Shown here: positions 1-64,000 of the stretch, in pieces
How the letters are laid out: each line of letters begins with the position of its first letter
Numbering within the stretch: position 1 is the stretch's first letter
NCBI GenBank assembly: GCA_018268595.1
Contig: JAFDWH010000026.1
Coordinates: 186,001-250,000, forward strand
Direction of reading: 5' to 3'
DNA from: Actinomycetota bacterium
Lineage (GTDB): Bacteria; Actinomycetota; Thermoleophilia; Solirubrobacterales; Solirubrobacteraceae
Length of the DNA: 64,000 nt
Translations under genes and position numbers: made by a program
The notes under the pieces: model-generated
Seen by the model: the letters and a program-made list of their open reading frames with translations, nothing else
Database searches by the model: none
Told to the model about the DNA's origin: nothing

Positions 1-586
1 TCTGCTCCATCAGCTCGACGGCGCTGAAGAGGTACGGGAACAACAGGCGGTTGACGACGAAGCCGGAGACGTCCGGCACCTCGACGGCGGTCTTGCCGAG
101 CGCCGCGCACAGCGCGCGGGCGCGCGCGCGAACGTCCTCGACCGCCTCCGGCGCGTACGCCAGCTCGACGAGCGCCATCTTCGGCACCGGGTTGAAGACG
201 TGCAGGCCGACGAAGCGGTCGGGACGCCCCGACGCCTGCGCCAGCCGCGCGACCGACAGCGACGAGGTCGTCGTCGCGACGACCGCGTCCTCGGCGGAGA
301 CGCGACCCAGCTCGGCCAGCACGCCGCCCTTGACGTCGTAGTCCTCGGCCGTCGCCTCGACCAAGAACGTCGCGGACGCCAGCTCGCCGAGGTCCGACAC
401 GACCGTCACCCGGTCGGCGATCGGCTCCTCGCTCAGCTTGCCGCACCACTTCGCGACGGCGCCCCGCGCCCGCTCCGCCGAGGCGTCGGAGCGCGCCCAC
501 AGCAGCACCTCGCCGTGCTGCGCCGCAGTCGCGGCCAAGCCGCATGCGATCGCGCCCGAGCCCGCGATTCCCAGCCGTTCCTCCAC
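1..586 (-). CDS. 3-hydroxyacyl-CoA / 3-hydroxybutyryl-CoA dehydrogenase, 3' end outside window
   Basis: NAD-dependent oxidation of 3-hydroxyacyl-CoA in the cytoplasm (beta-oxidation or butyrate/PHB metabolism). The visible 195 residues begin with a Rossmann nucleotide-binding turn (residues 9-16, G-S-G-A-I-A-C-G). They also contain the family's catalytic histidine motif HVFNPVP (129-135) and the start of the C-terminal helical domain (GFVVNRLLFPYL, about 174). The start is GTG at 586, preceded on the minus strand by an AAGGAG ribosome site. The remaining third lies beyond the left edge. Which chain length or pathway it serves cannot be told from this fragment. Confidence 0.85.
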   Translation of the reverse strand, partial: MEERLGIAGSGAIACGLAATAAQHGEVLLWARSDASAERARGAVAKWCGKLSEEPIADRVTVVSDLGELASATFLVEATAEDYDVKGGVLAELGRVSAEDAVVATTTSSLSVARLAQASGRPDRFVGLHVFNPVPKMALVELAYAPEAVEDVRARARALCAALGKTAVEVPDVSGFVVNRLLFPYLFSAVELMEQ

Positions 587-624
587 CGAAAGCTCCTTGA
601 TTCGACTCGTCAGTCGGGCGAACA

Positions 625-951
625 CTACGCGCCCCTCGGCGAAGGCAGCTCCACCACCGCACGCGCCGCGCGGCAGCCGCGCACGCGCCACGGCGGGACG
701 CCACGGTCGACCCGCACGACCTGCCCGGCGCCGTCGAGCCACAGCAGGTCGAGCGCGAAGCGCATCCCGCAGGTGTGGATCGAGCGCGTCCGCGGCAGCA
801 GCAGTGCGACGCCCGGCGGCAGCCCGCGCAGCCCGGCGAGCCCGAGCAGCCGCGCGCGCGGGCCGGCGGCGAGGCGGACGTCGTGGCCGTCCAGCTCCGC
901 GACGGCGACCGCGGCGCGGGGCAGCCGCCGCAGCCGGCGCGGCAGGATCAC
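625..951 (-). CDS. DUF192 family protein
   Basis: A 108-residue protein of the DUF192 family, small beta-rich proteins of unclear role. The family hallmark is present at residues 59-73 (HTCGMRFALDLLWLD), followed by VVRVDRGVPPWR and a conserved CR pair (93-94). Many DUF192 proteins are exported, but no signal peptide is evident here. The start is GTG at 951, overlapping the TGA of the upstream enolase-superfamily gene as GTGA, so the two are translationally coupled. Function unknown; family assignment is confident. Confidence 0.75.
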   Translation of the reverse strand: MILPRRLRRLPRAAVAVAELDGHDVRLAAGPRARLLGLAGLRGLPPGVALLLPRTRSIHTCGMRFALDLLWLDGAGQVVRVDRGVPPWRVRGCRAARAVVELPSPRGA

Positions 952-2015
952 TCGGCCCAGCGGAAGCCGGTCGCGGAGGGACGCGCCGCGAGCGGGCTGG
1001 CCGGCAGGCCGTCCGGCGGCTCGTTGAGGTTGTAGCCGCCGGGCGCGAGGTCGTTCGGCGTGCCGGGGTGGAACAGCGACGCGAGCAGCTGCGCCTGCCC
1101 GCGCCCCGGGCCGAGCTCGAACTGCCCGCCGCCGTAGGCGCCGATGCCGTGCTGGGCGCAGTAGTCGTAGCCGGCGCACAGGCGCTCCAGCCCGCCGAAG
1201 CGCGACGGCTTCACGTTCACCATCCGCGGCGCGAACGGCAGCGCCTCGATGTCGGCGATCGAGTGGATCGGCGCGTCCCACGTGATGCGGTCGCGATGGG
1301 GGCGCAGCGCCTCGTCGATGCCGTCCGCCGACAGGTCGGGATCCTCGAGCCACGCGTCTGGGAACGCCTCCGCGATGCGGCGGTAGAAGCCCGGCTCGGC
1401 GGGGTTGTCGACGACGGTCCCTCTGTAATGACCCTTGAAGTCGACCGAGTCGACGGCGCCGCTGGCGACGAGCGCCGCGATCGTCTGCTCGCTCCACGCG
1501 GGCGTCGGGTCGAGTTTGAAGCGCAGCGTCGGATAGCGCTCGATCAGCGCCAGCAGTGGCGCGACGTCGGCGACGCCGTCCTGCTCGGGCAGGCGGCGCG
1601 AGTTGACGAACGTCACCGGGCGCGGCTCGCGGCCGAGGACCGCGTGCAGCGGCTTGCCGGCCTGGCGCAACGCGAGGTCGAGCGCGGCGGAGTGGAAGGC
1701 CCAGCGGCGGTACAGGCGCGAGACCTCGCCGCGGACCGGCTCGACGGGGAACAGGTCGAGCGCGTCGATCCGCGCGCAGAAGTCACCGAGCGTGGTCTGC
1801 CCGGTGAGGTCGAGCACCGGCCCCGCCGCCTGCAGCGCGTCGTGGTCCTCCGCGTCGTAGACGACGTCCTCGCCGACGCCCTCCTCGCCGCCGCCGTGCA
1901 GGTGGATCACCGTCGTCTGCCGGCGGAAGCCGCTCGAGACGTCCATCACGAGCGGCTCGAGCGCGTACGACTCGACGACGAGCGGCAGGCCGGCGAGCAG
2001 GTCGTACGTCCCCAT
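948..2015 (-). CDS. Enolase-superfamily protein (mandelate racemase / muconate lactonizing type)
   Basis: A 355-residue TIM-barrel enzyme expected to abstract a proton alpha to a carboxylate with Mg2+ bound. Candidate metal and catalytic residues lie in the expected order: FKLD at 166-169, DFK at 192-194, ED at 224-225, D248 and K269 in NVKPSRFGG, with a terminal GGGQFELG at 295-302. The set resembles the MLE/MenC side of the superfamily, but the substrate cannot be deduced. A -10 box TAGGCT lies 9 bases before the ATG and there is no Shine-Dalgarno sequence, so the mRNA is probably leaderless. The DUF192 gene follows with a 4-base overlap. Confidence 0.75.
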   Translation of the reverse strand: MGTYDLLAGLPLVVESYALEPLVMDVSSGFRRQTTVIHLHGGGEEGVGEDVVYDAEDHDALQAAGPVLDLTGQTTLGDFCARIDALDLFPVEPVRGEVSRLYRRWAFHSAALDLALRQAGKPLHAVLGREPRPVTFVNSRRLPEQDGVADVAPLLALIERYPTLRFKLDPTPAWSEQTIAALVASGAVDSVDFKGHYRGTVVDNPAEPGFYRRIAEAFPDAWLEDPDLSADGIDEALRPHRDRITWDAPIHSIADIEALPFAPRMVNVKPSRFGGLERLCAGYDYCAQHGIGAYGGGQFELGPGRGQAQLLASLFHPGTPNDLAPGGYNLNEPPDGLPASPLAARPSATGFRWAE

Positions 2016-2024
2016 CGGTCGAGC

Positions 2025-2030
2025 AGCCTA
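2025..2030 (-). promoter_or_regulatory. -10 box for leaderless enolase-superfamily gene
   Basis: TAGGCT on the minus strand ends 9 bases before the ATG at 2015. No ribosome site lies between, which fits a transcript starting at or next to the start codon. Confidence 0.45.
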
Positions 2031-2264
2031 GCGCTCGGGCGCCTCGCCGCGTTCGAGCCGCGCGACGAGCTCCTCCAGACGCAGCTCCTCGAGGCCTCTG
2101 CCGACGGCCTCCAGCTCGCCCGCGCACCACTCGACGAGCCGCCGCCCCTCGGCGACCAGCTCGAGCGTCTCGCGCAGCCCGGCCTCACCCGAGTCGAGCC
2201 GCCGCACGATCTCCTCGATGCGCGCGCTGGCGGCTTCGTAGCTGGTCGGCTGCTCGCTGCTCAC
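2028..2264 (-). CDS. xseB: Exodeoxyribonuclease VII small subunit
   Basis: A 78-residue subunit that forms multiple helices around XseA in the exonuclease VII complex, which degrades single-stranded DNA from either end. The sequence shows the expected all-helical pattern: SYEAASARIEEIVRRLDSGE, then LRETLELVAEGRRLVEWC and an ELE..GRGLEEL segment. The start is GTG at 2264, sharing GTGA with the xseA stop, which is the usual coupled order. Length is typical for the family. Confidence 0.9.
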   Translation of the reverse strand: MSSEQPTSYEAASARIEEIVRRLDSGEAGLRETLELVAEGRRLVEWCAGELEAVGRGLEELRLEELVARLERGEAPER

Positions 2265-3574
2265 GACGCGGAATCCTCGACGTTCGCCCGGACGCGTCCG
2301 TCGTGGAAGCGCAGCGCGAGCGCGCCGGCGGAGCGGGCCTCGGCGGCCGACGTCACGAGCTCGCCGCCGTCCCCGCGTTCGACGAGGGCGTAGCCGCGCG
2401 CGAGCGTGCGCTCCGGGTCGTGCGCGGCGAGCGCGAGCAGCAGGCGCTCCAGCTCGCCGCGGCGCCGCGCGTGGTCGACGCGCGCCGCCTCCGTCTTGCG
2501 GCGCAGCACGAGCAGGCGCGTGGCACTCAGCTCGCGCTCGCGCGCGAGCCCGCGGCGCGCGCTGGCGCGCAGCTCGCGCAGCAGCTGGTGCAGCTGGCGG
2601 CGGTGGCGCGCGACGTGCTCGGCCGGCGCGCGCGCCAGCGCCGCGAGCGTGCGCGCACGCGTCACGACCGCGCGGCGGCCGTGCAGGTCCAGCCGGCGCG
2701 CCTCGCGCAGCAGCGTCGCGCGCGCCTCGCGCACGTCGAGCCGCACTGCCGCCTCGGCGGCGTGCGTCGGCGTCGAGCAGGAGACGGCGGCGACGTCGTC
2801 GATCAGCGTGCGGTCGCTGTGGTGCCCGACCGACGCGATCACCGGCACGCGCAGCAGCGCCACGGTGCGGCACAGCGTCTCGTCGCAGAACGCGAACAGG
2901 TCGGCGAGCGAGCCGCCGCCGCGCGCGACGACGATCGTCTCGACCGCCTCGATCGCCGCCAGCTCGCGCAGCGCCTGCGCGATCGCCGGCGCGGCGTGGC
3001 GGTCCTGCACCGGCGCGAAGCCCCACACGAGGCGGCCGCCCCAGCCGCGCCGCCGCAGCCCCGCGAGCACGTCGTCGCGCGCCTTGCCGCCCTCGCCCGT
3101 CACGACGCCGATCGTGCGCGGCAGCAGCGGCCGCTGGAGCCGCTTCTGCGGCTCCAGCAGACCCTCCGCGGCGAACTGGCGGCGCAGCCGCTCGACCTGC
3201 GCGAGCAGGTCGCCCTCGCCCGCGACACGCAGGTCGCTCGCGCGGAACGAGAACGAGGGGGAGGAGGTCGCGCTGCCGGCGTAGTAGTCGCAGCCGCCGG
3301 CGATCACGACCTGCGCACCGTCGGCCGGGTCGAGCCCGAGCCGGTCGAAGTCGCTGCGCCACATCGAGCACGGCAGCGCCCCGCGCGCGTCGCGCAGCTC
3401 GAACCACACGGACGCTCTGCTCATGCGCAGGTTCCACAGCTCGCCGAAGACCTGCACGTGCGCGAAGGCGCGCAGGCGCTCGCGCAGCCGCTCGGCGTAG
3501 GAGCCGACCGGGAAGGGGCCGGGGAGCGCGCTGCCGGGGATCCCCGCGGGCGTCGCTGGGCGCGTCTCGCTCAT
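2261..3574 (-). CDS. xseA: Exodeoxyribonuclease VII large subunit
   Basis: Catalytic subunit of exonuclease VII, 437 residues, close to the usual 400-460. An N-terminal OB fold for ssDNA binding (about 35-115, VFGELWNLRMSRASVWFEL) precedes the nuclease domain. That domain shows IGVVTGEGGKARDDV (155-169), ARGGGSLADLFAF near 247-259 and VIASVGHHSDRTLIDDVA. The C-terminal half is a long Arg/Ala-rich coiled coil that scaffolds XseB. A TACGCT -10 box ends 8 bases before the ATG with no Shine-Dalgarno sequence. xseB follows with a 4-base overlap. Confidence 0.95.
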   Translation of the reverse strand: MSETRPATPAGIPGSALPGPFPVGSYAERLRERLRAFAHVQVFGELWNLRMSRASVWFELRDARGALPCSMWRSDFDRLGLDPADGAQVVIAGGCDYYAGSATSSPSFSFRASDLRVAGEGDLLAQVERLRRQFAAEGLLEPQKRLQRPLLPRTIGVVTGEGGKARDDVLAGLRRRGWGGRLVWGFAPVQDRHAAPAIAQALRELAAIEAVETIVVARGGGSLADLFAFCDETLCRTVALLRVPVIASVGHHSDRTLIDDVAAVSCSTPTHAAEAAVRLDVREARATLLREARRLDLHGRRAVVTRARTLAALARAPAEHVARHRRQLHQLLRELRASARRGLARERELSATRLLVLRRKTEAARVDHARRRGELERLLLALAAHDPERTLARGYALVERGDGGELVTSAAEARSAGALALRFHDGRVRANVEDSAS

Positions 3575-3582
3575 GTCCGCCG

Positions 3583-3588
3583 AGCGTA
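3583..3588 (-). promoter_or_regulatory. -10 box for leaderless xseA
   Basis: TACGCT on the minus strand lies 8 bases before the xseA ATG. No Shine-Dalgarno sequence is visible in the gap, so a leaderless xseA-xseB transcript is likely. Confidence 0.45.
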
Positions 3589-3607
3589 GCCGCCGGCGGC
3601 GACGGCG

Positions 3608-3883
3608 CTAGGTTGCGTCGTCGGCGACGCTCGCGAGCGTCGCCATGTCCGCGTCGCCGCCGCGTACCTCGCCGGCGCGCGCGAGGCCGTTCAGCCGCGC
3701 GATCTCGCGCTCGCCCTCGAGGCGCGCGGGATGGTCGGCTGGCAGGTCGCGGATCAGGCGCCGGATGCGCTCGCGCAGCTGCAGCGCGAAGTGCGGGGTG
3801 GAGGCGCCCATCAGCTGGCGCACGTCCTCGACCGTGACGGCGTGGGCGGGGCTGATGCGGTCGGGATGCTCGGCTTGGCTCAT
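3608..3883 (-). CDS. Small acidic/helical protein of unknown function
   Basis: A 91-residue protein with no family recognised. It is charged and helical (VTVEDVRQLMGASTPHFALQ, then a run of RERIRRLIRDLP), has no membrane segment or signal peptide and ends in an Ala/Asp-rich tail. Its ATG overlaps the TGA of the upstream lipoprotein gene as ATGA, so it should be co-translated with it and probably acts with it. Translation in this frame keeps the GC3-rich codon pattern of its neighbours, which supports a real gene. Confidence 0.65.
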   Translation of the reverse strand: MSQAEHPDRISPAHAVTVEDVRQLMGASTPHFALQLRERIRRLIRDLPADHPARLEGEREIARLNGLARAGEVRGGDADMATLASVADDAT

Positions 3884-5058
3884 CTGGCGGTCGTGTCGTT
3901 CTGGATCGGGGCGATCTCGAGCAGGCTGTCGATGCGCGACTGCACCGGGAGCGAGATCGCGGACTCGTCGCCGATCAGCCAGGCGCGATTGTAGACGCCG
4001 CGGGCCGGGTCGCGCGTGTAGCCCGGCTGGATGTCGAGCAGGTACTGGCCGACCGGCAGCGGCAGCGTTGCGGCGTCGTCCACCAGCAGCAGCGGCCCGT
4101 AGGTGCCGCTCGCCGACAGCGGGGCGGCCGCGGCCGCGTCGAGCGTGCGCCCGGCGTTGGCGAGCACGAGCCCGTGGCCGGGGTCGTCGACGCCCCAGCC
4201 GTAGAGCCCGTCGCGGTAGCGCGCGAAGGCGATCGCGGAGCGGACCGGGTCGGGCGCCGAGATGCGCGTCACCGGGCCGATCGCTCTCAGCGCGCGCTCG
4301 ACGCCGGTCCCCACGACGCTCGGGGGCGCGAGCAGGTAGACGCGCGGCCTGCGGTGCGCTTGCAGCGCGGCGAAGGTGGCGCCGGGGATCGTTGCTCTGT
4401 GCACGAACAGCAGCGGGTTGCCGGTCTTCGCGGCCCAGCCGGCGGCGGGCATCGCCCACGCCGGGTCGTCCGCGGAAGCGACGACGACGGCGCGGCTCGG
4501 CCGGCCGACCGCCGCGCTCTGGAGACGGTCGATCGCCGCCGCGAGCGCGATCGGGTCCGCGCCTGCGACCGTCGTCGAGCGGTAGCCGCCGGGCGCCGGC
4601 GCGTCGCCGATCCGCACGACCTGCGCGCCGCCGAGCTCGGACGCGCCGCTCGGCGCGAGCGTCGCGAGCGCGTCGGCGCTCGCGGCCGGCAGGTTCGAGC
4701 CGTCTGACAGCAGCAGCGGCGCGCGCAGCGGGTCGCTCATCAGGACCGAGGCCGCCAGCGCCGCCTGCCACGACCGCTGGTCGGCTAGCACGACGGCGCG
4801 CGGCCGGGCGGCGGTCCCGGCGTCGCCCGGGTAGACCGCCCGCGCGACCGCCGCGGCGTCCGCGATCGCGTCGGCGCCGCCGACGCGCGTCGTGTTCTTC
4901 GTCGCGAAGGCGGGGAAGCCGAGCTGCTGCGGTGCGTCGGACTCGTTCCCGGCGCGCCCGATCTGCGGGCTGTCGAGCCGCTGCGGCGTGCCGCCGCAGC
5001 CGGCCGCGAGCGCGGTCAGCGCCAGCAGGATCGCGCCGAGGGCGAGGCCGCGCCGCAT
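3880..5058 (-). CDS. Putative lipoprotein with cell-wall-binding-repeat-2-like domain
   Basis: 392 residues. A signal peptide with lipobox (LTALAAGC, cysteine at 21) predicts lipid attachment outside the membrane. The body resembles cell wall binding repeat 2 proteins: TTRVGGADAIADAAAVARAVY near 56-76, then repeated alternations of short beta strands and Ala-rich helices such as AVVLADQRSWQAALAASVL and APLLLSDGSNLPAAS. The gene lies 4 bases after the DUF3352 lipoprotein stop and overlaps the 91-residue gene, forming a three-gene envelope operon. The repeat assignment is by sequence pattern only. Confidence 0.6.
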   Translation of the reverse strand: MRRGLALGAILLALTALAAGCGGTPQRLDSPQIGRAGNESDAPQQLGFPAFATKNTTRVGGADAIADAAAVARAVYPGDAGTAARPRAVVLADQRSWQAALAASVLMSDPLRAPLLLSDGSNLPAASADALATLAPSGASELGGAQVVRIGDAPAPGGYRSTTVAGADPIALAAAIDRLQSAAVGRPSRAVVVASADDPAWAMPAAGWAAKTGNPLLFVHRATIPGATFAALQAHRRPRVYLLAPPSVVGTGVERALRAIGPVTRISAPDPVRSAIAFARYRDGLYGWGVDDPGHGLVLANAGRTLDAAAAAPLSASGTYGPLLLVDDAATLPLPVGQYLLDIQPGYTRDPARGVYNRAWLIGDESAISLPVQSRIDSLLEIAPIQNDTTAR

Positions 5059-5062
5059 TCGC

Positions 5063-6589
5063 TCAGCGCAGGGCCGCGACGATCCGCACGGACATGCGGT
5101 CGCCGTCGCGCTTCGTGCCGATCGCGAGCGAGCGGTACGCGTCCACGTACGGCAGCACGGACGAGAGGTCGGCGAGCTGGAGCTGGTCGATCGACCGCAG
5201 CAGCGCGGCCAGCGGCGGGACGACCAGCACGAACGACGGCGTGTAGCCCGGCCCGAGCGTGGCGATCGCCGCTCTGCCGGCGCTGCTCTCGTCGAGGCGC
5301 TGCTGCGGGGCCAGCAGGTCCTGCGCCGAGGAGGCCGCGTAGCCGGCCGCGAGCCTGTCGCCCTTGGCCAGCACGACGAGCGGCTGCGGCGCCTGCGGGA
5401 GCTGCAGCTCGAAGCCGCGCGCTCCGCCCGCGGCGACGGGGTGCGGCGCGACGTGCAGCCCGGTGGCCGCGAGCGCCTCGACGCGCGTCAGCAGCAGTTG
5501 TGCCGCGGCGGGGTTGGTGAGCTGGAGCAGCACGCCGCCGCCGATGTCGAGCAGCGACTCGCCGCGCACGAACATGCCGAGCCCGCCGAGCGGGTCGAGC
5601 AGGTCGCGGTCGAGGTCGAGCCCGAGTCGCGCGCGCACCTGCGCGGCGGCGCGTGCGTGCACGCCGGCGGCGTCGAGCGCTCCGCGCACGAGCGGCCCGA
5701 GCGGCGGGGTCGCGAGCGCGAGCCAGGCGTCGCCCGGGAGCTGGCTGACGCGCACCTCGGCGCGGGAGCCCTTTCGCGCGCCGGGATGCAGCGCGCCGCC
5801 GGCCTCGATCGCGATCTCGTCCCCGTTCGCGGTGAGGCTGCCGACCACGGGACCCGTGCCGAGCCGCGCGAGCGCTCTGCGCGAGGAGGCGCTCGCGGAC
5901 GTGGCGAGCGCCTGCGGGTCGGCGTAGCCGAACGCGAGCGCGTCGTCTGGGACGGCGTGGGTCGCGGCGGCGAAGCGCCGGTCGCCGGCGAGGCCGTTGC
6001 CGTGCGACGCGTCGATCGCGGCTCTCAGGCCGGCGAGCGTGCCGCCGACGTAGAAGTCGCCGACCGCCGCACCGTAGGTCGTCGGGTCGCTGTCGTCGCG
6101 GTCGTAGGTCACCCCGCGATAGCTGCCGGCGCGGTGCTGCCCTCTGCGCAGGCGCGGGAGCGCGGCGTCGAACGCGGAGCGGTCGCCGATCGCCATCAGC
6201 ACGGCCCACTGCGGACCATGCGCGCCGGCGGCCGGCGCCAGCAGGAACGCGCCGACGCGCGGGCCCAGCCACGGCTCGACGTCGCGCGAGAAGCGGATCC
6301 CGTCGGTCCTGTCCTTGTCGAACAGCCGGCGCAGCTCGGCGCCGGGGTCCTGGACGCGCAGGACTTTGCGCGCGGCCGCCACCGCGCCGTCCTTCGCCGC
6401 GCCGCTCGGTCGCACGGTCACCTGCCCATAGAGGGCCGCGCCCGCGGGCGCGAGCGTGGCGGGGTCCGGATCGGCGCGGCCCGACCTCGAGGCCGCGCCG
6501 CCGCAGCTCGTGAGGGCGAGCAGCACGGCCGCGAGCAGCGCGAGCAGCACGACGGCGCGCATGCCGTGGGGGACGCGGCGGGCGGGCAT
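5063..6589 (-). CDS. DUF3352-type lipoprotein
   Basis: About 508 residues with a twin-Arg n-region, hydrophobic stretch and lipobox LTSC (cysteine near residue 29), so an extracytoplasmic lipoprotein. The body fits the DUF3352 family, with VRPSGAAKDGAVAAARKVL and DVEPWLGPRVGAFLLAP near the start and long Ala/Leu-rich helices and strands after. The start at 6589 is preferred over an internal ATG at 6562 because a TAGCAT -10 box sits 8 bases upstream. Divergent from the riboswitch-controlled NlpC/P60 gene. Function unknown. Confidence 0.65.
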   Translation of the reverse strand: MPARRVPHGMRAVVLLALLAAVLLALTSCGGAASRSGRADPDPATLAPAGAALYGQVTVRPSGAAKDGAVAAARKVLRVQDPGAELRRLFDKDRTDGIRFSRDVEPWLGPRVGAFLLAPAAGAHGPQWAVLMAIGDRSAFDAALPRLRRGQHRAGSYRGVTYDRDDSDPTTYGAAVGDFYVGGTLAGLRAAIDASHGNGLAGDRRFAAATHAVPDDALAFGYADPQALATSASASSRRALARLGTGPVVGSLTANGDEIAIEAGGALHPGARKGSRAEVRVSQLPGDAWLALATPPLGPLVRGALDAAGVHARAAAQVRARLGLDLDRDLLDPLGGLGMFVRGESLLDIGGGVLLQLTNPAAAQLLLTRVEALAATGLHVAPHPVAAGGARGFELQLPQAPQPLVVLAKGDRLAAGYAASSAQDLLAPQQRLDESSAGRAAIATLGPGYTPSFVLVVPPLAALLRSIDQLQLADLSSVLPYVDAYRSLAIGTKRDGDRMSVRIVAALR

Positions 6590-6597
6590 CCGCCGAA

Positions 6598-6603
6598 ATG
6601 CTA
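6598..6603 (-). promoter_or_regulatory. -10 box for leaderless DUF3352 lipoprotein operon
   Basis: TAGCAT on the minus strand ends 8 bases before the ATG at 6589, which supports that start and a leaderless mRNA. Confidence 0.4.
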
Positions 6604-6641
6604 CGCACCGTGCGGGGTCTTCGGGCCGCCAGGGGGGCGGC

Positions 6642-6672
6642 TTGACATATCCGCCGACGCGTTGGCTAGTAT
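6642..6672 (+). promoter_or_regulatory. Sigma-A type promoter driving c-di-AMP riboswitch 1
   Basis: A consensus -35 TTGACA at 6642-6647 and a -10 TAGTAT at 6667-6672 are separated by 19 bases, slightly long. Transcription would begin near 6679, exactly where the riboswitch aptamer starts. Confidence 0.65.
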
Positions 6673-6678
6673 GCCGCG

Positions 6679-6806
6679 CCAACGCCGAATCCATGGCCCG
6701 AAGCCGTGGACCGGGGGACCCACAAGTCCCTGGGGCTAATCCCGCGGTGCATCCGCGAGAGGCGCCGGCTCTTTCCGCGCCAGCCCGTCAGCTAACCCCG
6801 GAGGCC
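6679..6806 (+). promoter_or_regulatory. ydaO/yuaA-type cyclic di-AMP riboswitch 1
   Basis: The leader of the NlpC/P60 gene carries the conserved blocks of the ydaO aptamer in order: GCCGAATCC, then GGGGGACCCAC at 6713-6723, GGGGCTAAT near 6732-6740 and AGCCCGTCAGCTAACCCC at 6782-6799. The last block is identical over 18 bases to the second riboswitch at 11.8 kb. In this class c-di-AMP binding usually turns the downstream gene off, and actinobacterial members commonly control cell-wall hydrolases, which fits here. Only about 6 bases separate the aptamer from the AGAGGAAG ribosome site and no separate terminator hairpin is obvious. Boundaries are approximate. Confidence 0.9.
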
Positions 6807-6823
6807 GACGAAAGAGGAAGCTG

Positions 6824-7444
6824 TTGCGCGCACGGACCCTGGTTGCGCTGGGTCTCACGACGTTCGGCCTTGCCTGCGCCCCTGCGATCTCCGCGGCGGC
6901 GACCGGCGGCGCCGGCATGCCGAGCGCCCCGGCGCCGGCGAAGACGTCCGGCACGACGCCCCCCGCGACGGCGAAGGACCAGGCCGGCGGTGCGGCGTAC
7001 GGCTCGATCCCGGCGATCCTCCACCCGACGGTCCCCGGCGACGTCGGCGTGATCAGAGACGGCATCGCGTACGCCCCCGCGAACGCGCCGCTGGCCGTGC
7101 AGCAGGCGATCTGGGCCGCCAACAAGCTGCGCCACAAGCCCTATATCTACGGCGGCGGTCACCAGAGCTTCCGCTCGCGCGGCTACGACTGCTCCGGCAC
7201 CGTCTCGTTCGCGCTGCACGCGGCGGGGCTGCTCCAGTCCCCGCTCGACTCCGGCAGCTTCATGCGCTGGGGCGATCGCGGCAGAGGCCAGTGGATCACC
7301 GTCTACACGAACCCCGGCCACGCCTGGGCGATCATCGCCGGCATGCGGCTCGACACGAGCGGCCCCGGCGAGTCCGGTCCGCGCTGGCGCACCGAGAGAC
7401 GCTCCGCGCGCGGCTTCCGCGTCCGCCATCCGGACGGCTTCTAG
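6824..7444 (+). CDS. Secreted NlpC/P60-like peptidoglycan hydrolase, c-di-AMP controlled
   Basis: 206 residues with an N-terminal signal sequence (about 1-26) and a low-complexity Ala/Pro/Thr linker. The C-terminal domain (about 90-200) carries YDCSGTVSFALHAAG (catalytic Cys123) and GHAWAIIAG (His166), as in NlpC/P60 endopeptidases that cut peptidoglycan stem peptides. The start is TTG at 6824 with AGAGGAAG 3 bases upstream; no better start exists between the riboswitch and the signal peptide. A hairpin at 7456-7474 ends the transcript. Riboswitch control implies lower expression when c-di-AMP is high. Confidence 0.8.
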   Translation: MRARTLVALGLTTFGLACAPAISAAATGGAGMPSAPAPAKTSGTTPPATAKDQAGGAAYGSIPAILHPTVPGDVGVIRDGIAYAPANAPLAVQQAIWAANKLRHKPYIYGGGHQSFRSRGYDCSGTVSFALHAAGLLQSPLDSGSFMRWGDRGRGQWITVYTNPGHAWAIIAGMRLDTSGPGESGPRWRTERRSARGFRVRHPDGF

Positions 7445-7455
7445 TCACGGGCCAC

Positions 7456-7474
7456 GCGCCGGGTCGCCCGGCGC
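7456..7474 (+). terminator. Hairpin terminator after NlpC/P60 gene
   Basis: GCGCCGGG and CCCGGCGC pair as a perfect 8-bp stem around TCG, 12 bases after the stop. No U tract follows, as is common in such GC-rich genomes. A TAGGCT -10 box at 7483-7488, just downstream, probably starts the pspA transcript. Confidence 0.5.
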
Positions 7475-7528
7475 GCGCTCGGTAGGCTTGACCGACCTGC
7501 CCCTCGAAGCTGCCCCAAGGAGGATCCG

Positions 7529-8305
7529 ATGGCCGGGTTGACCGGGCGTTTCTCCACCGTCGTGAAGGCGAAGATCTCGAAGCTGCTCGACCGCGCCGAG
7601 GACCCGTCCGAGACGCTGGAGTACAGCTACCAGAAGCAGATGGAGCTGCTGCAGAACGTCAAGAAGGGGCTCGCGGACGTCGTCACCGCGAAGAAGCGCC
7701 TTCAGCTCCAGTCGCAGAAGCTCGAGCAGCAGGTCGTCAAGCTCGACACGCAGGCGCGCCAGGCGCTCGCCGCCGGCAACGAGGACCTCGCCCGCACCGC
7801 GCTGGAGCGCAAGAACGCGGTCCAGAGCGAGCTGCAGGGCCTCGACGCGCAGGTCGCCGAGCTGGAGGGCCAGCAGCAGTCGATGACCGACAACCAGGCC
7901 AAGCTGCAGGCCAAGATCGAGGCCTTCCGCAGCAAGAAGGAGGTCATCAAGGCGCAGTACTCGGCGGCCGAGGCGCAGGTGCGCATCTCCGAGGCCGCCA
8001 CGGGCGTCGGCGAGGAGATGGCCGACGTCGGCCTCGCGATGCAGCGCGCGCTCGACAAGACCGAGAACATGCGCGCCCGCGCGCAGGCGGTCGACGAGCT
8101 CGAGCAGGCCGGCGCGTTCGAGGACCTGACGCAGCTCGGCGGCGGCGAGGACGACATCGACCGCCAGCTCAGACAGCTCAGCAGCGGCACGCAGGTCGAC
8201 GCCGAGCTGGAGAAGATGAAGGCCGAGCTGGGCGCCGGCGGCGGCAGCGCCGGCCAGCTCGGCGGCGGCGAGCAGCCCGCCTCCGGCGAAGGGCAGTCGG
8301 CATGA
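7529..8305 (+). CDS. pspA: PspA/IM30 (ESCRT-III-like) membrane stress protein
   Basis: 258 residues, almost entirely coiled coil (about 15-225), as in PspA/Vipp1 proteins that polymerise on stressed membranes and preserve the proton gradient. The N-terminus MAGLTGRFSTVVKAKISKLL and the following DRAEDPSETLEYSYQKQ match the helix 0/1 region of the family. The tail (about 226-258) is Gly/Ser-rich. A strong AAGGAGG precedes the ATG. It overlaps pspAA as ATGA, and pspAB and htpX lie in the next 2.5 kb, the actinobacterial partner set for PspA. Confidence 0.95.
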   Translation: MAGLTGRFSTVVKAKISKLLDRAEDPSETLEYSYQKQMELLQNVKKGLADVVTAKKRLQLQSQKLEQQVVKLDTQARQALAAGNEDLARTALERKNAVQSELQGLDAQVAELEGQQQSMTDNQAKLQAKIEAFRSKKEVIKAQYSAAEAQVRISEAATGVGEEMADVGLAMQRALDKTENMRARAQAVDELEQAGAFEDLTQLGGGEDDIDRQLRQLSSGTQVDAELEKMKAELGAGGGSAGQLGGGEQPASGEGQSA

Positions 8306-8580
8306 TCGTCCGCATCGCGACGGAGGGGCAGTACCGCCTCGCCGACGACGTGCTGGAGCGCGTCAACGCGCTCGACAACGCGGTCGTCGCCGCCGTCGAG
8401 GCGCAGGACGAGGGCCGCTTCGCCGAGCTGTTCGGGCAGCTGATCGCGCTGATCCGCGCCGAGGGCACGCCGCTGTCGGAGGACGAGCTGCAGGGCTCGG
8501 ACGTGATCGTGCCGCCGCCGGACACCTCGCTGGAGGAGGCGGGCAGCGACTTCAGCGGCGACGGGCTGATCCCGGACTGA
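8302..8580 (+). CDS. pspAA: PspA-associated protein PspAA
   Basis: 92 residues, matching the small alpha/beta PspAA family found next to pspA in Actinobacteria (MIVRIATEGQYRLADDVLER, then LDNAVVAAVEAQDEGRF). The ATG overlaps the pspA stop (ATGA). Predicted cytoplasmic partner of PspA. The C-terminal 15 residues are acidic and probably unstructured. A stem-loop 20 bases downstream probably ends the two-gene transcript. Confidence 0.85.
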   Translation: MIVRIATEGQYRLADDVLERVNALDNAVVAAVEAQDEGRFAELFGQLIALIRAEGTPLSEDELQGSDVIVPPPDTSLEEAGSDFSGDGLIPD

Positions 8581-8599
8581 CCGTCGCCCGGCGACACGG

Positions 8600-8632
8600 C
8601 GAAGCGCCCCGGCGAGAGGCCGGAGCGCTTCG
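8600..8632. terminator. Bidirectional terminator hairpin between convergent genes
   Basis: CGAAGCGC (8600-8607) pairs with GCGCTTCG (8625-8632), and an inner CCGGC/GCCGG extends the stem. It lies between pspAA (plus) and the membrane protein gene (minus), so it can serve both. Confidence 0.6.
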
Positions 8633-8655
8633 CGCCGTCCGCGCGGAGCGGACGA

Positions 8656-9294
8656 TCAGCCGGCGGCAGGGTGCGCGGGCGCGCTCCCGGGGGCGGCCGC
8701 GGCGGCGCGCCGCACGCGGATCGCGTCGCCCGTCGCGGCCAGCAGGCCTGTCGTCAGCAGCAGGAAGCCGATCCCCGTCAGCAGCAGGGCGGCGCCCATC
8801 ACGGCCGCGAAGAGGCCGACCGACTGGGCGAAGTACGAGGTGTTGAGCGCGGTGCTGAGCGCGGTCTCGGTCACCCACACGTTGCGGGCCGCGTTGTCGA
8901 CCGGCTGGCCGCCTCTCGTGAGCGCCTGTGTGGCGTCGTTCGTGCCGGCGCCGTCGGCGGTCGCGTAGCGCGGCATCTGGGCGTAGGTCTTGCCGCCCGT
9001 CGCCTCGAGCGCGTGGATCCGCATGTACTGCGCGAAGCAGCGCGCCTCGTTGCCGGTGTCGATCGACTGGCCGGCGACCGAGCAGCTCGGGAGCGAGACG
9101 TTCGCGAGCCCGGCCGCCTTCGCCTCTCTGGCGATCGCCGCCGGCGTCATGTCGGGTGTCCCGACGATCGCCTCCTGCTTGAGGTTGTTCGCGACGTCGG
9201 CGCGGCCGGTGAGCCCGACGACGATCGCGCCGATGCCGAGGGCGATCAAGACGATGCTGGCGGCGACGCCGCCGTAGCGGAAGATGGTTCGCAC
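8656..9294 (-). CDS. Two-TM membrane protein of unknown function in the Psp block
   Basis: 212 residues, no family recognised. One membrane segment lies at about 8-29 (ASIVLIALGIGAIVVGL). An extracytoplasmic domain of about 130 residues follows, holding two cysteines (SLPSCSVAG and EARCFAQYM) that could form a disulfide. A second hydrophobic hairpin-like segment near 160-188 precedes a basic cytoplasmic tail. GTG at 9294 is chosen because GGGGAGGAG lies 6 bases upstream; in-frame codons further up do not look like coding sequence. Its position between pspAA and pspAB suggests an envelope-stress role (inference). Confidence 0.65.
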   Translation of the reverse strand: MRTIFRYGGVAASIVLIALGIGAIVVGLTGRADVANNLKQEAIVGTPDMTPAAIAREAKAAGLANVSLPSCSVAGQSIDTGNEARCFAQYMRIHALEATGGKTYAQMPRYATADGAGTNDATQALTRGGQPVDNAARNVWVTETALSTALNTSYFAQSVGLFAAVMGAALLLTGIGFLLLTTGLLAATGDAIRVRRAAAAAPGSAPAHPAAG

Positions 9295-9428
9295 GGTGTG
9301 CTCCTCCCCGAAAGGACCAGAAAACAGGATGCGACCAGTCTGCGCGAGGCGGCAGGCCGCGCCCACCGTGCAGCGCCGCGGAGTCGGACGGTGATGTCCC
9401 GCCGCAACGTCTGCGGGCTTCTACGCGC

Positions 9429-10001
9429 CTAGACCGGGATGCCCCAGAGCGGGAACCAGCGCTCCAGCTCGGGCTCGAGCGGCAGCTCGGCGCCGAGCTG
9501 CGCCTTCAGCCGCAGCTCGCGCTCGGTGTCGCGCTCATGGTCGCCGGTGCCCGGCACGAACGGGTAGAACGCGCCGCGCTTGTAGTTGTAGATGAAGTAG
9601 AGCGGGCGACGGCTCGCGTCCTGGAACGCGAACACTGCGCACAGGATGCGGTCGCCGTAGCCGCCGGCCTCGAGCGCGCCGCTGACGGCGTTGATGCCGA
9701 CGACGAGGTCGTCGAAGTCCGGGTCGCGCAGCAGCATCCAGCGGTAGCCGTAGTCGTCGTCGCGCGTCTCCACGGTCGTGCCGCTGTCGCTCGACGTGCC
9801 CTCGACGACCTCGACCATGTCCTTCGCGATCTGCTCGAAGTCGGCGGTCGCGAGCGCTTGGAAGACGATCCCCGCGACGCCGCGCGTCGCGATCTCCAGC
9901 TCCGTCTGGAGCGTCACGTACGCCGTGCTGATCGCGAACAGGCGGTCGGGCGCCGGTCTGGCGAGCTTGCGCTTGCCGGCGAGGATGTCGAACAGGCCCA
10001 T
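9429..10001 (-). CDS. pspAB: PspA-associated protein PspAB
   Basis: 190 residues, matching the actinobacterial PspAB family: MGLFDILAGKRKLARPAPDRLFA at the start, then ISTAYVTLQTELEI and a YNYKRGAFYPFVP segment near 145-158. No membrane segment. It lies directly downstream of htpX on the same strand (22-base gap) and probably shares its transcript. Known from family surveys to accompany PspA, PspAA and HtpX; its biochemical role is unresolved. Confidence 0.85.
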   Translation of the reverse strand: MGLFDILAGKRKLARPAPDRLFAISTAYVTLQTELEIATRGVAGIVFQALATADFEQIAKDMVEVVEGTSSDSGTTVETRDDDYGYRWMLLRDPDFDDLVVGINAVSGALEAGGYGDRILCAVFAFQDASRRPLYFIYNYKRGAFYPFVPGTGDHERDTERELRLKAQLGAELPLEPELERWFPLWGIPV

Positions 10002-10023
10002 CGGGTGACGGTCCGCGCGGCCG

Positions 10024-10920
10024 CTACCCGACGCCTTGGAGCTGCGACTCGAGCCGGCTCAGCGCCGCGAGCCGCTGCTCGAGCGGCGGATGCGTCGAGA
10101 ACAGGTTCATCAGCGACTGCTTCGCGTGCGGCGGGAAGATGTAGAACGCCGCCATGCCCTCGGCGCTGCGCAGGTCCTTCTGCGGGATCCGCTCCATCGT
10201 GCCGCTGATCTTCATCAGCGCCGCGGCGAGCGCGCTCGGCCGGCCGGTGATGACCGCCGAGCCGCGGTCCGCGGCGAACTCGCGGTAGCGCGAGAGCGCC
10301 TGCAGCAGCAGGAACGAGACGACGTAGACGACCAGCGAGACGAGGATCACGACCGCCACCGACGGGCTGTCGTCGTCGTTGCTGCTCATCCCGCCGCCGC
10401 CGAAGAAGAAGCCGAACTGGACGATGTAGGCGGCGACCGTCGCGAAGAAGCTCGCGATCGTCATCACCATCACGTCGCGGTTCTGCACGTGCGTCAGCTC
10501 GTGCGCCATCACGCCCTCCAGCTCGGCGGGCGACAGCAGCTCCATGATCCCGGTCGTCGCGCAGACGGTCGCCTTTCTCGGCGAGCGGCCGATCGCGAAC
10601 GCGTTCGGCATGCGCGTGTTGGCGACCGCGACGCGCGGCTTCGGCAGGTTCGCCTGCACGCACAGGCGCTCGACCATCGCGTGCAGCTGGGGCGCCTCCT
10701 GCGGGGTCACCTCGCGCGCGCCCATCGCGTGCAGCGCGAGCTTGTCGGAGGCGAACAGCTGCAGCAGGAACATGCCGCCGACGACGAACAGCAGGAACGG
10801 CACCTTGGCGGCGATCACCACGCCGACGAGCACGGCGTAGACGAGGCCGAGCAGGAACATGGTGAGCGTCATCCGGAGCTGGAGTCCGGTGTCGCGACCA
10901 AACGACGTGGGGCGGGCCAT
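10024..10920 (-). CDS. htpX: Zinc metalloprotease HtpX homologue
   Basis: 298 residues. An M48 membrane protease that degrades damaged membrane proteins. Two N-terminal membrane segments (about 17-38 and 40-57) precede the HELTH zinc motif (140-144). A third zinc ligand is Glu214 in EFAADRG, after two further membrane helices (about 152-175 and 187-208). The gene starts at ATG 10920 with AGGAGG 9 bases upstream; longer in-frame readings have no support. A perfect 10-bp inverted repeat abuts the ribosome site. Partner of pspAB downstream. Confidence 0.93.
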   Translation of the reverse strand: MARPTSFGRDTGLQLRMTLTMFLLGLVYAVLVGVVIAAKVPFLLFVVGGMFLLQLFASDKLALHAMGAREVTPQEAPQLHAMVERLCVQANLPKPRVAVANTRMPNAFAIGRSPRKATVCATTGIMELLSPAELEGVMAHELTHVQNRDVMVMTIASFFATVAAYIVQFGFFFGGGGMSSNDDDSPSVAVVILVSLVVYVVSFLLLQALSRYREFAADRGSAVITGRPSALAAALMKISGTMERIPQKDLRSAEGMAAFYIFPPHAKQSLMNLFSTHPPLEQRLAALSRLESQLQGVG

Positions 10921-10934
10921 GGTGCGGATCCTCC

Positions 10935-10957
10935 TGGGATCTGGGTTCCAGATCCCA
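10935..10957. promoter_or_regulatory. Inverted repeat upstream of htpX
   Basis: TGGGATCTGG and CCAGATCCCA form perfect 10-bp arms around GTT. The repeat touches the htpX Shine-Dalgarno complement at 10930-10935. It could be an operator for a stress regulator or an mRNA hairpin limiting htpX translation. Confidence 0.5.
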
Positions 10958-10982
10958 TCATGGCAGACGAGATGAGCGCTTC

Positions 10983-11705
10983 TTAAGGCTCGCCCCAGGC
11001 GAGCCGGCTGCCGGCGCCGGAGGCGACGCCGAAGACGTCGTCGAGCAGCGGCTCGGGCTCCGCGACGCCGAGCTCGCCGCGCAGGTGCCGCTCGACCTCC
11101 GCGCGCGAGGAGCCGCCGACCGCCATCTCGATCGCGACGAGCCGCGCGGCGCTCGGCGCGGGGATCTCGCCGGCGTCGCCGTCGCCGTTCGTGGGCGGCG
11201 CGGGGGCGGGCTCGGCCTCGATGCGCGACCAGCTCGGCGCGGGCTCGCGCGGGGCGACCGGCTCCGGCGGCGCGGCGGGCGCGGGCGGAGCGGGGGCGAC
11301 CGGGGCGACGCGCGCGGGCGGAGCGGCGGGCGCGGGCGCCGCCGCCTGCGGCGGCCACGGGGTGCGCGGCAGGCGCGTGTCGGCGTGGACGTCCTCCGCC
11401 TGCAGCTCGCGCGTCAGGGCGGCGACGGCGTCCGTCAGCTCGTCGGCGAGCCGGCGGGCGGCGCGGCTGAGCGTCTCGATGCGCGCGGCGCGCGCGGCTG
11501 TCTCGGCGTCGACGTGCAGGCGGGCGGCGGCGAGGTAGCGGCGCGCCTCCTCCTCGGCGCTGCGGCGATGCTCCGCGATCGCCTGCTCGGCGACGCGCGC
11601 CTCGCGCTCGGCCGCGTCGACGATCGCTGCGACGCGCGCGGCGAGGTCCGCGCCCAGCCGGCCTCCTGCCGGTCCGGGCGTGCTGTCGGGGGGAGGGGCA
11701 GCCAT
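10983..11705 (-). CDS. Coiled-coil, Pro/Ala-rich protein of unknown function
   Basis: 240 residues. The N-terminal half (about 18-115) is a long Ala/Arg/Glu coiled coil (ADLAARVAAIVDAAEREARV). A Pro/Ala-rich linker (about 125-190) and a small C-terminal segment with HLRGELGV follow. The layout recalls DivIVA-like or cell-division coiled-coil proteins of Actinobacteria, but no domain is firmly recognised. ATG 11705 is the most plausible start, though no Shine-Dalgarno sequence is visible. It lies between htpX and the riboswitch-controlled M23 peptidase. Confidence 0.6.
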   Translation of the reverse strand: MAAPPPDSTPGPAGGRLGADLAARVAAIVDAAEREARVAEQAIAEHRRSAEEEARRYLAAARLHVDAETAARAARIETLSRAARRLADELTDAVAALTRELQAEDVHADTRLPRTPWPPQAAAPAPAAPPARVAPVAPAPPAPAAPPEPVAPREPAPSWSRIEAEPAPAPPTNGDGDAGEIPAPSAARLVAIEMAVGGSSRAEVERHLRGELGVAEPEPLLDDVFGVASGAGSRLAWGEP

Positions 11706-11793
11706 GCCGATCGCGCGGGAGTATGACAGCGGGGCGGGGAAAAGCCCAGCGTCTTGCCGGTTTTCCACGGCATGCGGCAGCCGGGCGTGATAG

Positions 11794-11924
11794 GCTGCCG
11801 CGCGCCGAGTCTCTCACGTGCGCGTGGGAGAGCGGGGGACCCACAGAGTCCTCCTCAGGGGCGAATCGCGGTCTGATGACCGCGTAGCGCATCGCGCGAG
11901 CCCGTCAGCTAACCCCGCAGGCAC
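11794..11924 (+). promoter_or_regulatory. ydaO/yuaA-type cyclic di-AMP riboswitch 2
   Basis: The same ordered blocks as riboswitch 1 are present: GCCGAGTCTC, GGGGGACCCAC at 11834-11844, GGGGCGAAT at 11858-11866 and AGCCCGTCAGCTAACCCC at 11899-11916. TGCC near 11796 can pair with GGCA near 11920 to close P1. It precedes the M23 peptidase gene by about 75 bases. c-di-AMP should repress read-through. A TAGGCT at 11791-11796 could be the -10 box, but no good -35 was found. Confidence 0.9.
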
Positions 11925-11956
11925 CGCAGATGGGCTCCATAACAGTGAACCTGAGG

Positions 11957-11986
11957 TTGACCCTTTGGAGGGCGCGAGCCTAGACT
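11957..11986 (+). promoter_or_regulatory. Internal promoter downstream of riboswitch 2
   Basis: TTGACC at 11957-11962 and TAGACT at 11981-11986 have an 18-base spacer, close to the sigma-A consensus. The start point would fall 6-8 bases before or at the ATG at 11999, giving a nearly leaderless mRNA that lacks the riboswitch. An overlapping hairpin, GGCGCGAG/CTCGCGCGCC at 11971-11994, could instead be the riboswitch expression platform. Confidence 0.5.
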
Positions 11987-11998
11987 CGCGCGCCGCGC

Positions 11999-13204
11999 AT
12001 GCGCCTTCGCAGCATCCTGCTCCTCACCCTGCTCGCCCCGATCGCCCTCTGGGCGGTGCTTCCGCTCGTCTCGAGCGCGAGCCCCGAGGCGACCGTCAGC
12101 TCGCTGCAGAGCCGCATCGACCACAAGCAGCAGAAGCTCGACCAGGCCCACGGGCGCGCGCGCGTGCTGACGACCGACATCTCGGGCCTGACGCAGAGAA
12201 TCGACCGGCTGCAAAGCACGATCACGACGCTCCAGCGGCGCGAGAGCGCGATCCAGGCGGACCTCGACGTCAAGCAGGCGCAGCTCGGCCGCACGCAGGA
12301 CGAGCTGCGGCGGGTGCGCGCACGGCTCGTGCAACTGCGTGCCCGGCTCGAGCGCGCGAGAGCGACCCTCGCCGACCGGCTCGTCGAGCTCTACAAGTCC
12401 GACCAGCCGGACATCGTCAGCGTCGTCCTCGACGCGAACGGCTTCGCCGACCTGCTCGAGAACGGCGCGTACCTGCAGCGGATCGGCCAGCAGGACAGGG
12501 CGATCATCACCGCGGTGCGGGACGCCAAGGCCGAGATGGCGGCCGCCGCCAGACGCCTCGGCACGCTCGAGCAGCGCCAGCAGCGCATCACCACCGAGAT
12601 CGCCGACCGGCGCAACGCCGTCGCGCACGTGCGCGTCGAGGTCCAGGGCAAGCGCGACGCGATCGACCGCGTGCGCCACAGCAAGCAGGCGGTGCTGAGC
12701 TCCGTCCGCGACCACGCCGACAAGCTCGACGAGGACATCAAGGCGCTGCAGTCGCAGCAGGCGAAGATCGAGGCCCGCATCCGCGCCGCGCAGGGCGGCA
12801 GCTCGATCCCGGCCGGCCCGATCAGAGGCGGCGGGCGCTTCATCTGGCCCGTCAATGGCCCGATCACCTCGCCCTTCTGCGAGCGGCGCGCGTGGGAGGC
12901 GTGCCACCCGGGCATCGACATCGGCGTGCCGTCCGGGACGCCGATCCGCGCCGCCGGCAGCGGCAACGTCGTGATCGCGGGCTGGGTCAGCGGCTACGGC
13001 AACTACACGTGCATCGACCACGGCGGCGGGATCTCCACCTGCTACGGCCACCAGTCGTCGATCCAGGTCAGCGTCGGCCAGCACGTGACGCAGGGCCAGG
13101 TGATCGGCCTGTCCGGCTGCACCGGCCTCTGCTTCGGCCCCCACCTCCACTTCGAGGTGCGCATCAACGGGGCCGTCACGAACCCGGTGAACTACCTCGG
13201 CTGA
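11999..13204 (+). CDS. Secreted M23 peptidase with coiled-coil domain (EnvC/NlpD-like)
   Basis: 401 residues. A signal peptide (about 1-27) is followed by a long coiled coil (about 30-265) and a C-terminal LytM/M23 domain (about 285-400). The zinc ligands H303 and D307 (HPGID) and the HLH at 382-384 are intact, so it should be an active peptidoglycan endopeptidase. The M23 domain carries three closely spaced cysteine pairs, suggesting disulfides. The start is ATG 11999; the only GGAGG lies about 27 bases upstream, so leaderless translation from the internal promoter is likely. c-di-AMP riboswitch 2 precedes it. Confidence 0.85.
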   Translation: MRLRSILLLTLLAPIALWAVLPLVSSASPEATVSSLQSRIDHKQQKLDQAHGRARVLTTDISGLTQRIDRLQSTITTLQRRESAIQADLDVKQAQLGRTQDELRRVRARLVQLRARLERARATLADRLVELYKSDQPDIVSVVLDANGFADLLENGAYLQRIGQQDRAIITAVRDAKAEMAAAARRLGTLEQRQQRITTEIADRRNAVAHVRVEVQGKRDAIDRVRHSKQAVLSSVRDHADKLDEDIKALQSQQAKIEARIRAAQGGSSIPAGPIRGGGRFIWPVNGPITSPFCERRAWEACHPGIDIGVPSGTPIRAAGSGNVVIAGWVSGYGNYTCIDHGGGISTCYGHQSSIQVSVGQHVTQGQVIGLSGCTGLCFGPHLHFEVRINGAVTNPVNYLG

Positions 13205-13227
13205 GCGGGGCCCGCCCGCCGGCGCGC

Positions 13228-13233
13228 TAGCCT
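13228..13233 (+). promoter_or_regulatory. -10 box for leaderless lgt
   Basis: TAGCCT ends 7 bases before the GTG start of lgt, with no Shine-Dalgarno sequence between. Confidence 0.45.
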
Positions 13234-13240
13234 CCCGGAC

Positions 13241-14047
13241 GTGCTGAAGCAGATCGATCTCCTGGGCGTCCACCTGCAGACGTTCGGGATCTTCTTCGCG
13301 CTGAACTTCCTCTGCTGGGCGGCGGTCGTCGCCAAGCGGCTGCGCGAGCTCGGGAAGCCGGTCGACTGGGCCTACGAGATCCTGTTCGCGGCGCTGATCG
13401 GCGGGCTCGTCGGGGCGCGCGCCTACTACATCGTGCAGAACTACGACCAGGTCAAGGGCGACCTCGTCGGCAACGTCTTCAGCGGCGCCGGGCTGATCTG
13501 GTACGGGGGCCTGCTGGGCGGCGTCGTCGCGGTGCTGGCGTGGGCGCGGTGGCGCGGCTTCCTCAGACTCGCGCTGCTCGACATGGCGGCGCCGGGCCTC
13601 GCGCTCGGCTACGCGATCGGCCGCATCGGCTGCCAGGTGTCCGGCGACGGCGACTACGGCAAGGCCTCGCACCTGCCGTGGGCGATGGGCTACCCGCACG
13701 GCGCGGTGCCGACGGCGCCGGGGGTGACGGTCCAGCCGACGCCGATCTACGAGACGCTCTCGATGGGCCTGTTCGCGCTCGTGCTGTGGCGCCTGCGCGA
13801 CGCCTTCCGCCCCGGCGCGCTGTTCGGGATCTATCTCGTCGGGGCCGGGGTCGAGCGCTTCCTCGTCGAGTTCGCGCGCCGCAACGAGCACGTGCTGGGG
13901 ATCCTCACGGCGGCGCAGATCGAGAGCATCACGCTGATCGTCGCCGGCGCCGTCTGGCTGCTCGTGCTGCTGCGCAGACACGGGACGCTGCGCGCCGAGC
14001 TTGCGCCCGCGCCGCGCGGCGGCCGCTCGCGCCCCGCGACGGCGTAG
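13241..14047 (+). CDS. lgt: Prolipoprotein diacylglyceryl transferase
   Basis: 268 residues. It transfers diacylglycerol from phosphatidylglycerol to the lipobox cysteine of prolipoproteins, the first step of lipoprotein maturation. About seven membrane segments are visible. Signature elements include GARAYYIVQNY (about 64-74), GAGLIWYGGLLGG near 84-96 and the conserved GRIGCQVSGDGDYG near 127-140. The start is GTG with a -10 box 7 bases upstream. It would modify the several lipoproteins encoded in this window. Confidence 0.95.
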   Translation: MLKQIDLLGVHLQTFGIFFALNFLCWAAVVAKRLRELGKPVDWAYEILFAALIGGLVGARAYYIVQNYDQVKGDLVGNVFSGAGLIWYGGLLGGVVAVLAWARWRGFLRLALLDMAAPGLALGYAIGRIGCQVSGDGDYGKASHLPWAMGYPHGAVPTAPGVTVQPTPIYETLSMGLFALVLWRLRDAFRPGALFGIYLVGAGVERFLVEFARRNEHVLGILTAAQIESITLIVAGAVWLLVLLRRHGTLRAELAPAPRGGRSRPATA

Positions 14048-14224
14048 CTTTCGCCGCAGCTTCGGCGGCGCAAACGCCCACTTTGCGGCATGTCATGCGC
14101 GCGGCGCTTGCGCTTGCCGTCGCCGCCCCGGTAGGGATGCGCAGGTCGGACCGCCGCATGGACGCGGCGGGATGTCGAGCCGCCGGGGGACGCGGCGGGG
14201 GAATCTCTCAGTTGGGGGTGGCGC

Positions 14225-14980
14225 ATGCGCGCGACGAAGGGCTACGTGGCTGGTGCCGGCACGACGAGCGCGCTGGTGGGCGCGATCGGCTGCGCGTTCG
14301 CGCTACTGTCGGCGATGGTGGCCGTGCACGGCTGGCCGTTGACGCTGGCGGCGCCGGGCGTGCAGACGCTTGACGGGCGCGCGCCGGCCGGCGTCGACGG
14401 ATTCGCGCTGCCGGACGTCTTCCCGACGGCCGGCGCGCGCGGCCGGTCCGGACGCGACGCCACGGGGCGGCCGCAGGCCGTCGCGCGGCCGCTCGACGGC
14501 GAGCCGGGGCCCGGCGCCGGGCCGTTCGCGAGCGCGTTCGGGTCGCCCGGCACGGGGCGGGCACAGCACGGCGGCACGGGCGCGAGCGCCGCGAGCCCCG
14601 CACCCGCACGCGGCGCCGGCCCGTCGCTGCCGCGCGGCGGGACGGGCGCCGGCGGCGGATCCGCGCCGCCGCCCGCTGCCGGCGCGGACGGCACGCCGAC
14701 GCTCGGCGGCACGGTCACGCAGGTCGCCGGTGGGGCGGGCACGGCGGTCGCGCAGACCGGCCAGCAGCTCGGTGTCGCGCTGCAGAGCGCGACCGGCAAG
14801 CTCGGCGGCGCGCTCGGGCAGGTCAGTCCCGCGGTCGGCCAGGCCGTCGTGCAGACGGGGCAGGCCGCGGGCGGCGCCGTCGGCGGCGTGACCGGCGCGG
14901 CCGGAGAGGTCGTCTCCGGCGCGGGCGCGACCGCCGGCGGGCTGCTGAGCGGGCTCGGAGGTGGCGGCGCCGGCAGATGA
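14225..14980 (+). CDS. Low-complexity Gly/Ala-rich exported protein
   Basis: 251 residues, no family recognised. One N-terminal hydrophobic segment (about 8-42) suggests export or anchoring. The rest is Gly/Ala/Pro-rich and probably disordered, ending in Gly-Ala heptad-like repeats built on VVQTGQAAGGAVGG-type units (about 165-245). A GGGGGTGG ribosome site lies just before the ATG. It could be a cell-surface protein; no function can be assigned. The 177 bases before it hold no recognisable gene. Confidence 0.55.
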   Translation: MRATKGYVAGAGTTSALVGAIGCAFALLSAMVAVHGWPLTLAAPGVQTLDGRAPAGVDGFALPDVFPTAGARGRSGRDATGRPQAVARPLDGEPGPGAGPFASAFGSPGTGRAQHGGTGASAASPAPARGAGPSLPRGGTGAGGGSAPPPAAGADGTPTLGGTVTQVAGGAGTAVAQTGQQLGVALQSATGKLGGALGQVSPAVGQAVVQTGQAAGGAVGGVTGAAGEVVSGAGATAGGLLSGLGGGGAGR

Positions 14981-15043
14981 CGCGCGGGCGCGCCGGTCGC
15001 AAGAGCCCGGCGATCGGGGGCGAGCCGGCATAATCACGCGGCG

Positions 15044-16339
15044 ATGGCCGCGACCGAGGCACAGTCGAAGCTCGCCCACGTGCTCCCGCTCGGGAGCCGC
15101 ATCGACGCGCGCGGCCACCTCGAGGTCGGCGGCTGCGACACGGTCGCGCTCGCCCGCGAGTTCGGCACGCCCGCGTACGTGTACGCGGAGGACGACCTGC
15201 GGTCGCGGGCGCGCGCGTACGTCGAGGCGATGCGGGTCCGCTGCGACGCGGCCGGCCACGCGTTCGACGTGCTGTTCGCCTCCAAGGCGTTCCCCTGCAC
15301 GGCCGCCTACCGGCTGTTCGCGGCCGAGGGGATCGCCTGCGACGTCGCCTCCGGCGGAGAGCTGGCGCTGGCGCTGCGGGGCGGCTTCGACCCGGCGCGC
15401 ATCTACCTGCACGGCAACGCGAAGTCGCTCGCGGAGCTGCGCGAGGCGCTCGACGCGGGCGTCGGCCACGTCGTGCTCGACTCGTTCGACGATGTCGAGC
15501 GGCTGGAGCGGGTCGCCGCCGAGCGCGGGACGCGTCAGGCGGTCCTGATCCGCGTCACGCCGGGCGTGGCCGGCAGAACGCACGCGTCGATCTCGACCGG
15601 ACAGGCCGACTCGAAGTTCGGCTTCGGCATGGACGACGCGCGCCGCGCGATCGAGCGCGTGCGCGCCTGCGACCACCTCGAGCTGCAGGGCCTGCACATG
15701 CACATCGGCTCGCAGTTGCTGTCGCTCGACGCCTACCGCCCGGCGGTCGAGGCGATCGCGACGCTCGGCGACTTCCCCGTCTACAACCTCGGCGGCGGCC
15801 TCGGCATCGCCTACACGGCGGAGCAGCAGCCGCCGTCGATCGAGGAGTACGTCGACGTGCAGGTGCGCGCCGTGACCGAGCTGGTGGGGAGCGGCAAGCG
15901 GCTCCTGATCGAGCCGGGCCGCTCGCTCGTCGCGAACGCGTGCGTGACGCTCTACACGGTGCAGACCGTCAAGCGCAACGTCTCGACCTGGGTCGGCGTC
16001 GACGGCGGCATGTCGGACAACCTGCGCCCGATGCTCTACGGCTCGCTCTACGAGGCGCTGCTCGCCGACCGCGCCGACAGGGTGGGCGAGGGCGAGCGCT
16101 GCCACGTCACCGGCAAGCACTGCGAGTCGGGCGACGTGATCGTGCACGACGTGCCGCTCGACGACCCGCGGCCGGGTGACGTGCTGGTGACGCCGGCGAC
16201 CGGCGCCTACGGCCATGCGATGGCGAACAACTACAACGGCATCCCGCGCCCGCCGGTGATCTTCTGCAAGGACGGCGACGCGCGCGTCGTCGTGCGGCGC
16301 GAGACCTACGACGACCTCGCTGCTCGTGACGTCGACTGA
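15044..16339 (+). CDS. lysA: Diaminopimelate decarboxylase
   Basis: 431 residues. PLP enzyme converting meso-diaminopimelate to lysine. The PLP lysine is K81 in FASKAFP. The family motifs CDVASGGEL, HMHIGSQ, YNLGGGLGIAY and EPGRSLVANA follow in order, and CESGDV near 362 supplies the active-site cysteine of the partner subunit. A CATAAT -10-like box lies 9 bases before the ATG. First gene of lysA-hom-thrC-thrB; its end overlaps hom by 14 bases. Confidence 0.95.
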   Translation: MAATEAQSKLAHVLPLGSRIDARGHLEVGGCDTVALAREFGTPAYVYAEDDLRSRARAYVEAMRVRCDAAGHAFDVLFASKAFPCTAAYRLFAAEGIACDVASGGELALALRGGFDPARIYLHGNAKSLAELREALDAGVGHVVLDSFDDVERLERVAAERGTRQAVLIRVTPGVAGRTHASISTGQADSKFGFGMDDARRAIERVRACDHLELQGLHMHIGSQLLSLDAYRPAVEAIATLGDFPVYNLGGGLGIAYTAEQQPPSIEEYVDVQVRAVTELVGSGKRLLIEPGRSLVANACVTLYTVQTVKRNVSTWVGVDGGMSDNLRPMLYGSLYEALLADRADRVGEGERCHVTGKHCESGDVIVHDVPLDDPRPGDVLVTPATGAYGHAMANNYNGIPRPPVIFCKDGDARVVVRRETYDDLAARDVD

Positions 16340-17558
16340 CACGCGCTTTCGAGTCGGCCTGCTCGGGCACGGGACGGTCGGCGCGGCGTTCGCCGCGCTG
16401 CTGCCGCAGCGTGCCGACGCGGTCGCCGGGGTGACCGGGCTGCGTCCCGAGATCGGCGGCGTGCTGACGCGCTCGCAGGGCGACTTCGACGCGATCCTCG
16501 CCGACAGCGACCTGATCGTCGAGCTGATCGGCGGGATCGAGCCGGCGCGCGACTACGTGCTGCGCGCGATGCGGGCCGGCAAGCACGTCGTGACGGCCAA
16601 CAAGCAGCTCCTCTCCCAGCACGGCGAGGAGCTGTGGGCGTGCGCGCGCGAACATGGCGTGCAGCTCCGCTTCGAGGCGGCCGTGGCCGGCGTCGTGCCG
16701 GTGATCCGCGTGTTGCAGGAGTCGCTCGCGGCGGCCCACGTCGAACGCATCCACGGGATCGTCAACGGCACGACGAACTTCATCCTGTCGGAGATGGCGC
16801 GCACCGGCGCGACGTACGCCGACGCGCTCGCCGAGGCGCAGCGGCTCGGCTACGCGGAGGCCGACCCGAGCGAGGACGTCAACGGCAAGGACGCGGCCGC
16901 GAAGATGGCGATCCTCGCGCGGCTCGCGTTCGACACGCCCGTCCACCTCGACCAGGTCGTCTACGAGGGGATCGAGCAGATCGCGCCCGACGACATCGAG
17001 TACGCGAGAGACCTCGGCCTCGGCCTCAAGCTGATCGGCACCGCGGAGCGCGTCGACGGCGGCCTCTCGGTCCGCGTCCACCCGGCGTTCCTGTACCCGG
17101 GCCATCCGCTCGCGTCCGTCAACGGCCCCTTCAACGCGGTGACGGTCGAATCGGACGCGATCACGGAGATCACGATGTCGGGGCCGGGCGCCGGCGGCCC
17201 GCAGACCGCCAGCGCGGTGCTCGGCGACGTGGTCAGCGCGATGATCCCGCCGGCCTCGACACCCCCGACGAGCGGCGCGCTGGAGATCGTCGCCGACGTC
17301 GTCTCGGCCTTCTACCTGCACCTCGAGGTGCCGGACAACCCGGGTGTGCTGGCGCGCATCGCCGGCGTGCTGGGCGATCACGGGATCTCCGTCAAGTCGG
17401 TCGTGCAGAAGGGCCTCGGCGACAACGCGCGGCTCGTGATGGTCGTCCACGCGGTGCTCGAGTCGCGCTTCTTCACCGCGCTCGACGAGCTGAGCGGCCT
17501 GGGCGTCCTGCGCACCGCGCCGCGCGCGATCCGCGTGATCGAGGAGCAGTTCGCGTGA
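16326..17558 (+). CDS. hom: Homoserine dehydrogenase
   Basis: 410 residues. Reduces aspartate semialdehyde to homoserine. An NAD(P) Rossmann turn GLLGHGTVG (11-19) is followed by the catalytic domain with [12 protein letters not shown] and the [18 protein letters not shown] segment near 180-197. A C-terminal ACT domain (about 325-405, [20 protein letters not shown]) probably binds threonine for feedback inhibition. GTG 16326 lies inside the end of lysA. It overlaps thrC by GTGA. Confidence 0.96.
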
Positions 17559-18592
17559 GCCCAGTCGCGACCCGCGTCGGGCTGATCGAGCGCTACCGCG
17601 AGCGGCTGCCGTTCGCCGACGGCGACCCGGTCATCTCGCTCGGCGAGGGCTCGACGCCGCTGGTGCACGCGCCCGCGCTGTCCGAGCGCGTCGGCGCGGA
17701 GGTGTGGCTGAAGCTGGAGGGGCTGAACCCGACCGGCTCGTTCAAGGACCGCGGCATGACGTGCGCGGTGTCCGCGGCCGTGCGCGAGGGCGCGAAGGCG
17801 GTCATCTGCGCCTCGACCGGCAACACGAGCGCGAGCGCCGCCGCCTACGCCGCGCGCGCCGGGATCCGCTGTGCCGTGCTGGTGCCCGACGGCAAGATCG
17901 CGACGGGCAAGCTCGCGCAGGCGCTGATGCACGGCGCGCGCGTGATCGTGCTGCGCGGGAACTTCGACGAGGCGCTGAAGCTCGTGCGCGAGCTGGCCGA
18001 CCGGCACCCGATCTCGCTCGTGAACTCCGTCAACCGCTTCCGGCTGGAGGGGCAGAAGACGGCGTCGTTCGAGATCGTCGAGGCGCTCGGCGAGGAGCGC
18101 CCGCTCGACGCGCTCTGCATCCCCGTCGGCAACGCCGGCAACATCACCGCCTACTGGAAGGGCTTCCGCGAGCTCGGCGTCGCGCCGCGCATGTTCGGCT
18201 TCCAGGCCGCCGGCGCGGCTCCGCTGGTGGAAGGGGCGCCGGTCGCGCATCCGGAGACGGTCGCGAGCGCGATCCGCATCGGCAACCCGGCGCGCTGGGA
18301 GGAGGCGATGGACGCGATGACCTCCTCGCAGGGCGCGGTGAGAGCGGTCACCGACGCGCAGATCCTCGACGCCTACCGCTTCCTCGCGGCGCGCGAGGGC
18401 GTCTTCTGCGAGCCGGCCTCGGCCGCGAGCGTCGCCGGGCTGATGGTGCACGGCGCCGGCGACGCCGAGCGCGTCGCGTGCGTGCTGACCGGCCACGGCC
18501 TCAAGGACCCGTCGACCGCGCTCGACCAGGCCGGTGCGGTCGTGCCGTGCGAGCCGGAGCTGGCGGCGGTCGAGGAAGCCGTCCTCGGCTAG
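17555..18592 (+). CDS. thrC: Threonine synthase
   Basis: 345 residues. Converts phosphohomoserine to threonine with [15 protein letters not shown] (58-69) holds the PLP lysine K64; [18 protein letters not shown] and [15 protein letters not shown] bind the phosphate. Length fits the short bacterial class. The GTG start shares GTGA with the hom stop; longer in-frame readings run inside hom and are rejected. thrB follows 16 bases later. Confidence 0.96.
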
Positions 18593-18608
18593 CGCCACCA
18601 TCGGCTCC

Positions 18609-19460
18609 GTGGTCCGCCGCCGCCTCGTCCGCGTCCCCGCCTCCTCGGCCAACCTCGGGCCCGGCTTCGACGTGCTCGCGGCGGCGCTGGCGCTCCACCT
18701 CGAGGTGGAGGTGGTCGAGACGGGCACGTTCGCGGTCGAGACCGAGCTGGCGATCGCGAGAGACCGCCGCAACCTCGTCGTGCGCGCGTTCGAGCGGCTG
18801 CACCCGCCGGACGACTTCAGCTTCCGCATCGCCTCGGAGATCCCGCTGTCGGGCGGGCTCGGGTCGAGCGCGGCGGCGATCGTCGCAGGGCTGACGGCGG
18901 CCGACCACCTGTTCGAGCTGGACGCCGACGTGTTCGCGCTCGCGTGCGAGATCGAGGGGCACCCCGACAACGTCGCGGCGGCCGTGCACGGCGGCGTCGT
19001 CGTCTGCGCCGACGGCGCGGTCACGCGCTTCGACCCGCCGACCGGGCTGGAGGGGCTGCTCGTCGTGCCCTACGAGGCCGTGCGCACCGCGGAGGCGCGC
19101 GCGGCGCTCCCTGCGCAGGTGCCGATGGCCGACGCCGTCCACAACGTCGCGCACGCCGCGCTGCTGATGTTGGGCCTGGCGCGGGGAGACTGGGAGCTGG
19201 TCGGCCGCGGGCTCGACGACCGCCTGCACCAGCCGCACCGCGCGCACCTCTACCCGCGCTCGGCCGAGCTAGTGCGCGACGCGCGCGCGCTCGGCGCGCT
19301 CGGGGCGACGATCTCCGGCGCCGGCCCGACCGTGCTCGTGTGGAGCCACTACGAGCAGACCGCCGCCGTCGCCGAGCGCTTGCGTGAGCGCGCCGCCGGC
19401 TGGGCGGACGTGCTGCGCGTGCCGTTCGAGTCGCAGGGCGCCGACGTCGTCGCCGTCTGA
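18609..19460 (+). CDS. thrB: Homoserine kinase
   Basis: 283 residues, GHMP kinase family. Phosphorylates homoserine for ThrC. VRVPASSANLGPGFD (about 7-21) is the N-terminal substrate motif, and GGLGSSAAAI near 85-94 is the ATP-binding loop. The C-terminal GATISGAGPTVLVW completes the fold. GTG 18609 is chosen because the GHMP motif begins six residues later; the longer frame overlaps the end of thrC. Last gene of the operon, convergent with the L,D-transpeptidase gene. Confidence 0.95.
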   Translation: MVRRRLVRVPASSANLGPGFDVLAAALALHLEVEVVETGTFAVETELAIARDRRNLVVRAFERLHPPDDFSFRIASEIPLSGGLGSSAAAIVAGLTAADHLFELDADVFALACEIEGHPDNVAAAVHGGVVVCADGAVTRFDPPTGLEGLLVVPYEAVRTAEARAALPAQVPMADAVHNVAHAALLMLGLARGDWELVGRGLDDRLHQPHRAHLYPRSAELVRDARALGALGATISGAGPTVLVWSHYEQTAAVAERLRERAAGWADVLRVPFESQGADVVAV

Positions 19461-19487
19461 AGCCGCGCCGCAGCCGGGCGCGCCGCG

Positions 19488-20255
19488 TCAGGCGCGGATC
19501 GTCACGAGCGTCCCGAGCGGCACCGTCCGCACGAGCCGCCGCGCCTCCTCGGCGGGCGCGCGCAGGCAGCCGAGGCTCGCCGCGCTGCCGATCGTCTCCG
19601 GCAGGCTCGTCGCGTGGATCGCGATCCGGTCGCCGCCGCCCCAGCCCTGCGGCGTGTGCGGCTGCTGCGCGCTGAGCGCGAGGATGCAGCAGCCGTAGGG
19701 CGAGCTGGGGTCGTCCGTCAGCAGCTTGTCGGTGACGGCGAAGCGCCCCGTCGGCGTGGGCGTCGCGGGGCTCCCGACCGCGACGCGGAAGCGCTGCACC
19801 ACGTGGCCGGCGTCACGCACGACCACCTGCCGGCGGCGCAGCGAGGCGACGACGCTCCACTGCGTGCGGTGGGGGACGAGCGACGCGCTCGCCGCGATCC
19901 ACCCGACGCGGCCGTTCGGCACCAGCGTCGTGACGACGCTCAGCCAGCCGCCGCGCCGCGCCACCACCGGCACGATCGTGGCCGATCTGAACGCCGTCCG
20001 CGGGACGAGGCCGCCGACGACGCGGCCGCCGGGCGTCGCGCGCACGCGCACCGGCCGGGTGATCTGCACGGTCAGGCGGCCGGGGTCGGCGCGCACGACG
20101 TGTGGGACGGTGGCGTGCGGCTTCGCCGCCTGCGGCAGCGGCACGAGCACCGCCGACTGCCGGTCACCGGTGTTGCCGCCCCCGCAGCCCGCGGCGGCCA
20201 CCGCGACGGCGGCGAGCAGTGCGAGCGCGCGGACCCTCCTAGGCCGCCACGTCAT
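19488..20255 (-). CDS. L,D-transpeptidase (YkuD) lipoprotein
   Basis: 255 residues. The lipobox AAGC (cysteine 24) predicts membrane anchoring outside the cell. An SH3-like region (about 55-130) precedes the YkuD catalytic domain (about 132-255), which forms 3-3 peptidoglycan cross-links. The catalytic pair is H214 (IHATS) and C230, but the usual SHGC is SLGC (227-230). The ATG lies 17 bases inside the end of the parA-like gene, so the two are co-translated. Confidence 0.85.
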   Translation of the reverse strand: MTWRPRRVRALALLAAVAVAAAGCGGGNTGDRQSAVLVPLPQAAKPHATVPHVVRADPGRLTVQITRPVRVRATPGGRVVGGLVPRTAFRSATIVPVVARRGGWLSVVTTLVPNGRVGWIAASASLVPHRTQWSVVASLRRRQVVVRDAGHVVQRFRVAVGSPATPTPTGRFAVTDKLLTDDPSSPYGCCILALSAQQPHTPQGWGGGDRIAIHATSLPETIGSAASLGCLRAPAEEARRLVRTVPLGTLVTIRA

Positions 20256-21027
20256 CCAGCAAGGGTTGCAGACGCCCGCGGGCGTCCACGAGCCCGAGCC
20301 GCCCGAGCAGCTCGTCGGCGACGCGCAGGTAGTCGATCCCGAGGTCGGGGCGGTAGTCGACGATCGACTGGGCGCGCTCGGCCGACTCGGCGTACGCGAT
20401 CGACTGGCGGATCGTCTGCTCGAACAGCCGCTCGCCGAAGTGCTCTCTGAGCGAGTCGTACGCCTCGCGCGAGTGGCGCGTGCGCATGTCGGCGATGTTC
20501 AGCACGACGCCGAGCCACTCGAGGTCGGGGTTGAGGTTCTCGCGCGCCAGCTCGATCACCTCCAGCGCCTGCTCGACGCCCTGCATCGCGAAGTACTGCG
20601 CCTCCGCGCTCAGCAGCGCGTAGTCGGCGGCGACGAGCGCGTTGACCGTCAGCAGGCCGAGCGCGGGCGGGCAGTCGATCAGCACGACGTCGTAGCCGTC
20701 GCTCACCTCGCGCAGCGCGCGCCGCAGCGTCAGCTCGCGTCCCATCTTGCCGCTCATCGCGAGCTCCGACTCGGCCAGGCCGAGGTTCGCGGGGATGATC
20801 CCGTCGTGCACCGCGTCGACGGCGCTCGCGCGCCCGCTCAGCACGTCGCCGACGGTCGGGCTCGCCTCCGGGGCGACGTCGAGGTAGTCCGACAGGTTGC
20901 CCTGCGGATCGAGGTCGACGGCGAGCGTGGACACGCCGATGCGGCGGAAGACGTCGGTGAGCGTGCGCACCATCGTCGTCTTGCCGGTGCCGCCCTTCTG
21001 AGAGAGGACTGCGATCGTGACCGCCAT
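20239..21027 (-). CDS. ParA/Soj-family ATPase
   Basis: 262 residues. Deviant Walker A KGGTGKTT (11-18), Walker A' region with LAVDLDPQGNLS and Walker B VVLIDCPPALGLLTVNAL near 133-150 define a ParA/MinD ATPase that moves DNA or protein cargo. No parB gene is adjacent, so a chromosome-partition role is unproven; an orphan ParA linked to the FHA gene upstream or cell-wall synthesis is equally possible. A TATCGT -10-like box lies 12 bases before the ATG. It overlaps the L,D-transpeptidase gene. Confidence 0.85.
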   Translation of the reverse strand: MAVTIAVLSQKGGTGKTTMVRTLTDVFRRIGVSTLAVDLDPQGNLSDYLDVAPEASPTVGDVLSGRASAVDAVHDGIIPANLGLAESELAMSGKMGRELTLRRALREVSDGYDVVLIDCPPALGLLTVNALVAADYALLSAEAQYFAMQGVEQALEVIELARENLNPDLEWLGVVLNIADMRTRHSREAYDSLREHFGERLFEQTIRQSIAYAESAERAQSIVDYRPDLGIDYLRVADELLGRLGLVDARGRLQPLLDDVAA

Positions 21028-21082
21028 GACGCGCCGCGGACGATACCGCCGCGGCGCGGGCGATCCGCCGGTCAGGCGCCGC

Positions 21083-21667
21083 TCAGCCGACGAGCGACTC
21101 GGCCGGCGAGAGCGCGTCGTGCTCGCGCGTGTCGGCGAGCGCCGACACGTCCACGAACGCGAGGCGGTGGCGGCCGACGACGAGCTCGTCGCCGTCGCGC
21201 AGGGGATGCCACTCGATCCGCTCGCCGTTCACGAACACGCCGTTGAGGCTGCGGTCGTCCAGCACGCGCACGCCGTCCGGCTGGCGCACCACGAGCGCGT
21301 GGCGGCGCGAGACGGTCGGGTCGTCGAAGCGCACGTCGGCGGCGAGGCTGCGGCCGATGCGCGTCCATTCGCGCGTCAGCTCGTGCACGATCAGCTCCCC
21401 GCCCTCTTCGTAGATCAGGTACTGACCGGGCGCCTCGATCTCGGCGCGGACCTCCGCCATGCGCGTCTCGTCGGCGGCGCTCGCGTCCGGCAGCGCGGGC
21501 GCGGGCACGTTCGCCGCCGTGAACAGCGACGCGCGCACGAACGCCTCGCCGCCGCAGCTGGGGCATGGCGGGAGCGTGTCGGCGGCGGCGAGGGACACCA
21601 CGTAGTCGCACGTCACGCAGCGGAACGTGCCAGTGCCGACGAGGGTCCCAGATGTATGTGACTCCAT
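21083..21667 (-). CDS. Zinc-ribbon and FHA-domain protein
   Basis: 194 residues. An N-terminal zinc ribbon (C17, C20, C35, C38) is joined to a C-terminal FHA domain (about 81-175). The phosphothreonine-binding residues are present: R106 in RIGRS, S120-R-R-H123 and N142-G. FHA domains read Ser/Thr kinase signals. ATG 21667 is preferred to the one at 21682 because GGAGG is placed correctly for it. A large imperfect inverted repeat overlaps the 5' leader. The parA-like gene follows 55 bases downstream. Confidence 0.85.
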   Translation of the reverse strand: MESHTSGTLVGTGTFRCVTCDYVVSLAAADTLPPCPSCGGEAFVRASLFTAANVPAPALPDASAADETRMAEVRAEIEAPGQYLIYEEGGELIVHELTREWTRIGRSLAADVRFDDPTVSRRHALVVRQPDGVRVLDDRSLNGVFVNGERIEWHPLRDGDELVVGRHRLAFVDVSALADTREHDALSPAESLVG

Positions 21668-21681
21668 GTCCCCAACCTCCA

Positions 21682-21712
21682 TGCACCCGCCGTGAGAGGG
21701 GACGGCGGTGCA
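21682..21712. promoter_or_regulatory. Imperfect inverted repeat in FHA gene leader
   Basis: TGCACCCGCCGT and ACGGCGGTGCA pair with one bulged base around an 8-base spacer. On the FHA mRNA this would be a strong hairpin directly upstream of the ribosome site. The remainder of the 225-base gap to the next gene (plus strand) shows nothing definite. Confidence 0.4.
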
Positions 21713-21892
21713 GACGATGTGACGAGGCACCAGGCGCGGCGGACTCGCCTGGCCGCGGGGGCGGCCCGGACTCCTCCTACCCAAGCATCCGGCGGCGCGA
21801 AACGTGGGGGCCCGGTCCGTGCGCGAACCCGGGGAGGCGTTGCGTCTGACGCGCCGGGGAGGAGGCCGCCGGCGGCCGGCGAACCGGACGTC

Positions 21893-22144
21893 ATGACGAG
21901 AACCGCGCACCACGCCCCCGAGCTGGAGCGCCAGCTGCTGCGGCGCAGCGTGATGGCGCTGGCGGCCGGACGCGACCGCTGCGACGGCTGCCACCGCACG
22001 CCGCTCGTGGGCGAGCGCGTGCACGTCTACGACGGCGGCCGCACGCTCTGCGAGCTGTGCCGCGCGGAGCGGCGCGAGGCGCCGCTGCGCTCCGAGTCGG
22101 TGCACGGCAGCGAGCACGGGCTGACGGTCCGGCGCGCGGCCTGA
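21893..22144 (+). CDS. Small zinc-ribbon protein
   Basis: 83 residues. Two CxxC knuckles (C30/C33 in CDGCHRTPLVGERVHVYDG and C53/C56 in LCELC) predict a single zinc site. The rest is charged and helical. No family name is recognised. The ATG at 21893 is chosen because the frame upstream has no coding character. It is divergent from the FHA gene and followed 40 bases later by the SRPBCC gene. Confidence 0.6.
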   Translation: MTRTAHHAPELERQLLRRSVMALAAGRDRCDGCHRTPLVGERVHVYDGGRTLCELCRAERREAPLRSESVHGSEHGLTVRRAA

Positions 22145-22168
22145 GCGCGGCTGCGGGCGGCCGTTCCC

Positions 22169-22174
22169 TACAAT
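22169..22174 (+). promoter_or_regulatory. -10 box for SRPBCC gene
   Basis: TACAAT, near perfect, ends 10 bases before the GTG start at 22185. No Shine-Dalgarno sequence lies between. Confidence 0.45.
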
Positions 22175-22184
22175 CCGCCGCGCC

Positions 22185-22679
22185 GTGGACCCCGTCGTCG
22201 TCAGCGTCAACATCGCCCGCCCGCGCGCGGAGCTGTTCGAGTACCTCGCCGACGTCGCGAACCACGCCGAGTTCAAGGACCACTACCTGTCCGACTGGCA
22301 CCTCACGCGCGAGGACAGCGTCGGCCGCGGCGCGGGCGCGCGCTTCCGCGAGCAGCTGCCGCTGAGCCGCTTCGGCTGGGGCGACTACACGCTCGCCGAG
22401 GTCGACCCGCCGTACCGCATCGTCGAGCGCGGGCGCAGCGGCAAGTTCAACCGCGTGCGGGCGATCGGCGAGTGGACGCTGCACGACGCCCCCGGCGGCA
22501 TGACGCGCGTCGACTACCGCTACGAGACGCAGCCGGCGACGCTGAGCGACCGCTTGATGGAGCTGGTGGCCGGACGCGGGTGGTGGAAGCGCAAGCTGTC
22601 GCGCTCCGTCCGCCGCCTGCAGGCGATCTTCGAGGAGGATCGCGCGCGCGGCAGACGAGCGACGATCGCCGCCCGGTAG
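22185..22679 (+). CDS. SRPBCC-fold (polyketide cyclase/dehydrase-like) protein
   Basis: 164 residues. The START/SRPBCC pattern is clear: VVVSVNIARPRAELFEYLAD at the start, a YTLAEVDPPYRIVERG strand pair in the middle and a long C-terminal helix (LSRSVRRLQAIFEEDRARG). Such proteins bind hydrophobic ligands in a central cavity; the ligand is unknown. The start is GTG with a close -10 box. The lipoprotein gene follows after 22 bases. Confidence 0.75.
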   Translation: MDPVVVSVNIARPRAELFEYLADVANHAEFKDHYLSDWHLTREDSVGRGAGARFREQLPLSRFGWGDYTLAEVDPPYRIVERGRSGKFNRVRAIGEWTLHDAPGGMTRVDYRYETQPATLSDRLMELVAGRGWWKRKLSRSVRRLQAIFEEDRARGRRATIAAR

Positions 22680-22701
22680 ATCAATAGACTTCCCGCCCCT
22701 T

Positions 22702-23280
22702 ATGACGAATCGACTCCTCCGACTCCCCCTGCTCCTGGCCGCCGCGCTGCTCGCGGCGCTGACCCTCGTCGCCTGCGGCGGCACCGGCGAGCCGCCCACC
22801 ACTCACGGTGACGGCGAGGGCTCGTACATCCAGGCCGGCCCGCTCATCTACCAGGTCCAGATGTCGCGGGAGCTGAACCCGGCCAACGTCGAGGACGCCG
22901 AGTACCTGCAGGGCCTCTCGGCGGGTGCGCCGGCCCAGGGCGAGGAGTGGTTCGGCGTGTGGCTGCGCGTGCAGAACGACACGAAGCTGGCGCACGTGAG
23001 CGCCAGCAGCTTCAAGATCGTCGACACGACCGGCGCCGAGTACACGCCGATCGCGCTGCCGGCGACGAACCCGTTCGCGTACCGGCCGGTGTCCGTCAGA
23101 AGCAACGACGTCTTCCAGCCCGTCCAGCCCGACCCGGAGAGCGCCGCCGGCACCGGGCCGATCAACGGCACGATGCTGCTGTTCAAGCTGAGAACGAACG
23201 TCTACGCGAACCGGCCGCTCGAGCTGGAGATCGCGCCGCCCGGCGGCGGGTCGCCGTCGAGCGTCGTGCTCGACCTCTAA
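22702..23280 (+). CDS. Lipoprotein with DUF4352-like domain
   Basis: 192 residues. Signal peptide and lipobox LVAC (cysteine 25) predict a lipoprotein. The domain (about 40-185) has the pattern of immunoglobulin-like DUF4352 domains: FGVWLRVQNDTKLAHVS, then SSFKIVDTTGAEYTPI and a C-terminal LELEI strand. A TAGACT -10 box at 22685-22690 lies 11 bases before the ATG. Function unknown. Convergent with the PBP gene; a shared hairpin follows. Confidence 0.65.
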   Translation: MTNRLLRLPLLLAAALLAALTLVACGGTGEPPTTHGDGEGSYIQAGPLIYQVQMSRELNPANVEDAEYLQGLSAGAPAQGEEWFGVWLRVQNDTKLAHVSASSFKIVDTTGAEYTPIALPATNPFAYRPVSVRSNDVFQPVQPDPESAAGTGPINGTMLLFKLRTNVYANRPLELEIAPPGGGSPSSVVLDL

Positions 23281-23290
23281 GCGAGTTCTT

Positions 23291-23313
23291 GGGCCCGGCT
23301 ACTCGCCGGGCCC
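23291..23313. terminator. Bidirectional hairpin at convergent gene ends
   Basis: GGGCCCGGC (23291-23299) and GCCGGGCCC (23305-23313) form a perfect 9-bp stem. It lies 10 bases after the lipoprotein stop and overlaps the stop codon of the PBP gene on the other strand. Confidence 0.6.
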
Positions 23314-25050
23314 GTGCTGCAGCGCGGCGGCCAGCACGCCGCGCACCGCCGGGGCGGCGACGTCGCCGCCCGCACCCGCTTCCGGGAACAGCGCGCCGAC
23401 CGCGATGCGCGGGCGCCGCGCGGGCGCGAACGCGACGAACCACGCGTCCGTGTCCGGCACGTCTCTGGGCTGCTGGCGCGCGTCTGCGCGGTCGGCCGGG
23501 ACGGTGCTCGCCAGCTCGGCGGTGCCCGTCTTGCCGGCGACGTCCGCGCCCGGGATCGCCGCCGCGGTGCCGGTGCCGTACGCGACGACCGCGCGCATCA
23601 TGCGCGCCACCGCGCGCGCGACGCGCGGCCGCGTGACGCGCACGAAGCGGGGGCGCTCGCCGACGCGCAGCGTCGGGATCGGCCGGCGTCCCTCCATCGC
23701 GACCGCCGCCGCCACGTCGGTCATCTCGAGCGTCGTCGCCTGCACGAGCCCCTGGCCGATCGCGCTCGAGCCGACGGCGAGCTCGTCGCCGATCCGGGCG
23801 GCCGGCGGGATCGAGCTGGTCGCCGCGCCGGCGATCCCCGGGGCCGCGTTGAAGCCGTAGCGCTCGGCGACGCTGACGAGCCGCCGCGCGCCGAGCTGCG
23901 CTCCCAGCGGGGCGAAGACGGAGTTGCAGGAGTGCGCGAAGGCGTCGACGAGCGTCCCGCCGCAGTACTCGCCGTTGGCGTTCTCCAGCCGCACGCCCGC
24001 GAGCGTCGCCGCGTCGGTCACGGGGAAGGTCGTGTGCGCGCTCGCGAGGTGCGACTCGAGGACGCCGGTCAGCGTCACGATCTTGAAGGTCGAGCCGGGC
24101 GGCTGGAGCGCCGAGAAGGCGACGCCCGCGAGCGCCAGCACCTCGCCGGTGCGCGGGTCCATCGCTGCGACGCCGCCGTAGCGGCCGGCGAGCGCGGCGA
24201 TCGCCGCGCGCTCGAGCTTCGGGTCGATCGTCGTGCGCACGCTCGTGCCGGCCGCCGGGCGCGTGCGCGCGATCACGCGCCCGCCGATCGCGAGCGTCCC
24301 GCCGGGCCGGCCCGCGAGCTGGCGCTGGAAGACGCGCTCAAGGCCCGACACGCCGACCTGCGCCTCCGGCGGATAGCCGAGCGAGTAGAGCAGCGCGGCC
24401 TCGTCCGGTGGGGCAGGGCCGAGGCTGCCGGCGATCTCGCCCGCGACCGCCGCGTCGTCCGAGGTGCGCTGCGTGCCCGCTGCGAGCGCGCTGCCGTCGC
24501 GCGCGAGCAGGTCGGCGCGCGGCGCCAGCGCGGTCTGGCGCGTGAGCTGCTGGCCAGGCCGCAGGCCCGGGAAGACCGCGCTCTCGCGCCACGCGACCCG
24601 CATCGCGTCGCCCGCGCCGCTGACGGGCAGCTCGAGCACGCCGCGCACGTTCCCGAACACGCGTGTGTGGACCGTGACGCGGATCGGGATCGCGTCCCCG
24701 GCGCGGCCGCCGACGTCGCCGACGTCGAGCGAGCGGATCGTCGCGGTGCTGGCGGCGCCGCGATAGGCGGCGGCGAAGTCGGCGAAGCTGACGCGGGTCT
24801 TGGCGGCGTCGTCGAGCAGCTGGTACATGCGGCCGTAGTCGCCCTGCGACCACAGCGTCGCGAAGCGCTTCGCGGTCGCGCGCTCGGCGCCGCCGGGGCC
24901 GCTGCCGGCGACGACTCCGAGCACGAGCGCCGCGAGCGCGACGCCGCCGCCGGCCGGGAGCGCGCGGCGCAGCAGCCGCCGTCGCCGCTCGAGCTCGGAA
25001 CGCGAACGCCGGCGGGCCGGATTCGCGCCCCTGCTGCCACCTGCTCCCAC
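23299..25050 (-). CDS. Penicillin-binding protein (transpeptidase, MecA-N-like domain)
   Basis: 583 residues. One N-terminal membrane anchor (about 33-52) is followed by an NTF2/MecA_N-like domain (about 55-165). A dimerisation region and a C-terminal transpeptidase domain (about 290-580) come next. Its three motifs are intact: S320-T-F-K323, S374-C-N and K-T-G-T near 502. It cross-links peptidoglycan and could have reduced beta-lactam affinity, as MecA-N proteins sometimes do (inference). TACATT lies 7 bases before the GTG start. Divergent from the MarP-like protease. Confidence 0.88.
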   Translation of the reverse strand: MGAGGSRGANPARRRSRSELERRRRLLRRALPAGGGVALAALVLGVVAGSGPGGAERATAKRFATLWSQGDYGRMYQLLDDAAKTRVSFADFAAAYRGAASTATIRSLDVGDVGGRAGDAIPIRVTVHTRVFGNVRGVLELPVSGAGDAMRVAWRESAVFPGLRPGQQLTRQTALAPRADLLARDGSALAAGTQRTSDDAAVAGEIAGSLGPAPPDEAALLYSLGYPPEAQVGVSGLERVFQRQLAGRPGGTLAIGGRVIARTRPAAGTSVRTTIDPKLERAAIAALAGRYGGVAAMDPRTGEVLALAGVAFSALQPPGSTFKIVTLTGVLESHLASAHTTFPVTDAATLAGVRLENANGEYCGGTLVDAFAHSCNSVFAPLGAQLGARRLVSVAERYGFNAAPGIAGAATSSIPPAARIGDELAVGSSAIGQGLVQATTLEMTDVAAAVAMEGRRPIPTLRVGERPRFVRVTRPRVARAVARMMRAVVAYGTGTAAAIPGADVAGKTGTAELASTVPADRADARQQPRDVPDTDAWFVAFAPARRPRIAVGALFPEAGAGGDVAAPAVRGVLAAALQHGPGE

Positions 25051-25057
25051 GTCCGCG

Positions 25058-25063
25058 AATGTA
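25058..25063 (-). promoter_or_regulatory. -10 box for leaderless PBP gene
   Basis: TACATT on the minus strand ends 7 bases before the GTG at 25050, with no ribosome site between. Confidence 0.45.
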
Positions 25064-25120
25064 GATCATGCGGCGGCGCGTCGGCCCCGGCCGCCGCGTG
25101 CTGCATGCTGTCGTGCGCCG

Positions 25121-26275
25121 ATGACGACGCTCGACTGGATCATCGTCGCGCTCGTGGCGCTGTTCGGGCTCGCCGGCTTGCGGCGCGGCTTCATCGTCGG
25201 CGCGCTCGCGCTCGCCGGCCTGGCGGCGGGCGCGGTCGCGGGCGCGCGGATCGGCCCGCTGCTGCTGCCGCAGGGCTCGCGCTCGCCGTACGCGCCGGTG
25301 TTCGCGCTGGCCGGCGCGCTGATGCTCGGCGGGCTGCTCGCGGGCGCGCTGGAGCGGCTCGGCGCGCGCCTGCGCAGCGGGCTGCGAATCCCTGGCCTCG
25401 GCGCGCTCGACGGCGCGCTCGGGGCCGTGCTGAGCATGGCGATCGCGCTTGGACTGGCATGGCTCGCGGGCGCGGTCGTGCTGCAGACGCCGGCCCTGCG
25501 TGAGCTGCGCCGCGACGTGCAGCGCTCGGTCGTGCTGCGCCAGCTCAACGCGATCCTGCCGCCGTCCGGGCCGCTCCTGAACGCACTGGCGCGCTTCGAC
25601 CCGCTGCCGTCGATCGACGGGCCGGGCGCCGCCGTCGCGCCGCCGTCCGCGGGGGTGCTGCGCCAGCCGGGCGTGCGCGCGGCCGCGCCGAGCGTCGTGC
25701 GCGTCCTCGGCAACGCCTGCGGCCTCGGCGTCGAGGGCAGCGGCTGGGTCGCGGCGCCGCAGCTCGTCGTGACGAACGCGCATGTCGTCGCCGGCGAGCA
25801 CGACACGGTCGTGCAGGCGCCGGGCGATCCGGCCGGCAGCCGCGACGCGACGCTCGTGCACTTCGACGTGCGCGACGACGTCGCCGTGCTGCGCGTCCCC
25901 GGGCTCGGCGCGCCGGCGCTCGCGCTCGCCCCGAGCCCGGCGTCGGGCACCGCCGGGGCGATCCTCGGCTATCCGCTCAACGGGCCGTTCGACGTCGAGG
26001 CGGCGCGGATCGGCGCGACGCGCGTCGTCCTGTCCGAGGACGCGTACGGTCGCGGGCCGGTGCGCCGCACGGTCACGCCGCTGCGCGGGCGGGTGCGCAG
26101 CGGCAACTCGGGCGGGCCGGTGGTGGACGCCCGCGGCCGCGTGCTGACGACCGTGTTCGCGGCGACGACGAGCGGTTCGCCCGGGGGCTACGGGGTCGCG
26201 AACGCGGTCGTGGCGGGCGCGCTCGCGGCCGGCCGCGCGAGCGGTCCGGTGTCGAGCGGCGCATGCGCCGGTTGA
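25121..26275 (+). CDS. MarP-like membrane serine protease (CvpA + trypsin domains)
   Basis: 384 residues. Four membrane segments within the N-terminal CvpA/colicin-V-production-like region (about 5-122) are followed by an extracytoplasmic chymotrypsin-fold domain (about 185-375). The catalytic triad is H221 (TNAHVVAG), D253 (RDDVAV) and S330 (GNSGGP). This architecture is that of mycobacterial MarP, which processes a peptidoglycan hydrolase under acid stress. The divergent neighbour being a PBP fits a cell-wall role. ATG start, no clear ribosome site. Confidence 0.88.
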   Translation: MTTLDWIIVALVALFGLAGLRRGFIVGALALAGLAAGAVAGARIGPLLLPQGSRSPYAPVFALAGALMLGGLLAGALERLGARLRSGLRIPGLGALDGALGAVLSMAIALGLAWLAGAVVLQTPALRELRRDVQRSVVLRQLNAILPPSGPLLNALARFDPLPSIDGPGAAVAPPSAGVLRQPGVRAAAPSVVRVLGNACGLGVEGSGWVAAPQLVVTNAHVVAGEHDTVVQAPGDPAGSRDATLVHFDVRDDVAVLRVPGLGAPALALAPSPASGTAGAILGYPLNGPFDVEAARIGATRVVLSEDAYGRGPVRRTVTPLRGRVRSGNSGGPVVDARGRVLTTVFAATTSGSPGGYGVANAVVAGALAAGRASGPVSSGACAG

Positions 26276-26298
26276 CGGATCGCTACCCTCTCGCGCTC

Positions 26299-28548
26299 AT
26301 GAGCAAGACCCTGGTCATCGCGGAGAAGCCGTCGGTCGGCAGAGACCTCGCACGCGTGCTGCCCGGCCCGTTCCAGAGAGGGGAGGGGATCCTCGAGGGT
26401 CCCGAGCACGTGATCACCTGGGCGGTCGGCCATCTCGTGCAGCTCGCCGAGCCGGACGAGTACGACGACAAGTTCAAGAGATGGCGCATGGCGGACCTCC
26501 CGATCGTGCCGCCGAAGTTCAAGCTGGTCGTGCGCGACGAGCGCTCGAGAAGACAGATGAACGTCGTCAAGCGGGCGCTCGGCCGCGACGACGTCGCCGT
26601 CGTCGTGAACGCGTGCGACGCCGGTCGCGAGGGCGAGCTGATCTTCGCCTACCTGTACGAGAAGGCCGGCTCGAGACTGCCGGTCCAGCGGCTGTGGCTG
26701 TCGTCGATGACGAAGTCCGCGATCGAGGACGCGTTCTCGCGGCTGCGCCCGGGCGAGGAGCTCGCGTCGCTGGAGGACGCAGCCCGCTCGCGCAGCGAGG
26801 CCGACTGGATCGTCGGCATGAACGCCACGCGCGCCGCGACGATCCGGCTGCGCTCGTCGTTCGACGGGGCCGTCTCGCTCGGCCGCGTGCAGACGCCGAC
26901 GCTCGCGATCCTCGCCCGCCGCGAGGAGGAGATCCGCGCCTTCAGACCGGAGCCGTACTGGATCGTCGACGCGTCGTTCGCGGCGAGCGGGGAGCGCCTC
27001 TACGAAGGCCGCTTCCACGCGGGCAGCGCGCCGCGCGTCGCGTCCGCCGCCGAGGCGGAGGCGATCGTCGCGGCCTGCCGCGGCGTCGAGGGCGTCATCT
27101 CGAAGCTGGAGAGATCGACGCGCAGAGAGCGCGCGCCGCTGCTGTACGACCTCACCTCGTTGCAGCGCGACGCCAACTCGCGCTTCGGCTTCTCGGCGCG
27201 CCGCACGTTGGCTGCCGCCCAGCGCTTGTACGAGGAGCACAAGGCGCTGACGTATCCGCGCACCAGCTCGCGCTACCTGCCGAGCGACATGATCCCCGAG
27301 ATCAAGCCGATCGCCCGCATCGTCGGCGAGCAGCGCGCGTATGCCGAGGGGGCGCGCTACGTGACCGGCCTCGACATGCTGCCGCTCGGCCGCGTGGTCA
27401 ACAACGAGAAGGTCACCGACCACCACGCGATCATCCCGACGAACGCGCCGCATCCGGTCGACAAGCTGAGCGACGACGACCGCAAGATCTACGACCTCGT
27501 CGTGCGCCGCTTCCTCGCCGTCTTCCACCCGGAGGCCGTGTTCGAGAACACGAAGGTCGAGACCGAGGTCGCCGGCCACGTCTTCCGCACGCGCGGCAAG
27601 GTGATGCTCGTGCCGGGCTGGCGCGGCGTCTACGGCGAGGAGGCCGACGCCGAGCCGAGAGAGGGCGAGGAGGACGAGGGGCGCGAGCAGCGGCTGCCGA
27701 GACTGGAGCAGGGCGAGGCGGTCCAGACGCGCGACGTGCGCTCCGAGGAGAAGGTCACGAGACCGCCGCGGCGCTACTCCGAGGGCTCGCTGCTGGCCGC
27801 GATGGAGACGGCCGGCAGACTCGTCGACGACGAGGAGCTGCGCGAGGCGATGAAGGACTCCGGCATCGGCACGCCGGCGACGCGCGCGGCGATCATCGAG
27901 CGCCTGCTCGCGGTCGGCTACATCGAGCGCGACGCGCGCGCGCTGGTCGTGACCGAGAAGGGCCTGAACGTCGTGCGGCTGCTCGACGGGCACCCTTTGA
28001 CCTCGCCGTCGCTGACCGGCGACTGGGAGCACCGCCTCGCCCGCATCGAGACGGGTGAGGACACGCGCCCCGCGTTCATGGGCGACATCGTGAAGTTCGC
28101 CGAGTCGACCGTCGCGACGCTCGACGAGAAGCTCAGAGACGTGCGCATCCCGCGCGCGAACCTCGGCCCGTGCCCGGTGTGCGGCCACGACATCGTCGAG
28201 AACCGCAAGGGCTACTCCTGCTGGTCGCGGACCGATCCCGGCTGCGGCTTCGTGATCTGGAAGGCGAAGGCGGGCAAGACGCTGTCCGCGGCGATCGTGC
28301 GGGAGCTGATCAGGACCGGCCGCACCGAGAGACCGGTCACCGGCTTCAGAAGCCGCGCCGGCAGATCGTTCCGTGCCCGTCTCGCGCTGGAGCAGACCGA
28401 CGAGGGCCGCTGGCGCGTCGAGTTCGACGAGCCGTGGGCGCGCGAGGGCGCGAGACCGCCGGAGGTCGAGGAGGCCGCCGAGGCCGCCGCCGCCGACGGC
28501 GCCGGCGCGGGCGCTTCCGCCCCCGCCGCCGAATCCGCCGTCGCGTAG
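26299..28548 (+). CDS. topB: DNA topoisomerase III (type IA)
   Basis: 749 residues. Passes single strands to unlink DNA. The TOPRIM start SKTLVIAEKPSVGRDLARVL and the acidic CDAGREGELI (106-115) bind Mg2+. The active-site tyrosine is Y319 in TYPRTSSRYLPSDM. A C-terminal zinc knuckle uses C625, C628, C641 and C649. The N-terminus matches TopB rather than TopA. TACCCT lies 9 bases before the ATG. The gene shows 18 AGA but only one AGG arginine codon. The nuclease genes follow. Confidence 0.93.
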   Translation: MSKTLVIAEKPSVGRDLARVLPGPFQRGEGILEGPEHVITWAVGHLVQLAEPDEYDDKFKRWRMADLPIVPPKFKLVVRDERSRRQMNVVKRALGRDDVAVVVNACDAGREGELIFAYLYEKAGSRLPVQRLWLSSMTKSAIEDAFSRLRPGEELASLEDAARSRSEADWIVGMNATRAATIRLRSSFDGAVSLGRVQTPTLAILARREEEIRAFRPEPYWIVDASFAASGERLYEGRFHAGSAPRVASAAEAEAIVAACRGVEGVISKLERSTRRERAPLLYDLTSLQRDANSRFGFSARRTLAAAQRLYEEHKALTYPRTSSRYLPSDMIPEIKPIARIVGEQRAYAEGARYVTGLDMLPLGRVVNNEKVTDHHAIIPTNAPHPVDKLSDDDRKIYDLVVRRFLAVFHPEAVFENTKVETEVAGHVFRTRGKVMLVPGWRGVYGEEADAEPREGEEDEGREQRLPRLEQGEAVQTRDVRSEEKVTRPPRRYSEGSLLAAMETAGRLVDDEELREAMKDSGIGTPATRAAIIERLLAVGYIERDARALVVTEKGLNVVRLLDGHPLTSPSLTGDWEHRLARIETGEDTRPAFMGDIVKFAESTVATLDEKLRDVRIPRANLGPCPVCGHDIVENRKGYSCWSRTDPGCGFVIWKAKAGKTLSAAIVRELIRTGRTERPVTGFRSRAGRSFRARLALEQTDEGRWRVEFDEPWAREGARPPEVEEAAEAAAADGAGAGASAPAAESAVA

Positions 28549-28633
28549 CGCGCTCGCCGACGCGCCGCGCGAGCTGCTCGGCCGCTGGGCGAGCGGGCGG
28601 GTCGTCGGGCACGCGCGCCACCATGTCGGACCC

Positions 28634-31540
28634 GTGCCGCTCAAGCTCGTCACCGGACCCGCGAACTCGGCGAAGGCCGGCGTCGTGCTCGACGCCTTCC
28701 GCGCGCGCCGGCGTCAGGAGCCGTGGCTCGTCGTGCCGACGCTCGACGACGTTGCCGCGTTCGAGCGCGAGCTGACCGGCGAGGGAGCCACGCGCGCTGG
28801 CCGCGTCACCACGTTCGCCGGGCTCGCACGCGAGCTCGCGCGCCGCGCCGGCTGGTGGGCGCGGCCCGTCGGCCCGCTGCAGCGCGAGCGGCTCGTGGCG
28901 CAGGCGATCGCCGCCGCGCCGCTCGCCGCGCTCGCGCCGGTCGCCGACGCGCCCGGCTTCCTCGGCTCGACGCTCGCCTTCGTGGCGGAGCTGGAGCGCT
29001 CGCTGATCACGCCGCAGCGCTTCACCGCCGCCGTCCGCGCGTGGCCGGAGGCGACGCCGGCAGCGCACGAGGCGGCGGCGATCTACGACCGCTACATGCG
29101 CGCGCTCGAGCGGCTCGGCCGCGTCGATCCCGAGCTGTTCGCGTGGCGCGCGCTCGACGCGCTGCGCGCGCGGCCCGGGGCGTGGGGGACGACCCCCGTC
29201 CTGCTGTACGGCTTCGACGACCTGACGCCGCTGGAGCGCGACGCGGTCGAGACGCTCGCGAAGATCGCGGACGCCGAGGTGACCGTCTCGCTCACCTACG
29301 AGTCCGGCCGCGCCGCCTTCGCCGGTCGCGCGGCGGCGCTCGTCCAGGAGCTCGGCCAGCTCGCTGCCGACGTCGTCGCGCTCCCGGCCGAGGACGCGCA
29401 CTACGCGCCGGACGCGCGCGCCGCGCTGCACCACCTCGAGCGCCACCTGTTCGAGCCGGGCGCGCCGAGCGTTCCCGCGGGCCATGCCGTCGAGCTGCTC
29501 GTCGCCGGCGGCGAGCGCGCCGAGGCCGAGCTGGTCGCCGCCGAGCTGCTGCGGCTGCTGCACGACGAGCAGGTCGCGGCCGAGTCGGTTGCCGTCGTGC
29601 TGCGCACGCCGGAGCGCGGCGCCGCGCTGCTGGAGGAGGTGCTCGCCGCCTACGGGGTGCCGTACGCACTCCAGCGGCGCGTCCCGTTCGCGCACACCGC
29701 GCTCGGTCGCGGCCTGCTGGCGCTCGCCCGCTGCGCGCTGCACGCGGACGCGGCGAGACCGGCGGACCTGCTCGCCTATCTGCGCACGCCCGGCCGGCTG
29801 GAGCGGCTGGAGCTGGCGGACCGGCTCGAGCTGACGGTCCGCCGCCGCGCGATCGCGGACCTCGACGGCGCCCGGCGCGCCTGGGAGGAGGCCCCGGGCG
29901 GCTGGCCGCTGCGCGAGCTGGACCGCCTGCGCGGCGCGGCCGCCGATGGCCCGCAGCCGCTGCTCGCGGCGCTCGCGCGCGAGGCGCGCGCGCTGCTCGC
30001 CGCGCCGCACAAGGGCCGGGCGGCGCAGCTCGACCCCGCCGAGGAGGTCGACGCGCACGCGCTCGCGGCGCTCCTGCGCGCGCTCGAGGAGCTGGCGGAG
30101 CTGGCCGCCGCCGACCCGCGGCGCGCGCCCGACGCGGACGCGCTCCTGCAGGCGCTCGAGCGGCTCGCGGTGCCGGTCGGCACGCCGCCGCGTCCGGGGG
30201 CGGTCGTCGTCACCGACCCGCTCGCGATCCGCGCGCGCCGCTTCGACACGGTGATCCTGTGCGGCTTGCAGGAGGGCGAGTTCCCGCGGCCGGCCGCGCC
30301 CGAGCCGTTCCTGTCCGACGAGGAGCGGCGCGCGCTGAACGCGGCGACCGGCCTGCGGCTGGCCGCGCGCGAGGACCGCCTCGCGGAGGAGCGCCACCTC
30401 TTCTACGCGGCGGTGTCGCGCGCGACGCGCCGCCTCGTCCTCAGCTGCCGCGACGCCGACGAGGAGGGCAACCCGGCGCTGCCGTCGTTCTTCCTCGACG
30501 ACGTGCGCGCGCTGCTCGACGAGCTGCCGGCACGGCATCGCCCCCTGTCCGAGGTGACGTGGCCGCTCGACGCGGCGCCGACGGCGCTGGAGCGGGCACG
30601 CGCCGAGGCGCTCGCCGCGCCGCGCGAGACGCCGCCTCCGCTCGCCTCGCTCGGCGACGAGGCGCGCGCCGCGCTGCGCCAGCGTGAGCTGTTGTCGGCC
30701 GGTGGGCTCGAGGCGTACGCGCGCTGCCCGGTGCGCTGGCTGGTCGAGCGCGAGCTGGCGCCGGACCGCTTCGAGCCGGACCCGGAGGCGATCGCGCGCG
30801 GCAGCTGCGTGCACCGCGTGCTCGAGCGCGTGCTCGCCCAGCTCGACTGGCCCCTCGCGCGCGGGGCGCTGCCGGCGGCGGAGCCGCTCGTGCGCACGGT
30901 CGTGGCGGAGGAGGCGGCGCGGCTCGTGCTGGGGCGCGGACCGGCGGCGCAGGCGGCGGCCGCGCACGAGATCGCGGCGGACGTGCTGCGCCTGCTGCGC
31001 CACGAGGCGGACGGCGGCGGCGCCTTCGCGCCCGCGGAGCTGGAGCTGGCGTTCGGCTTCGACGACGCGCTCGGCCCGCTCGTGCTGGGCGACGGCGCCC
31101 TGCGGCTGCGCGGCGTGATCGACCGCGTCGATCTCGACCGCGCCGGCCGCGCGCTCGTGCGCGACTACAAGAGCGGCCGCAAGGGGCCGGGCTGGCCGGT
31201 CGCGAGATGGCGCGCCGAGGACCAGCTGCAGGTCGCGCTCTACATGGTCGCCGTGCGCGAGCTGCTGAGACGCGAGCCGGTCGGGGGCGTCTACCAGCCG
31301 CTGCGCGGGGAGGACCTGCGCGCGCGCGGGCTCGTGCGCGACGACGCCGACACGGGCGAGCTGGTGGTCGACACCGACCGCCGCTCGCAGGAGGAGCTGG
31401 AGGCCGAGCTCGACGCGGCCGCCGCGCGCGCCTGCGAGCTGGCGGCGCGGCTGCGCGGCGGCGAGCTGTGCGCGACGCCGGAGACGTGCTCGCCGAACGG
31501 CTGCGCGTATCCGGGGATCTGCCGGGCGGCGGACCAGTGA
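28634..31540 (+). CDS. AddB/AdnA-like helicase-nuclease subunit (PD-(D/E)XK)
   Basis: About 968 residues. N-terminal ATPase-like region in which the Walker A loop is degenerate (GPANSAKAG, 8-16). A UvrD-C-like domain with FDTVILCGLQEGEFPR and FYAAVSRATRRLVLS near 590 follows. The C-terminal RecB-type nuclease domain has GVIDRVDLDR...VRDYKSG. Cysteines C698, C946, C952, C957 and C963 surround it and could hold the Fe-S cluster typical of AddB. The start is GTG 28634; further upstream the frame loses coding character. It overlaps the helicase gene by GTGA. Role: double-strand-break end resection. Confidence 0.8.
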   Translation: MPLKLVTGPANSAKAGVVLDAFRARRRQEPWLVVPTLDDVAAFERELTGEGATRAGRVTTFAGLARELARRAGWWARPVGPLQRERLVAQAIAAAPLAALAPVADAPGFLGSTLAFVAELERSLITPQRFTAAVRAWPEATPAAHEAAAIYDRYMRALERLGRVDPELFAWRALDALRARPGAWGTTPVLLYGFDDLTPLERDAVETLAKIADAEVTVSLTYESGRAAFAGRAAALVQELGQLAADVVALPAEDAHYAPDARAALHHLERHLFEPGAPSVPAGHAVELLVAGGERAEAELVAAELLRLLHDEQVAAESVAVVLRTPERGAALLEEVLAAYGVPYALQRRVPFAHTALGRGLLALARCALHADAARPADLLAYLRTPGRLERLELADRLELTVRRRAIADLDGARRAWEEAPGGWPLRELDRLRGAAADGPQPLLAALAREARALLAAPHKGRAAQLDPAEEVDAHALAALLRALEELAELAAADPRRAPDADALLQALERLAVPVGTPPRPGAVVVTDPLAIRARRFDTVILCGLQEGEFPRPAAPEPFLSDEERRALNAATGLRLAAREDRLAEERHLFYAAVSRATRRLVLSCRDADEEGNPALPSFFLDDVRALLDELPARHRPLSEVTWPLDAAPTALERARAEALAAPRETPPPLASLGDEARAALRQRELLSAGGLEAYARCPVRWLVERELAPDRFEPDPEAIARGSCVHRVLERVLAQLDWPLARGALPAAEPLVRTVVAEEAARLVLGRGPAAQAAAAHEIAADVLRLLRHEADGGGAFAPAELELAFGFDDALGPLVLGDGALRLRGVIDRVDLDRAGRALVRDYKSGRKGPGWPVARWRAEDQLQVALYMVAVRELLRREPVGGVYQPLRGEDLRARGLVRDDADTGELVVDTDRRSQEELEAELDAAAARACELAARLRGGELCATPETCSPNGCAYPGICRAADQ

Positions 31541-34500
31541 GCGGCTCCGCGGCGGTTCCGTTCACGCCCGAGCAGCAGGCGGCGATCGCCCACCCGGGCG
31601 GGCTGCTGCTGACCGCGAACGCCGGCAGCGGCAAGACGTCGGTGATGGCCGAGCGCTACGTGCGGATCGCGCGCGGCGGCGACCCCGACGACGACGTCGG
31701 TCGCATCCTCGCGATCACCTTCACGGAGAAGGCGGCGGCCGAGCTGAAGGCGCGCGTGCGCGCCCGCTTCGAGGCGCTCGGCGACGGCGAGCGCGCGCGT
31801 GCGACCGAGGGCGCTTGGATCTCGACGATCCACGGCTTCTGCGCCCGCCTGCTGCGCACGCACGCGCTCGCGGCTGGGCTCGACCCGCGCTTCGCGGTGC
31901 TCGACGAGCGCGTCGCGCGGCGGCTCGCGGCGGACGCGTTCGCGACCGCGCTCGAGGACCTCGTGCACGCGCACGGCGACGCCGCGCTCGAGCTGATCGC
32001 CGCCTACCGGCCGGCCGACCTGCGCGACGCGCTCGTCGCGCTGCACGGCGAGCTGCGCAGCCGCGGCCACGAGCACCCGCAGCTCCCGCCGGCGCGGCCC
32101 GCGGACCTGCAGGCCGCCCACAGCGCGCTCGCGCTGGCGCGCGCGCAGGCTGCCGTCGTGCTGGCGGAGGCGAACGACGGCAAGACGGTCGAGCGGGCGC
32201 GCGAGCGGCTCGCCGCCTGCGCCGCGCTGCTCGACCGCCCGCTCGGCCCGCCGCCCGCCCCGGAGACGGTCGACGCGCTCGCGCTCAGAGGCAACGGCGT
32301 CGCGCTGAACGATCCGGCGTGCGAGGCGTACGCGGCGGCGCTGACCGCGTTCGCCGACGCCTGCGCGGACGCGGCGGCGCTCCCGACCCATGCGCTGCTC
32401 GACGCGCTGCTGCAGGCGTTCGCCCGCCGCTACGCGGACGCCAAGCAGGCCGCCTCGGCGCTCGACTTCGAGGATCTCGAGCTGCGCGCCAACCGCCTGC
32501 TGCGCGAGCACGAGCCGCTGCGCGCCCGCTACGCGGAGCGCTTCCGGCACGTGATGGTCGACGAGTTCCAGGACACGAACCCGCTCCAGCTCGAGCTGCT
32601 GGAGCGGATCGCGGGCGACGAGCTGTTCGCCGTCGGCGACGAGTTGCAGTCGATCTACGGCTTCCGCCACGCCGACGTGCGCCTGTTCCGCGCACGCCGC
32701 GCGCGGCTCGCGGAGCGCGGCGCGACCGCCACGCTCGCGACGAACTTCCGCAGCCACGGCGACCTGCTGCACGCGTTCAACATCGCGTTCGCGCCCCGCT
32801 TCGACGCGAGCTTCACGCCGCTGCGCGCCGGCCGCGCCGAGCCGGAGGACGGGGCGGACGCCGCCGCGCCGCGCGTCGAGCTGCTCGTCGTCGACCGCTC
32901 GGCCGACTGGGCGGGCGCCGGCCTGGTGGCGCCGGGGGCGGTGCCGCCGGCGCCGCTGTGGCGGCTCGCGGAGGCGCGCCTGCTGGCAGCGCGCGTGCGC
33001 GAGCTGATCGACGCCGGCACGCCGCCGGGGGAGATCGTGCTGCTGCTGCGCGCGACCGGCGACCTCGCCGTCTACGAGCGCGCGCTCGTCGAGCGTGGCG
33101 TGCCGACGTACGTGATTGGTGGGCGCGGCTACTGGTCCCAGCAGCAGGTGCGCGACCTCGTCGCCTACCTGAGCGTGCTGGCGAACCCGCGCGACGGCGT
33201 CGCGCTCTACACGCTGCTCGCCTCGCCGCTCGTCGGCCTCGCGAGCGACGGGCTCGTCCAGCTCGCAGCCGCCGCGCGCGCCGCCGAGCGCGACCCGTGG
33301 TGGACGCTGATCGACGACGACGCGCTGCTCGAGCGCCTCGACGCCGGGGATCGCGCACGCGTCGAGGCGCTGCGCGCGTGGCTCCCGGCGGAACGGCGCA
33401 CGGCGCCGCGCCACAGCCTCGAGGGCCTGCTCGACCGCGTGCTCGCGCGCACCGGCTACGACCGCGTGCTGCTGCGGATGGAGGGCGGTGCGCGGCGGAT
33501 GGCGAACGTGCGCAAGCTGATGCGGCTCGCGCGCGAGCACGAGGCGCAGCACGGCCGCGGCCTGCGCGGCTTCGCCGACCTCGTCAGCGGGCTCGTCGGC
33601 GGCGCCGACGCGTCCGGCGACGAGCGCGAGAGCGAAGCGCCGGTCGAGGGGGAGGCGCTCGACGCCGTGCGCGTGATGACGATCCACCGCGCGAAGGGCC
33701 TCGAGTTCCCGGTCGTGTGCGTGGCCGACCTCGGCCGCGAGTCGCCGGCCGCCGGCCGCGAGCTGGTGCGCGTCGGCGACGACGGACGCGTCGGGCTGCG
33801 GCTCAGACGCCTCGGCGGCGCCCGGCCGCGCGACGCGTTCGCCTACCGCGCGCTCGTCGAGCAGGCGAAGCGCCGCGACGCGGAGGAGGAGGCGCGGCTG
33901 TTCTACGTCGCCGTCACGCGCGCACGCGAGCGCTTGATCCTGAGCGGCGCCGCCACCTGCGACCCGTGGCCCGAGGCGAAGCCCGGCGCCCCACCGATCG
34001 CCTGGCTCGGCCCGGCGTTCGTGCCCGACCTCGCGCGCCGCTGCGCGCCCGACGCCACCGCACGCACCGTCGCGGAGCACGACGATATCGCCGTCGCGGT
34101 CACCGTCGCGCGACCGGACCTGCTCGCGGAGCTGCCGGCGCCGTCCCCCGGGGACCAGGCCGCGCTGCGGGCGGGTCCTGTCGGATCGGAACCCACCCAC
34201 CCAGGCGCGCACCCCGGTCTTGCGACCGGGGCACGTGCATCCTCACCCACCACCGGCTCTGCCGGCGGTGCCGCCGCCCGATCGGCGTCGCCGGCCGCGC
34301 TCGCTCCGCCCGTCGCCGCGCTCAGCTACACGTCGCTCGCGCAGCACGCGCAGTGCGGCTACCGCTTCTACCTGGAGCGCGTGCTGGGCCTGCCGCCGAC
34401 CGACGAGGCGCGCTACGGCTCGGCCCGGCGTCCGCCCGCCGAGCTGGACCCGCGCGTGCGCGGGCGCATCGTGCACGCCCTGCTCGAGCAGCTCGACTTC

Positions 34501-35112
34501 AAACGACCGCAGGCGCCCGATGCGGAGGCCGTCCGCGCCGAGGCACACCGCGCCGGTGTGACACTCACCGACCGGACCGCGGACGAGCTGGCGCGGCTCG
34601 TCGCCGGCCTCCTCGCCAGCGACGTCGCGCGGCGGCTCGCCGCCCTCAGAGACCTGCGCCGCGAGCAGCCGTTCGCGCTCCAGCTCGCTCACGTCCCGCT
34701 CGTCGGCGTCTTCGACGCGGTCGGCCGCGAGCGCGACCGCACGCTCGTCGTCGACTACAAGAGCGACCGGCTCGACCCGGAGGCCGACCCCGAGCAGCTC
34801 GTCGCCGCCGACTATGCGCTCCAGCGCGCCGCCTACGCGCTCGCGGCGTTGCGCGACGGCGCGCGCACGGCCGAGGTCGTTCACGTCTTCCTCGAGCGCG
34901 CGCACGAGCCGGCCGCCGCGACCTACACGGACGCCGACCTGCCCGCGCTCGCGGCCGAGCTGGAGCAGCGCGCCGGCGCCGTGCTGCGGCGCGAGTTCCC
35001 CGTCGCCCCGCAGCCCGGGCCGCGCGTCTGCGACGGCTGCCCCGGGCGCGGCTCGCTCTGCTCCTGGCCGCTGGAGGCGACGCTCGACGTGCCCGAGGGC
35101 CGCCTCTTCTGA
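31537..35112 (+). CDS. AddA-like UvrD-family helicase-nuclease subunit
   Basis: About 1191 residues. Superfamily 1 helicase with GSGKT (30-34), ITFTEKAAAELKAR, Walker B DEFQDTNPLQ from D342 and IHRAKGLEFPVV near 717. The C-terminal nuclease domain (about 930-1190) has GVFDAVGRE...LVVDYKSDR. Cysteines C940, C1165, C1168 and C1175 (CDGCPGRGSLC) suggest an Fe-S staple here too. A low-complexity linker (about 875-925) containing perfect DNA palindromes separates helicase and nuclease. Co-translated with the upstream subunit; together they should process DNA ends for RecA. Confidence 0.88.
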   Translation: MSGSAAVPFTPEQQAAIAHPGGLLLTANAGSGKTSVMAERYVRIARGGDPDDDVGRILAITFTEKAAAELKARVRARFEALGDGERARATEGAWISTIHGFCARLLRTHALAAGLDPRFAVLDERVARRLAADAFATALEDLVHAHGDAALELIAAYRPADLRDALVALHGELRSRGHEHPQLPPARPADLQAAHSALALARAQAAVVLAEANDGKTVERARERLAACAALLDRPLGPPPAPETVDALALRGNGVALNDPACEAYAAALTAFADACADAAALPTHALLDALLQAFARRYADAKQAASALDFEDLELRANRLLREHEPLRARYAERFRHVMVDEFQDTNPLQLELLERIAGDELFAVGDELQSIYGFRHADVRLFRARRARLAERGATATLATNFRSHGDLLHAFNIAFAPRFDASFTPLRAGRAEPEDGADAAAPRVELLVVDRSADWAGAGLVAPGAVPPAPLWRLAEARLLAARVRELIDAGTPPGEIVLLLRATGDLAVYERALVERGVPTYVIGGRGYWSQQQVRDLVAYLSVLANPRDGVALYTLLASPLVGLASDGLVQLAAAARAAERDPWWTLIDDDALLERLDAGDRARVEALRAWLPAERRTAPRHSLEGLLDRVLARTGYDRVLLRMEGGARRMANVRKLMRLAREHEAQHGRGLRGFADLVSGLVGGADASGDERESEAPVEGEALDAVRVMTIHRAKGLEFPVVCVADLGRESPAAGRELVRVGDDGRVGLRLRRLGGARPRDAFAYRALVEQAKRRDAEEEARLFYVAVTRARERLILSGAATCDPWPEAKPGAPPIAWLGPAFVPDLARRCAPDATARTVAEHDDIAVAVTVARPDLLAELPAPSPGDQAALRAGPVGSEPTHPGAHPGLATGARASSPTTGSAGGAAARSASPAALAPPVAALSYTSLAQHAQCGYRFYLERVLGLPPTDEARYGSARRPPAELDPRVRGRIVHALLEQLDFKRPQAPDAEAVRAEAHRAGVTLTDRTADELARLVAGLLASDVARRLAALRDLRREQPFALQLAHVPLVGVFDAVGRERDRTLVVDYKSDRLDPEADPEQLVAADYALQRAAYALAALRDGARTAEVVHVFLERAHEPAAATYTDADLPALAAELEQRAGAVLRREFPVAPQPGPRVCDGCPGRGSLCSWPLEATLDVPEGRLF
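34212..34265. repeat. Two palindromes inside the helicase-nuclease linker
   Basis: CCCCGGTC-TTGC-GACCGGGG (34212-34231) and CCGGC-TCT-GCCGG (34253-34265) lie in frame within the linker between helicase and nuclease domains. They look like intergenic hairpin elements captured by the gene. Confidence 0.4.
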
Positions 35113-35140
35113 ACCCGCCCGCGCCGCGGCGCGCACCCGC

Positions 35141-36301
35141 TCACGGCAGCGCGGATGACACGAGCCGGTCGCGCAGCACCACGAAGCCGAGCCCGGCCGC
35201 CACGACCGTCAGCACGTTGCGGATGTCCTCGTCGAGCGCGGCCAGCTCGTCGAACACGATCAGCAGCGCCCCGAGCCGCTCGCCGACGACGCCGATCGGC
35301 ACCGCCAGGCAGTGCAGCCCGGCGTGCACGCCGAACGCGCTCGCCGTCGCGGGCGCGAGCCACTCCGGCACGCTCCGCTGCATCAGCGCGGCGAGGTCGT
35401 CGTAGCGCGTGACGGTGACCATGTGCGGCCCCAGCAGCCCGCGGCTCGTCGTGCCGAGCGCGAGCTGGCCGGCGACGTAGAGCGCCACGCCGGCGTCGAC
35501 CGCGCCGAGCCGGCGCACGAGCGTGTCGACGGTCGCGCCCAGCAGCGCTTCGCCGGTGTCTCTCTGGAAGCGCTCGGCGAGCGAGGCGGCCAGCGCCAGC
35601 CAGCGCTGGCGCCGCTGCTCGCGCACCCGCACGCGCGTCAGCTCCTGTTGCAGCTCGCCCAGCTCGCGCCGCGCGCGGCGCTCCTCGTCGCGGTCGATCC
35701 CGACGAGCGCCACGACCGGTCGCTCGCCCGCTTCGCCGGGGATCCGGAACGCGATCGAGCGCTCGACGGTCGTCCCGCCGGCCCACGCCGGATGCGCGCA
35801 CTCGAGCGCCGACGTCTCGCCGGCGAACAGCGTCCGCAGCGTGCGTTCGAGGTCGCTGCCGAGGAACCAGGGGAGCCCGTCGAGCCGCACGTCCGTGAGG
35901 ATCGGCCCGTCGACCGCCTGCAGCGACGCGTTCACGTAGGCGACCTGGAGCGGCTCGGGGCCCGTCACGAGCACCACCGGGATCGGCGCCACGGCGGCGA
36001 TCGCGGCGAGGACCGCGTCGGAGACGTCGGACTGCGGCGCGAGCGCGGCGTCGGCGATCGCGCGCGGCAGCGGCACGCCCTGCTCGGCGGCGCGGCGCAC
36101 CGCGACGACGCGCGCCGCGTCGACCACCGCGTACCGGCGCGGTCCGCGCGCCACGCGGGCCGGGCGCGGGAAGCCGAAGCGTCGCTCCCACGTGCGCAGG
36201 CGCTCGCGCGAGACGCCGGTCAGTTCCGCGAACTCGGTGGCGCTGACGGTCTGCCCGCCCTTGTCCACCTGCTTGTTGTACCGCAGCGGACGCGTGGGCA
36301 C
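35141..36301 (-). CDS. MerR-type HTH regulator with PAS and GAF domains
   Basis: 386 residues. The N-terminal MerR-like helix-turn-helix (about 19-70, SATEFAELTGVSRERLRTWE) is followed by a PAS-like domain (about 105-215), a short coiled coil (215-240) and a GAF domain (about 245-380). It is a one-component sensor, but the ligand is unknown. GTG 36301 is used as the start; an in-frame GTG 13 codons later is possible. It is divergent from the SigF-type gene across 107 bases that contain repeated TGTCCACCT elements, so it may control that sigma factor. Confidence 0.75.
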   Translation of the reverse strand: MPTRPLRYNKQVDKGGQTVSATEFAELTGVSRERLRTWERRFGFPRPARVARGPRRYAVVDAARVVAVRRAAEQGVPLPRAIADAALAPQSDVSDAVLAAIAAVAPIPVVLVTGPEPLQVAYVNASLQAVDGPILTDVRLDGLPWFLGSDLERTLRTLFAGETSALECAHPAWAGGTTVERSIAFRIPGEAGERPVVALVGIDRDEERRARRELGELQQELTRVRVREQRRQRWLALAASLAERFQRDTGEALLGATVDTLVRRLGAVDAGVALYVAGQLALGTTSRGLLGPHMVTVTRYDDLAALMQRSVPEWLAPATASAFGVHAGLHCLAVPIGVVGERLGALLIVFDELAALDEDIRNVLTVVAAGLGFVVLRDRLVSSALP

Positions 36302-36353
36302 CAGTGACCGCGTCTGTCCACCTTGTCATCCGGCGTTGTCCGGAGAGGATGAC
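36262..36353. promoter_or_regulatory. Candidate operator region between MerR-PAS-GAF and sigma genes
   Basis: The 9-mer TGTCCACCT occurs twice, at 36262-36270 and 36315-36323, each followed closely by TTGT. An inverted repeat GTCATCC/GGATGAC lies at 36325-36331 and 36347-36353. The first copy lies inside the first codons of the MerR-type gene. These are plausible binding sites for it. Confidence 0.45.
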
Positions 36354-36408
36354 GCGCAGCCGGATTTTTCCGCCCAAACTCCGGCTTCCGCCCAGAAGGA
36401 GGCACGAC

Positions 36409-37179
36409 ATGTCCGCCACGGTCGTTCGCCTGCCGGTCGATCCCCTGGTCGACGAGCACGAGCTGCTGCGTCGTTGGCACGAGGACGGCGACGTCGAAGC
36501 GCGCCGGCTTTTGATCGAACGCATGATGCCGCTCGTCCGCTCGCTCGCCCGGCGCTACGCCAACCGCGGCGAGCCGCTCGACGACCTCGAGCAGGTCGGC
36601 TGCGTCGGCCTGATCAAGGCCGTCGACCGCTTCGACCTCGACCGCGAGCTGCGCTTCTCGACGTTCGCCGTGCCGACGATCCTCGGCGAGATCAAGCGTC
36701 ACTTCCGCGACCGCGCCTGGTCCGTGCGCGTCTCGCGCGGCCTGCAGGAGCTGAGCGCCAAGGTCACGCGCGAAGTCGACCGGCTGTCGACCAAGCTCGG
36801 CCGCTCGCCGACGATCGAGGATCTCGCGGAGGCGACCGGCACGACGCCCGAGCAGGTGCTCGAAGCGCTGCAGGGCGCGCAGGCGTACAGCACCGTCCCG
36901 CTCGACGAGCCGCTCGGCGAGGACGGCGAGCCGGTCGCGCGGATCGGCGCCGAGGATCCGGAGTTCGCGGCGGCCGAGCAGCGCGTCGAGCTGGGCCGCG
37001 GCCTCAGCACGCTGAGCGAGCGCGAGCGGCGGATCCTGCTGCTGCGCTTCTTCGCCGGCCTCACGCAGCGGGAGATCGCCGAGCGCGTCGGCATCTCGCA
37101 GATGCACGTCTCGCGCCTCCTGCGCCGCTCGCTCGAGCGGATGGCGGACGCGCTGGGACCGGCCGCGCTCGGCGTCTGA
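36409..37179 (+). CDS. SigB/SigF/SigG-family RNA polymerase sigma factor
   Basis: 256 residues. Region 2 (about 40-110) has the group 3 pattern: DDLEQVGCVGLIKAVDRFD and RFSTFAVPTILGEIKRHFRD. Region 3 follows (about 120-170). Region 4 (about 200-245) has LSERERRILLLRFFAGLTQ and an HTH ending in SQMHVSRLLRRSLER. Such factors run general stress responses and are held by anti-sigma/STAS switches; a STAS protein is encoded at 57 kb but no anti-sigma kinase is adjacent. ATG 36409 is fixed by AAGGAGG 7 bases upstream. Confidence 0.92.
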   Translation: MSATVVRLPVDPLVDEHELLRRWHEDGDVEARRLLIERMMPLVRSLARRYANRGEPLDDLEQVGCVGLIKAVDRFDLDRELRFSTFAVPTILGEIKRHFRDRAWSVRVSRGLQELSAKVTREVDRLSTKLGRSPTIEDLAEATGTTPEQVLEALQGAQAYSTVPLDEPLGEDGEPVARIGAEDPEFAAAEQRVELGRGLSTLSERERRILLLRFFAGLTQREIAERVGISQMHVSRLLRRSLERMADALGPAALGV

Positions 37180-37209
37180 GCGCGGCCGCAAGTCCCCGTT
37201 CGCGGGTTG

Positions 37210-37225
37210 CCGCCGCGTGCGGCGG
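37210..37225 (+). terminator. Hairpin after the sigma factor gene
   Basis: CCGCCG and CGGCGG pair around CGTG, 30 bases after the stop. A smaller CCCG-TTCG-CGGG hairpin precedes it. No U tract. Confidence 0.4.
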
Positions 37226-37241
37226 GTAGTAGAAACGACCC

Positions 37242-38111
37242 ATGCCTCGCGCGATCTGGAGCGGCGCGATCAGCTTCGGGCTGGTCAACGTGCCGATCAA
37301 GCTCTACAGCGCCACGTCCCCGAAGACGGTGCGCTTCCACCAGTTGCACGCCAGAGACGGCGTGCGGATACAGCAGAAGCGGGTGTGCCCGGCGGACGGC
37401 GAGGAGGTCTCCTACGACGACGTCGTGAAGGGCTTCGAGATCGCGCCGGATCGCTACGTGGTGATCAGACAGGAGGAGCTCGACGCGCTCGACCCGCGCC
37501 ACACGAAGACGATCGACATCGAGGCGTTCGTCGAGCTGGCGGACATCGACCCCGTGTACTACGACAGCGCGTACCACGTCGCTCCGGCCACCGGCGGCGC
37601 GAAGCCCTACGCGCTGCTGCTGTCCGCGATGGAGCAGGCCGGCAAGGTCGCGATCGGCCGTTTCGTGCTGCGCACGCGCCAGCAACTGTGCGCGCTGCGG
37701 CCCGCGGACGGCGTGCTGGTGCTGTCGACGATGCTGTACGGCGACGAGGTCAACGCGCCGGACCGGCTGGACGAGCTGGAGGGGCTGGACGAGGTCGAGG
37801 CGAACGCGCGCGAGGTCGCGATGGCCGGTCAGCTCATCGAGTCGCTGTCGGTGCCGTTCGACCCGACCGCCTACCGCGACGAATACCGCGAGCGCGTGCT
37901 GGACCTGATCGATCGCAAGGCGGCCGGCGAGGAGGTCGCGGTGCAGCCCGCGGCGGCCGCGCCGGCGGCCGTTCCGGACCTGATGGCCGCGCTGGAGGCG
38001 AGCGTCGCCGCCGTGCGCGGCAACGGCGCCGGCAAGCCCGCGAGAAAGCGCCGCGCGAAGGCGCCAAGCTCGCCCTCGAGAGCCAGAGCAAGAGCGAAGA
38101 CGCGCGGCTGA
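37242..38111 (+). CDS. ku: Ku-family non-homologous end-joining protein
   Basis: 289 residues, typical of bacterial Ku. Forms a ring homodimer on broken DNA ends and recruits LigD. The N-terminus [20 protein letters not shown] and the VCPADGEEV and [13 protein letters not shown] segments are family hallmarks. The C-terminal 40 residues are Ala- and Lys/Arg-rich, as in Ku proteins that bind DNA beyond the core ring. No ligase D gene lies within the window. Start ATG has no clear Shine-Dalgarno sequence. Confidence 0.95.
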
Positions 38112-38220
38112 CGCACTCCGCGCTGTCGGACCGTTCGCTGGCGCAATGCGCGAGGGGTCTCCACTGGTACCCTGTGCGCTCCTCTCAGTGTTCGCGCCGC
38201 CCATCGGGAACACCAGATCC

Positions 38221-41200
38221 ATGTACGAGATGAAGCCCCCACAGGCCGCTGGCCTCTACCACCCCGAAAACGAGCACGATGCCTGCGGTGTCGCGTTCGT
38301 CGCCAAGCTGACCGCGGGGGCCGACCACGGCGTGGTCCAACGCGCCTTGTACGCGCTGGAGAACCTCGAGCATCGCGGCGCGGCCGGCGCGGACCCGACG
38401 ACCGGCGACGGCGCGGGCATACTCGTGCAGCTCCCCGACGCGTTCCTGCGCGAGGCGATGGGCGTCGAGCTGCCGCCGCTCGGCCGCTACGGGATCGGCG
38501 TCTGCTTCCTGCCGCACGAGCAGGCGCGCCACGACGAGCTGGTCGAGCTGATCGAGGGCGTCGTCGTCCGCGAGGGCCAGCGCGTGCTGGGCTGGCGCGA
38601 CGTGCCGGTCGACGGCGCGCACGTCGGCGTCGTGGCCGGCAGATCGGCGCCCCGCATCCGCCACGTGGCGATCGGCGCGAGCGACGAGCTGGCCGACGAC
38701 GACGCGTTCGAGCGCAAGCTCTACGTGATCCGCCGCCTGATCGAGAAGGCGGCCGGGCCGGACCTCGCGCTGCCGAGCTTCTCCGCGCGCACGATCGTCT
38801 ACAAGGGCATGTTGACCGCGCCGCAGATGTCGGGCTACTACCCCGACCTCGCGGACGAGCGCTTCGCCACGCGCCTGGCGCTCGTCCACTCGCGCTTCTC
38901 GACGAACACCTTCCCGAGCTGGGAGCTGGCGCACCCGTACCGCATGATCGCCCACAACGGCGAGATCAACACGCTGCGCGGCAACGTCAACTGGATGCGC
39001 GCGCGCGAGTCGCAGCTCGCCTCCGAGCTGTTCGGCGACGACCTGCAGAAGCTGATGCCGGTCGTGCGCCAGGGCGGCTCGGACTCGGCGACGTTCGACA
39101 ACGTGCTGGAGCTGCTCGTGCTGGCCGGCCGCCCGATCACGCATGCGGTGATGCTGATGGTCCCCGAGGCCTACCGCGACCGCACCGACCTGCCGCCGGC
39201 CGTGCGCGGCTTCTACGACTACCACTCGTGCGTGATGGAGCCGTGGGACGGCCCGGCCGTCGTCGCCTTCACCGACGGCCGCCAGGTCGGCGCGACGCTC
39301 GACCGCAACGGCCTGCGCCCCGGCCGCTGGGTGCAGACGGCCGACGGCTACGTCGTGCTGGCGTCCGAGACCGGCGTCGTGCAGGCGTCCCCGAGCGAGA
39401 TCGTGCGCAAGGGTCGCCTGCAGCCGGGGAAGGTCTTCCTCGTCGACCTCGAGCAGGGCCGCATCGTCGAGGACGAGGAGGTCAAGGCGCACGTCGCCGG
39501 GCAGCGCCCGTACGGCGAGTGGTACGCCGAGCACGTCGTCCACCTCGACGACCTGCCGGAGCGCGCGCCGCGCGCGCCGCGTGTCGAGCCGCTGCGCTCC
39601 AAGCAGCTTGCGTTCGGCTACTCGCAGGAGGACCTGCGGCTGGTGATCGCCCCGATGGCGGCGAACGGCGAGGAGCCGACCGCCTCGATGGGCAACGACG
39701 CGGCGCTCGCCGTGCTGTCGGACCGCCAGCCGCCGCTGTTCGCGTACTTCAAGCAGCTGTTCGCGCAGGTCACGAACCCGCCGATCGACCCGATCCGCGA
39801 GTCGGTCGTGATGAGCCTCGCGACCTCGGTCGGCGCCGAGGTGAACCTGCTGACCGAGTCGGCCGAGCACGCCCATCAGCTCTTCATGCGCCAGCCGATC
39901 CTGCGCAACCACGAGCTGGAGAAGCTGCGCCAGGTCTCGCACGACGTCTTCCACGCGGCGACGATCGACCTCACGTGGCCGATCGAGTTGGGCGCGGAGG
40001 GGATGGAGTGGCGCGTCGAGGCGATCTGCGCCGAGGCGTCCGCGTGGATCGACCGCGGCGCCAACATCCTGATCCTGTCGGACCGCAACCTTGGTCCCGA
40101 GCGCGTCGCGATCCCGTCGCTGCTCGCCGTCGCCGCGGTCCACCACCACCTCGTGCGCGCCGGCACGCGCCTGCGCTGCGGGCTCGTGATCGAGACCGGC
40201 GAGCCGCGCGAGATCCACCACATGGCGACGCTCATCGGGTATGGAGCGGCCGCGATCAACCCGTACCTGATGTTCGAGTCGCTCGACGAGCTGGCCGACC
40301 GCGGCCTGCTGCCCGTCGACCTCGACAGGGAGACGGCGGAGCAGCGGATCGTCAGAGCGATCGGCAAGGGCCTCTTGAAGACGTTCTCGAAGATGGGGAT
40401 CTCGACGATCCAGTCCTACTGCGGCGCGCAGATCTTCGAGGCGGTTGGGCTCGCGCCCGAGCTGGTCGAGCAGCACTTCACCGGCACGCAGTCGCGCATC
40501 GGCGGCGTCGGCATGGACGTGCTGGCGAAGGAGGCGCTCGAGCGCCACTTCCGCGCCTACCCGCGCACGGGCCGCGAAGTGCTGCCGGTCGGCGGCGTGC
40601 TGCAGTGGCGCCGCGACGGCGAGCTGCACATCTGGAACCCCGACACGGTCGCGCTGCTGCAGCAGTCGGTGCGCACGCAGGACGGCGAGGGCCTGCAGAC
40701 CTACCGCGAGTTCTCGAAGGCGGTCAACGACGAGGCGGCGCGCAAGGCGTCGCTGCGCGGCCTGATGAAGCTCAAGACGCTGGAGCAGCCGATCCCGCTG
40801 GAGGAGGTCGAGCCGGCGGAGGAGATCGTCAAGCGCTTCTCGACCGGCGCGATGAGTCTCGGCGCGATCTCGCGCGAGTCGCACGAGGCGCTCGCGGTCG
40901 CGATGAACCGGCTCGGCGCGAAGTCGAACACGGGCGAGGGCGGGGAGGACCCGGCGCGCTTCGGCGACGAGCGGCGCTCCTCGATCAAGCAGGTCGCGTC
41001 GGGCCGCTTCGGCGTGACGCCGCACTACCTCGTCAACGCCGATCGCCTGCAGATCAAGATGGCGCAGGGCGCGAAGCCCGGCGAGGGCGGCCAGCTCCCC
41101 GGCCACAAGGTCGACGACTACATCGCCTGGCTGCGCAACTCGACGCCGGGCGTGGGCCTGATCTCGCCGCCGCCGCACCACGACATCTACTCGATCGAGG

Positions 41201-42726
41201 ACCTCAAGCAGCTCATCTACGACCTGCGCTGCAGCAACCCGCGCGCGGAGGTGTCGGTCAAGCTGGTCGCCGAGGTCGGCGTCGGCACGGTCGCCGCCGG
41301 CGTCGCGAAGGCGAACGCCGATCACGTCGTGATCTCCGGCCACGACGGCGGCACGGGCGCCTCGCCGCAATCATCGATCCAGGCGGCCGGCATCCCGTGG
41401 GAGATCGGCCTCGCCGAGACGCAGCAGACGCTGCTCCTCAACGACCTGCGCTCGCGCATCACGGTCGAGGCGGACGGCCAGATGAAGACGGGCCGCGACG
41501 TCGTGATCGCCGCGCTGCTGGGCGCCGACGAGGTCGGCTTCTCGACCGCCCCGCTGATCGCGATGGGCTGCATCATGATGCGCGTCTGCCACCTCAACAC
41601 GTGCCCGGTCGGCATCGCGACGCAGAACCCGGAGCTGCGCAAGCGCTTCGAGGGGACGCCCGAGCACGTCGTCAAGTACCTCTTCTTCGTCGCCGAGGAG
41701 GCGCGCGAGCTGATGGCCCAGCTCGGCGTGCGCACGTTCGACGAGCTGATCGGCCGCACCGACCTGCTGGAGATGGACACGGCGATCGAGCACTGGAAGG
41801 CGCGCGGCGTCGACCTCACGAGCGTCTTCGCGATGCCGGAGGTCGCCGACGGCGAGCCGCGCCACCGCACGCGGCCGCCCGACCCGGTGCTGGACGACGC
41901 GCTCGACTGGGAGCTGATCCGCCAGGCCGGCGAGGCGCTCGAGCGGCGCAAGCCGACGCGCATCGCGACCGGCGTGCGCAACGTCAACCGCACCGTCGGC
42001 GGTCTGCTGTCGAGCGAGATCGCCCGCCGCTACGGGCCCGAGGGGCTGCCGGAGGGCACGATCGAGGTGTCGTTGACCGGCTCGGCCGGCCAGAGCTTCG
42101 GCGCCTGGCTGATGCCCGGCGTGACGTTCACGCTCGCGGGCGAGACGAACGACTACGCCGGCAAGGGTCTCGCGGGCGGCGTCCTGACGGTGCACCCGCC
42201 CGCCGACGCCGGCTTCGCCGCCGAGGAGAACGTGATCGTCGGCAACACCGTGCTGTACGGCGCGACGGCCGGCCGCGCCTTCTTCCGCGGGCTCGCCGGC
42301 GAGCGCTTCGCCGTGCGCAACTCCGGCGCGCACGCCGTCGTCGAGGGCGTCGGCGACCACGGCTGCGAGTACATGACCGGCGGGCGCGTCGTCGTGCTGG
42401 GCTCGACCGGCCGCAACTTCGCCGCCGGAATGAGCGGCGGGATCGCGTACGTCTACGACGAGCACGGCGCCTTCGCGGGCTCCTGCAACACGGAGCTCGT
42501 GGAGCTGGAGAGCCTCGAGGAGCACGACGAGGCGGAGTGCAAGGACCTGATCGCCGAGCACGCCGAGCGCACCGGCTCGCCGGTCGCGCAGCGGATGCTC
42601 GACGACTGGGACGCGTGCGTGCGCCGCTTCGTCAAGGTGATGCCGCGCGACTACAAGCGCGCGCTCGCCGAGCGTGCCGCCACTGCAGCAGCCCAGCAGA
42701 CCGCACCCGAGCCGACAGGCGCGTAA
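38221..42726 (+). CDS. gltB: Glutamate synthase (ferredoxin/NADPH) large subunit
   Basis: About 1501 residues. Makes two glutamates from glutamine and 2-oxoglutarate. A short propeptide (21 residues) precedes the catalytic Cys22 (DACGVAF) of the class II glutaminase domain (about 22-430). A central domain, the FMN synthase domain (about 780-1190) with the 3Fe-4S cysteines C1117, C1123 and C1128 (C-x5-C-x4-C), and a C-terminal GXGXG beta-helix follow. ATG 38221 is preferred to an upstream in-frame start because the propeptide then has normal length. The TACCCT at 38168-38173 may be its -10. gltD follows after 3 bases. Confidence 0.96.
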
Positions 42727-42729
42727 GCC

Positions 42730-44313
42730 ATGGGACAACTGGGCGGCTTCCTCAAGATCCACCGGGTCGGCTTCGACAAGCGCGATCCCAGCGCGCGCGT
42801 CAACGACTACGCGCAGTACTTCGACCTCCAGCCGGAGGAGGAGCTGCGCAGACAGGGCGCCCGCTGCATGGACTGCGGCGTGCCGTTCTGCCACGAGGGC
42901 TGCCCGCTCGGCAACCTGATCCCGGACTGGAACGACCTCGTCTACCGCGACAAGTGGCAGGACGCGATCGTCCAGCTGCACGCGACGAACAACTTCCCCG
43001 AGTTCACCGGCCGCATCTGCCCGGCGCCGTGCGAGTCGGCGTGCGTGCTGGCGATCAACGACGACGCGGTCACGATCGAGCAGATCGAGCTGGCGATCGC
43101 CGAGCGCGCGTTCGGCGAGGGCTGGGTCGTGCCCGAGCCGCCCGACCGCCGCACCGGCAAGACCGTCGGCGTCGTCGGCTCCGGCCCGGCGGGCCTGGCG
43201 GTCGCGGCCGAGCTGAACAAGAGCGGCCACACCGTCACCGTCTACGAGCGCGACGAGGGCCCCGGCGGCCTGATGCGCTTCGGCGTGCCGGACGCGAAGC
43301 TGCCGAAGTCGATGATCGACCGCCGCGTCGCGCTGCTGGAGGCCGAGGGCGTGCGCTTCGAGTACGGCGTCGACGTCGGCAGCGACGTGACGACCGCCGA
43401 GCTGCGCGAGCGCCACGACGCGCTCGTCGTCGCGATCGGCTCGCGCGTGCACCGCGACGTCGAGGTCGAGGGGCGCGAGCTGGACGGAATCCACTTCGCG
43501 ATGGACTACCTCTACCAACGCAACCGCTTCGTGGCGGCGCAGGAGGGGCGTCCGACCCGGGCGCCGGAGCCGGGCACGGAGATCGTCGCGGCCGGCAAGC
43601 GCGTCGTCGTGATCGGCGGCGGCGACACCGGCATGGACTGCATCTCGAACGCGAACCGCGAGGGCGCGATCGAGGCGACGATCCTCGACGTCTACCAGCA
43701 GCTCGACAGCAGCGGTCGCGACCCGCGCACGCCGTGGCCGCTGCCGCCGAAGCGCACGCTCACGACGTACGCGCTGGAGGAGGGCGGCGAGCGCTGGTGG
43801 GGCACCGAGGTGACGGGCTTCGCCGGCGCGGACGGGCGCGTCACGCACGTGCACGCGCGCCGCGTCACCGGCACCTCCTCGCGCGACCTGCAGCCGATCC
43901 CCGGTAGCGAGTTCACGGTCGAGGCGGACCTCGTGCTGATCGCGATCGGCTTCACCGGCCCCGAGCATCAGGGCCCGGTCGACCAGCTCGAGCTGGAGCT
44001 CGACCCGCGCGGCAACGTGCGCACGCGCCAGACCTACCGCACGACGGTGCCGGGCGTGTACGCCTGCGGCGACGCGCGCGTCGGCCAGTCGCTCGTCGTC
44101 ACCGCGATCGCCGAGGGGCGCAAGTGCGCCCGCATCGTCAACAAGGACCTCGGCGGCAGCCCGATGGACGCCGACCGCGAGCAGCTCGCGATCGGCGCCT
44201 GGAGCGGCGTCGAGGACCACACGCTGCGCCACGAAGCGGAGGCGGCCGGCAGCGTGCGCCTCGGCGACGAGTTCTTCAGCGGCCCCGGCGGACCCATCAC
44301 CGAGGGCTCCTGA
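42730..44313 (+). CDS. gltD: Glutamate synthase small subunit
   Basis: 527 residues, somewhat longer than the usual 470-490. Transfers electrons from NADPH to GltB. N-terminal 4Fe-4S cysteines are C46, C49, C54, C58 and C97, C101, C105. FAD-binding GVVGSGPAGLAV (147-158), NADPH-binding VVVIGGGDTGMDC near 294-306 and the terminal GVYACGDARVGQSLVV are intact. The extra length is a C-terminal tail after residue about 475 (from DADREQLAIG on). Co-transcribed with gltB. Confidence 0.95.
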   Translation: MGQLGGFLKIHRVGFDKRDPSARVNDYAQYFDLQPEEELRRQGARCMDCGVPFCHEGCPLGNLIPDWNDLVYRDKWQDAIVQLHATNNFPEFTGRICPAPCESACVLAINDDAVTIEQIELAIAERAFGEGWVVPEPPDRRTGKTVGVVGSGPAGLAVAAELNKSGHTVTVYERDEGPGGLMRFGVPDAKLPKSMIDRRVALLEAEGVRFEYGVDVGSDVTTAELRERHDALVVAIGSRVHRDVEVEGRELDGIHFAMDYLYQRNRFVAAQEGRPTRAPEPGTEIVAAGKRVVVIGGGDTGMDCISNANREGAIEATILDVYQQLDSSGRDPRTPWPLPPKRTLTTYALEEGGERWWGTEVTGFAGADGRVTHVHARRVTGTSSRDLQPIPGSEFTVEADLVLIAIGFTGPEHQGPVDQLELELDPRGNVRTRQTYRTTVPGVYACGDARVGQSLVVTAIAEGRKCARIVNKDLGGSPMDADREQLAIGAWSGVEDHTLRHEAEAAGSVRLGDEFFSGPGGPITEGS

Positions 44314-44323
44314 GCGGCCGCAT

Positions 44324-44342
44324 CCTAGGGTCTCACCCTGGG
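44324..44342 (+). terminator. Weak hairpin after gltD
   Basis: CCTAGGGT and ACCCTGGG pair (one G-T wobble) around CTC, 10 bases past the gltD stop. No U tract, so termination is uncertain. Confidence 0.4.
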
Positions 44343-44426
44343 AATTCGCCGCATCGTGCACGAACTCCCGCAAGGAATCTTGTGCGCTCTTGTGCCCGCG
44401 GCGCCGCGATCCTCGGATTTGCGAGG

Positions 44427-44527
44427 TATCCTCAAGCGTGCAGGGCGCTCGCGTCCTGCTCCGCCGGAATCGTCTCCCCCACGATTCCCGGCTGCGGAGG
44501 GCCCGGATGGATTCGGGCCCTTCCGCG
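44427..44527 (+). ncRNA. Candidate structured RNA with C-rich loop and terminator-like hairpin
   Basis: The 270-base gap after gltD contains a -10-like TATCCT (44427-44432) followed by three consecutive hairpins. They are GCAGG/CCTGC (44440-44458), GAATCGT/ACGATTC (44467-44487) with loop CTCCCCC and flanking extension, and GGGCCCG/CGGGCCC (44499-44520) followed by TT. The C-rich loop recalls the actinobacterial 6C RNA class, but only one such loop is seen, so the class is not claimed. It could also be the leader of the next gene. Confidence 0.35.
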
Positions 44528-44584
44528 CGTTAAGGCCCCGATCGCGCCCGCTGCCGCGCGGCGCGTGTGCGAACGTGTGGCGCG

Positions 44585-45595
44585 ATGACCCCGCCGCTCG
44601 CATCGCTCGGCTCCGACGTCAGCCAGTTCCTCGACTCGGTCGGCACCTTCCTCTCGAACCTCGCGGGCCTCAGCTGGGGGCCGCTGCTGCTCGCGCTGCT
44701 GTGCTACGCGGCCTACCTGACGCTGCGCTCGCGCGCGCTCCGCAACGCGGTCCAGGCGGCCTATCCGACGGAGCACGTGCGCTGGCGCGACGTGTGGGGC
44801 GCCTACGTCGCCGGCGTCGGCGTCAACCAGGTCTTCCCGCTCGGCGGCGGCACGCTCGTGCAGTACTTCCTCACGCGCATCTCGATCCCCGCGTCGAGCT
44901 ACCCGGCGATCATCGCCGCGCTCTGGACCGGGCTCGTGTTCGACTACGGCGTCAACGCGCTCGTGCTCGTGTTCGCCTTCACGCAGGGCGTCTTCCCGAA
45001 GCCGCCGGACTTCTCGAAGCTGCCCGCGTTCGACCTCGCGTTCTTCGCCTCGCATCCGCGCTTCACGCTGTTCTTCCTGACGGCGCTCGCGATCGCGGTG
45101 TTGGTGGGCTTCGCGCTGCTGTCGACGCGCGTGAAGGCGTTCTGGGCGCGCGTGCGGCAGGGCTTCACGATCCTCACCGACCGCCGCCGCTACCTGCGCG
45201 AGATGGCGAGCTGGCAGGCGGCCGCGTGGGTCGCGCGCTTCGCCGCCTACTGGTTCCTGCTCGACGCCTTCCACATCGGCGGCTCGGTGCGCAACGTGCT
45301 GCTCGTGCTGGGCGTGCAGGTCGTCGCGATGCTCGTGCCGTTCACGCCCGGCGGCGCGGGCGTGCAGCAGGCGCTGCTGCTGACGGTGTTCGCGGGCTCC
45401 GCGACGGCGGCGCAGGTGGCGGCCTTCAGCGTCGGCCAGCAGATCGCGCTGGCGGCCGGCGCGGTCGCGATGGGCTTCGGCGCGCTCGTGCTGATCTTCC
45501 GCTTCAAGAGCTTCAAGGAGGTCGTGCGGCGCGGGCGCGAGCATCGGCGCGCAGAGGAGGCCGCTGATAAGGTGACGCCTGCGTCATCTTTCTAG
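44585..45595 (+). CDS. LPG-synthase-type transmembrane protein (UPF0104 / YbhN)
   Basis: 336 residues with about eight membrane segments. It matches the LPG_synthase_TM family, seen as the flippase half of MprF and in stand-alone proteins near lipid or glycan genes. Family marks include VNQVFPLGGGTLVQYFL near 81-97, the central FTLFFLTALAIAVLVGFALL and the late PFTPGGAGVQQALLL segment near 257-271. ATG 44585 is chosen over the GTG six codons upstream; neither has a clear ribosome site. Substrate unknown. Confidence 0.8.
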   Translation: MTPPLASLGSDVSQFLDSVGTFLSNLAGLSWGPLLLALLCYAAYLTLRSRALRNAVQAAYPTEHVRWRDVWGAYVAGVGVNQVFPLGGGTLVQYFLTRISIPASSYPAIIAALWTGLVFDYGVNALVLVFAFTQGVFPKPPDFSKLPAFDLAFFASHPRFTLFFLTALAIAVLVGFALLSTRVKAFWARVRQGFTILTDRRRYLREMASWQAAAWVARFAAYWFLLDAFHIGGSVRNVLLVLGVQVVAMLVPFTPGGAGVQQALLLTVFAGSATAAQVAAFSVGQQIALAAGAVAMGFGALVLIFRFKSFKEVVRRGREHRRAEEAADKVTPASSF

Positions 45596-45611
45596 CGAGG
45601 AGGCCCCGCCC

Positions 45612-46982
45612 ATGCCCGAGCTGCCGTCCGTCTGCGTCATCGGCGCGGGGTCGTCGGGCATCGCGGCCGCGAAGGCGCTGCACGAGCGGGGGATCCCGTT
45701 CGACTGCATCGAGAAGTCCGACCGCGTGGGCGGCAACTGGGTCTTCGGCAACAAGAACGGGATGTCGTCGGCGTACCGCTCGCTGCACATCAACACCTCG
45801 CGCGAGCGGATGGAGTACGCGGACTACCCGATGCCGAAGTCGTATCCCGACTTCCCGCACCACACGCACATCGCCGCCTACTTCGACGACTACGTCGACC
45901 ACTTCGGACTGCGCGAGCGGATCGCGTTCGAGACCGGCGTCGAGCGCGCGACGCGCGAGGGCGACGGCACCTGGACGATCGCGCTCGACACGGGGGAGAC
46001 GCGCCGCTACGACGCGCTCGTCGTCGCCAACGGCCACCACTGGAACCCGCGCTGGCCCGAGCCGCCGTTCCCCGGCAGCTTCGACGGGACGCAGACGCAC
46101 GCGCACCACTACGTCGACAACGAGCCGTTCAAGGGCAGACGCGTGCTGGTCGTCGGGATCGGCAACAGCGCGATGGACATCGCGGTCGAGTCGAGCTTCG
46201 TCGCCGAGCGGACGTTCCTCTCCTCCCGCCGCGGCGCGCACATCATCCCCAAGTACCTGTTCGGCCGCCCGCTCGACCAGATCGGCGTCAACAGACTGAC
46301 GGGCGCGCTCCCGTGGGCCTTCCGCAAGGCGATCTTCACGAGCTTCTACCGCGTCGGCGTCGGCGACATGGAGCACTATGGCCTGCCGAGACCCGACCAC
46401 GACCTCGGCGACGCGCACCCGACGATCTCCGCCGACTTCCTCAACCGCGTCGCGCACGGAGAGATCGCCTACCGCCCGAACGTCGACGAGCTGCAGGGCG
46501 ACCGCGTGCGCTTCGCGGACGGCTCCGTCGAGCAGGTCGACACGATCGTGTGGTGCACCGGCTACAAGGTCACGTTCCCGTTCTTCGACGAGGACCTCAT
46601 CAGCGCGCCCGACAACGACCTGCCGCTGTTCCGCCGCGTCTTCCACCCGGACGTCGCCAACGTCTTCTTCGTCGGGCTGCTGCAGCCGCTCGGCGCGATC
46701 ATGCCGCTCGCCGAGGCGCAGGGGCAGTGGATCGCCGCCTACCTGCGCGGCGAGTACGCGCTGCCCGCCGCGACCGAGCTGCGCGCGGACATGGAGCGCG
46801 AGCGCGCGAAGATGTTCAAGCGCTACGTCGCCTCCAAGCGCCACACGATGCAGGTCGACTTCGACAACTACCTCTACGCGCTCGGCCGCGAGCGCCGCGC
46901 CGGCGCGCGGCGCGTGCGCGAGCACGGCTTCCGCCTTCCCGTCCCCGCGCGCGTCGCGCCCGCCGAGCGGGCCGCGGCATGA
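45612..46982 (+). CDS. Flavin-containing monooxygenase
   Basis: 456 residues. FAD-binding GAGSSGIAAAKAL (11-23), the FMO/BVMO family region with DYPMPKSYPDFP near 74-85, and NADPH-binding GIGNSAMDIAVE near 183-194 indicate a class B flavoprotein monooxygenase (N-oxide, S-oxide or Baeyer-Villiger). The substrate cannot be inferred. A GAGGAGG ribosome site precedes the ATG. The TetR gene overlaps its stop codon (ATGA), so the regulator is probably local. Confidence 0.88.
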   Translation: MPELPSVCVIGAGSSGIAAAKALHERGIPFDCIEKSDRVGGNWVFGNKNGMSSAYRSLHINTSRERMEYADYPMPKSYPDFPHHTHIAAYFDDYVDHFGLRERIAFETGVERATREGDGTWTIALDTGETRRYDALVVANGHHWNPRWPEPPFPGSFDGTQTHAHHYVDNEPFKGRRVLVVGIGNSAMDIAVESSFVAERTFLSSRRGAHIIPKYLFGRPLDQIGVNRLTGALPWAFRKAIFTSFYRVGVGDMEHYGLPRPDHDLGDAHPTISADFLNRVAHGEIAYRPNVDELQGDRVRFADGSVEQVDTIVWCTGYKVTFPFFDEDLISAPDNDLPLFRRVFHPDVANVFFVGLLQPLGAIMPLAEAQGQWIAAYLRGEYALPAATELRADMERERAKMFKRYVASKRHTMQVDFDNYLYALGRERRAGARRVREHGFRLPVPARVAPAERAAA

Positions 46983-47578
46983 CGCCCGTCGCCGCCGGCA
47001 AGCGCGAGGCGACGAAGGCCCAGAACCGGCGCGCGATCCTCGACGCGGCGACCGAGGTCTTCGCCGAGATCGGCTACGGCGCCGCCTCGATCCGCGACGT
47101 GATCCGCCGCACCGGCCTCGCCTCCGGCACCTTCTACAACTACTTCCCCGACAAGCAGTCGGTCTTCCGCGCCGTGCTCGACGAGCACACGACCGAGCTG
47201 CGCCGCCGCCTGCGCGAGGCGCGCGCTCGCGCGGGGGACGCGGAGACGATCGTGCGCGAGGGCTTCCAGACGTACTTCTCGTTCATCGTCGAGGACCGCC
47301 CGCTGTTCGAGATGCTGCGGCGCAACGCGGGCACGGTCCGCGAGCTGTTCGACACGCCCGCGCTCGAGTTGGGGATCCTCGAGCTGCGCGAGGACCTGGC
47401 GGCGCTCGCCGAGCTGTCCGCGCTCGACCTCGACGCGCTCGCCTCCGCGATGGGCGGCGTCGCGTTCGAGCTGGGCATCCGCCTCAGCGAGCAGGACCCG
47501 CCCGACGTCGAGCGCGCCGCCCGCTTCGCGAGCGAGCTGTTCCTCGGCGGCATCGCGCGGCTGTCGGCTGGTCGTTGA
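46979..47578 (+). CDS. TetR-family transcriptional regulator
   Basis: 199 residues. N-terminal HTH (about 15-60): RRAILDAATEVFAEIGYGAASI and TGLASGTFYNYFPDKQSVF. The C-terminal ligand domain is all-helical. It is co-translated with the monooxygenase, which it probably represses until a substrate is bound (inference from order). The start is the ATG at 46979; longer in-frame readings run inside the monooxygenase gene. Confidence 0.88.
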   Translation: MTPVAAGKREATKAQNRRAILDAATEVFAEIGYGAASIRDVIRRTGLASGTFYNYFPDKQSVFRAVLDEHTTELRRRLREARARAGDAETIVREGFQTYFSFIVEDRPLFEMLRRNAGTVRELFDTPALELGILELREDLAALAELSALDLDALASAMGGVAFELGIRLSEQDPPDVERAARFASELFLGGIARLSAGR

Positions 47579-47610
47579 CGCCGGTCGCCGGGCTCCGGCA
47601 GAGTAGCCCG

Positions 47611-48786
47611 GTGCGCATCGTCGCCCTCGCTCCGGAACGCAGCGCGAACGCCGCCTACCGCGCCGTCCTGCCGATGCAGGCGCTGGCCGAGCGCGGCCAC
47701 GACACCGAGTACCTGTTCTGGGACGAGTCGGGGCCGCCGCCGCTCGAGCGGCTGCGGGGCGCCGACGTGGTGCACGCGTGGCGCCTCTTCCGCGGCCCCA
47801 CGCGCCGGCTCGCCGGCGCGCTGAGAGAGGCGGGGACCGGCTTCGTGTTCGACAACGACGACGACATGACGCGCGTGCCGAAGGGCAGTCCCGCCTACGC
47901 CGAAATGAAGGGCGCCAGGCAGCAGGTTGCGCGCGAACTGACCGCCACGATGCGGCTCGCGCAGCTCACGACGACGACGTGCGGCGAGCTGGCGAACCGG
48001 CTGCGCAGGCTCGGCGGCGACGTGCGCGTGGTCGAGAACTACGTCGGTCCGGACTTCGTCCGCGCGCGCGAGCCGTCCGGCGGCGAGGTCGTGGTCGGCT
48101 GGGTCGCCGGCGGCGAGCACCGCGGCGATCTCAGGGACCTGCGCCTCAGACGCACGTTCGAGACGCTGCTGGAGCGCCATCCGCACGTGCGGCTCGTCAG
48201 CGTCGGGCTCGACCTCGGCGTGCGCAGCGACCGCTACGCGCACCGCCCGCCGATGAACTTCTGGGACCTGCCCGACGTGATCGCGCGCTTCGACCTCGCG
48301 CTCGCCCCGATCGCCGACGTGTCGTTCAACCGCGTGCGCTCGAACGTGAAGGTGAAGGAGTACGCGGCCGCCGGCGTGCCGTGGCTCGCCTCGCCGATAG
48401 GCCCCTACAGGGACCTGGGGGAGGAGCAGGGTGGCCGGCTCGTGCCGGATCACGGCTGGGACGAGGCGCTCGACGAGCTGGTGGCCGACGGCGCGGCGCG
48501 CGCGGCGCTCGCCGAGCGCGCGTCCGCGTGGGGGCGCACGCAGACCGTGGCGCGCAACGCCGCCGGCTGGGAGGCGGTGTTCGCGGAGGCGGCGCAGCGC
48601 GCCGGCCGGACGGTGAGCGTCTCGCCGGCGGGTCGCGACGCGCCGGAGGCGCCCGCCGCCGACGGAGGCGCCGGCGGCGCGCGCCCGCGCACCGTCGTGC
48701 CGCGTCCGATCGCGCCCGCGACGACCGCGGAGGAGCCGGCATCGCGTCCGCGCCGCGGCCTCTTCCGCAGGCGCGCGAGCGGCTGA
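47611..48786 (+). CDS. Glycosyltransferase-like protein
   Basis: 391 residues. GT-B-like layout: VRIVALAPERSANAAYR at the N-terminus, HAWRLFRGPTRRLA near 55, VGWVAGGEH near 165 and a donor-binding region with VKVKEYAAAGVPWLASPIGP near 250-269. The tail (about 325-391) is Pro/Ala/Arg-rich. The start GTG lies 32 bases after the TetR stop. Unusually, five arginines use AGG against two AGA, the reverse of neighbouring genes. The acceptor is unknown; activity is inferred from fold pattern only. Confidence 0.6.
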   Translation: MRIVALAPERSANAAYRAVLPMQALAERGHDTEYLFWDESGPPPLERLRGADVVHAWRLFRGPTRRLAGALREAGTGFVFDNDDDMTRVPKGSPAYAEMKGARQQVARELTATMRLAQLTTTTCGELANRLRRLGGDVRVVENYVGPDFVRAREPSGGEVVVGWVAGGEHRGDLRDLRLRRTFETLLERHPHVRLVSVGLDLGVRSDRYAHRPPMNFWDLPDVIARFDLALAPIADVSFNRVRSNVKVKEYAAAGVPWLASPIGPYRDLGEEQGGRLVPDHGWDEALDELVADGAARAALAERASAWGRTQTVARNAAGWEAVFAEAAQRAGRTVSVSPAGRDAPEAPAADGGAGGARPRTVVPRPIAPATTAEEPASRPRRGLFRRRASG

Positions 48787-48837
48787 CCGACCGCACGTCG
48801 CGGCCCGTCGCGTGCGCATACACTGGCCTGCACGCCC

Positions 48838-49854
48838 GTGCCGACGTTCTGCCGCCACAACCGCTTCCTCGCGAACTGCCCGATCTGCTCGCAGGACCAG
48901 GTGGAGATCGTCTCGACGCGGCGCACCAGCACCGCGAAGCCGGCCGGCGGGACGCGCCGTACCCGCAGCGAGGCGCCGGCGCGCAGCGCGCGCGCCTCCG
49001 GCGGCCTGCGGGTCCGCCAGGTCGCGCGCGACCAGGACGACGGCTTCCGCTCGCCGCTGATCCCCGGCGTGAAGGCGAGCGCCGCGGCGGAGCGGCTCGC
49101 GGAGGAGATCGCGTTCGCCTGCGCGCGGCTGGCGCTGCTCGCCGGCGATCCGCCGGGCCTCTACGCGGAGGTCGCGGCCGCGGCCGGTCAGCCGGCCGGT
49201 TCCGCCGAGCGCGAGGAGGCGCTGTGGCTCGCCTTCCTGATCGCCTACCTCGGTCCGCTCGACGGCGCGGACCCGTTCGCGGGCGTCCGTGCCGTCCGCA
49301 CCGCGTGGGCGGGGGGCGAGCTGCCGCAGCTCGGCGATGCGCCGCTCGGTCCGCGCAGCGCGCACGATCCCGCCCGCGGCGACGCCACGCTCGTTGCCTA
49401 CCGCGCCTGGGCCGAGCGCGCCGGCTCGCAGGACGCCGCGTACGCGGGCGAGCCGGCTTGGGCTCCGGAGCGCCGCTTCGCGCGCGCGTTCGAGCGGCTC
49501 GCGCTGCCGGGACTGCACCGCGACGCGCGCTTCGACCTGCTCGTGACGCTCGGCCGGCTCGGTCTCCACGCCATGGAGCCGGGCTCGCTGCAGCTCGGCG
49601 GGGCGGACGAGACGACGGTCGCCGCCAAGCGCGTGTTCGGGATTGCCGACACGCTGCTGCTGGAGCGCCGCGCGAGCGAGCTGGCGGACGCCGGCGAGGT
49701 GCCGCTGGCGGCGCTCGACGTCGCGCTGTGGAACTGGAACCGCCCGCTGCGCCCCGGGTCGGCCGGCGAGCGCGAGCGCGCGACGCTCGGTGCCGAGGGC
49801 GCCGAGCCCGACGCCGACGCGTACGCCCGCGTCGCCGCCGCGCTCGGTCTGTGA
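48838..49854 (+). CDS. Unknown protein, resembles aGPT-pyrophosphorylase clade 3
   Basis: 338 residues. N-terminal cysteine/histidine cluster FCRHNRFLANCPIC (4-17) suggests a zinc knuckle, then a basic linker (about 25-65) and a mostly helical domain. That domain has AFLIAYLGPLDG near 130 and a conserved-looking RVFGIADTLLLERRASELA and ALDVALWNWNRPLR near 265-300. From memory this resembles the alpha-glutamyl/putrescinyl thymine pyrophosphorylase clade 3 family proposed in hypermodified-DNA systems; that is uncertain. A TACACT -10 box lies 13 bases before the GTG. It ends in a triplicated 17-bp repeat. Confidence 0.55.
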   Translation: MPTFCRHNRFLANCPICSQDQVEIVSTRRTSTAKPAGGTRRTRSEAPARSARASGGLRVRQVARDQDDGFRSPLIPGVKASAAAERLAEEIAFACARLALLAGDPPGLYAEVAAAAGQPAGSAEREEALWLAFLIAYLGPLDGADPFAGVRAVRTAWAGGELPQLGDAPLGPRSAHDPARGDATLVAYRAWAERAGSQDAAYAGEPAWAPERRFARAFERLALPGLHRDARFDLLVTLGRLGLHAMEPGSLQLGGADETTVAAKRVFGIADTLLLERRASELADAGEVPLAALDVALWNWNRPLRPGSAGERERATLGAEGAEPDADAYARVAAALGL

Positions 49855-49893
49855 CGCGTCTCCGGCTGTGACCCGTCTCGGTCTGTGACGCGG
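49843..49893 (+). repeat. Three tandem copies of a 17-bp unit at a gene end
   Basis: CTCGGTCTGTGACGCGT (49843-49859), CTCCGGCTGTGACCCGT (49860-49876) and CTCGGTCTGTGACGCGG (49877-49893). Each copy contains an in-frame Leu/Arg-Leu-stop, so the gene end itself has been triplicated. Confidence 0.8.
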
Positions 49894-50024
49894 CTCGCGC
49901 CGATCCGCTCACGCGCGTCCCTGAGCAAACGCAATCCCCGCTAAGACGGGGGATCTGACATGGACATGTGGCGGATGAACACTGCTGTTTCTTCTCGCTC
50001 GTAGCGAACTTTTCGCATCTCTGC

Positions 50025-50048
50025 GGGGGCGAAGCACCTGTCGCCCCC
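50025..50048. other. Perfect hairpin in the gap before the sigma-fusion gene
   Basis: GGGGGCGA and TCGCCCCC form an 8-bp stem around an 8-base loop in the 270-base gap at 49855-50124. Apart from this and the tandem repeat the gap shows no gene. The hairpin could terminate the upstream gene or regulate the sigma-fusion gene. Confidence 0.45.
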
Positions 50049-50124
50049 GGCTTCGGCTGACCGATAGCAGGAGCGTTCGGCGCGCCCGCGCGTCGAGCAC
50101 GGTCGCAGGCACGGAGGAGCAGGG

Positions 50125-51321
50125 ATGCGAATCAGGGGATGCAGGGAGGAGAGCGCCGAGGACGCGACGCTGCGACTCGTGCTGGAGCACGCGGCGGAGC
50201 TGCTGCGCTTCGCGCGCCGCTTCACGTACAGCGCCGACGACGCGCACGACGCGTACCAGCGCGCCGTCGAGATCCTCGTCAGACGGATGCGGGTGGACCC
50301 GCCGGACCAGCCGCTGCCGTTTCTGCGCACCGTCCTGCGCCACGAGGCGCTCGCGGTGCGCGCCGAGCGGGATCAGGTCGGCAGCACGGAGGTCGACTTC
50401 GACCGTCACGAGGATCGCGCGATCCCGGATCCGGCCGAGCGGGCGGTCCGCCGCGAGCGGTTGCGGCACACGGCGGAGGCGCTGCAGCGGCTGAAGCCGC
50501 AGGAGGCGACGGCGCTCGTGCTGCGCGCGGAGGGACTCTCGTACCAGGAGATCGCCGCGCGGATGGGGTGGACCTACACGAAGACGAACCGCTGCGTCAC
50601 CGAGGGCCGCCGCGCGCTGCTGAAGCGGATCGGGGCGATCGAGTCGGGGGAGGAGTGCACGCGCTGGCTGCCGCTCCTGTCGGCGCTCGCGGACGGGGAG
50701 GCGAGCGCGCGGCAGGTCGCCGACCTGCGTCCGCACCTGCGCGCGTGCCCGGCGTGCCGCGCCACGCTGCGCGATTGCCACGGCGCTCCGGCGCAGGTGG
50801 CGCTGCTGGTCCCGCCGGCCGTCGTGCCGGCTGCGCTTGGCTCGGCGAGCGGCTCGCTGCTCGACCACGCGCACGTGGCGCTGCACGCGGTCGCCGAGCG
50901 CGCGACGCTGCTGGCGGCGCGCGTGCAGGGCGCTTTCGAGGCGCTGCCGGCGACGAAGGTCGCCGCGGTCGCGGCCTCGACGGCGGCGCTCGCGGGCGGC
51001 GGCGTGGCGCTCGAGCAGTCCGCGCACGAGCGCGCCGCAGCGCCGAGCGCGTCTCGGGCGGCCGCCCTCGCGGCGCCCACGGCGGGACGCCTCACCACGA
51101 TCGCCTTCCCGGTCGGGCCACAGTCGCCGCCGTTGCGCCAGTCGCGCCGCTCCGCGGGGTCGGGCAGCGAGTTCGCCGCGCATGGCAGCACGCCGCCCGA
51201 GTTCGCATCCCGGCCCCCGACGGCCGCTCCCGAGTTCACCCCCACGCGGCCGCCGCCCGCGGCGGCCGCGTCCACGCCCCAGTCCCAGTCCGATCCCCAG
51301 TCCGAGTTCGGCGGCCCCTGA
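50125..51321 (+). CDS. Sigma-70 (ECF-like) factor fused to anti-sigma zinc finger and TM segment
   Basis: 398 residues. Region 2 (about 25-75, LRFARRFTYSADDAHDAYQR) and region 4 (about 120-168, SYQEIAARMGWTYTKTNR) form an ECF-type sigma factor. A zf-HC2-like anti-sigma finger (about 186-216, with HLRACPAC) follows, then one hydrophobic segment near 272-292 and a long Ser/Pro/Ala-rich tail predicted outside the cell. One chain thus combines sigma factor and membrane-tethered anti-sigma parts. A GGAGGAG lies 4 bases before the ATG. The secreted protein gene follows 48 bases later and may be its target. Confidence 0.75.
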   Translation: MRIRGCREESAEDATLRLVLEHAAELLRFARRFTYSADDAHDAYQRAVEILVRRMRVDPPDQPLPFLRTVLRHEALAVRAERDQVGSTEVDFDRHEDRAIPDPAERAVRRERLRHTAEALQRLKPQEATALVLRAEGLSYQEIAARMGWTYTKTNRCVTEGRRALLKRIGAIESGEECTRWLPLLSALADGEASARQVADLRPHLRACPACRATLRDCHGAPAQVALLVPPAVVPAALGSASGSLLDHAHVALHAVAERATLLAARVQGAFEALPATKVAAVAASTAALAGGGVALEQSAHERAAAPSASRAAALAAPTAGRLTTIAFPVGPQSPPLRQSRRSAGSGSEFAAHGSTPPEFASRPPTAAPEFTPTRPPPAAAASTPQSQSDPQSEFGGP

Positions 51322-51369
51322 GCCCGACCGGACAACCCGATCCAGCAACGCATCAGGAGGTCGCACTCG

Positions 51370-53445
51370 ATGCTCGCCAAACGACTCATCGTCACCACGC
51401 TCATCCCACTCGCGCTCCTCACAGCGCTCGTCTCCAACCCACCAACCGCCCTCGCCACCGGCACCTACACGGTCCACACATGCAAGACCCCGGCAGGCAC
51501 GTTCACCGGAAACGGCGGCTGGACGAGCGCGACGAGCATCGCGGTAGCCGGCTATGACGCAGGCTCGGCGACGTCTTGTGATGCCCCAGGCACCTCGGTT
51601 GCGCTGCAGTTTGGGGGCTCAGGACTTCTCGTCAGAGTCGGAAGTTGGATCCGATGGGACTTCGCCGCTCCGGAGGGCACCCTGATCAACTCCTATGAGC
51701 TTGCGCGCGCCTACAACCTCGGTTGGCCGGTGATCACGGACTTTGCCAACCGGACTTATCTGTTTCAGGCTTGGCATGACGCCGATTCGAGCATGGGTCT
51801 GATCGACTTCAGAAAGCCGCTTCAGGCAGGTCAGACTGCGATCCAGCAGTTGCCCGAGGTGATCGCCGCGAGCAACGTCTCTTGGAGATCTCTGCACTTC
51901 AGCCTGAGCTGCTGGAACCTCATCGGTAGCCTCGACTGCGGGCCGTTCCCGGCGCAGGTGGCGGTGTCGCGTGCGGCAATCGGGATGACGGATGTGGAGG
52001 CGCCGGCGGGGTCGCAGACGGGCGGGACGCTGGCGGGGGCTGACCCGGTGCGCGGGGTGGCGAGACTCCAGCTTCACGCGACCGACGGCGGCGCGGGCGT
52101 GTACCGCGCCGCGCTGAAGGTCGACGGCGACGAGCTCGCCCGGACGGTGCTCGATGACGCCGGCGGCTCGTGCAGAGACGCCGAGCCGTCGAACGACGAC
52201 CCGTACGAGTTCGGCGCGCCGCAGCCGTGTCCGCTCGCGACCGATGGCCTCGTGCAGCTCGACACCGCGACGCTCAGAGACGGGCAGCACACCGTCCACG
52301 TGACGGTCGAGGACGCGGGCGGCAACGAGGCCGTGGTCTACGACGGCATCGTCCGGACCCACAACGCGCCGATCAGCACGCTTGCGCCGGCGCTCGCCGG
52401 CCAGCCCGCCGTCGGCAGCCAGCTCACCGTCAACAGCGGCCAGTGGGATGGCGCCCCGACCGCGTACGACCACCGCTGGCTGCGCTGCGAGGCGGATGGC
52501 TCCGACTGCGCGGCCGTCGCCGGCGCCACCGGCCCGACCTACACGCCGAGCGACGCGGACGCCTATCACCGCCTGCAGGCCGAGGTGACGGCCGCCAACG
52601 GCAGCGGCTCGTCGAGCGCCCGCACCACGCCGAGCGCGCTCGTCGCCGACGCCGCCGGCCGCACCGCCCCGCCGTCCGCTCAGAGCGCCGGCGGGTCGGG
52701 CGGGGGCGGCGCCTCGGGCGGAGGCGGCACGACGCCGACGCCGGGCAGCGGCCCCGGGATCGTCAACCCGCTCGGACAGCTCCCGGGCCACGTCGCCAAC
52801 GGCGCCAACGCGACGACGCGCGCCCGGCTGACGCTCGCCTTCCAGCGCGTCGACGGCACCACCGCCCGCACCGTCCGCAGCAGGCACGGCCGGCGCCTCG
52901 CGCTCGTCGGCCGTCTCATCGACGCCTCCGGCGCTGGCATCGTCGGCGCGCGCGTCGGCGCCTCGTGGCGGACCGCCCGGCAGGGCTGGGTCGCTCGAGC
53001 CGGCGCCCGCACCGGCCCCGACGGCCGCTTCGTCTACCTGCTGCCCGCCGGCCCGAGCCGCGACGTGCGCTTCAGCTACTTCGCCTATTCCGACAGCGGC
53101 GACGCCACGTTGTCGAACGTCGTCCACGCCGACGTGCTCGCGCCGCTGACGATCCGCGCCGACCGCACGCGCATCGCCGGCGACCGCGTCGTGCGGCTGA
53201 GTGGCCGCGTCGGCGGCGCGCCGATCCCGCGCGCCGGGCTGCTGGTGACGCTGGAGGGGTACCAGCAGGGCTGGGGGTGGCGAGCCTTCCGCACGGTGCG
53301 GACCGACCGTCGCGGCAACTGGAGCACGCGCTACCGCTTCCGTCTGAACGCCGGCCGCTTCGGCTTCCGCGCGCTGCTCCCGCACCAGGCGCGCTTCCCG
53401 TTCGCGACGAGCCGCTCGGCGGGCGTGTTCGTCGTCCTCTCCTGA
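51370..53445 (+). CDS. Large secreted multidomain protein, compositionally mosaic
   Basis: 691 residues. Signal peptide (cleavage likely after A29). An N-terminal beta-rich domain (about 30-215), Ig-like or fibronectin-like modules (about 215-430), a Gly/Ser linker (about 438-455) and two C-terminal beta domains (about 480-690, GRLIDASGAGIVGARVGASW and VVRLSGRVGGAPIP) follow. The first domain is encoded by DNA with many A/T-ending codons, unlike the rest. AGGAGG precedes the ATG. Probably a surface or matrix protein; it lies directly after the sigma/anti-sigma fusion gene. Confidence 0.65.
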   Translation: MLAKRLIVTTLIPLALLTALVSNPPTALATGTYTVHTCKTPAGTFTGNGGWTSATSIAVAGYDAGSATSCDAPGTSVALQFGGSGLLVRVGSWIRWDFAAPEGTLINSYELARAYNLGWPVITDFANRTYLFQAWHDADSSMGLIDFRKPLQAGQTAIQQLPEVIAASNVSWRSLHFSLSCWNLIGSLDCGPFPAQVAVSRAAIGMTDVEAPAGSQTGGTLAGADPVRGVARLQLHATDGGAGVYRAALKVDGDELARTVLDDAGGSCRDAEPSNDDPYEFGAPQPCPLATDGLVQLDTATLRDGQHTVHVTVEDAGGNEAVVYDGIVRTHNAPISTLAPALAGQPAVGSQLTVNSGQWDGAPTAYDHRWLRCEADGSDCAAVAGATGPTYTPSDADAYHRLQAEVTAANGSGSSSARTTPSALVADAAGRTAPPSAQSAGGSGGGGASGGGGTTPTPGSGPGIVNPLGQLPGHVANGANATTRARLTLAFQRVDGTTARTVRSRHGRRLALVGRLIDASGAGIVGARVGASWRTARQGWVARAGARTGPDGRFVYLLPAGPSRDVRFSYFAYSDSGDATLSNVVHADVLAPLTIRADRTRIAGDRVVRLSGRVGGAPIPRAGLLVTLEGYQQGWGWRAFRTVRTDRRGNWSTRYRFRLNAGRFGFRALLPHQARFPFATSRSAGVFVVLS

Positions 53446-53470
53446 CCTTGCGACCGCGCCGGCGCCGCGC

Positions 53471-53815
53471 TCAGCCGTCCCCCCGGCTGGGTGCGACGCC
53501 GCGCCGCTCGAGGATCAACGCGATCGTCTCCGGCTCGATCCGTGCGATCTCTGCGAGGCGCGCGCGCGTCGCGCCCGCCGCGTGCGCCGCCAGCACGCGC
53601 TCCTCCAACAGCCGCATCGCGTCCCTCACCGCGTGGAAGGCGGCCGCGTCATGTCGCAGTTGCGGCCGCTCGCGTCCGGCGAAGTCGAGCACGCCCTCCG
53701 CGGCCGCGTAGAACCCGAGCGCCGCGTCCAGCAGCGCGCGCTCGGTGGGGGACCAACCGGCTTCGTCAACACCGCCACCGGTCTCGTCGCCGGCACCCGC
53801 TCCGTCGCCCGTCAC
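53471..53815 (-). CDS. Small helical protein with HTH-like segment
   Basis: About 114 residues, no family recognised. An acidic Gly-rich N-terminus is followed by helices (SPTERALLDAALGFYAAAEG) and a C-terminal HTH-like segment (AGATRARLAEIARIEPETIA). GTG 53815 is preferred to the in-frame ATG at 53821 because GGGAGGT would otherwise touch the start; with GTG the spacing is about 7. A palindrome at 53897-53914 lies upstream, between it and the XRE gene. Confidence 0.5.
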   Translation of the reverse strand: MTGDGAGAGDETGGGVDEAGWSPTERALLDAALGFYAAAEGVLDFAGRERPQLRHDAAAFHAVRDAMRLLEERVLAAHAAGATRARLAEIARIEPETIALILERRGVAPSRGDG

Positions 53816-53896
53816 GCTCATACCTCCCGCGGATGAGAGATGCCGGCGAACCCCACCCGGGAACGCCGGCGTTCATCATGTTCGCAGGCGATCGAT

Positions 53897-53914
53897 TACG
53901 ACGCAAACGTCGTA
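53897..53914. promoter_or_regulatory. Palindromic operator candidate TACGACG-N4-CGTCGTA
   Basis: Perfect 7-bp arms around CAAA, upstream of the 114-residue gene and just past the XRE gene's stop codon. The core ACGACGCAAACG recurs with one change in the first codons of the XRE gene (54236-54256). Confidence 0.55.
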
Positions 53915-53938
53915 CCGCAAAGCGGGCCTTCGTCGCGG

Positions 53939-54256
53939 TCAGCTTCTGTGAGAGACGCCGGTCTCTCGGCCGGTGAGGCGCTCGGCGCGGGCGATCAGCT
54001 CGGAGCACGGCAGCTCGAGCCCGGCAACGAGACGCAGCAGCGTGCGCGCCGTCGGATTCCCGGCGCCCGCCTCGAGCTCCCAGATGCGTCGTTGGGGGAC
54101 CCCCGTGCGCAGCGAGACGGCTTCTTGCGTGAGCTGCAGCTCCTCGCGCCGCTCGCGCAGCGCGATCCCGAGCGCGTGGAGGAAGTCGGTGATGTCAAGC
54201 ACCGCGCCACCCTTGACGGCGATCGATGCCTGCGCAACGTCGTTTACGTCGTCCAT
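53939..54256 (-). CDS. XRE-family HTH regulator
   Basis: 105 residues. The HTH (about 31-85, RERREELQLTQEAVSLRTGVP, then RRIWELEAGAGNP) is a clear Cro/CI type. A short N-terminal extension of about 25 residues precedes it; there is no effector domain. ATG 54256 is used; its first codons contain ACGACGTAAACGACGT, nearly the same as the palindrome beyond its stop codon, suggesting self-control. Divergent from the 151-residue gene at 54358. Confidence 0.8.
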   Translation of the reverse strand: MDDVNDVAQASIAVKGGAVLDITDFLHALGIALRERREELQLTQEAVSLRTGVPQRRIWELEAGAGNPTARTLLRLVAGLELPCSELIARAERLTGRETGVSHRS

Positions 54257-54357
54257 CGTGCCCAGATCCTGGCGCAACGGCGCGCCGACGCGATGCCGTC
54301 CACAGCGGGTCGTAGAGTCCTGCACCGATCCAGTCCCTCGGACATGCGGGAGCCGCG

Positions 54358-54813
54358 ATGTCCCTCTGCTTCATCGAGCCTCAGAACGCGATCCGCGTGA
54401 TCGCAAGCTCCGTCGGTCGCGAGGCACGGCGACAGCTGCTGGGCGAAGTCGTCCGGGCATGGGTCGACGAGATCCCCGAGGACGACCTCGTCTCGCACTA
54501 CGCGAAGGCCGTCGCCGACCTCGACGACGACGACCTCACGATGCTGGCCGCCTGGCACGCCTCGCTCGAGGTCGGGCACCCGATCGCGAACAAGGAGTTC
54601 CTCGTCAACGTCTTCCCGTCGCTCGGCGAGAACCGCCGCGAGGCGCTCAAGATCGCCGCGGGCTTCCGCGGGGAGGAGGCGTTCGACGCCGGCGTCACCG
54701 AAGAGCAGTCGCTCGAGCTGGTGCTGCCGTTCCTGTCGGAGACGCGCTGCCAGGAGCTCGCGCGCGAGTGCGTCGAGCTCTACTGCTGGGACCGGCTCGG
54801 CTCGGAGAACTGA
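54358..54813 (+). CDS. Helical protein of unknown function
   Basis: 151 residues, no family recognised. Predominantly helical and acidic (EIPEDDLVSHYAKAVADLDD, then LKIAAGFRGEEAFDAGV); no signal or membrane segment. GGGAG lies 5 bases before the ATG, and a TAGAGT at 54313-54318 may be the -10 box. The last 34 bases overlap the convergent HAD gene. Its position opposite the XRE regulator suggests it is a target (inference). Confidence 0.6.
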   Translation: MSLCFIEPQNAIRVIASSVGREARRQLLGEVVRAWVDEIPEDDLVSHYAKAVADLDDDDLTMLAAWHASLEVGHPIANKEFLVNVFPSLGENRREALKIAAGFRGEEAFDAGVTEEQSLELVLPFLSETRCQELARECVELYCWDRLGSEN

Positions 54814-55445
54814 GCGAGCGTCCGCTCGATCTCGCCGATCGCCTGGGCGTTCGAGCGAAACCACACCGCCTGCATGCCGAGCGCGCGGGCGGCCTCGCAG
54901 TTGACCTCGGTGTCGTCGACGAACAGCGTCGCCTCCGGCGCGAGGCCGAGGCGGTCGAGCGTGACCTCGTAGATGCGCGGGTCGGGCTTGCGCACGCCCT
55001 CGAAGCCTGAGTCGACGACCAGCTCGAACAGCTCGTCGATCGGCAGCATCGTGCGCCACAGCGGCTCCCACTCGCGCACGTTGTTGGTGAGGATCGCCAT
55101 GCGGTAGCCGCGCCCGTGCAGCGTGCGCATGAACGCGAACAGCTCGTCGTTCGGGTGCAGGTGCTCGAAGAACGTCTCGCCGAAGCGCGCAAGGTCGGCC
55201 TCGCGCCCCAGCTCCTCGCGCAGCGCGGCGCCGAGCGCCGCGACGAACTGCGCCTCGGTGAGTCTCCCGGTCTCCAGCTCGAACAGCGGGTTGACGCCGC
55301 CGTTGTCGGCCGCCGCGCGCGCGAGCGCCGCGCCGAACGCTTCGAGCGGGATCCCGCGACGCTCCTGCAGGCCGACGAACGCGTCGAGCAGCGGCGTCGT
55401 GAGCACGCCGCCGAAGTCCGAGACGATCGCCTCGATCCGCGTCAT
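54780..55445 (-). CDS. HAD-superfamily hydrolase (subfamily IA)
   Basis: 221 residues. HAD motif I VSDFGGVLTT carries the nucleophile D10; the usual second Asp is Gly, as in a subset of IA members. Motif II MAILTNN, motif III lysine in GVRKPDPRIYE and motif IV FVDDTEVN follow in order. A helical cap lies at about 20-100. Probably a phosphatase or dehalogenase-like enzyme. ATG 55445 overlaps the upstream gene's stop (ATGA). Confidence 0.85.
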   Translation of the reverse strand: MTRIEAIVSDFGGVLTTPLLDAFVGLQERRGIPLEAFGAALARAAADNGGVNPLFELETGRLTEAQFVAALGAALREELGREADLARFGETFFEHLHPNDELFAFMRTLHGRGYRMAILTNNVREWEPLWRTMLPIDELFELVVDSGFEGVRKPDPRIYEVTLDRLGLAPEATLFVDDTEVNCEAARALGMQAVWFRSNAQAIGEIERTLAQFSEPSRSQQ

Positions 55446-56335
55446 GCGCGCCGCAGCACGTCGTAGCGGCCCACGCCCTCGCGGCCCTCCATGCGCCAGC
55501 GGAAGAAGGCGCAGTCGAGTCGCAGGCGCCCGAGGTCGAGCGTCGTCCCGCAGACCGCCTCCCCCGCCGCGCGGTGCGGATAGGAGCGCCCCCCGTCCTG
55601 CTCCCACAGCTCGAGACCGGCGCGCCGCTGGCGGCCGGAGGCGTCGAGCGTGGTCGACAGCAGCGGCTCGCCGATCGGCGTGACCAAGCCCTCCTCGAAC
55701 ATGAACGCGCTGACCGCCTCCTCCGCGTGGGCGACCGCGTCCTGCGGCCGCACGCTCGCGAGCGCTACGCCGGCGCCGTCGTCGAACCAGGCGGAGACGG
55801 TGCGCGCGAGCGCGATCCGCTCCCAGTCGGGCGCGCCCCACTGATGGCCGCGCTGTCCGAAGCAGTCGACGCGCGTGCGTTGCCGGCCGCAGCGCACGGT
55901 TCCCGAGACGTGGCAGACCTGCTCGTAGCCCCGCAGCCCGGCGGCGCGCGCGGCGTCCGCCTCGGCGTTCAGCTCCGCAGCGGCGCCGAGCGACCGGAAG
56001 CGCAGCTCGAAGCCGCCGTCGTCGCCGTCGTAGACGACCTCCCACGCCTCGAGCGGCTGCTCGATCGTCGCCCGCACGTCGCCGGCCTCGAACCGCCGCC
56101 AGTCGGGTGCGCCGTCGAGCTCGATCCCGCCCGACGCGTCGACCGCCACGAGCGCGTCCGCGCGGAACAGCAGTCCCAGGCCGCTGGCGCGCGGCGGCTC
56201 GCCCGGCACGAGCCCCAGCCGGGCGCTGCCGTAGAGCCCGCGCTCGGGGTCGCCGAACGCGAACGTGACGGCGTCGCCGAAGCCGTCGGCGTCAGCCGCG
56301 GGGGCCTGGACGCCCTCGTGCTCGGGGCCGATCAT
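55442..56335 (-). CDS. Lipocalin/CrtC-like protein (DUF7064-like)
   Basis: 297 residues, beta-rich. The stretch CFGQRGHQWGAPDWERIALAR (about 165) with a following DDGAGVALASVRP resembles the conserved core of DUF7064/AttH-like lipocalin proteins. The family is of uncertain function and often lies near lipid or terpenoid genes. ATG 56335 overlaps fxsA's stop, and the HAD gene is coupled downstream, making a three-gene operon fxsA - this gene - HAD. Confidence 0.6.
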   Translation of the reverse strand: MIGPEHEGVQAPAADADGFGDAVTFAFGDPERGLYGSARLGLVPGEPPRASGLGLLFRADALVAVDASGGIELDGAPDWRRFEAGDVRATIEQPLEAWEVVYDGDDGGFELRFRSLGAAAELNAEADAARAAGLRGYEQVCHVSGTVRCGRQRTRVDCFGQRGHQWGAPDWERIALARTVSAWFDDGAGVALASVRPQDAVAHAEEAVSAFMFEEGLVTPIGEPLLSTTLDASGRQRRAGLELWEQDGGRSYPHRAAGEAVCGTTLDLGRLRLDCAFFRWRMEGREGVGRYDVLRRA

Positions 56336-56811
56336 CGCGGCAGGATGGGCGGGTCGATTTCGCGCGCGGTCGCGTCCACGTCGTAATCCTGCCGCCTGCG
56401 CATGCGCGACGCGGCGCCGGCCGCGCGCCCGGCCGTGCCGAACGGCCCCAGCAGCCGGTTGAGCGCGTTGCGCGCGATCACACGGCGCGCGACGGCGCGC
56501 GTCGGCGGGAGCAGCAGCAGGACGCCGAACAGGTCGGTGATGAAGCCGGGCGCCAGCATCAACGCGCCGCCGAGGATCACGAGCGCGCCGTCGATCGTCT
56601 CGCGCGCCGGCGGCCGGCCACCTGCCAGCGCCAGCCGGAAGCGAGTCCAGGTCGCACGCCCCTGCGCGCGCAGCAGCCACGAGCCCAGCAGCGAGTCGAG
56701 CACGAGCAGCCCGATCGTCGGCAGCGCGCCGATCGCCTCGCCGACCTGGATGATCACGTACAGCTCCGCGATCGGCACGACGACGAACAGCAGGATCAGG
56801 AGCGGCAGCAT
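56332..56811 (-). CDS. fxsA: FxsA-family membrane protein
   Basis: 159 residues. Three to four membrane segments (about 3-22, 27-44, 72-100). The N-terminal PIAELYVIIQVGEAIG and GALMLAPGFITDLFGVLLLLP are family signatures. In E. coli FxsA affects phage exclusion; in most bacteria the role is unknown. First gene of the fxsA operon. A basic C-terminal tail with RMRRRQDYDVDATA is cytoplasmic. Confidence 0.88.
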   Translation of the reverse strand: MLPLLILLFVVVPIAELYVIIQVGEAIGALPTIGLLVLDSLLGSWLLRAQGRATWTRFRLALAGGRPPARETIDGALVILGGALMLAPGFITDLFGVLLLLPPTRAVARRVIARNALNRLLGPFGTAGRAAGAASRMRRRQDYDVDATAREIDPPILPR

Positions 56812-56871
56812 TGCCGCACAGGCTACCCGGGCGCGCTGCGCGTCAACGGAGGCCGGCGCCGGAGCGGCGCG

Positions 56872-57207
56872 TCAGGCGTAGGCCGGCTCGGAGCGCTCGA
56901 TGTGCACGCCCGGCACGCGGTCGAGCCCGACCAGTTCCAGGAGCGCGGCGATCTGCGGCTGCGGGTCGCGCAGCGCGAGCGTGAAGCCCTGGACGCGCAG
57001 CCGGCGCGCGAGCGTGACGAAGTCGAGCATCAGCGAGACGTCCGCCCACGACAGCTCGGCCAGGTCGACGAGCACGTCGGTGTGGGACTTCATCGCACGG
57101 ACGAGCGCCTGCCGGCGGCGTGCCTGGGTCGTGCGGTCCTCATCGCCGCAGCAGCGCAACGTCGGGGGATGTGCGGCGTACTCGACGATGGGCGCGAAAC
57201 TAACCAA
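56872..57207 (-). CDS. STAS-domain (anti-sigma factor antagonist-like) protein
   Basis: 111 residues. The segment DVLVDLAELSWADVSLMLDFVTLARRL carries the STAS phosphorylation region (serine in DVSLM). The fold spans about 10-105. Such proteins release sigma factors from anti-sigma kinases; a SigF-type gene is present at 36 kb. TTG 57207 is the only start that keeps the N-terminal strand; a later ATG would truncate the domain. Divergent from the Fe-S assembly gene. Confidence 0.7.
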   Translation of the reverse strand: MVSFAPIVEYAAHPPTLRCCGDEDRTTQARRRQALVRAMKSHTDVLVDLAELSWADVSLMLDFVTLARRLRVQGFTLALRDPQPQIAALLELVGLDRVPGVHIERSEPAYA

Positions 57208-57262
57208 GGCTTGACAGCGTCTGCAAGCGAAGATGAAGCAACTCTCAGTTTCTGGTGGCGAC

Positions 57263-57268
57263 TAGACT
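57263..57268 (+). promoter_or_regulatory. -10 box for leaderless Fe-S assembly gene
   Basis: TAGACT ends 7 bases before the ATG at 57276, with no ribosome site between. Confidence 0.5.
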
Positions 57269-57275
57269 CACGGTC

Positions 57276-57572
57276 ATGCCCACGCTCGAAGAGGTGAACG
57301 ACGCGCTCGCGAACGTGATCGACCCCGAGCTGGGGCTCGACTTCGTCGAGCTCGGCTTGGTCTACGACGTCGAGATCGACGGCGGCCGCGTCGACATCAC
57401 GTTCACCCTCACCACGCCGGCGTGCCCGATCGGGCCGCAGGTGACGGAGCAGATGATCGAGTTCGTCGGCGAGCTCGACGACGTCACCCAGGTGAATCCG
57501 AAGATGGTCTTCTCGCCGCCGTGGTCCCCGGACCGCATGAGCGAGGACGCGAAGTTCGCGCTCGGCTTCTGA
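57276..57572 (+). CDS. MIP18/DUF59-family metal-sulfur cluster assembly factor
   Basis: 98 residues. DPELGLDFVELGLVYDVEID (16-35) and the conserved cysteine C50 in TPACPIG match the MIP18 (SufT/PaaD-like) family that helps load Fe-S clusters. Full-length single domain. ATG 57276 with a -10 box 7 bases upstream indicates leaderless translation. No suf genes are adjacent. Confidence 0.88.
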   Translation: MPTLEEVNDALANVIDPELGLDFVELGLVYDVEIDGGRVDITFTLTTPACPIGPQVTEQMIEFVGELDDVTQVNPKMVFSPPWSPDRMSEDAKFALGF

Positions 57573-57584
57573 GGCGCGATCAGG

Positions 57585-59243
57585 CTAGGCGTCCGCGTCG
57601 CCGCCGTTGCGCGACGGCGGCGCTCTGCGCGCGCGTTTGCGCATCGCGGCGCCGGGGCCCTCGGCCCGCGCCGGGCCGCTCGGCAGCAGTTGTGGCTCGC
57701 CCGTCCCGCTCGGCGCCGTCGCGGCGGCAGCCGTGCGCGGTCTCGCGGCACGCGTCGCCGGCCGTCTGCGCCGCGGCCTCGCCGCCGCCGTGTCCGCGGC
57801 GGGCGCCGCGCCGTCGCCGGCCGCGCGTGCGGCGGCCGCACGCGCCTCCCGCGCTCTCGCAGCGTTCTTGAGCTGCGCGAGGCCGTCCTCGATCCCGTCG
57901 GCGATCGTGTCGATGTCGGGCAGCGCGTCGTAGTCGCCCAGCAGCCCGAAGTCGATCGCGCCGTTGTAGGACATGATCGCGATCGCCAGCGCGTGCCCCT
58001 TCGGCAGGAACGCGATCGGGAAGAACGTCAGCATCTCGCGCCCGAGCATGTAGATCGGGAACTGCGGGCCGGGGACGTTCGTCACGATCATGTTGAACAG
58101 GCGCGTCGAGAACTGCAGGCGCGAGGCCTGCGCGAGGATCGTCGGCGGCGCCATCTGCTGGACGTCGGCGATCACTCTCGCTCCGAGCGCCTGCTTGGAC
58201 TCCTTCAGCCCGTCCATCTGCTGCTTGACGAAGCGCAGGCGCGCGACCGGGTCGCGGATGTAGACGGGCAGCGGCCCGCGCATCAGCACGATCTGGTTGC
58301 CGAGCGCGTGGCGCTGGTCCTTCGGGCGGATCGAGACCGGCACCAGCGCGCGCAGCTCGAGCCCCTCCGTGCGGACCCCGCGCGAGCGCAGCCAGCGCGC
58401 GAGCGCGCCGGAGACGACGGTCAGCACCACGTCGTTGACGGTCCCGCCCAGCACGCTCTTGACGTAGCGGAAGTCCTCGAGCCGGTTGCGCACGACCGCG
58501 TAGCGGCGGTGCGGCCCGATCTCGGCGTTGAGCGGCGTCTCGGGCGCCGGGTTGAGGATCGCCCACACCATCTCGCCCATGCCCTCGGCGACGTCGCGCA
58601 GGGCGTCGATCGCGGCCGCCGGGTTCGTCCCGGCCGCGAGCGCCCGCTCGGTCACGTTGACCGCCGTCTTGACGAAGCCCGCGGCGCCGGCGGCGAGCAG
58701 CTCGGCGTTCGTCGGCTCGGGCTGCGGCTGCCACGGCTCCGGCTCCGGCAGCGGCTGCGGCGTGCGCGCGAGGTCGAACAGCACCGTCGCGAGGTCGACG
58801 CCGGAGACGCCGTCGACGAGCGCGTGGTGCGTCTTGAAGATCAGCGCGAAGCGGTCGTCCTCGAGCCCCTCGACGAACCAGCACTCCCACAGCGGCTTCG
58901 AGCGGTCGAGCTGCTGCGAGACGATCCGCGCGGCGAGCCGGTGGAGCTGCTGCTCGGTCCCCGGCGCGGGCAGCGCGCTGTGGCGCACGTGGTACTCGAT
59001 GTTGAAGCTGGCGTCGTCGATCCACAGCGGCCGGCCGCTCTCGAACGGCGGGTACGCGAGCCTCTGCCGGTACCGCGGCACGAGGTGCAGGCGCGAGCGG
59101 ATGTGCTCGGCGACGGCGGTGAACGGCGGCGGCGGTCCCTCGAAGATCGTGACCGCGCCGATGTGCATGTGCGAGTCGGCGCCCTCCTGGTGGAGGAAGG
59201 ACGCGTCCACGGCGGTCAGTCGGTCGAGGTGCTGTTGCGCCAT
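57585..59243 (-). CDS. Wax ester synthase / diacylglycerol acyltransferase
   Basis: 552 residues. Makes wax esters or triacylglycerol from acyl-CoA. The catalytic HHxxxDG is at 139-145 (HHALVDG), and the N-terminal LTAVDASFLHQE and C-terminal NVPGPQFPIY motifs are typical. The enzyme core ends near 465. An extra tail of about 85 Arg/Ala/Pro-rich residues follows, basic and probably disordered, unlike most family members. GGGAGA lies about 12 bases before the ATG. Confidence 0.92.
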   Translation of the reverse strand: MAQQHLDRLTAVDASFLHQEGADSHMHIGAVTIFEGPPPPFTAVAEHIRSRLHLVPRYRQRLAYPPFESGRPLWIDDASFNIEYHVRHSALPAPGTEQQLHRLAARIVSQQLDRSKPLWECWFVEGLEDDRFALIFKTHHALVDGVSGVDLATVLFDLARTPQPLPEPEPWQPQPEPTNAELLAAGAAGFVKTAVNVTERALAAGTNPAAAIDALRDVAEGMGEMVWAILNPAPETPLNAEIGPHRRYAVVRNRLEDFRYVKSVLGGTVNDVVLTVVSGALARWLRSRGVRTEGLELRALVPVSIRPKDQRHALGNQIVLMRGPLPVYIRDPVARLRFVKQQMDGLKESKQALGARVIADVQQMAPPTILAQASRLQFSTRLFNMIVTNVPGPQFPIYMLGREMLTFFPIAFLPKGHALAIAIMSYNGAIDFGLLGDYDALPDIDTIADGIEDGLAQLKNAARAREARAAAARAAGDGAAPAADTAAARPRRRRPATRAARPRTAAAATAPSGTGEPQLLPSGPARAEGPGAAMRKRARRAPPSRNGGDADA

Positions 59244-59357
59244 GGCGCGTGGTCTCCCGGTGATGGCGTCGGTCTAGATGCAAGCGTATCCAGCGGCGGC
59301 GGTGTCGCAACCCTTGTTTCTCGGCCGCGCGAGCGCCTTCCTGCCATGCTTGCGGCG

Positions 59358-59453
59358 ATGTCGGTCCGCGTGCTCGTCGTCGCGCTGGTGGTGCAGCTGC
59401 TGCTCGCGACCGCGTTCATCGTGTGGGCGGCGAGCGGCTTCCCGCTGCCCTGA
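59358..59453 (+). CDS. Candidate 31-residue membrane protein
   Basis: MSVRVLVVALVVQLLLATAF starts a single hydrophobic helix with a short polar end. It lies alone on the plus strand between two minus-strand genes. An in-frame ATG four codons upstream (59346) is possible. The length and hydrophobic helix are compatible with a small membrane regulator, but coding is unproven. Confidence 0.3.
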   Translation: MSVRVLVVALVVQLLLATAFIVWAASGFPLP

Positions 59454-59479
59454 GCCTCGGCGCGCGGCGGCACGCGCGC

Positions 59480-60118
59480 CTAGAAGATCCCGATCCGCTT
59501 CGGCGGCCAGTAGGTGGCGATCGCGGTGCCGACGACCCACTTCTTCGGGACCGGCCCCCAGAAGCGGCTGTCGTCCGACTGGCCGCGGTTGTCGCCCATC
59601 ATGAAGAAGCTGCCGTCCGGCACCGTGATCGTGCCGTTGAACGTGCAGCCCTGGCCGCTGCCGCACGGGTTCGTGAACGCGTCCGGCTCGCGTCTGCCGT
59701 TGCGGATGACGTGCCCGTCGCGTATCTGGATGCGGTCGCCGCCGACGCCCACGACGCGCTTGATGAACGTCTGGCTCGAGCGCTGCGGCGTCGGCGTCGA
59801 GCAGGCGCGGTTGTAGCCGAGCCCCTCGGTCGCGACGCCGCACACCGGGGCGGCCGAGTTGTCGGCGCCCTTCGGCGGATGGAACACGACGATGTCGCCG
59901 ACCGACGGATCGCCGAAGCGCATGCCGACGCGGTTGACCAGCACGCGCTGCCCGATGTCGAGCGTCGGCTCCATCGAGCCGCTCGGGATGCGGTAGGTCT
60001 TCACCAGCACGGCCTGCACGACGAACGCGATCACGAGCGCCGCGACGACGATCGTCACGATCTCGACGAGCGGGTTGCGCTTCTGCTCGGCGCGGCGGGT
60101 GTTGGTCGGCTTGGCCAC
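59480..60118 (-). CDS. lepB: Signal peptidase I
   Basis: 212 residues. One membrane anchor (about 17-40). The catalytic serine S48 (PSGSME) and lysine K120 (FIKRVVG) are present, as is the late GDNRGQSDDSRFWG motif. Cleaves exported preproteins. GTG 60118 is preferred because a TACCGT -10 box lies 6 bases upstream and the longer reading lacks coding character. Divergent from ispH. Confidence 0.92.
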   Translation of the reverse strand: MAKPTNTRRAEQKRNPLVEIVTIVVAALVIAFVVQAVLVKTYRIPSGSMEPTLDIGQRVLVNRVGMRFGDPSVGDIVVFHPPKGADNSAAPVCGVATEGLGYNRACSTPTPQRSSQTFIKRVVGVGGDRIQIRDGHVIRNGRREPDAFTNPCGSGQGCTFNGTITVPDGSFFMMGDNRGQSDDSRFWGPVPKKWVVGTAIATYWPPKRIGIF

Positions 60119-60124
60119 AGGCGC

Positions 60125-60130
60125 ACGGTA
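60125..60130 (-). promoter_or_regulatory. -10 box for leaderless lepB
   Basis: TACCGT on the minus strand lies 6 bases before the GTG at 60118, with no Shine-Dalgarno sequence between. Confidence 0.45.
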
Positions 60131-60189
60131 GACGGTTCGGCCCGCGGGCGCGCCCGTTGCTCGACACGCGGCCCGCCCGTCGCGCTGCC

Positions 60190-60195
60190 TACACT
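60190..60195 (+). promoter_or_regulatory. -10 box for ispH
   Basis: TACACT ends 11 bases before the ispH ATG at 60207. No clear -35 or ribosome site. Confidence 0.4.
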
Positions 60196-60206
60196 GTTGC
60201 AAGCTG

Positions 60207-61223
60207 ATGGCGCACGCTCCGGAGAAGCTCCTGCTCGCGACGCCGCGCGGCTACTGCGCCGGCGTCGACCGGGCCGTGCAGACGGTCGAGCGCGCGCTCG
60301 ACCTGCACGGCGCGCCGGTCTACGTGCGCAAGGAGATCGTGCACAACAAGCACGTCGTCGAGCAGTTGCGCTCCCGCGGGGCGATCTTCGTCGACGAAGA
60401 GACCGAGGTGCCGGAGGGCTCGACGGTCGTCTTCTCCGCGCACGGCGTCGCGCCGAGCGTGCATGCGAACGCGCACGCGCGCGGGCTGCAGACGATCGAC
60501 GCGACCTGCCCGCTCGTGACGAAGGTGCACGTCGAGGCGAAGAGATTCGCCGCCGAGGGCTACACGATCGTGCTGATCGGCCACGAAGGGCACGAGGAGG
60601 TCGAGGGCACGATGGGGGAGGCGCCCGACCACATCGTCCTGATCGAGACCGAGGACGACGTCGACCGGCTCGAGGTGGAGGACCCGGAGCGGGTCGCCTA
60701 CATCTCGCAGACGACGCTGTCGGTCGACGAGACGCGCGCGATCATCGCGCGCCTGCGCGAGAAGTTCCCCGCGATCGTCGGGCCGCGCACGGACGACATC
60801 TGCTACGCGACGACGAACCGCCAGGCGGCCGTCAAGGAGCTGGCAAAGGCGTGCGACCTCGTGCTGGTGATCGGCTCGCAGAACTCGTCGAACTCGAACC
60901 GGCTCGTCGACGTGACGCGCGAGTTGGGGACCGACGCGCACCTGATCGACCACGAGGGCCAGGTGCAGGAGGCGTGGCTCGAGGGGCGGCGCGTCGTCGG
61001 CATCACGAGCGGCGCGAGCGCGCCCGAGGAGCTCGTGCAGCGGCTCGTCGCGTTCTTCCAGGCGCGCGGCACCGAGCAGGTCGAGGAGCTGCGGGTGATC
61101 CAGGAGGACGTCCGCTTCATGCTGCCGAAGGCGATCCGTCAGGCGATGGCGGCGGACGGACCCGATCCCGCCCGCCCCGCCTCCGGCGGCCACGTGGCCG
61201 CCTCCGGCACCCGCGGGTCGTAG
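60207..61223 (+). CDS. ispH: 4-hydroxy-3-methylbut-2-enyl diphosphate reductase
   Basis: 338 residues. Last enzyme of the MEP isoprenoid pathway. The Fe-S cysteines are C17 ([12 protein letters not shown]), C101 ([11 protein letters not shown]) and C199 ([11 protein letters not shown]). The catalytic [10 protein letters not shown] and [11 protein letters not shown] are intact. The C-terminal 20 residues are a low-complexity Gly/Ala tail. Followed 16 bases later by a metallophosphoesterase gene, probably co-transcribed. Confidence 0.96.
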
Positions 61224-61239
61224 GCGCCTGCCGCGGCGC

Positions 61240-62358
61240 GTGTCCACGCTCGTCGTCTCGGACCTCCACCTCGGCTCGCGCGCGCGGGCCGACCTGCTGC
61301 GCGGTGCGGCGGTGAGGGAGGCGCTGATCGCGGCGCTGCGCGACGGGATCGAGCGGCTCGTGCTGCTGGGGGACGCGCTCGAGCTGCGCCAGGGCCCGCC
61401 GCGCGAGGCGCTCGCCGCCGCCCGCGGCTTCCTCGCCGCGGCCGGCGCGGCGCTCGGGCCGGACGGCGAGATCGTGCTCGTGCCCGGCAACCACGACCAC
61501 GCGTTGGTGGCGCCGTGGCTGGAGCGCCGCCACCGCGACGGGACGCCGCCGCCGCTCGGGCTCGCCGAGACGGCGACGTGGGCGCCGAGCGACGCGGTCG
61601 ACGCGCTCGCCGAGGCCGCCGCGCCGGCGCGGCTCACGCTCGCCTATCCCGGCGTGTGGCTGCGCGACGACGTGTACGCGACGCACGGCCACTACCTCGA
61701 CCGCCACATCACGGTGCCGACGATCGAGCGGCTGAGCGCCGGCGCGATGGGGCGGATCGTCGGCGCGCTGCCGGAGACCGGCGCCGTGCCGGACGACTAC
61801 GAGCGCGCGCTCGCGCCGATCTACGCGTGGTCGAGCGCGCTCGCCCAGCACGCCGACGACAGGACGACCGGCACGCACGGCGTGTCGGTGCGCGCGTGGC
61901 GGACGCTCTCGGGCAACGGCCACCGGCCGCTGCGGCGGCGCGCGCTCGTCGCGCTGTTCCCGCTGACGGTGGCGGCGGTCAACCGCGCCGGCCTCGGGCC
62001 GGTGCGCGCCGACGTCTCGGGCGCGGAGCTGAGCCGCGCGGGCGTGCTCGCGATGGGGGAGGCGGTCGAGCGGCTCGGGCTCGCGGCGCACGGGGCGCGG
62101 CACGTGCTGTTCGGTCACACGCACCGCGTCGGCCCGCGGCCGTCCGACCGCGAGCGCGAGTGGACGACGGCGTCCGGCGTCCGCCTCCACAACAGCGGCT
62201 GCTGGGTCTACGAGCGCCAGTTCCTCGACGGCGTCGGCCCGTACGAGAGCCCGTACTGGCCGGGCACGGCGATCCGCGTCGAGGCGGACGGCCCGCCACG
62301 CGCGCTGCGGCTGCTCGAGCGGCTCGGCGCCGCCGAGCTCAAGCGAGCCCTGGGGTGA
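61240..62358 (+). CDS. Calcineurin-like metallophosphoesterase
   Basis: 372 residues. Metal ligands in order: D8 and H10 (SDLHLG), D45 (GDALE), N84-H85-D86 (GNHDH) and a late GHTHRVG near 290. Middle insertions of about 110 residues (about 110-235) distinguish it from simple phosphodiesterases. The substrate is unknown. GTG start with no clear ribosome site. Its end overlaps the convergent thioredoxin-like gene by 20 bases. Confidence 0.82.
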   Translation: MSTLVVSDLHLGSRARADLLRGAAVREALIAALRDGIERLVLLGDALELRQGPPREALAAARGFLAAAGAALGPDGEIVLVPGNHDHALVAPWLERRHRDGTPPPLGLAETATWAPSDAVDALAEAAAPARLTLAYPGVWLRDDVYATHGHYLDRHITVPTIERLSAGAMGRIVGALPETGAVPDDYERALAPIYAWSSALAQHADDRTTGTHGVSVRAWRTLSGNGHRPLRRRALVALFPLTVAAVNRAGLGPVRADVSGAELSRAGVLAMGEAVERLGLAAHGARHVLFGHTHRVGPRPSDREREWTTASGVRLHNSGCWVYERQFLDGVGPYESPYWPGTAIRVEADGPPRALRLLERLGAAELKRALG

Positions 62359-63082
62359 AGCAGACGGCGTGGCAGCTCACGCCGTCGCCGATCTGCAGGT
62401 CGAGCACGCCGGCGGTGTGGCGCTCGTGCTCGACGAGCGGGTAGGCGCCGGGGTGCGCGACGGCGATCTCGGCGCCGTTCGCGGTCACGCTTCCTGAGCC
62501 CGACAGCACCGCCCACACACCGCCAGCCTCGTAGGGGCCGCTGTACGCGCCCGGCTGGTCCTCGGTCTGCGCCTGCAGCAGCGCGTCGGGCGCGTCCTCG
62601 GGGCGCACCGGCGCGAGCGGCTCGCGCTCGATCCCGAGCAGCTCCTGGATCGCCCGCTCGGCCTCCGCGTAGCCGCCCTCGCCGACGTGGAAGTCGGCGA
62701 GCCGCTGCTCGCGGTCCCACAGGTAGCGGCTCGGCCAGCCCTGGATGCCGTAGACGTCCCACAGCTCCAGCTCCGAGTCGATCAGGACGGGGAACTCGAC
62801 GCCCAGACGCGCGACGGCGGCGCGCACCGCGTCGGCGTCGCGCGACACGTCGAACCCGCCGCTGTGGACGCCGACCACGCGCAGGCCCGCCTCCGCGTAG
62901 CGCTCGTGCCACGCCTTCAGGTACGGCAGCGTGCGCAGCGAGTTGACGCGGCAGAAGTCCCAGAACTCGACCAGCACCGGGCGGCCGCGCTGCTGGTCCA
63001 TGCGCAGCGTCGCGACGTTCACCCACTCGGCCTGGCGCGGGAACGGCGGCGCCAGCACGTCGAAGTCTGCCGGGGGACGCAT
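62339..63082 (-). CDS. Thioredoxin-like (TlpA/DipZ-type) protein lacking the resolving cysteine
   Basis: 247 residues. A thioredoxin-fold domain (about 15-165) has VLVEFWDFCRVNSLRTLPYL: the first active-site cysteine (C44) is kept but the second position is Asn. GIQGWPSRYL supplies the cis-Pro loop. The C-terminal domain (about 165-247) is beta-rich like the DipZ C-terminus. It is probably a peroxiredoxin-like or redox-sensor protein rather than a disulfide reductase. ATG 63082 is chosen because TACCCT lies 10 bases upstream; an ATG at 63112 is possible. No signal peptide. Confidence 0.75.
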   Translation of the reverse strand: MRPPADFDVLAPPFPRQAEWVNVATLRMDQQRGRPVLVEFWDFCRVNSLRTLPYLKAWHERYAEAGLRVVGVHSGGFDVSRDADAVRAAVARLGVEFPVLIDSELELWDVYGIQGWPSRYLWDREQRLADFHVGEGGYAEAERAIQELLGIEREPLAPVRPEDAPDALLQAQTEDQPGAYSGPYEAGGVWAVLSGSGSVTANGAEIAVAHPGAYPLVEHERHTAGVLDLQIGDGVSCHAVCFTPGLA

Positions 63083-63092
63083 CGCGCGAGCA

Positions 63093-63102
63093 AGGGTAGC
63101 CT
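63093..63102. promoter_or_regulatory. Overlapping divergent -10 boxes
   Basis: TACCCT on the minus strand (63098-63093) serves the thioredoxin-like gene, and TAGCCT on the plus strand (63097-63102) serves the 49-residue gene. They share two base pairs, so RNA polymerase could open only one at a time. Confidence 0.5.
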
Positions 63103-63110
63103 TCGGGGCC

Positions 63111-63260
63111 ATGATCGTGCTCGCCCACTTCGGCCACTGGTACGTCTCGATGATCTACGCCGCGCCGGCGCTCCTGCTCGGCGGCGCGCTCAGCGTCAGC
63201 GCGCTGCGGGAGCGCCGCCGGAGAGGGCGCGAAGATCGTCCGCCAGCGCCTCGGGCGTGA
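63111..63260 (+). CDS. Small single-TM membrane protein (49 residues)
   Basis: MIVLAHFGHWYVSMIYAAPA begins one hydrophobic segment (about 11-35) followed by an Arg-rich cytoplasmic tail (about 36-49). A TAGCCT -10 box lies 8 bases before the ATG. The last 65 bases overlap the convergent SCO1 gene. No family recognised; its redox-gene neighbours hint at a respiratory or membrane role (inference). Confidence 0.5.
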   Translation: MIVLAHFGHWYVSMIYAAPALLLGGALSVSALRERRRRGREDRPPAPRA

Positions 63261-63825
63261 GCTGGTCGGTCAGGTAGCCGACGCGCTGGCGCCCGGCGCC
63301 GTCGACGATCACCGTCGAGGCGGTGTGCTCGTACCCCTGTCCCTGCGGCTGGACCCCGTAGGCGCGCCACACCGGCGCCAACTGCGCGCGCGTGCCGACG
63401 AGGTAGCGCATGCGCCCGCGCACGTGCTGCTCGAGCAGGAAGCGCTTGACGTGCAGCGGCGTGTCGCCCTGCGGGTCGACGCTGATCGCCAGCACGGGCA
63501 CCTGTCGCGCGGGCCCGAGCTCGTCGAGCGCGCCGCGGATCTGCTGCGCGGTCAGCGGGCAGGTGTCCTGGCAGGTCGAGTACATGAACGTCACGACGAC
63601 GGTCCGCCCGCGGTACTCCCGCATCGTGGCGGTCCTGCCGTCCTGGTCGCGCAGGCGGAAGTCGGCCGCCCGCGCCTGCGGGGGACGCAGGCCGCCGTGC
63701 AGCCCGGTCGGGCCGGCCGCGCTGACGCTGCCGGCCCCGTCGCCGCCGGCCAGCACGACGGTCGCGAGCGCGGCGACGAGGGCGACGACGGCGACGACGA
63801 GCGTCAGGCGCAGGCGGGCGGGCAT
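63196..63825 (-). CDS. SCO1/SenC-family copper chaperone
   Basis: 209 residues. Uncleaved signal/anchor (about 5-27). The thioredoxin-fold domain binds copper through C85 and C89 (STCQDTCPL) and H167 (YEHTAS). Delivers copper to cytochrome oxidase CuA. TACCCT lies 7 bases before the ATG. Convergent with the 49-residue gene. Confidence 0.9.
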   Translation of the reverse strand: MPARLRLTLVVAVVALVAALATVVLAGGDGAGSVSAAGPTGLHGGLRPPQARAADFRLRDQDGRTATMREYRGRTVVVTFMYSTCQDTCPLTAQQIRGALDELGPARQVPVLAISVDPQGDTPLHVKRFLLEQHVRGRMRYLVGTRAQLAPVWRAYGVQPQGQGYEHTASTVIVDGAGRQRVGYLTDQLTPEALADDLRALSGGAPAAR

Positions 63826-63832
63826 CCGCCCA

Positions 63833-63838
63833 AGGGTA
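63833..63838 (-). promoter_or_regulatory. -10 box for leaderless SCO1 gene
   Basis: TACCCT on the minus strand ends 7 bases before the ATG at 63825, with no ribosome site. Confidence 0.45.
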
Positions 63839-63853
63839 CGACGGCCCGGCGCC

Positions 63854-64000
63854 CTACGCCTCGACGAGCCCGCGCCGGATCGCGTAGCGCACCAGCTCCA
63901 CGCGGTCGCGCATGCCGAGCTTGCGCAGCACGTTCGCGCGGTGCGACTCGACCGTCTTCTCCGAGACGTGCAGCGTCGCGGCGATCTGCGTGTTCGTGTG
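63854..64000 (-). CDS. LuxR-type HTH response regulator, 5' part outside window
   Basis: Only the last 48 residues are visible: TNTQIAATLHVSEKTVESHR and VLRKLGMRDRVELVRYAIRR form the LuxR/NarL helix-turn-helix. The receiver domain, if any, lies to the right. Which system it belongs to is unknown. Confidence 0.8.
   Translation of the reverse strand, partial: HTNTQIAATLHVSEKTVESHRANVLRKLGMRDRVELVRYAIRRGLVEA

What the first reader, a model, noticed from the sequence alone, without database searches (positions are those of the whole stretch)
3608..14047. PspA stress module bracketed by two c-di-AMP riboswitch-controlled cell-wall hydrolases
Seen: pspA-pspAA, an unknown two-TM protein, pspAB and htpX occupy 7.5-10.9 kb. 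On either side lie an NlpC/P60-like hydrolase and an M23 peptidase, each behind a ydaO-type riboswitch sharing an 18-base identical block. Lipoprotein genes and lgt flank the block. Known: c-di-AMP reports turgor and wall state; PspA protects membranes. Inference: the block couples membrane repair to wall cutting through c-di-AMP.
Basis: partly seen in the sequence, partly recalled or inferred. Interest (0 to 1): 0.7.

Follow-up and report, generated by a model that had tools for sequence, protein, structure and literature searches.

The report
Riboswitch-controlled wall hydrolases beside psp genes
A soil actinobacterium carries a membrane-repair gene set (psp) with two c-di-AMP RNA switches nearby: the one before an NlpC/P60 wall-cutting enzyme looks like a clean translational off-switch conserved across its order, but the evidence says the psp genes have their own promoter and are neighbours rather than targets of the switches.

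Summary
In detail: two RF00379 c-di-AMP riboswitches (6685-6821 and 11793-11938, +) lie before an NlpC/P60-fold protein and an M23 peptidase, on either side of pspA-pspAA / pspAB-htpX. The double bracket occurs in three Conexibacter-group genomes and one more distant MAG. The riboswitch-nlpC-pspA half is widespread in Solirubrobacterales.

The coupling inference is not supported. (i) The riboswitch follows nlpC, not psp: 27 of 28 loci with nlpC have it; loci lacking nlpC keep pspA without it (one exception, where another hydrolase took nlpC's place). (ii) pspA has a conserved -10-like TA(C/G)GCT about 40 nt upstream, with or without a riboswitch. (iii) The nlpC switch looks translational: the start codon (TTG/GTG) lies 1-7 nt past the aptamer, and the Shine-Dalgarno GAAAGAG is the 3' strand of the known aptamer pseudoknot with CUCUUUC, so it should act on nlpC alone, as reported for C. 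glutamicum. (iv) The M23 switch lacks that pairing, is absent from most relatives, and is followed by a conserved promoter-like TTGACC-N18-TAGACT. (v) lysA and hom are as conserved beside psp as nlpC.

Verdict: new members of known kinds in an undescribed, order-wide neighbourhood.

The parts
6642..6672 (+). promoter-like TTGACA-N19-TAGTAT just upstream of the first riboswitch
   Evidence: read from sequence; similar TTGACG-N18-TAGGAT at the same place in the congener L142; inferred, no transcript data
6685..6821 (+). c-di-AMP (ydaO/RF00379) riboswitch 1; its pseudoknot joins loop CUCUUUC to tail GAAAGAG, which is also the nlpC Shine-Dalgarno
   Evidence: Rfam 60.0 bits; order-wide model 114.9 bits; pairing and covariation
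6824..7444 (+). nlpC: secreted NlpC/P60-fold putative peptidoglycan hydrolase, TTG start 2 nt after the aptamer
   Evidence: invariant DCSG Cys and following His; AF2 plus Foldseek to RipA/RipB; PDB profile hits RipB/LytE; no Pfam hit
7483..7488 (+). -10-like TAGGCT of the proposed independent pspA promoter, inside the 84-nt nlpC-pspA gap
   Evidence: 37-41 of 46 order loci carry TA(C/G)(G/A)(C/A)T or TANNCT upstream of pspA, shuffle mean 1.8-3.7
7529..8305 (+). pspA (PspA/IM30 family)
   Evidence: PF04012 7.7e-27; only copy in the genome
8302..8580 (+). pspAA
   Evidence: PF22743 8.3e-32
8656..9297 (-). two-TM protein of unknown function, not conserved at this site
   Evidence: no Pfam/NCBIfam match; no tblastn match in 72 relative loci or L142
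9429..10001 (-). pspAB
   Evidence: PF22742 5.3e-71
10024..10920 (-). htpX, M48 membrane metalloprotease
   Evidence: PF01435 2e-35; NCBIfam HtpX equivalog 431.9 bits over cut-off 341
11793..11938 (+). c-di-AMP riboswitch 2, without the CUCUUUC loop and without a Shine-Dalgarno in its tail
   Evidence: Rfam 62.8 bits; no pairing found
11939..11986 (+). conserved promoter-like block ATAACAGTGAACCTGAGGTTGACC-N18-TAGACT between riboswitch 2 and the M23 start
   Evidence: same TTGACC-N18-TAGACT/TAAACT in L009, L142, L143; once only in the genome
11999..13204 (+). M23 peptidase with N-terminal coiled coil
   Evidence: PF01551 9.1e-33; weak PcsB coiled-coil match
13241..14047 (+). lgt, 36 nt after M23
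   Evidence: PF01790 2.1e-42

Best explanation
The block is an inherited envelope-gene neighbourhood of Solirubrobacterales in which the gene for a secreted NlpC/P60 hydrolase sits behind a c-di-AMP off-switch next to the PspA-PspAA / PspAB-HtpX set. Mechanism for nlpC: when c-di-AMP binds, the aptamer's own pseudoknot (CUCUUUC with GAAAGAG) closes over the ribosome-binding site and the weak TTG start 2 nt beyond the aptamer is not used; when c-di-AMP is low the site is free and hydrolase is made. Shown here: the RNA match, complementarity with covariation, start position, conservation. Inferred: direction of switching, from the C. glutamicum nlpC switch. pspA is most likely transcribed from its own promoter in the nlpC-pspA gap and is not a riboswitch target. 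The M23 switch is a lineage-restricted addition with a different, unresolved output and a promoter-like sequence downstream of it.
For: Aptamer immediately before nlpC in 27 loci besides the window, all starts TTG/GTG at 1-7 nt. 51 of 69 switches have a secreted-protein ORF starting 0-11 nt after the aptamer, against 5 and 3 in control positions. 7-bp pairing with compensatory changes (TTCTTTC/GAAAGAA, CTCTTTT/AAAAGAG, CTCTCTT/AAGAGAG, CCCTTTC/GAAAGGG, CCTTTTC/GAAAAGG); 0 of 5000 permutations reach the observed pairing. The crystallised ydaO aptamer sequence printed in PMC5393176 has the equivalent CUCCUUCG/CGAAGGAG, and that paper reports a pseudoknot. The C. glutamicum nlpC switch lowers protein but not mRNA, and not a second cistron (PMC9960051). 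Riboswitch tracks nlpC (Fisher p 1e-9). Own pspA -10-like element. In G005 and G013 riboswitch-nlpC lies 15-21 kb from pspAB. M23 downstream promoter-like block.
Against: No expression or ligand-binding data. The nlpC-pspA gap is short (44-257 nt in most loci, 84 nt here), so read-through from the riboswitch promoter into pspA is possible. The Streptomyces rpfA switch is reported to act on transcription (PMC10117811). TANNCT-like motifs are not proof of promoters. L046 has nlpC with an ATG start and no riboswitch. Loci are related, so counts are not independent.
Confidence: 0.72

Rival explanations
1. One reading: the block is a functional c-di-AMP module in which both hydrolases and psp are co-regulated so that membrane repair and wall cutting are coupled.
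For: Conserved adjacency of riboswitch-nlpC and pspA over many genera; double bracket in three Conexibacter-group genomes and L022; PspA-NlpC/P60 fusion proteins are reported in PMC11237479.
Against: pspA keeps its own promoter-like element and is present without riboswitch or nlpC in about 15 loci; riboswitch lost when nlpC is lost; M23 switch uncommon; lysA and hom in 25 and 23 of 25 loci are at least as conserved as nlpC (16 of 25).
Confidence: 0.1
2. Transcriptional read-through: the riboswitch attenuates one nlpC-pspA-pspAA transcript, so c-di-AMP also lowers part of PspA.
For: Same strand, 84-nt gap; Streptomyces rpfA switch acts on transcription (PMC10117811).
Against: SD inside the aptamer and start right after it leave no room for a separate terminator platform; the related C. 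glutamicum nlpC switch leaves mRNA and the second cistron unchanged; own pspA -10-like element; pspA inverted or far from nlpC in L022, L039, L062.
Confidence: 0.18
3. The M23 riboswitch is a working control of an M23-lgt operon in the same off sense.
For: Aptamer core intact, 62.8 bits; M23-lgt gap 36 nt; extended -10-like TGATAGGCT just upstream of the aptamer; in L058 and L061 the M23 start directly follows the aptamer.
Against: In the window, L009, L142 and L143 a conserved TTGACC-N18-TAGACT/TAAACT lies between aptamer and start; the anti-SD loop is missing; Conexibacter L008 has M23 with a similar promoter-like sequence and no riboswitch.
Confidence: 0.3

Closest known systems
Corynebacterium glutamicum nlpC c-di-AMP riboswitch (PMC9960051)
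   Same: ydaO-type aptamer before an NlpC/P60 gene, reported translational off-switch; the authors propose a pseudoknot between CTCC and the RBS GGAG
   Different: There nlpC heads an unrelated seven-gene operon; here it sits beside psp, and comparative data show the SD strand as part of the aptamer pseudoknot in most of the order's switches
Streptomyces rpfA and other riboswitch-controlled cell-wall hydrolases (reviewed in PMC10117811)
   Same: c-di-AMP riboswitches on a set of 6-7 wall hydrolases per genome; this genome has 7 candidate switches (one below cut-off), 6 before wall enzymes
   Different: rpfA output reported as premature transcription termination
PspA-PspAA and PspAB-metallopeptidase contexts (PMC11237479)
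   Same: Same gene set, with a membrane-associated metallopeptidase (HtpX here)
   Different: No riboswitch is mentioned in that paper; NlpC/P60 there is a rare fusion partner, not a neighbour behind a switch
RipA/RipB of Mycobacterium tuberculosis
   Same: Best fold and profile matches of the NlpC protein
   Different: Divergent sequence, no Pfam hit

Membership tests
RF00379 c-di-AMP riboswitch | covariance-model score above the curated cut-off | tested here: met
   60.0 and 62.8 bits against 38
RF00379 c-di-AMP riboswitch | loop-tail pseudoknot of the crystallised aptamer, switch 1 (6685-6821) | tested here: met
   CUCUUUC/GAAAGAG, seven pairs, covariation in relatives
RF00379 c-di-AMP riboswitch | loop-tail pseudoknot of the crystallised aptamer, switch 2 (11793-11938) | tested here: not met
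   loop shortened, no run of 5 or more pairs with the tail; the curated score is met all the same, so it is filed as a family member by sequence and secondary structure only
RF00379 c-di-AMP riboswitch | binds c-di-AMP | not testable with these tools
   needs in-line probing or ITC; a DAC-domain gene is present at G000:C18:157236
NlpC/P60 peptidase | Cys in DCSG and following His | tested here: met
   C123 and H166 invariant in 27 homologues
NlpC/P60 peptidase | papain-like NlpC/P60 fold | tested here: met
   AF2 pLDDT above 90 over the domain; Foldseek top hits RipA, Cg1735, RipB, E 3e-5 to 3e-4
NlpC/P60 peptidase | Pfam family score over cut-off | tested here: not met
   no Pfam hit; homologues match RipB/RipC models weakly; so I call it a divergent NlpC/P60-fold protein
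PspA-PspAA / PspAB-metallopeptidase system | PspA_IM30, PspAA, PspAB domains and an adjacent membrane metalloprotease | tested here: met
c-di-AMP-controlled psp operon | psp on a transcript governed by the riboswitch | tested here: inconclusive
   own promoter-like element argues against; no transcript data

The most novel reading that the evidence does not exclude
PspA in Solirubrobacterales is partly under c-di-AMP control through read-through from the nlpC riboswitch promoter, so that one second messenger sets wall cutting and membrane protection together; I found no c-di-AMP link to a Psp system in the held papers.
Probability: 0.12. Interest if true: 0.65.

Novelty: new member of a known kind. 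Interest (0 to 1): 0.36.

Why it matters
It extends c-di-AMP control of wall hydrolases to an actinobacterial order for which a search of the held papers found no c-di-AMP work. It gives comparative support for a simple translational mechanism, in which the ribosome-binding site is one strand of the aptamer's own pseudoknot, that had only been proposed for C. glutamicum. It also shows how conserved synteny can suggest a regulatory module where the switch in fact follows a single gene.

Tried and rejected
Literature searches for a c-di-AMP/PspA or PspAB/HtpX link gave nothing relevant. Nelson 2013 is not held. RNA MFE folding of the leader without pseudoknots was uninformative. The pattern GTGAACCTGAGGTTGAC was tested as a regulon motif: one site only in the genome. 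The two-TM protein was considered as a psp partner and dropped, having no homologue in relatives. Adjacency as evidence for function was rejected because lysA and hom are as conserved there.

Full report
What is there. The window is from a 3.57-Mb draft genome closest to Conexibacter (Solirubrobacterales), judged by the named records nearest to its pspAB. Two c-di-AMP riboswitches are confirmed by Rfam. The genome holds seven RF00379 matches, six over the cut-off. Reading the ORFs downstream, they precede: this nlpC, this M23, a second NlpC-like protein with two peptidoglycan-binding domains, another M23 peptidase, a peptidoglycan-binding/transglycosylase-like protein, an RlpA-like (DPBB) protein (the below-cut-off match), and one small membrane protein. 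Cell-wall genes are the known targets of this riboswitch in Actinobacteria (PMC9960051, PMC10117811). A single DAC-domain gene is present, as is a single pspA.

Conservation. A scan with pspAB fetched 72 loci. The order xseA - small protein - CWB2 lipoprotein - nlpC - pspA - pspAA - pspAB - htpX - M23 - lgt - lysA - hom recurs over Solirubrobacterales with gains and losses. A covariance model built from 23 riboswitches found 36 sites in the window and these loci; Rfam gave the same sites in eight loci re-tested. In 27 loci besides the window the switch directly precedes nlpC. In 20 whole genomes, 12 have a riboswitch within about 7 kb of pspAB, 10 of them of the nlpC kind. The double bracket is in the window, C. 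arvalis (G042 = L009), G090 (L142) and MAG L022. The switch before M23 appears in only a handful of loci (window, L009, L142, L143, L022, L058, L061, weakly L040), although M23 itself is common there; L008, a Conexibacter, has M23 without it.

Whose switch is it? Where nlpC is missing from the spot, the switch is missing and pspA stays (checked in detail). The one exception, L011, has a different putative hydrolase behind the switch. One nlpC (L046) has no switch and starts with ATG. A Fisher test on nlpC versus switch gives p about 1e-9, with the caution that the genomes are related. In G005 and G013 nlpC and its switch lie 21 and 15 kb from pspAB. In L022 pspA is inverted relative to nlpC. 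So the switch belongs to nlpC.

Does pspA have its own promoter? A -10-like hexamer TA(C/G)(G/A)(C/A)T is present 20-90 nt upstream of pspA in 37 of 46 loci (shuffle mean 1.8, maximum 6), in 26 of 28 with a riboswitch and 11 of 18 without one. In the window it is TAGGCT, about 40 nt before pspA. This is sequence evidence only; no conserved -35 was seen.

How the nlpC switch probably works. In all 27 relatives the start codon is TTG (14) or GTG (13), 1-7 nt after the modelled aptamer. Over 69 riboswitches of the order, 51 have a secreted-type ORF starting 0-11 nt after the aptamer, against 5 and 3 at control positions. The tail GAAAGAG(G), the evident Shine-Dalgarno, is complementary to a loop CUCUUUC inside the aptamer; 47 of 68 sequences form all seven pairs under a rule that does not look at complementarity, and several show compensatory changes. 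Rfam's consensus carries both halves although its structure line does not pair them. The crystallised ydaO RNA whose sequence is printed in PMC5393176 has CUCCUUCG and CGAAGGAG at the same places, and that paper reports a pseudoknot. So the pseudoknot is a known part of the aptamer; using its 3' strand as the ribosome-binding site is the translational arrangement that PMC9960051 proposed for C. glutamicum nlpC after finding unchanged mRNA and an unaffected second cistron. That c-di-AMP turns translation off here is inferred by analogy.

The M23 switch. It lacks the loop and has no SD in its tail. Between it and the M23 ATG the window, L009 and L142 share ATAAC...GAACCTGAGGTTGACC-N18-TAGACT, and L143 has TTGACC-N18-TAAACT. 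This looks like a promoter giving a very short leader, which would bypass the switch; a weaker -10-like element precedes the aptamer. What the switch does there is open.

The NlpC protein. No Pfam hit, but profile search against PDB sequences finds RipB and LytE, AF2 gives a confident domain and Foldseek returns RipA, Cg1735 and RipB. Cys123 and His166 are invariant in 27 homologues. Homologues at E below 1e-20 were found in 33 of 149 genomes sampled from the class, all in this order.

Judgement. The sighting is accurate and the neighbourhood is conserved over many genera. The proposed coupling of psp to c-di-AMP is not what the evidence favours. Neighbouring genes with no obvious link to psp (lysA 25, hom 23 of 25 loci) are at least as conserved as nlpC (16 of 25), so adjacency carries little weight. 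An indirect or read-through effect on pspA remains possible and is directly testable.

Noticed in passing
L001:1645-1896 (G000:C29); also behind the switches of L114, L117, L115, L110, L112, L116, L119, L137, L139, L135: Eleven c-di-AMP riboswitches of the order, several of them among the best-scoring, precede what looks like an undescribed protein family: variable, probably disordered N-terminus with an RRT(V/I)xIxG motif and (where read through) a single C-terminal TM segment (RPDRxAxWAxxMGxxLIL); no Pfam hit for the L001 member. It is the one clear non-hydrolase target in this genome.
   Followed up: partly
window 11939-11962: Conserved dyad AACCTGAGGTT overlapping the -35 of the M23 proximal promoter-like sequence, near-identical in L009 and L142 and unique in the genome; possible operator.
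   Followed up: partly
L011:13554-13700: At the nlpC position a different putative hydrolase (peptidoglycan-binding plus M23-like) sits behind a c-di-AMP riboswitch whose tail lacks the SD pairing: non-orthologous replacement with a switch retained or re-acquired.
   Followed up: partly
L046:4035-4541 (tblastn range): nlpC beside pspA with an ATG start and no detectable riboswitch; a natural switch-less variant.
   Followed up: no
window 8656-9297: Two-TM protein between pspAA and pspAB with no homologue in relatives; the pspAA-pspAB gap varies widely in length across the order, as a site of insertions.
   Followed up: partly

What the first reader, a model, noticed from the sequence alone, without database searches (positions are those of the whole stretch)
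11794..12001. Second promoter may bypass c-di-AMP riboswitch 2
TTGACC-N18-TAGACT at 11957-11986 lies after the aptamer and 12 bases before the M23 ATG. It would yield a leaderless mRNA without the riboswitch, giving a c-di-AMP-insensitive basal level. The same bases can fold as GGCGCGAG/CTCGCGCGCC, so promoter and expression platform may be the same DNA.
Basis: partly seen in the sequence, partly recalled or inferred. Interest (0 to 1): 0.6.

Follow-up and report, generated by a model that had tools for sequence, protein, structure and literature searches.

The report
Second promoter downstream of c-di-AMP riboswitch
A cell-wall-cutting enzyme gene in a soil actinobacterium seems to have two start signals for making its RNA: one that includes a c-di-AMP sensor and one, old and conserved in its relatives, that lies after the sensor and skips it.

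Summary
The promoter-like site is real and, by conservation, very probably a working promoter. TTGACC-N18-TAGACT (11957-11986) is the only TTGAC-N17-19-TAnnnT site in 64 kb (0.05 expected). Among relatives of the M23 gene in the family, 59 of 73 have a TAnnnT box 4-16 nt before the start codon (mode 10 nt) against 1.9% of control segments. Two genus mates have no aptamer but keep the promoter. So this promoter (P2) is the gene's old, riboswitch-independent promoter; the P1-plus-aptamer unit lies in front of it. Eight of 10 M23 genes with an aptamer have this tandem layout; 0 of 36 other c-di-AMP riboswitch loci do. The hairpin/shared expression platform idea fails. "Leaderless" should read "nearly leaderless". 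No transcript data exist here. Two-promoter RNA switches and riboswitch-controlled uORFs are known in Mycobacterium tuberculosis, so this is a new variant of a known kind.

The parts
11791..11796 (+). P1 -10 box TAGGCT with TG one base upstream (11788-11789): promoter of the riboswitch transcript
   Evidence: TAnnnT just 5' of the aptamer's first stem in 45 of 46 c-di-AMP aptamer loci, control 22 of 820 windows; no good -35 seen
11793..11938 (+). c-di-AMP (ydaO/yuaA) riboswitch aptamer, RF00379; first stem from about 11803 to 11923
   Evidence: cmscan 62.8 bits, E 3.4e-12
11930..11983 (+). possible 17-codon upstream reading frame (ATG1 to TAG), in frame with the M23 gene; an AGG at 11919-11921, inside the aptamer's 3' end, is 8 nt before ATG1
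   Evidence: sequence; frames of the relatives; translation not shown
11937..11943 (+). CCATAAC box, 13 nt upstream of the -35, conserved at M23 promoters of many genera
   Evidence: 19 of 76 relatives, 0 of 912 control windows; alignment; single exact extended match in the genome
11945..11961 (+). near-palindrome GTGAACCTGAGGTTGAC overlapping the -35; possible operator
   Evidence: seen rows L038, L042 (one base different) and L043; degenerate in the other genera
11957..11962 (+). P2 -35 box TTGACC
   Evidence: TTG at spacing 18 in 15 of 59 and 20 in 12 of 59 relatives with a start-proximal -10
11981..11986 (+). P2 -10 box TAGACT; predicted RNA start about 11993-11995
   Evidence: 59 of 73 relatives have TAnnnT 4-16 nt before the start codon; start position inferred from the 5-7 nt spacing measured in S. 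lividans
   Evidence: z -1.33 in the window, not conserved among 15 loci
11999..13204 (+). M23 peptidoglycan peptidase with coiled coil, 401 aa (ATG2)
   Evidence: PF01551 E 9.1e-33, residues 303-396

Best explanation
The M23 cell-wall peptidase gene is served by two promoters in series. P1 (-10 at 11791-11796) starts RNA at the first bases of the c-di-AMP aptamer, so its mRNA is under riboswitch control. P2 (11957-11986) starts RNA a few bases before the M23 ATG, giving a nearly leaderless mRNA without the aptamer, blind to c-di-AMP at the RNA level. P2 is the gene's old promoter in this bacterial family; the P1-aptamer unit is placed before it in some lineages and has been lost in others. 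On the P1 mRNA the riboswitch most likely acts on translation at ATG1 (11930), close to the aptamer; in this species ATG1 opens a short frame that stops inside the P2 -10 box, 15 nt before the M23 ATG, so M23 on the long mRNA is probably reached by re-initiation. Shown: sequences, conservation, absence of the aptamer with P2 kept. Inferred: promoter activity, start sites, direction of c-di-AMP control (off, as reported for related bacteria), use of ATG1.
For: Only such site in 64 kb, 0.05 expected. Start-proximal TAnnnT in 59 of 73 relatives, control 1.9% of 1387 upstream 22-nt segments and 0.09% of 2336 coding 18-nt segments; gap peaks sharply at 10 nt (32 of 59) and TTG spacing at 18 and 20. 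In the genus, L039 and L041 have no aptamer even at E<=1 but keep TTG-N18-TAGACT and TTG-N18-TAGAGT; L039 still shows the P1 box and the first part of the aptamer, so the aptamer was probably deleted and P2 remained. Spacer bases are much less conserved than the two boxes. 8 of 10 aptamer-bearing M23 genes, in three genus groups, have P2-like boxes between aptamer and ATG. P1 box in 45 of 46 aptamer loci. A diadenylate cyclase domain is in the genome.
Against: No transcript data. P1 lacks a clear -35. The P2 -10 matches the E. coli consensus in only 4 of 6. L045, a second M23 copy in G067, has no such box. In L142 (genus group g5) ATG1 is lost, so the ATG1 route is not general; the 17-codon frame may be a relic. 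The three g14 loci have weaker P2 boxes (17-nt spacer, TAGCCT or TAGCTT). The intact aptamer argues that P1 still matters, so P2 is not the whole story.
Confidence: 0.8

Rival explanations
1. The site is not a promoter; the bases 11971-11994 are the riboswitch's hairpin expression platform, and the promoter-like boxes are incidental.
For: A 7-bp stem is present in the window; it would sit just before the M23 ATG.
Against: Stem absent or different in the relatives; energies within 2 sd of shuffles in all 15 loci; no terminator-like site; boxes kept where the aptamer is gone.
Confidence: 0.06
2. P2 is the only promoter that matters; P1 and the aptamer are decaying remains.
For: Aptamer absent in two of six genus members and eroded in L124; ATG1 lost in L142 and cut off by a stop in the window.
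Against: The window's aptamer scores 62.8 bits with its conserved core intact, and four genus members keep it.
Confidence: 0.12
3. P2 is a regulated promoter (repressor or activator at CCATAAC and the near-palindrome), so the gene has two separately controlled inputs rather than a constant base level. This is a refinement of the best explanation, not an exclusive rival.
For: CCATAAC-type box in 19 of 76 relatives, 0 of 912 controls; palindrome overlaps the -35 in three genus members.
Against: The palindrome is not conserved outside three rows; no regulator identified; only one exact extended match in the genome.
Confidence: 0.35

Closest known systems
Mycobacterium tuberculosis rpfB leader (PMC6009663, passages read)
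   Same: Cell-wall hydrolase gene with two promoters P1 and P2, both TAnnnT, and an RNA switch on the P1 transcript
   Different: Not a c-di-AMP aptamer; P2 lies within the switch region; terminator-based; promoters there were tested
M. tuberculosis ppe2 B12 riboswitch with uORF (PMC11260477, abstract and section 22 read)
   Same: Riboswitch-controlled short frame whose translation feeds the downstream gene by termination-reinitiation
   Different: Stop and start overlap there (AUGA); here they are 13-20 nt apart; ligand differs; no second promoter described in what I read
Sinorhizobium meliloti metA SAM-II riboswitch with AUG1 and AUG2 (PMC9373788, abstract read)
   Same: Aptamer next to AUG1, real start 74 nt downstream at AUG2
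   Different: Terminator between the two starts, no second promoter named in the abstract
c-di-AMP riboswitches of Streptomyces rpfA and Corynebacterium nlpC (PMC9960051, PMC13104608, passages read)
   Same: Same aptamer family before cell-wall hydrolase genes; off-switch
   Different: In the passages read, one riboswitch transcript and no aptamer-skipping promoter

Membership tests
c-di-AMP riboswitch (RF00379) | Covariance model match over the gathering score | tested here: met
   62.8 vs 38 bits
c-di-AMP riboswitch (RF00379) | Binds c-di-AMP and changes expression | not testable with these tools
   needs in-line probing and reporters; a DAC domain is in the genome
Actinobacterial housekeeping promoter | TAnnnT -10 and nTGACn -35 at 15-19 nt | tested here: met
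   TTGACC-18-TAGACT; consensus from PMC8079986 section 12
Actinobacterial housekeeping promoter | Mapped RNA 5' end 4-9 nt after the -10 | not testable with these tools
   no RNA data for this organism
Leaderless gene | RNA start at the start codon | tested here: inconclusive
   gap of 12 nt here, mode 10 in relatives, predicts a leader of 2-6 nt
Two-promoter RNA-switch leader (rpfB type) | Second promoter downstream of or in the switch, same gene | tested here: met
   sequence and conservation only
Riboswitch-uORF reinitiation (ppe2 type) | uORF stop overlaps the downstream start | tested here: not met
   15 nt between TAG and ATG in the window; 13-20 nt in the other three genus members
Riboswitch-uORF reinitiation (ppe2 type) | uORF is translated and needed | not testable with these tools
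   needs ribosome profiling or reporters

The most novel reading that the evidence does not exclude
The -10 box of the riboswitch-skipping promoter also holds the stop codon of a riboswitch-controlled leader peptide: on the long mRNA c-di-AMP decides whether ribosomes enter at ATG1, end at the TAG of the -10 box and re-start at the M23 ATG, while the same DNA bases launch a c-di-AMP-blind short mRNA. One six-base element would join two layers of control of a cell-wall hydrolase.
Probability: 0.2. Interest if true: 0.65.

Novelty: new variant of a known kind. Interest (0 to 1): 0.42.

Why it matters
Riboswitch annotation usually assumes that a gene behind an aptamer is under its control. Here comparative evidence says that an aptamer-free mRNA is probably also made, so a change in c-di-AMP would leave a base level of the hydrolase. 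The six genus members, with and without the aptamer but all with P2, are a natural set for measuring what the riboswitch adds.

Tried and rejected
Hairpin as shared expression platform: folded the region between spacer and ATG in 15 loci; window z -1.33, all between -1.76 and 1.68; rejected. Pairing of CTCGCGCG (before the ATG) with CGCGCGAG in the aptamer: read by eye only; long in the window and L040, short in L042 and L043; the bases are part of the -10 flank also where there is no aptamer, so not pursued. CCATAAC element as a genome-wide regulon motif: one exact and one 3-mismatch match in the genome, control 0. The uORF as a conserved peptide: its shared residues lie in the promoter DNA, which is conserved also without an aptamer; in the four genus loci one of the three frames is full of stops and the other two are mostly open, so an open frame is weak evidence. 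Tree direction (gain or loss): aptamer presence needs at least 7 changes on the tree of 76 proteins; gain and loss cannot be told apart by such counts. The recalled idea that scr3097 of Streptomyces lies next to the rpfA riboswitch was wrong: PMC13104608 describes it as antisense to the 3' UTR.

Rows dropped: of the places listed, those that were partial or weak (below about 330 bits, or cut by a contig end) were not extracted; 77 gene starts were, L045 among them. L177 was cut by its contig end and dropped; L151, L173, L183 had no start codon near the expected place and were left out of the 73. The 19 rows were chosen by eye for having the boxes (18 of them the CATAA box; L041 and L142 were added for the genus and the aptamer), so that alignment does not test their presence; searches do. 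In one search the printed heading says -16 but the window used was -24 to +2. In one search L039 was printed at a wrong offset; one search has it right. The 36 other aptamer loci are the best-scoring ones plus the genome's own, not a random draw; for 7 of them the script found no long frame start and only the promoter scan counts.

Full report
What is there. At 11793-11938 is a good RF00379 c-di-AMP aptamer, followed by an M23 peptidase gene, 11999-13204. In the 64 kb window this is the only TTGAC-N17-19-TAnnnT; 0.05 are expected in shuffles.

Is it a promoter? I searched the M23 protein in 101 genomes of the family: 79 have a match at E 1e-30. I took 77 gene starts; 73 could be tested. 59 of 73 have TAnnnT ending 4-16 nt before the start codon; controls give 1.9% of 1387 upstream segments (22 nt) and 0.09% of 2336 coding segments (18 nt). 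The gap is sharply centred: 32 of 59 at exactly 10 nt, and TTG stands 18 nt (15 of 59) or 20 nt (12 of 59) upstream of the -10, hardly elsewhere except at 26 nt (9 of 59). This is what a promoter tied to its start codon looks like. In Streptomyces lividans the -10 ends 5-7 nt before the RNA start in 88.7% of cases (PMC8079986 section 12), so the RNA should start a few nt before the ATG: nearly leaderless.

Is it independent of the riboswitch? In the genus, six members hold the first copy of the gene. Four have the aptamer (L038 the window, L040, L042, L043), two have not (L039, L041: nothing at E up to 1). All six have TTG-N18-TAGACT or TAGAGT 10-12 nt before the ATG. L039 still carries the P1 box and the first part of the aptamer, then jumps to the P2 region; its sister L040 (100/91 on the tree) has the whole aptamer. 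So the aptamer was probably removed there and P2 left. A second M23 copy in G067 (L045) has neither.

How common is the tandem? Ten of the 76 M23 genes in the tree have an aptamer just upstream. Eight of them have P2-like boxes between aptamer and start: four in g1, L142 in g5 (TTGACC-18-TAAACT), and L135, L140, L141 in g14 (17-nt spacer, weaker boxes). L132 and L150 in g24 have not. In six relatives (L074, L075, L076, L079, L080, L082) the gene's ATG follows the aptamer closely and I saw no second promoter (by eye). In 36 other c-di-AMP riboswitch loci, mostly with a GAAAGAG stretch before the start, no P2-like promoter lies within 260 nt after the aptamer. The layout is thus a feature of this gene, not of these riboswitches in general.

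P1. A TAnnnT box lies just before the first aptamer stem in 45 of 46 aptamer loci, controls 22 of 820. In the window it is TAGGCT with TG one base before it; no clear -35 is seen.

The hairpin. GGCGCGAG/CTCGCGCGCC is there, but its energy is 1.3 sd from shuffles and among 15 loci no common stem appears. Spacer bases carry 0.27 to 0.50 bits against 0.82 to 1.14 for the -35 and 1.25 to 1.54 for the -10 (rows chosen for the boxes). I reject the shared platform.

A short frame. ATG 11930-11932 lies 8 nt after an AGG that is part of the aptamer's closing region, a place where ligand binding could hide it. It opens 17 codons that end at TAG 11981-11983, the first three bases of the P2 -10 box, 15 nt before the M23 ATG and in the same frame. 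In L040 and L043 the frame from the corresponding ATG ends at the same TAG; in L042 at a TGA six bases earlier. In g14 the corresponding ATG gives instead an in-frame extension of M23. In L142 there is no such ATG. I read this as the old riboswitch-controlled start, now upstream of P2. Re-initiation from a riboswitch-controlled uORF is documented for M. tuberculosis ppe2 (PMC11260477 section 22), and an Mbox controls a uORF with Rho-dependent termination (PMC12810186 abstract). Whether it happens here is inference.

Upstream of P2. A CCATAAC-type box 13 nt before the -35 is found in 19 of 76 relatives, 0 of 912 controls, in many genera and with or without aptamer. The extended block has one exact match in the genome. 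P2 may therefore be regulated, and the words 'basal' and 'c-di-AMP-insensitive' go beyond the evidence.

Known parallels. M. tuberculosis rpfB, also a cell-wall hydrolase, has two promoters and an RNA switch (PMC6009663, passages). A promoter that would make a transcript lacking a riboswitch was proposed for P. acnes nrdDG (PMC3848588, passages). My searches of the held library showed no report of such a promoter behind a c-di-AMP riboswitch; I read listings and the passages named here, and most subscription papers are not held.

Verdict. It is a neat, testable regulatory layout of moderate interest.

Noticed in passing
window 11937-11943; rows: CCATAAC box conserved upstream of M23 promoters in many genera, with and without aptamer; binding protein unknown.
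   Followed up: partly
window 11945-11961: Near-palindrome GTGAACCTGAGGTTGAC overlapping the -35, kept (up to one base) in L042 and L043; possible operator.
   Followed up: no
L119, L120, L123, L128, L131, L134, L137, L138: M23 relatives without the CCATAAC box tend to have TTGCAG or a near form exactly 20 nt before the -10; spacing unusual for a -35, possibly another control site.
   Followed up: partly
L124, start of the M23 gene: Remains of an aptamer 5' half, including GGGGGACCCA, directly before the M23 start: a riboswitch apparently caught in decay.
   Followed up: no
window 6685-6821 and gene from about 6823: First c-di-AMP aptamer, with P1 boxes (TTGACA, TAGTAT) and GAAAGAGG before a TTG start of an NlpC-like gene (name by eye, no family search); no second promoter.
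   Followed up: partly
L135, L140, L141: ATG after the aptamer and ATG after P2 are in one frame, so two protein lengths could be made from the two promoters.
   Followed up: no
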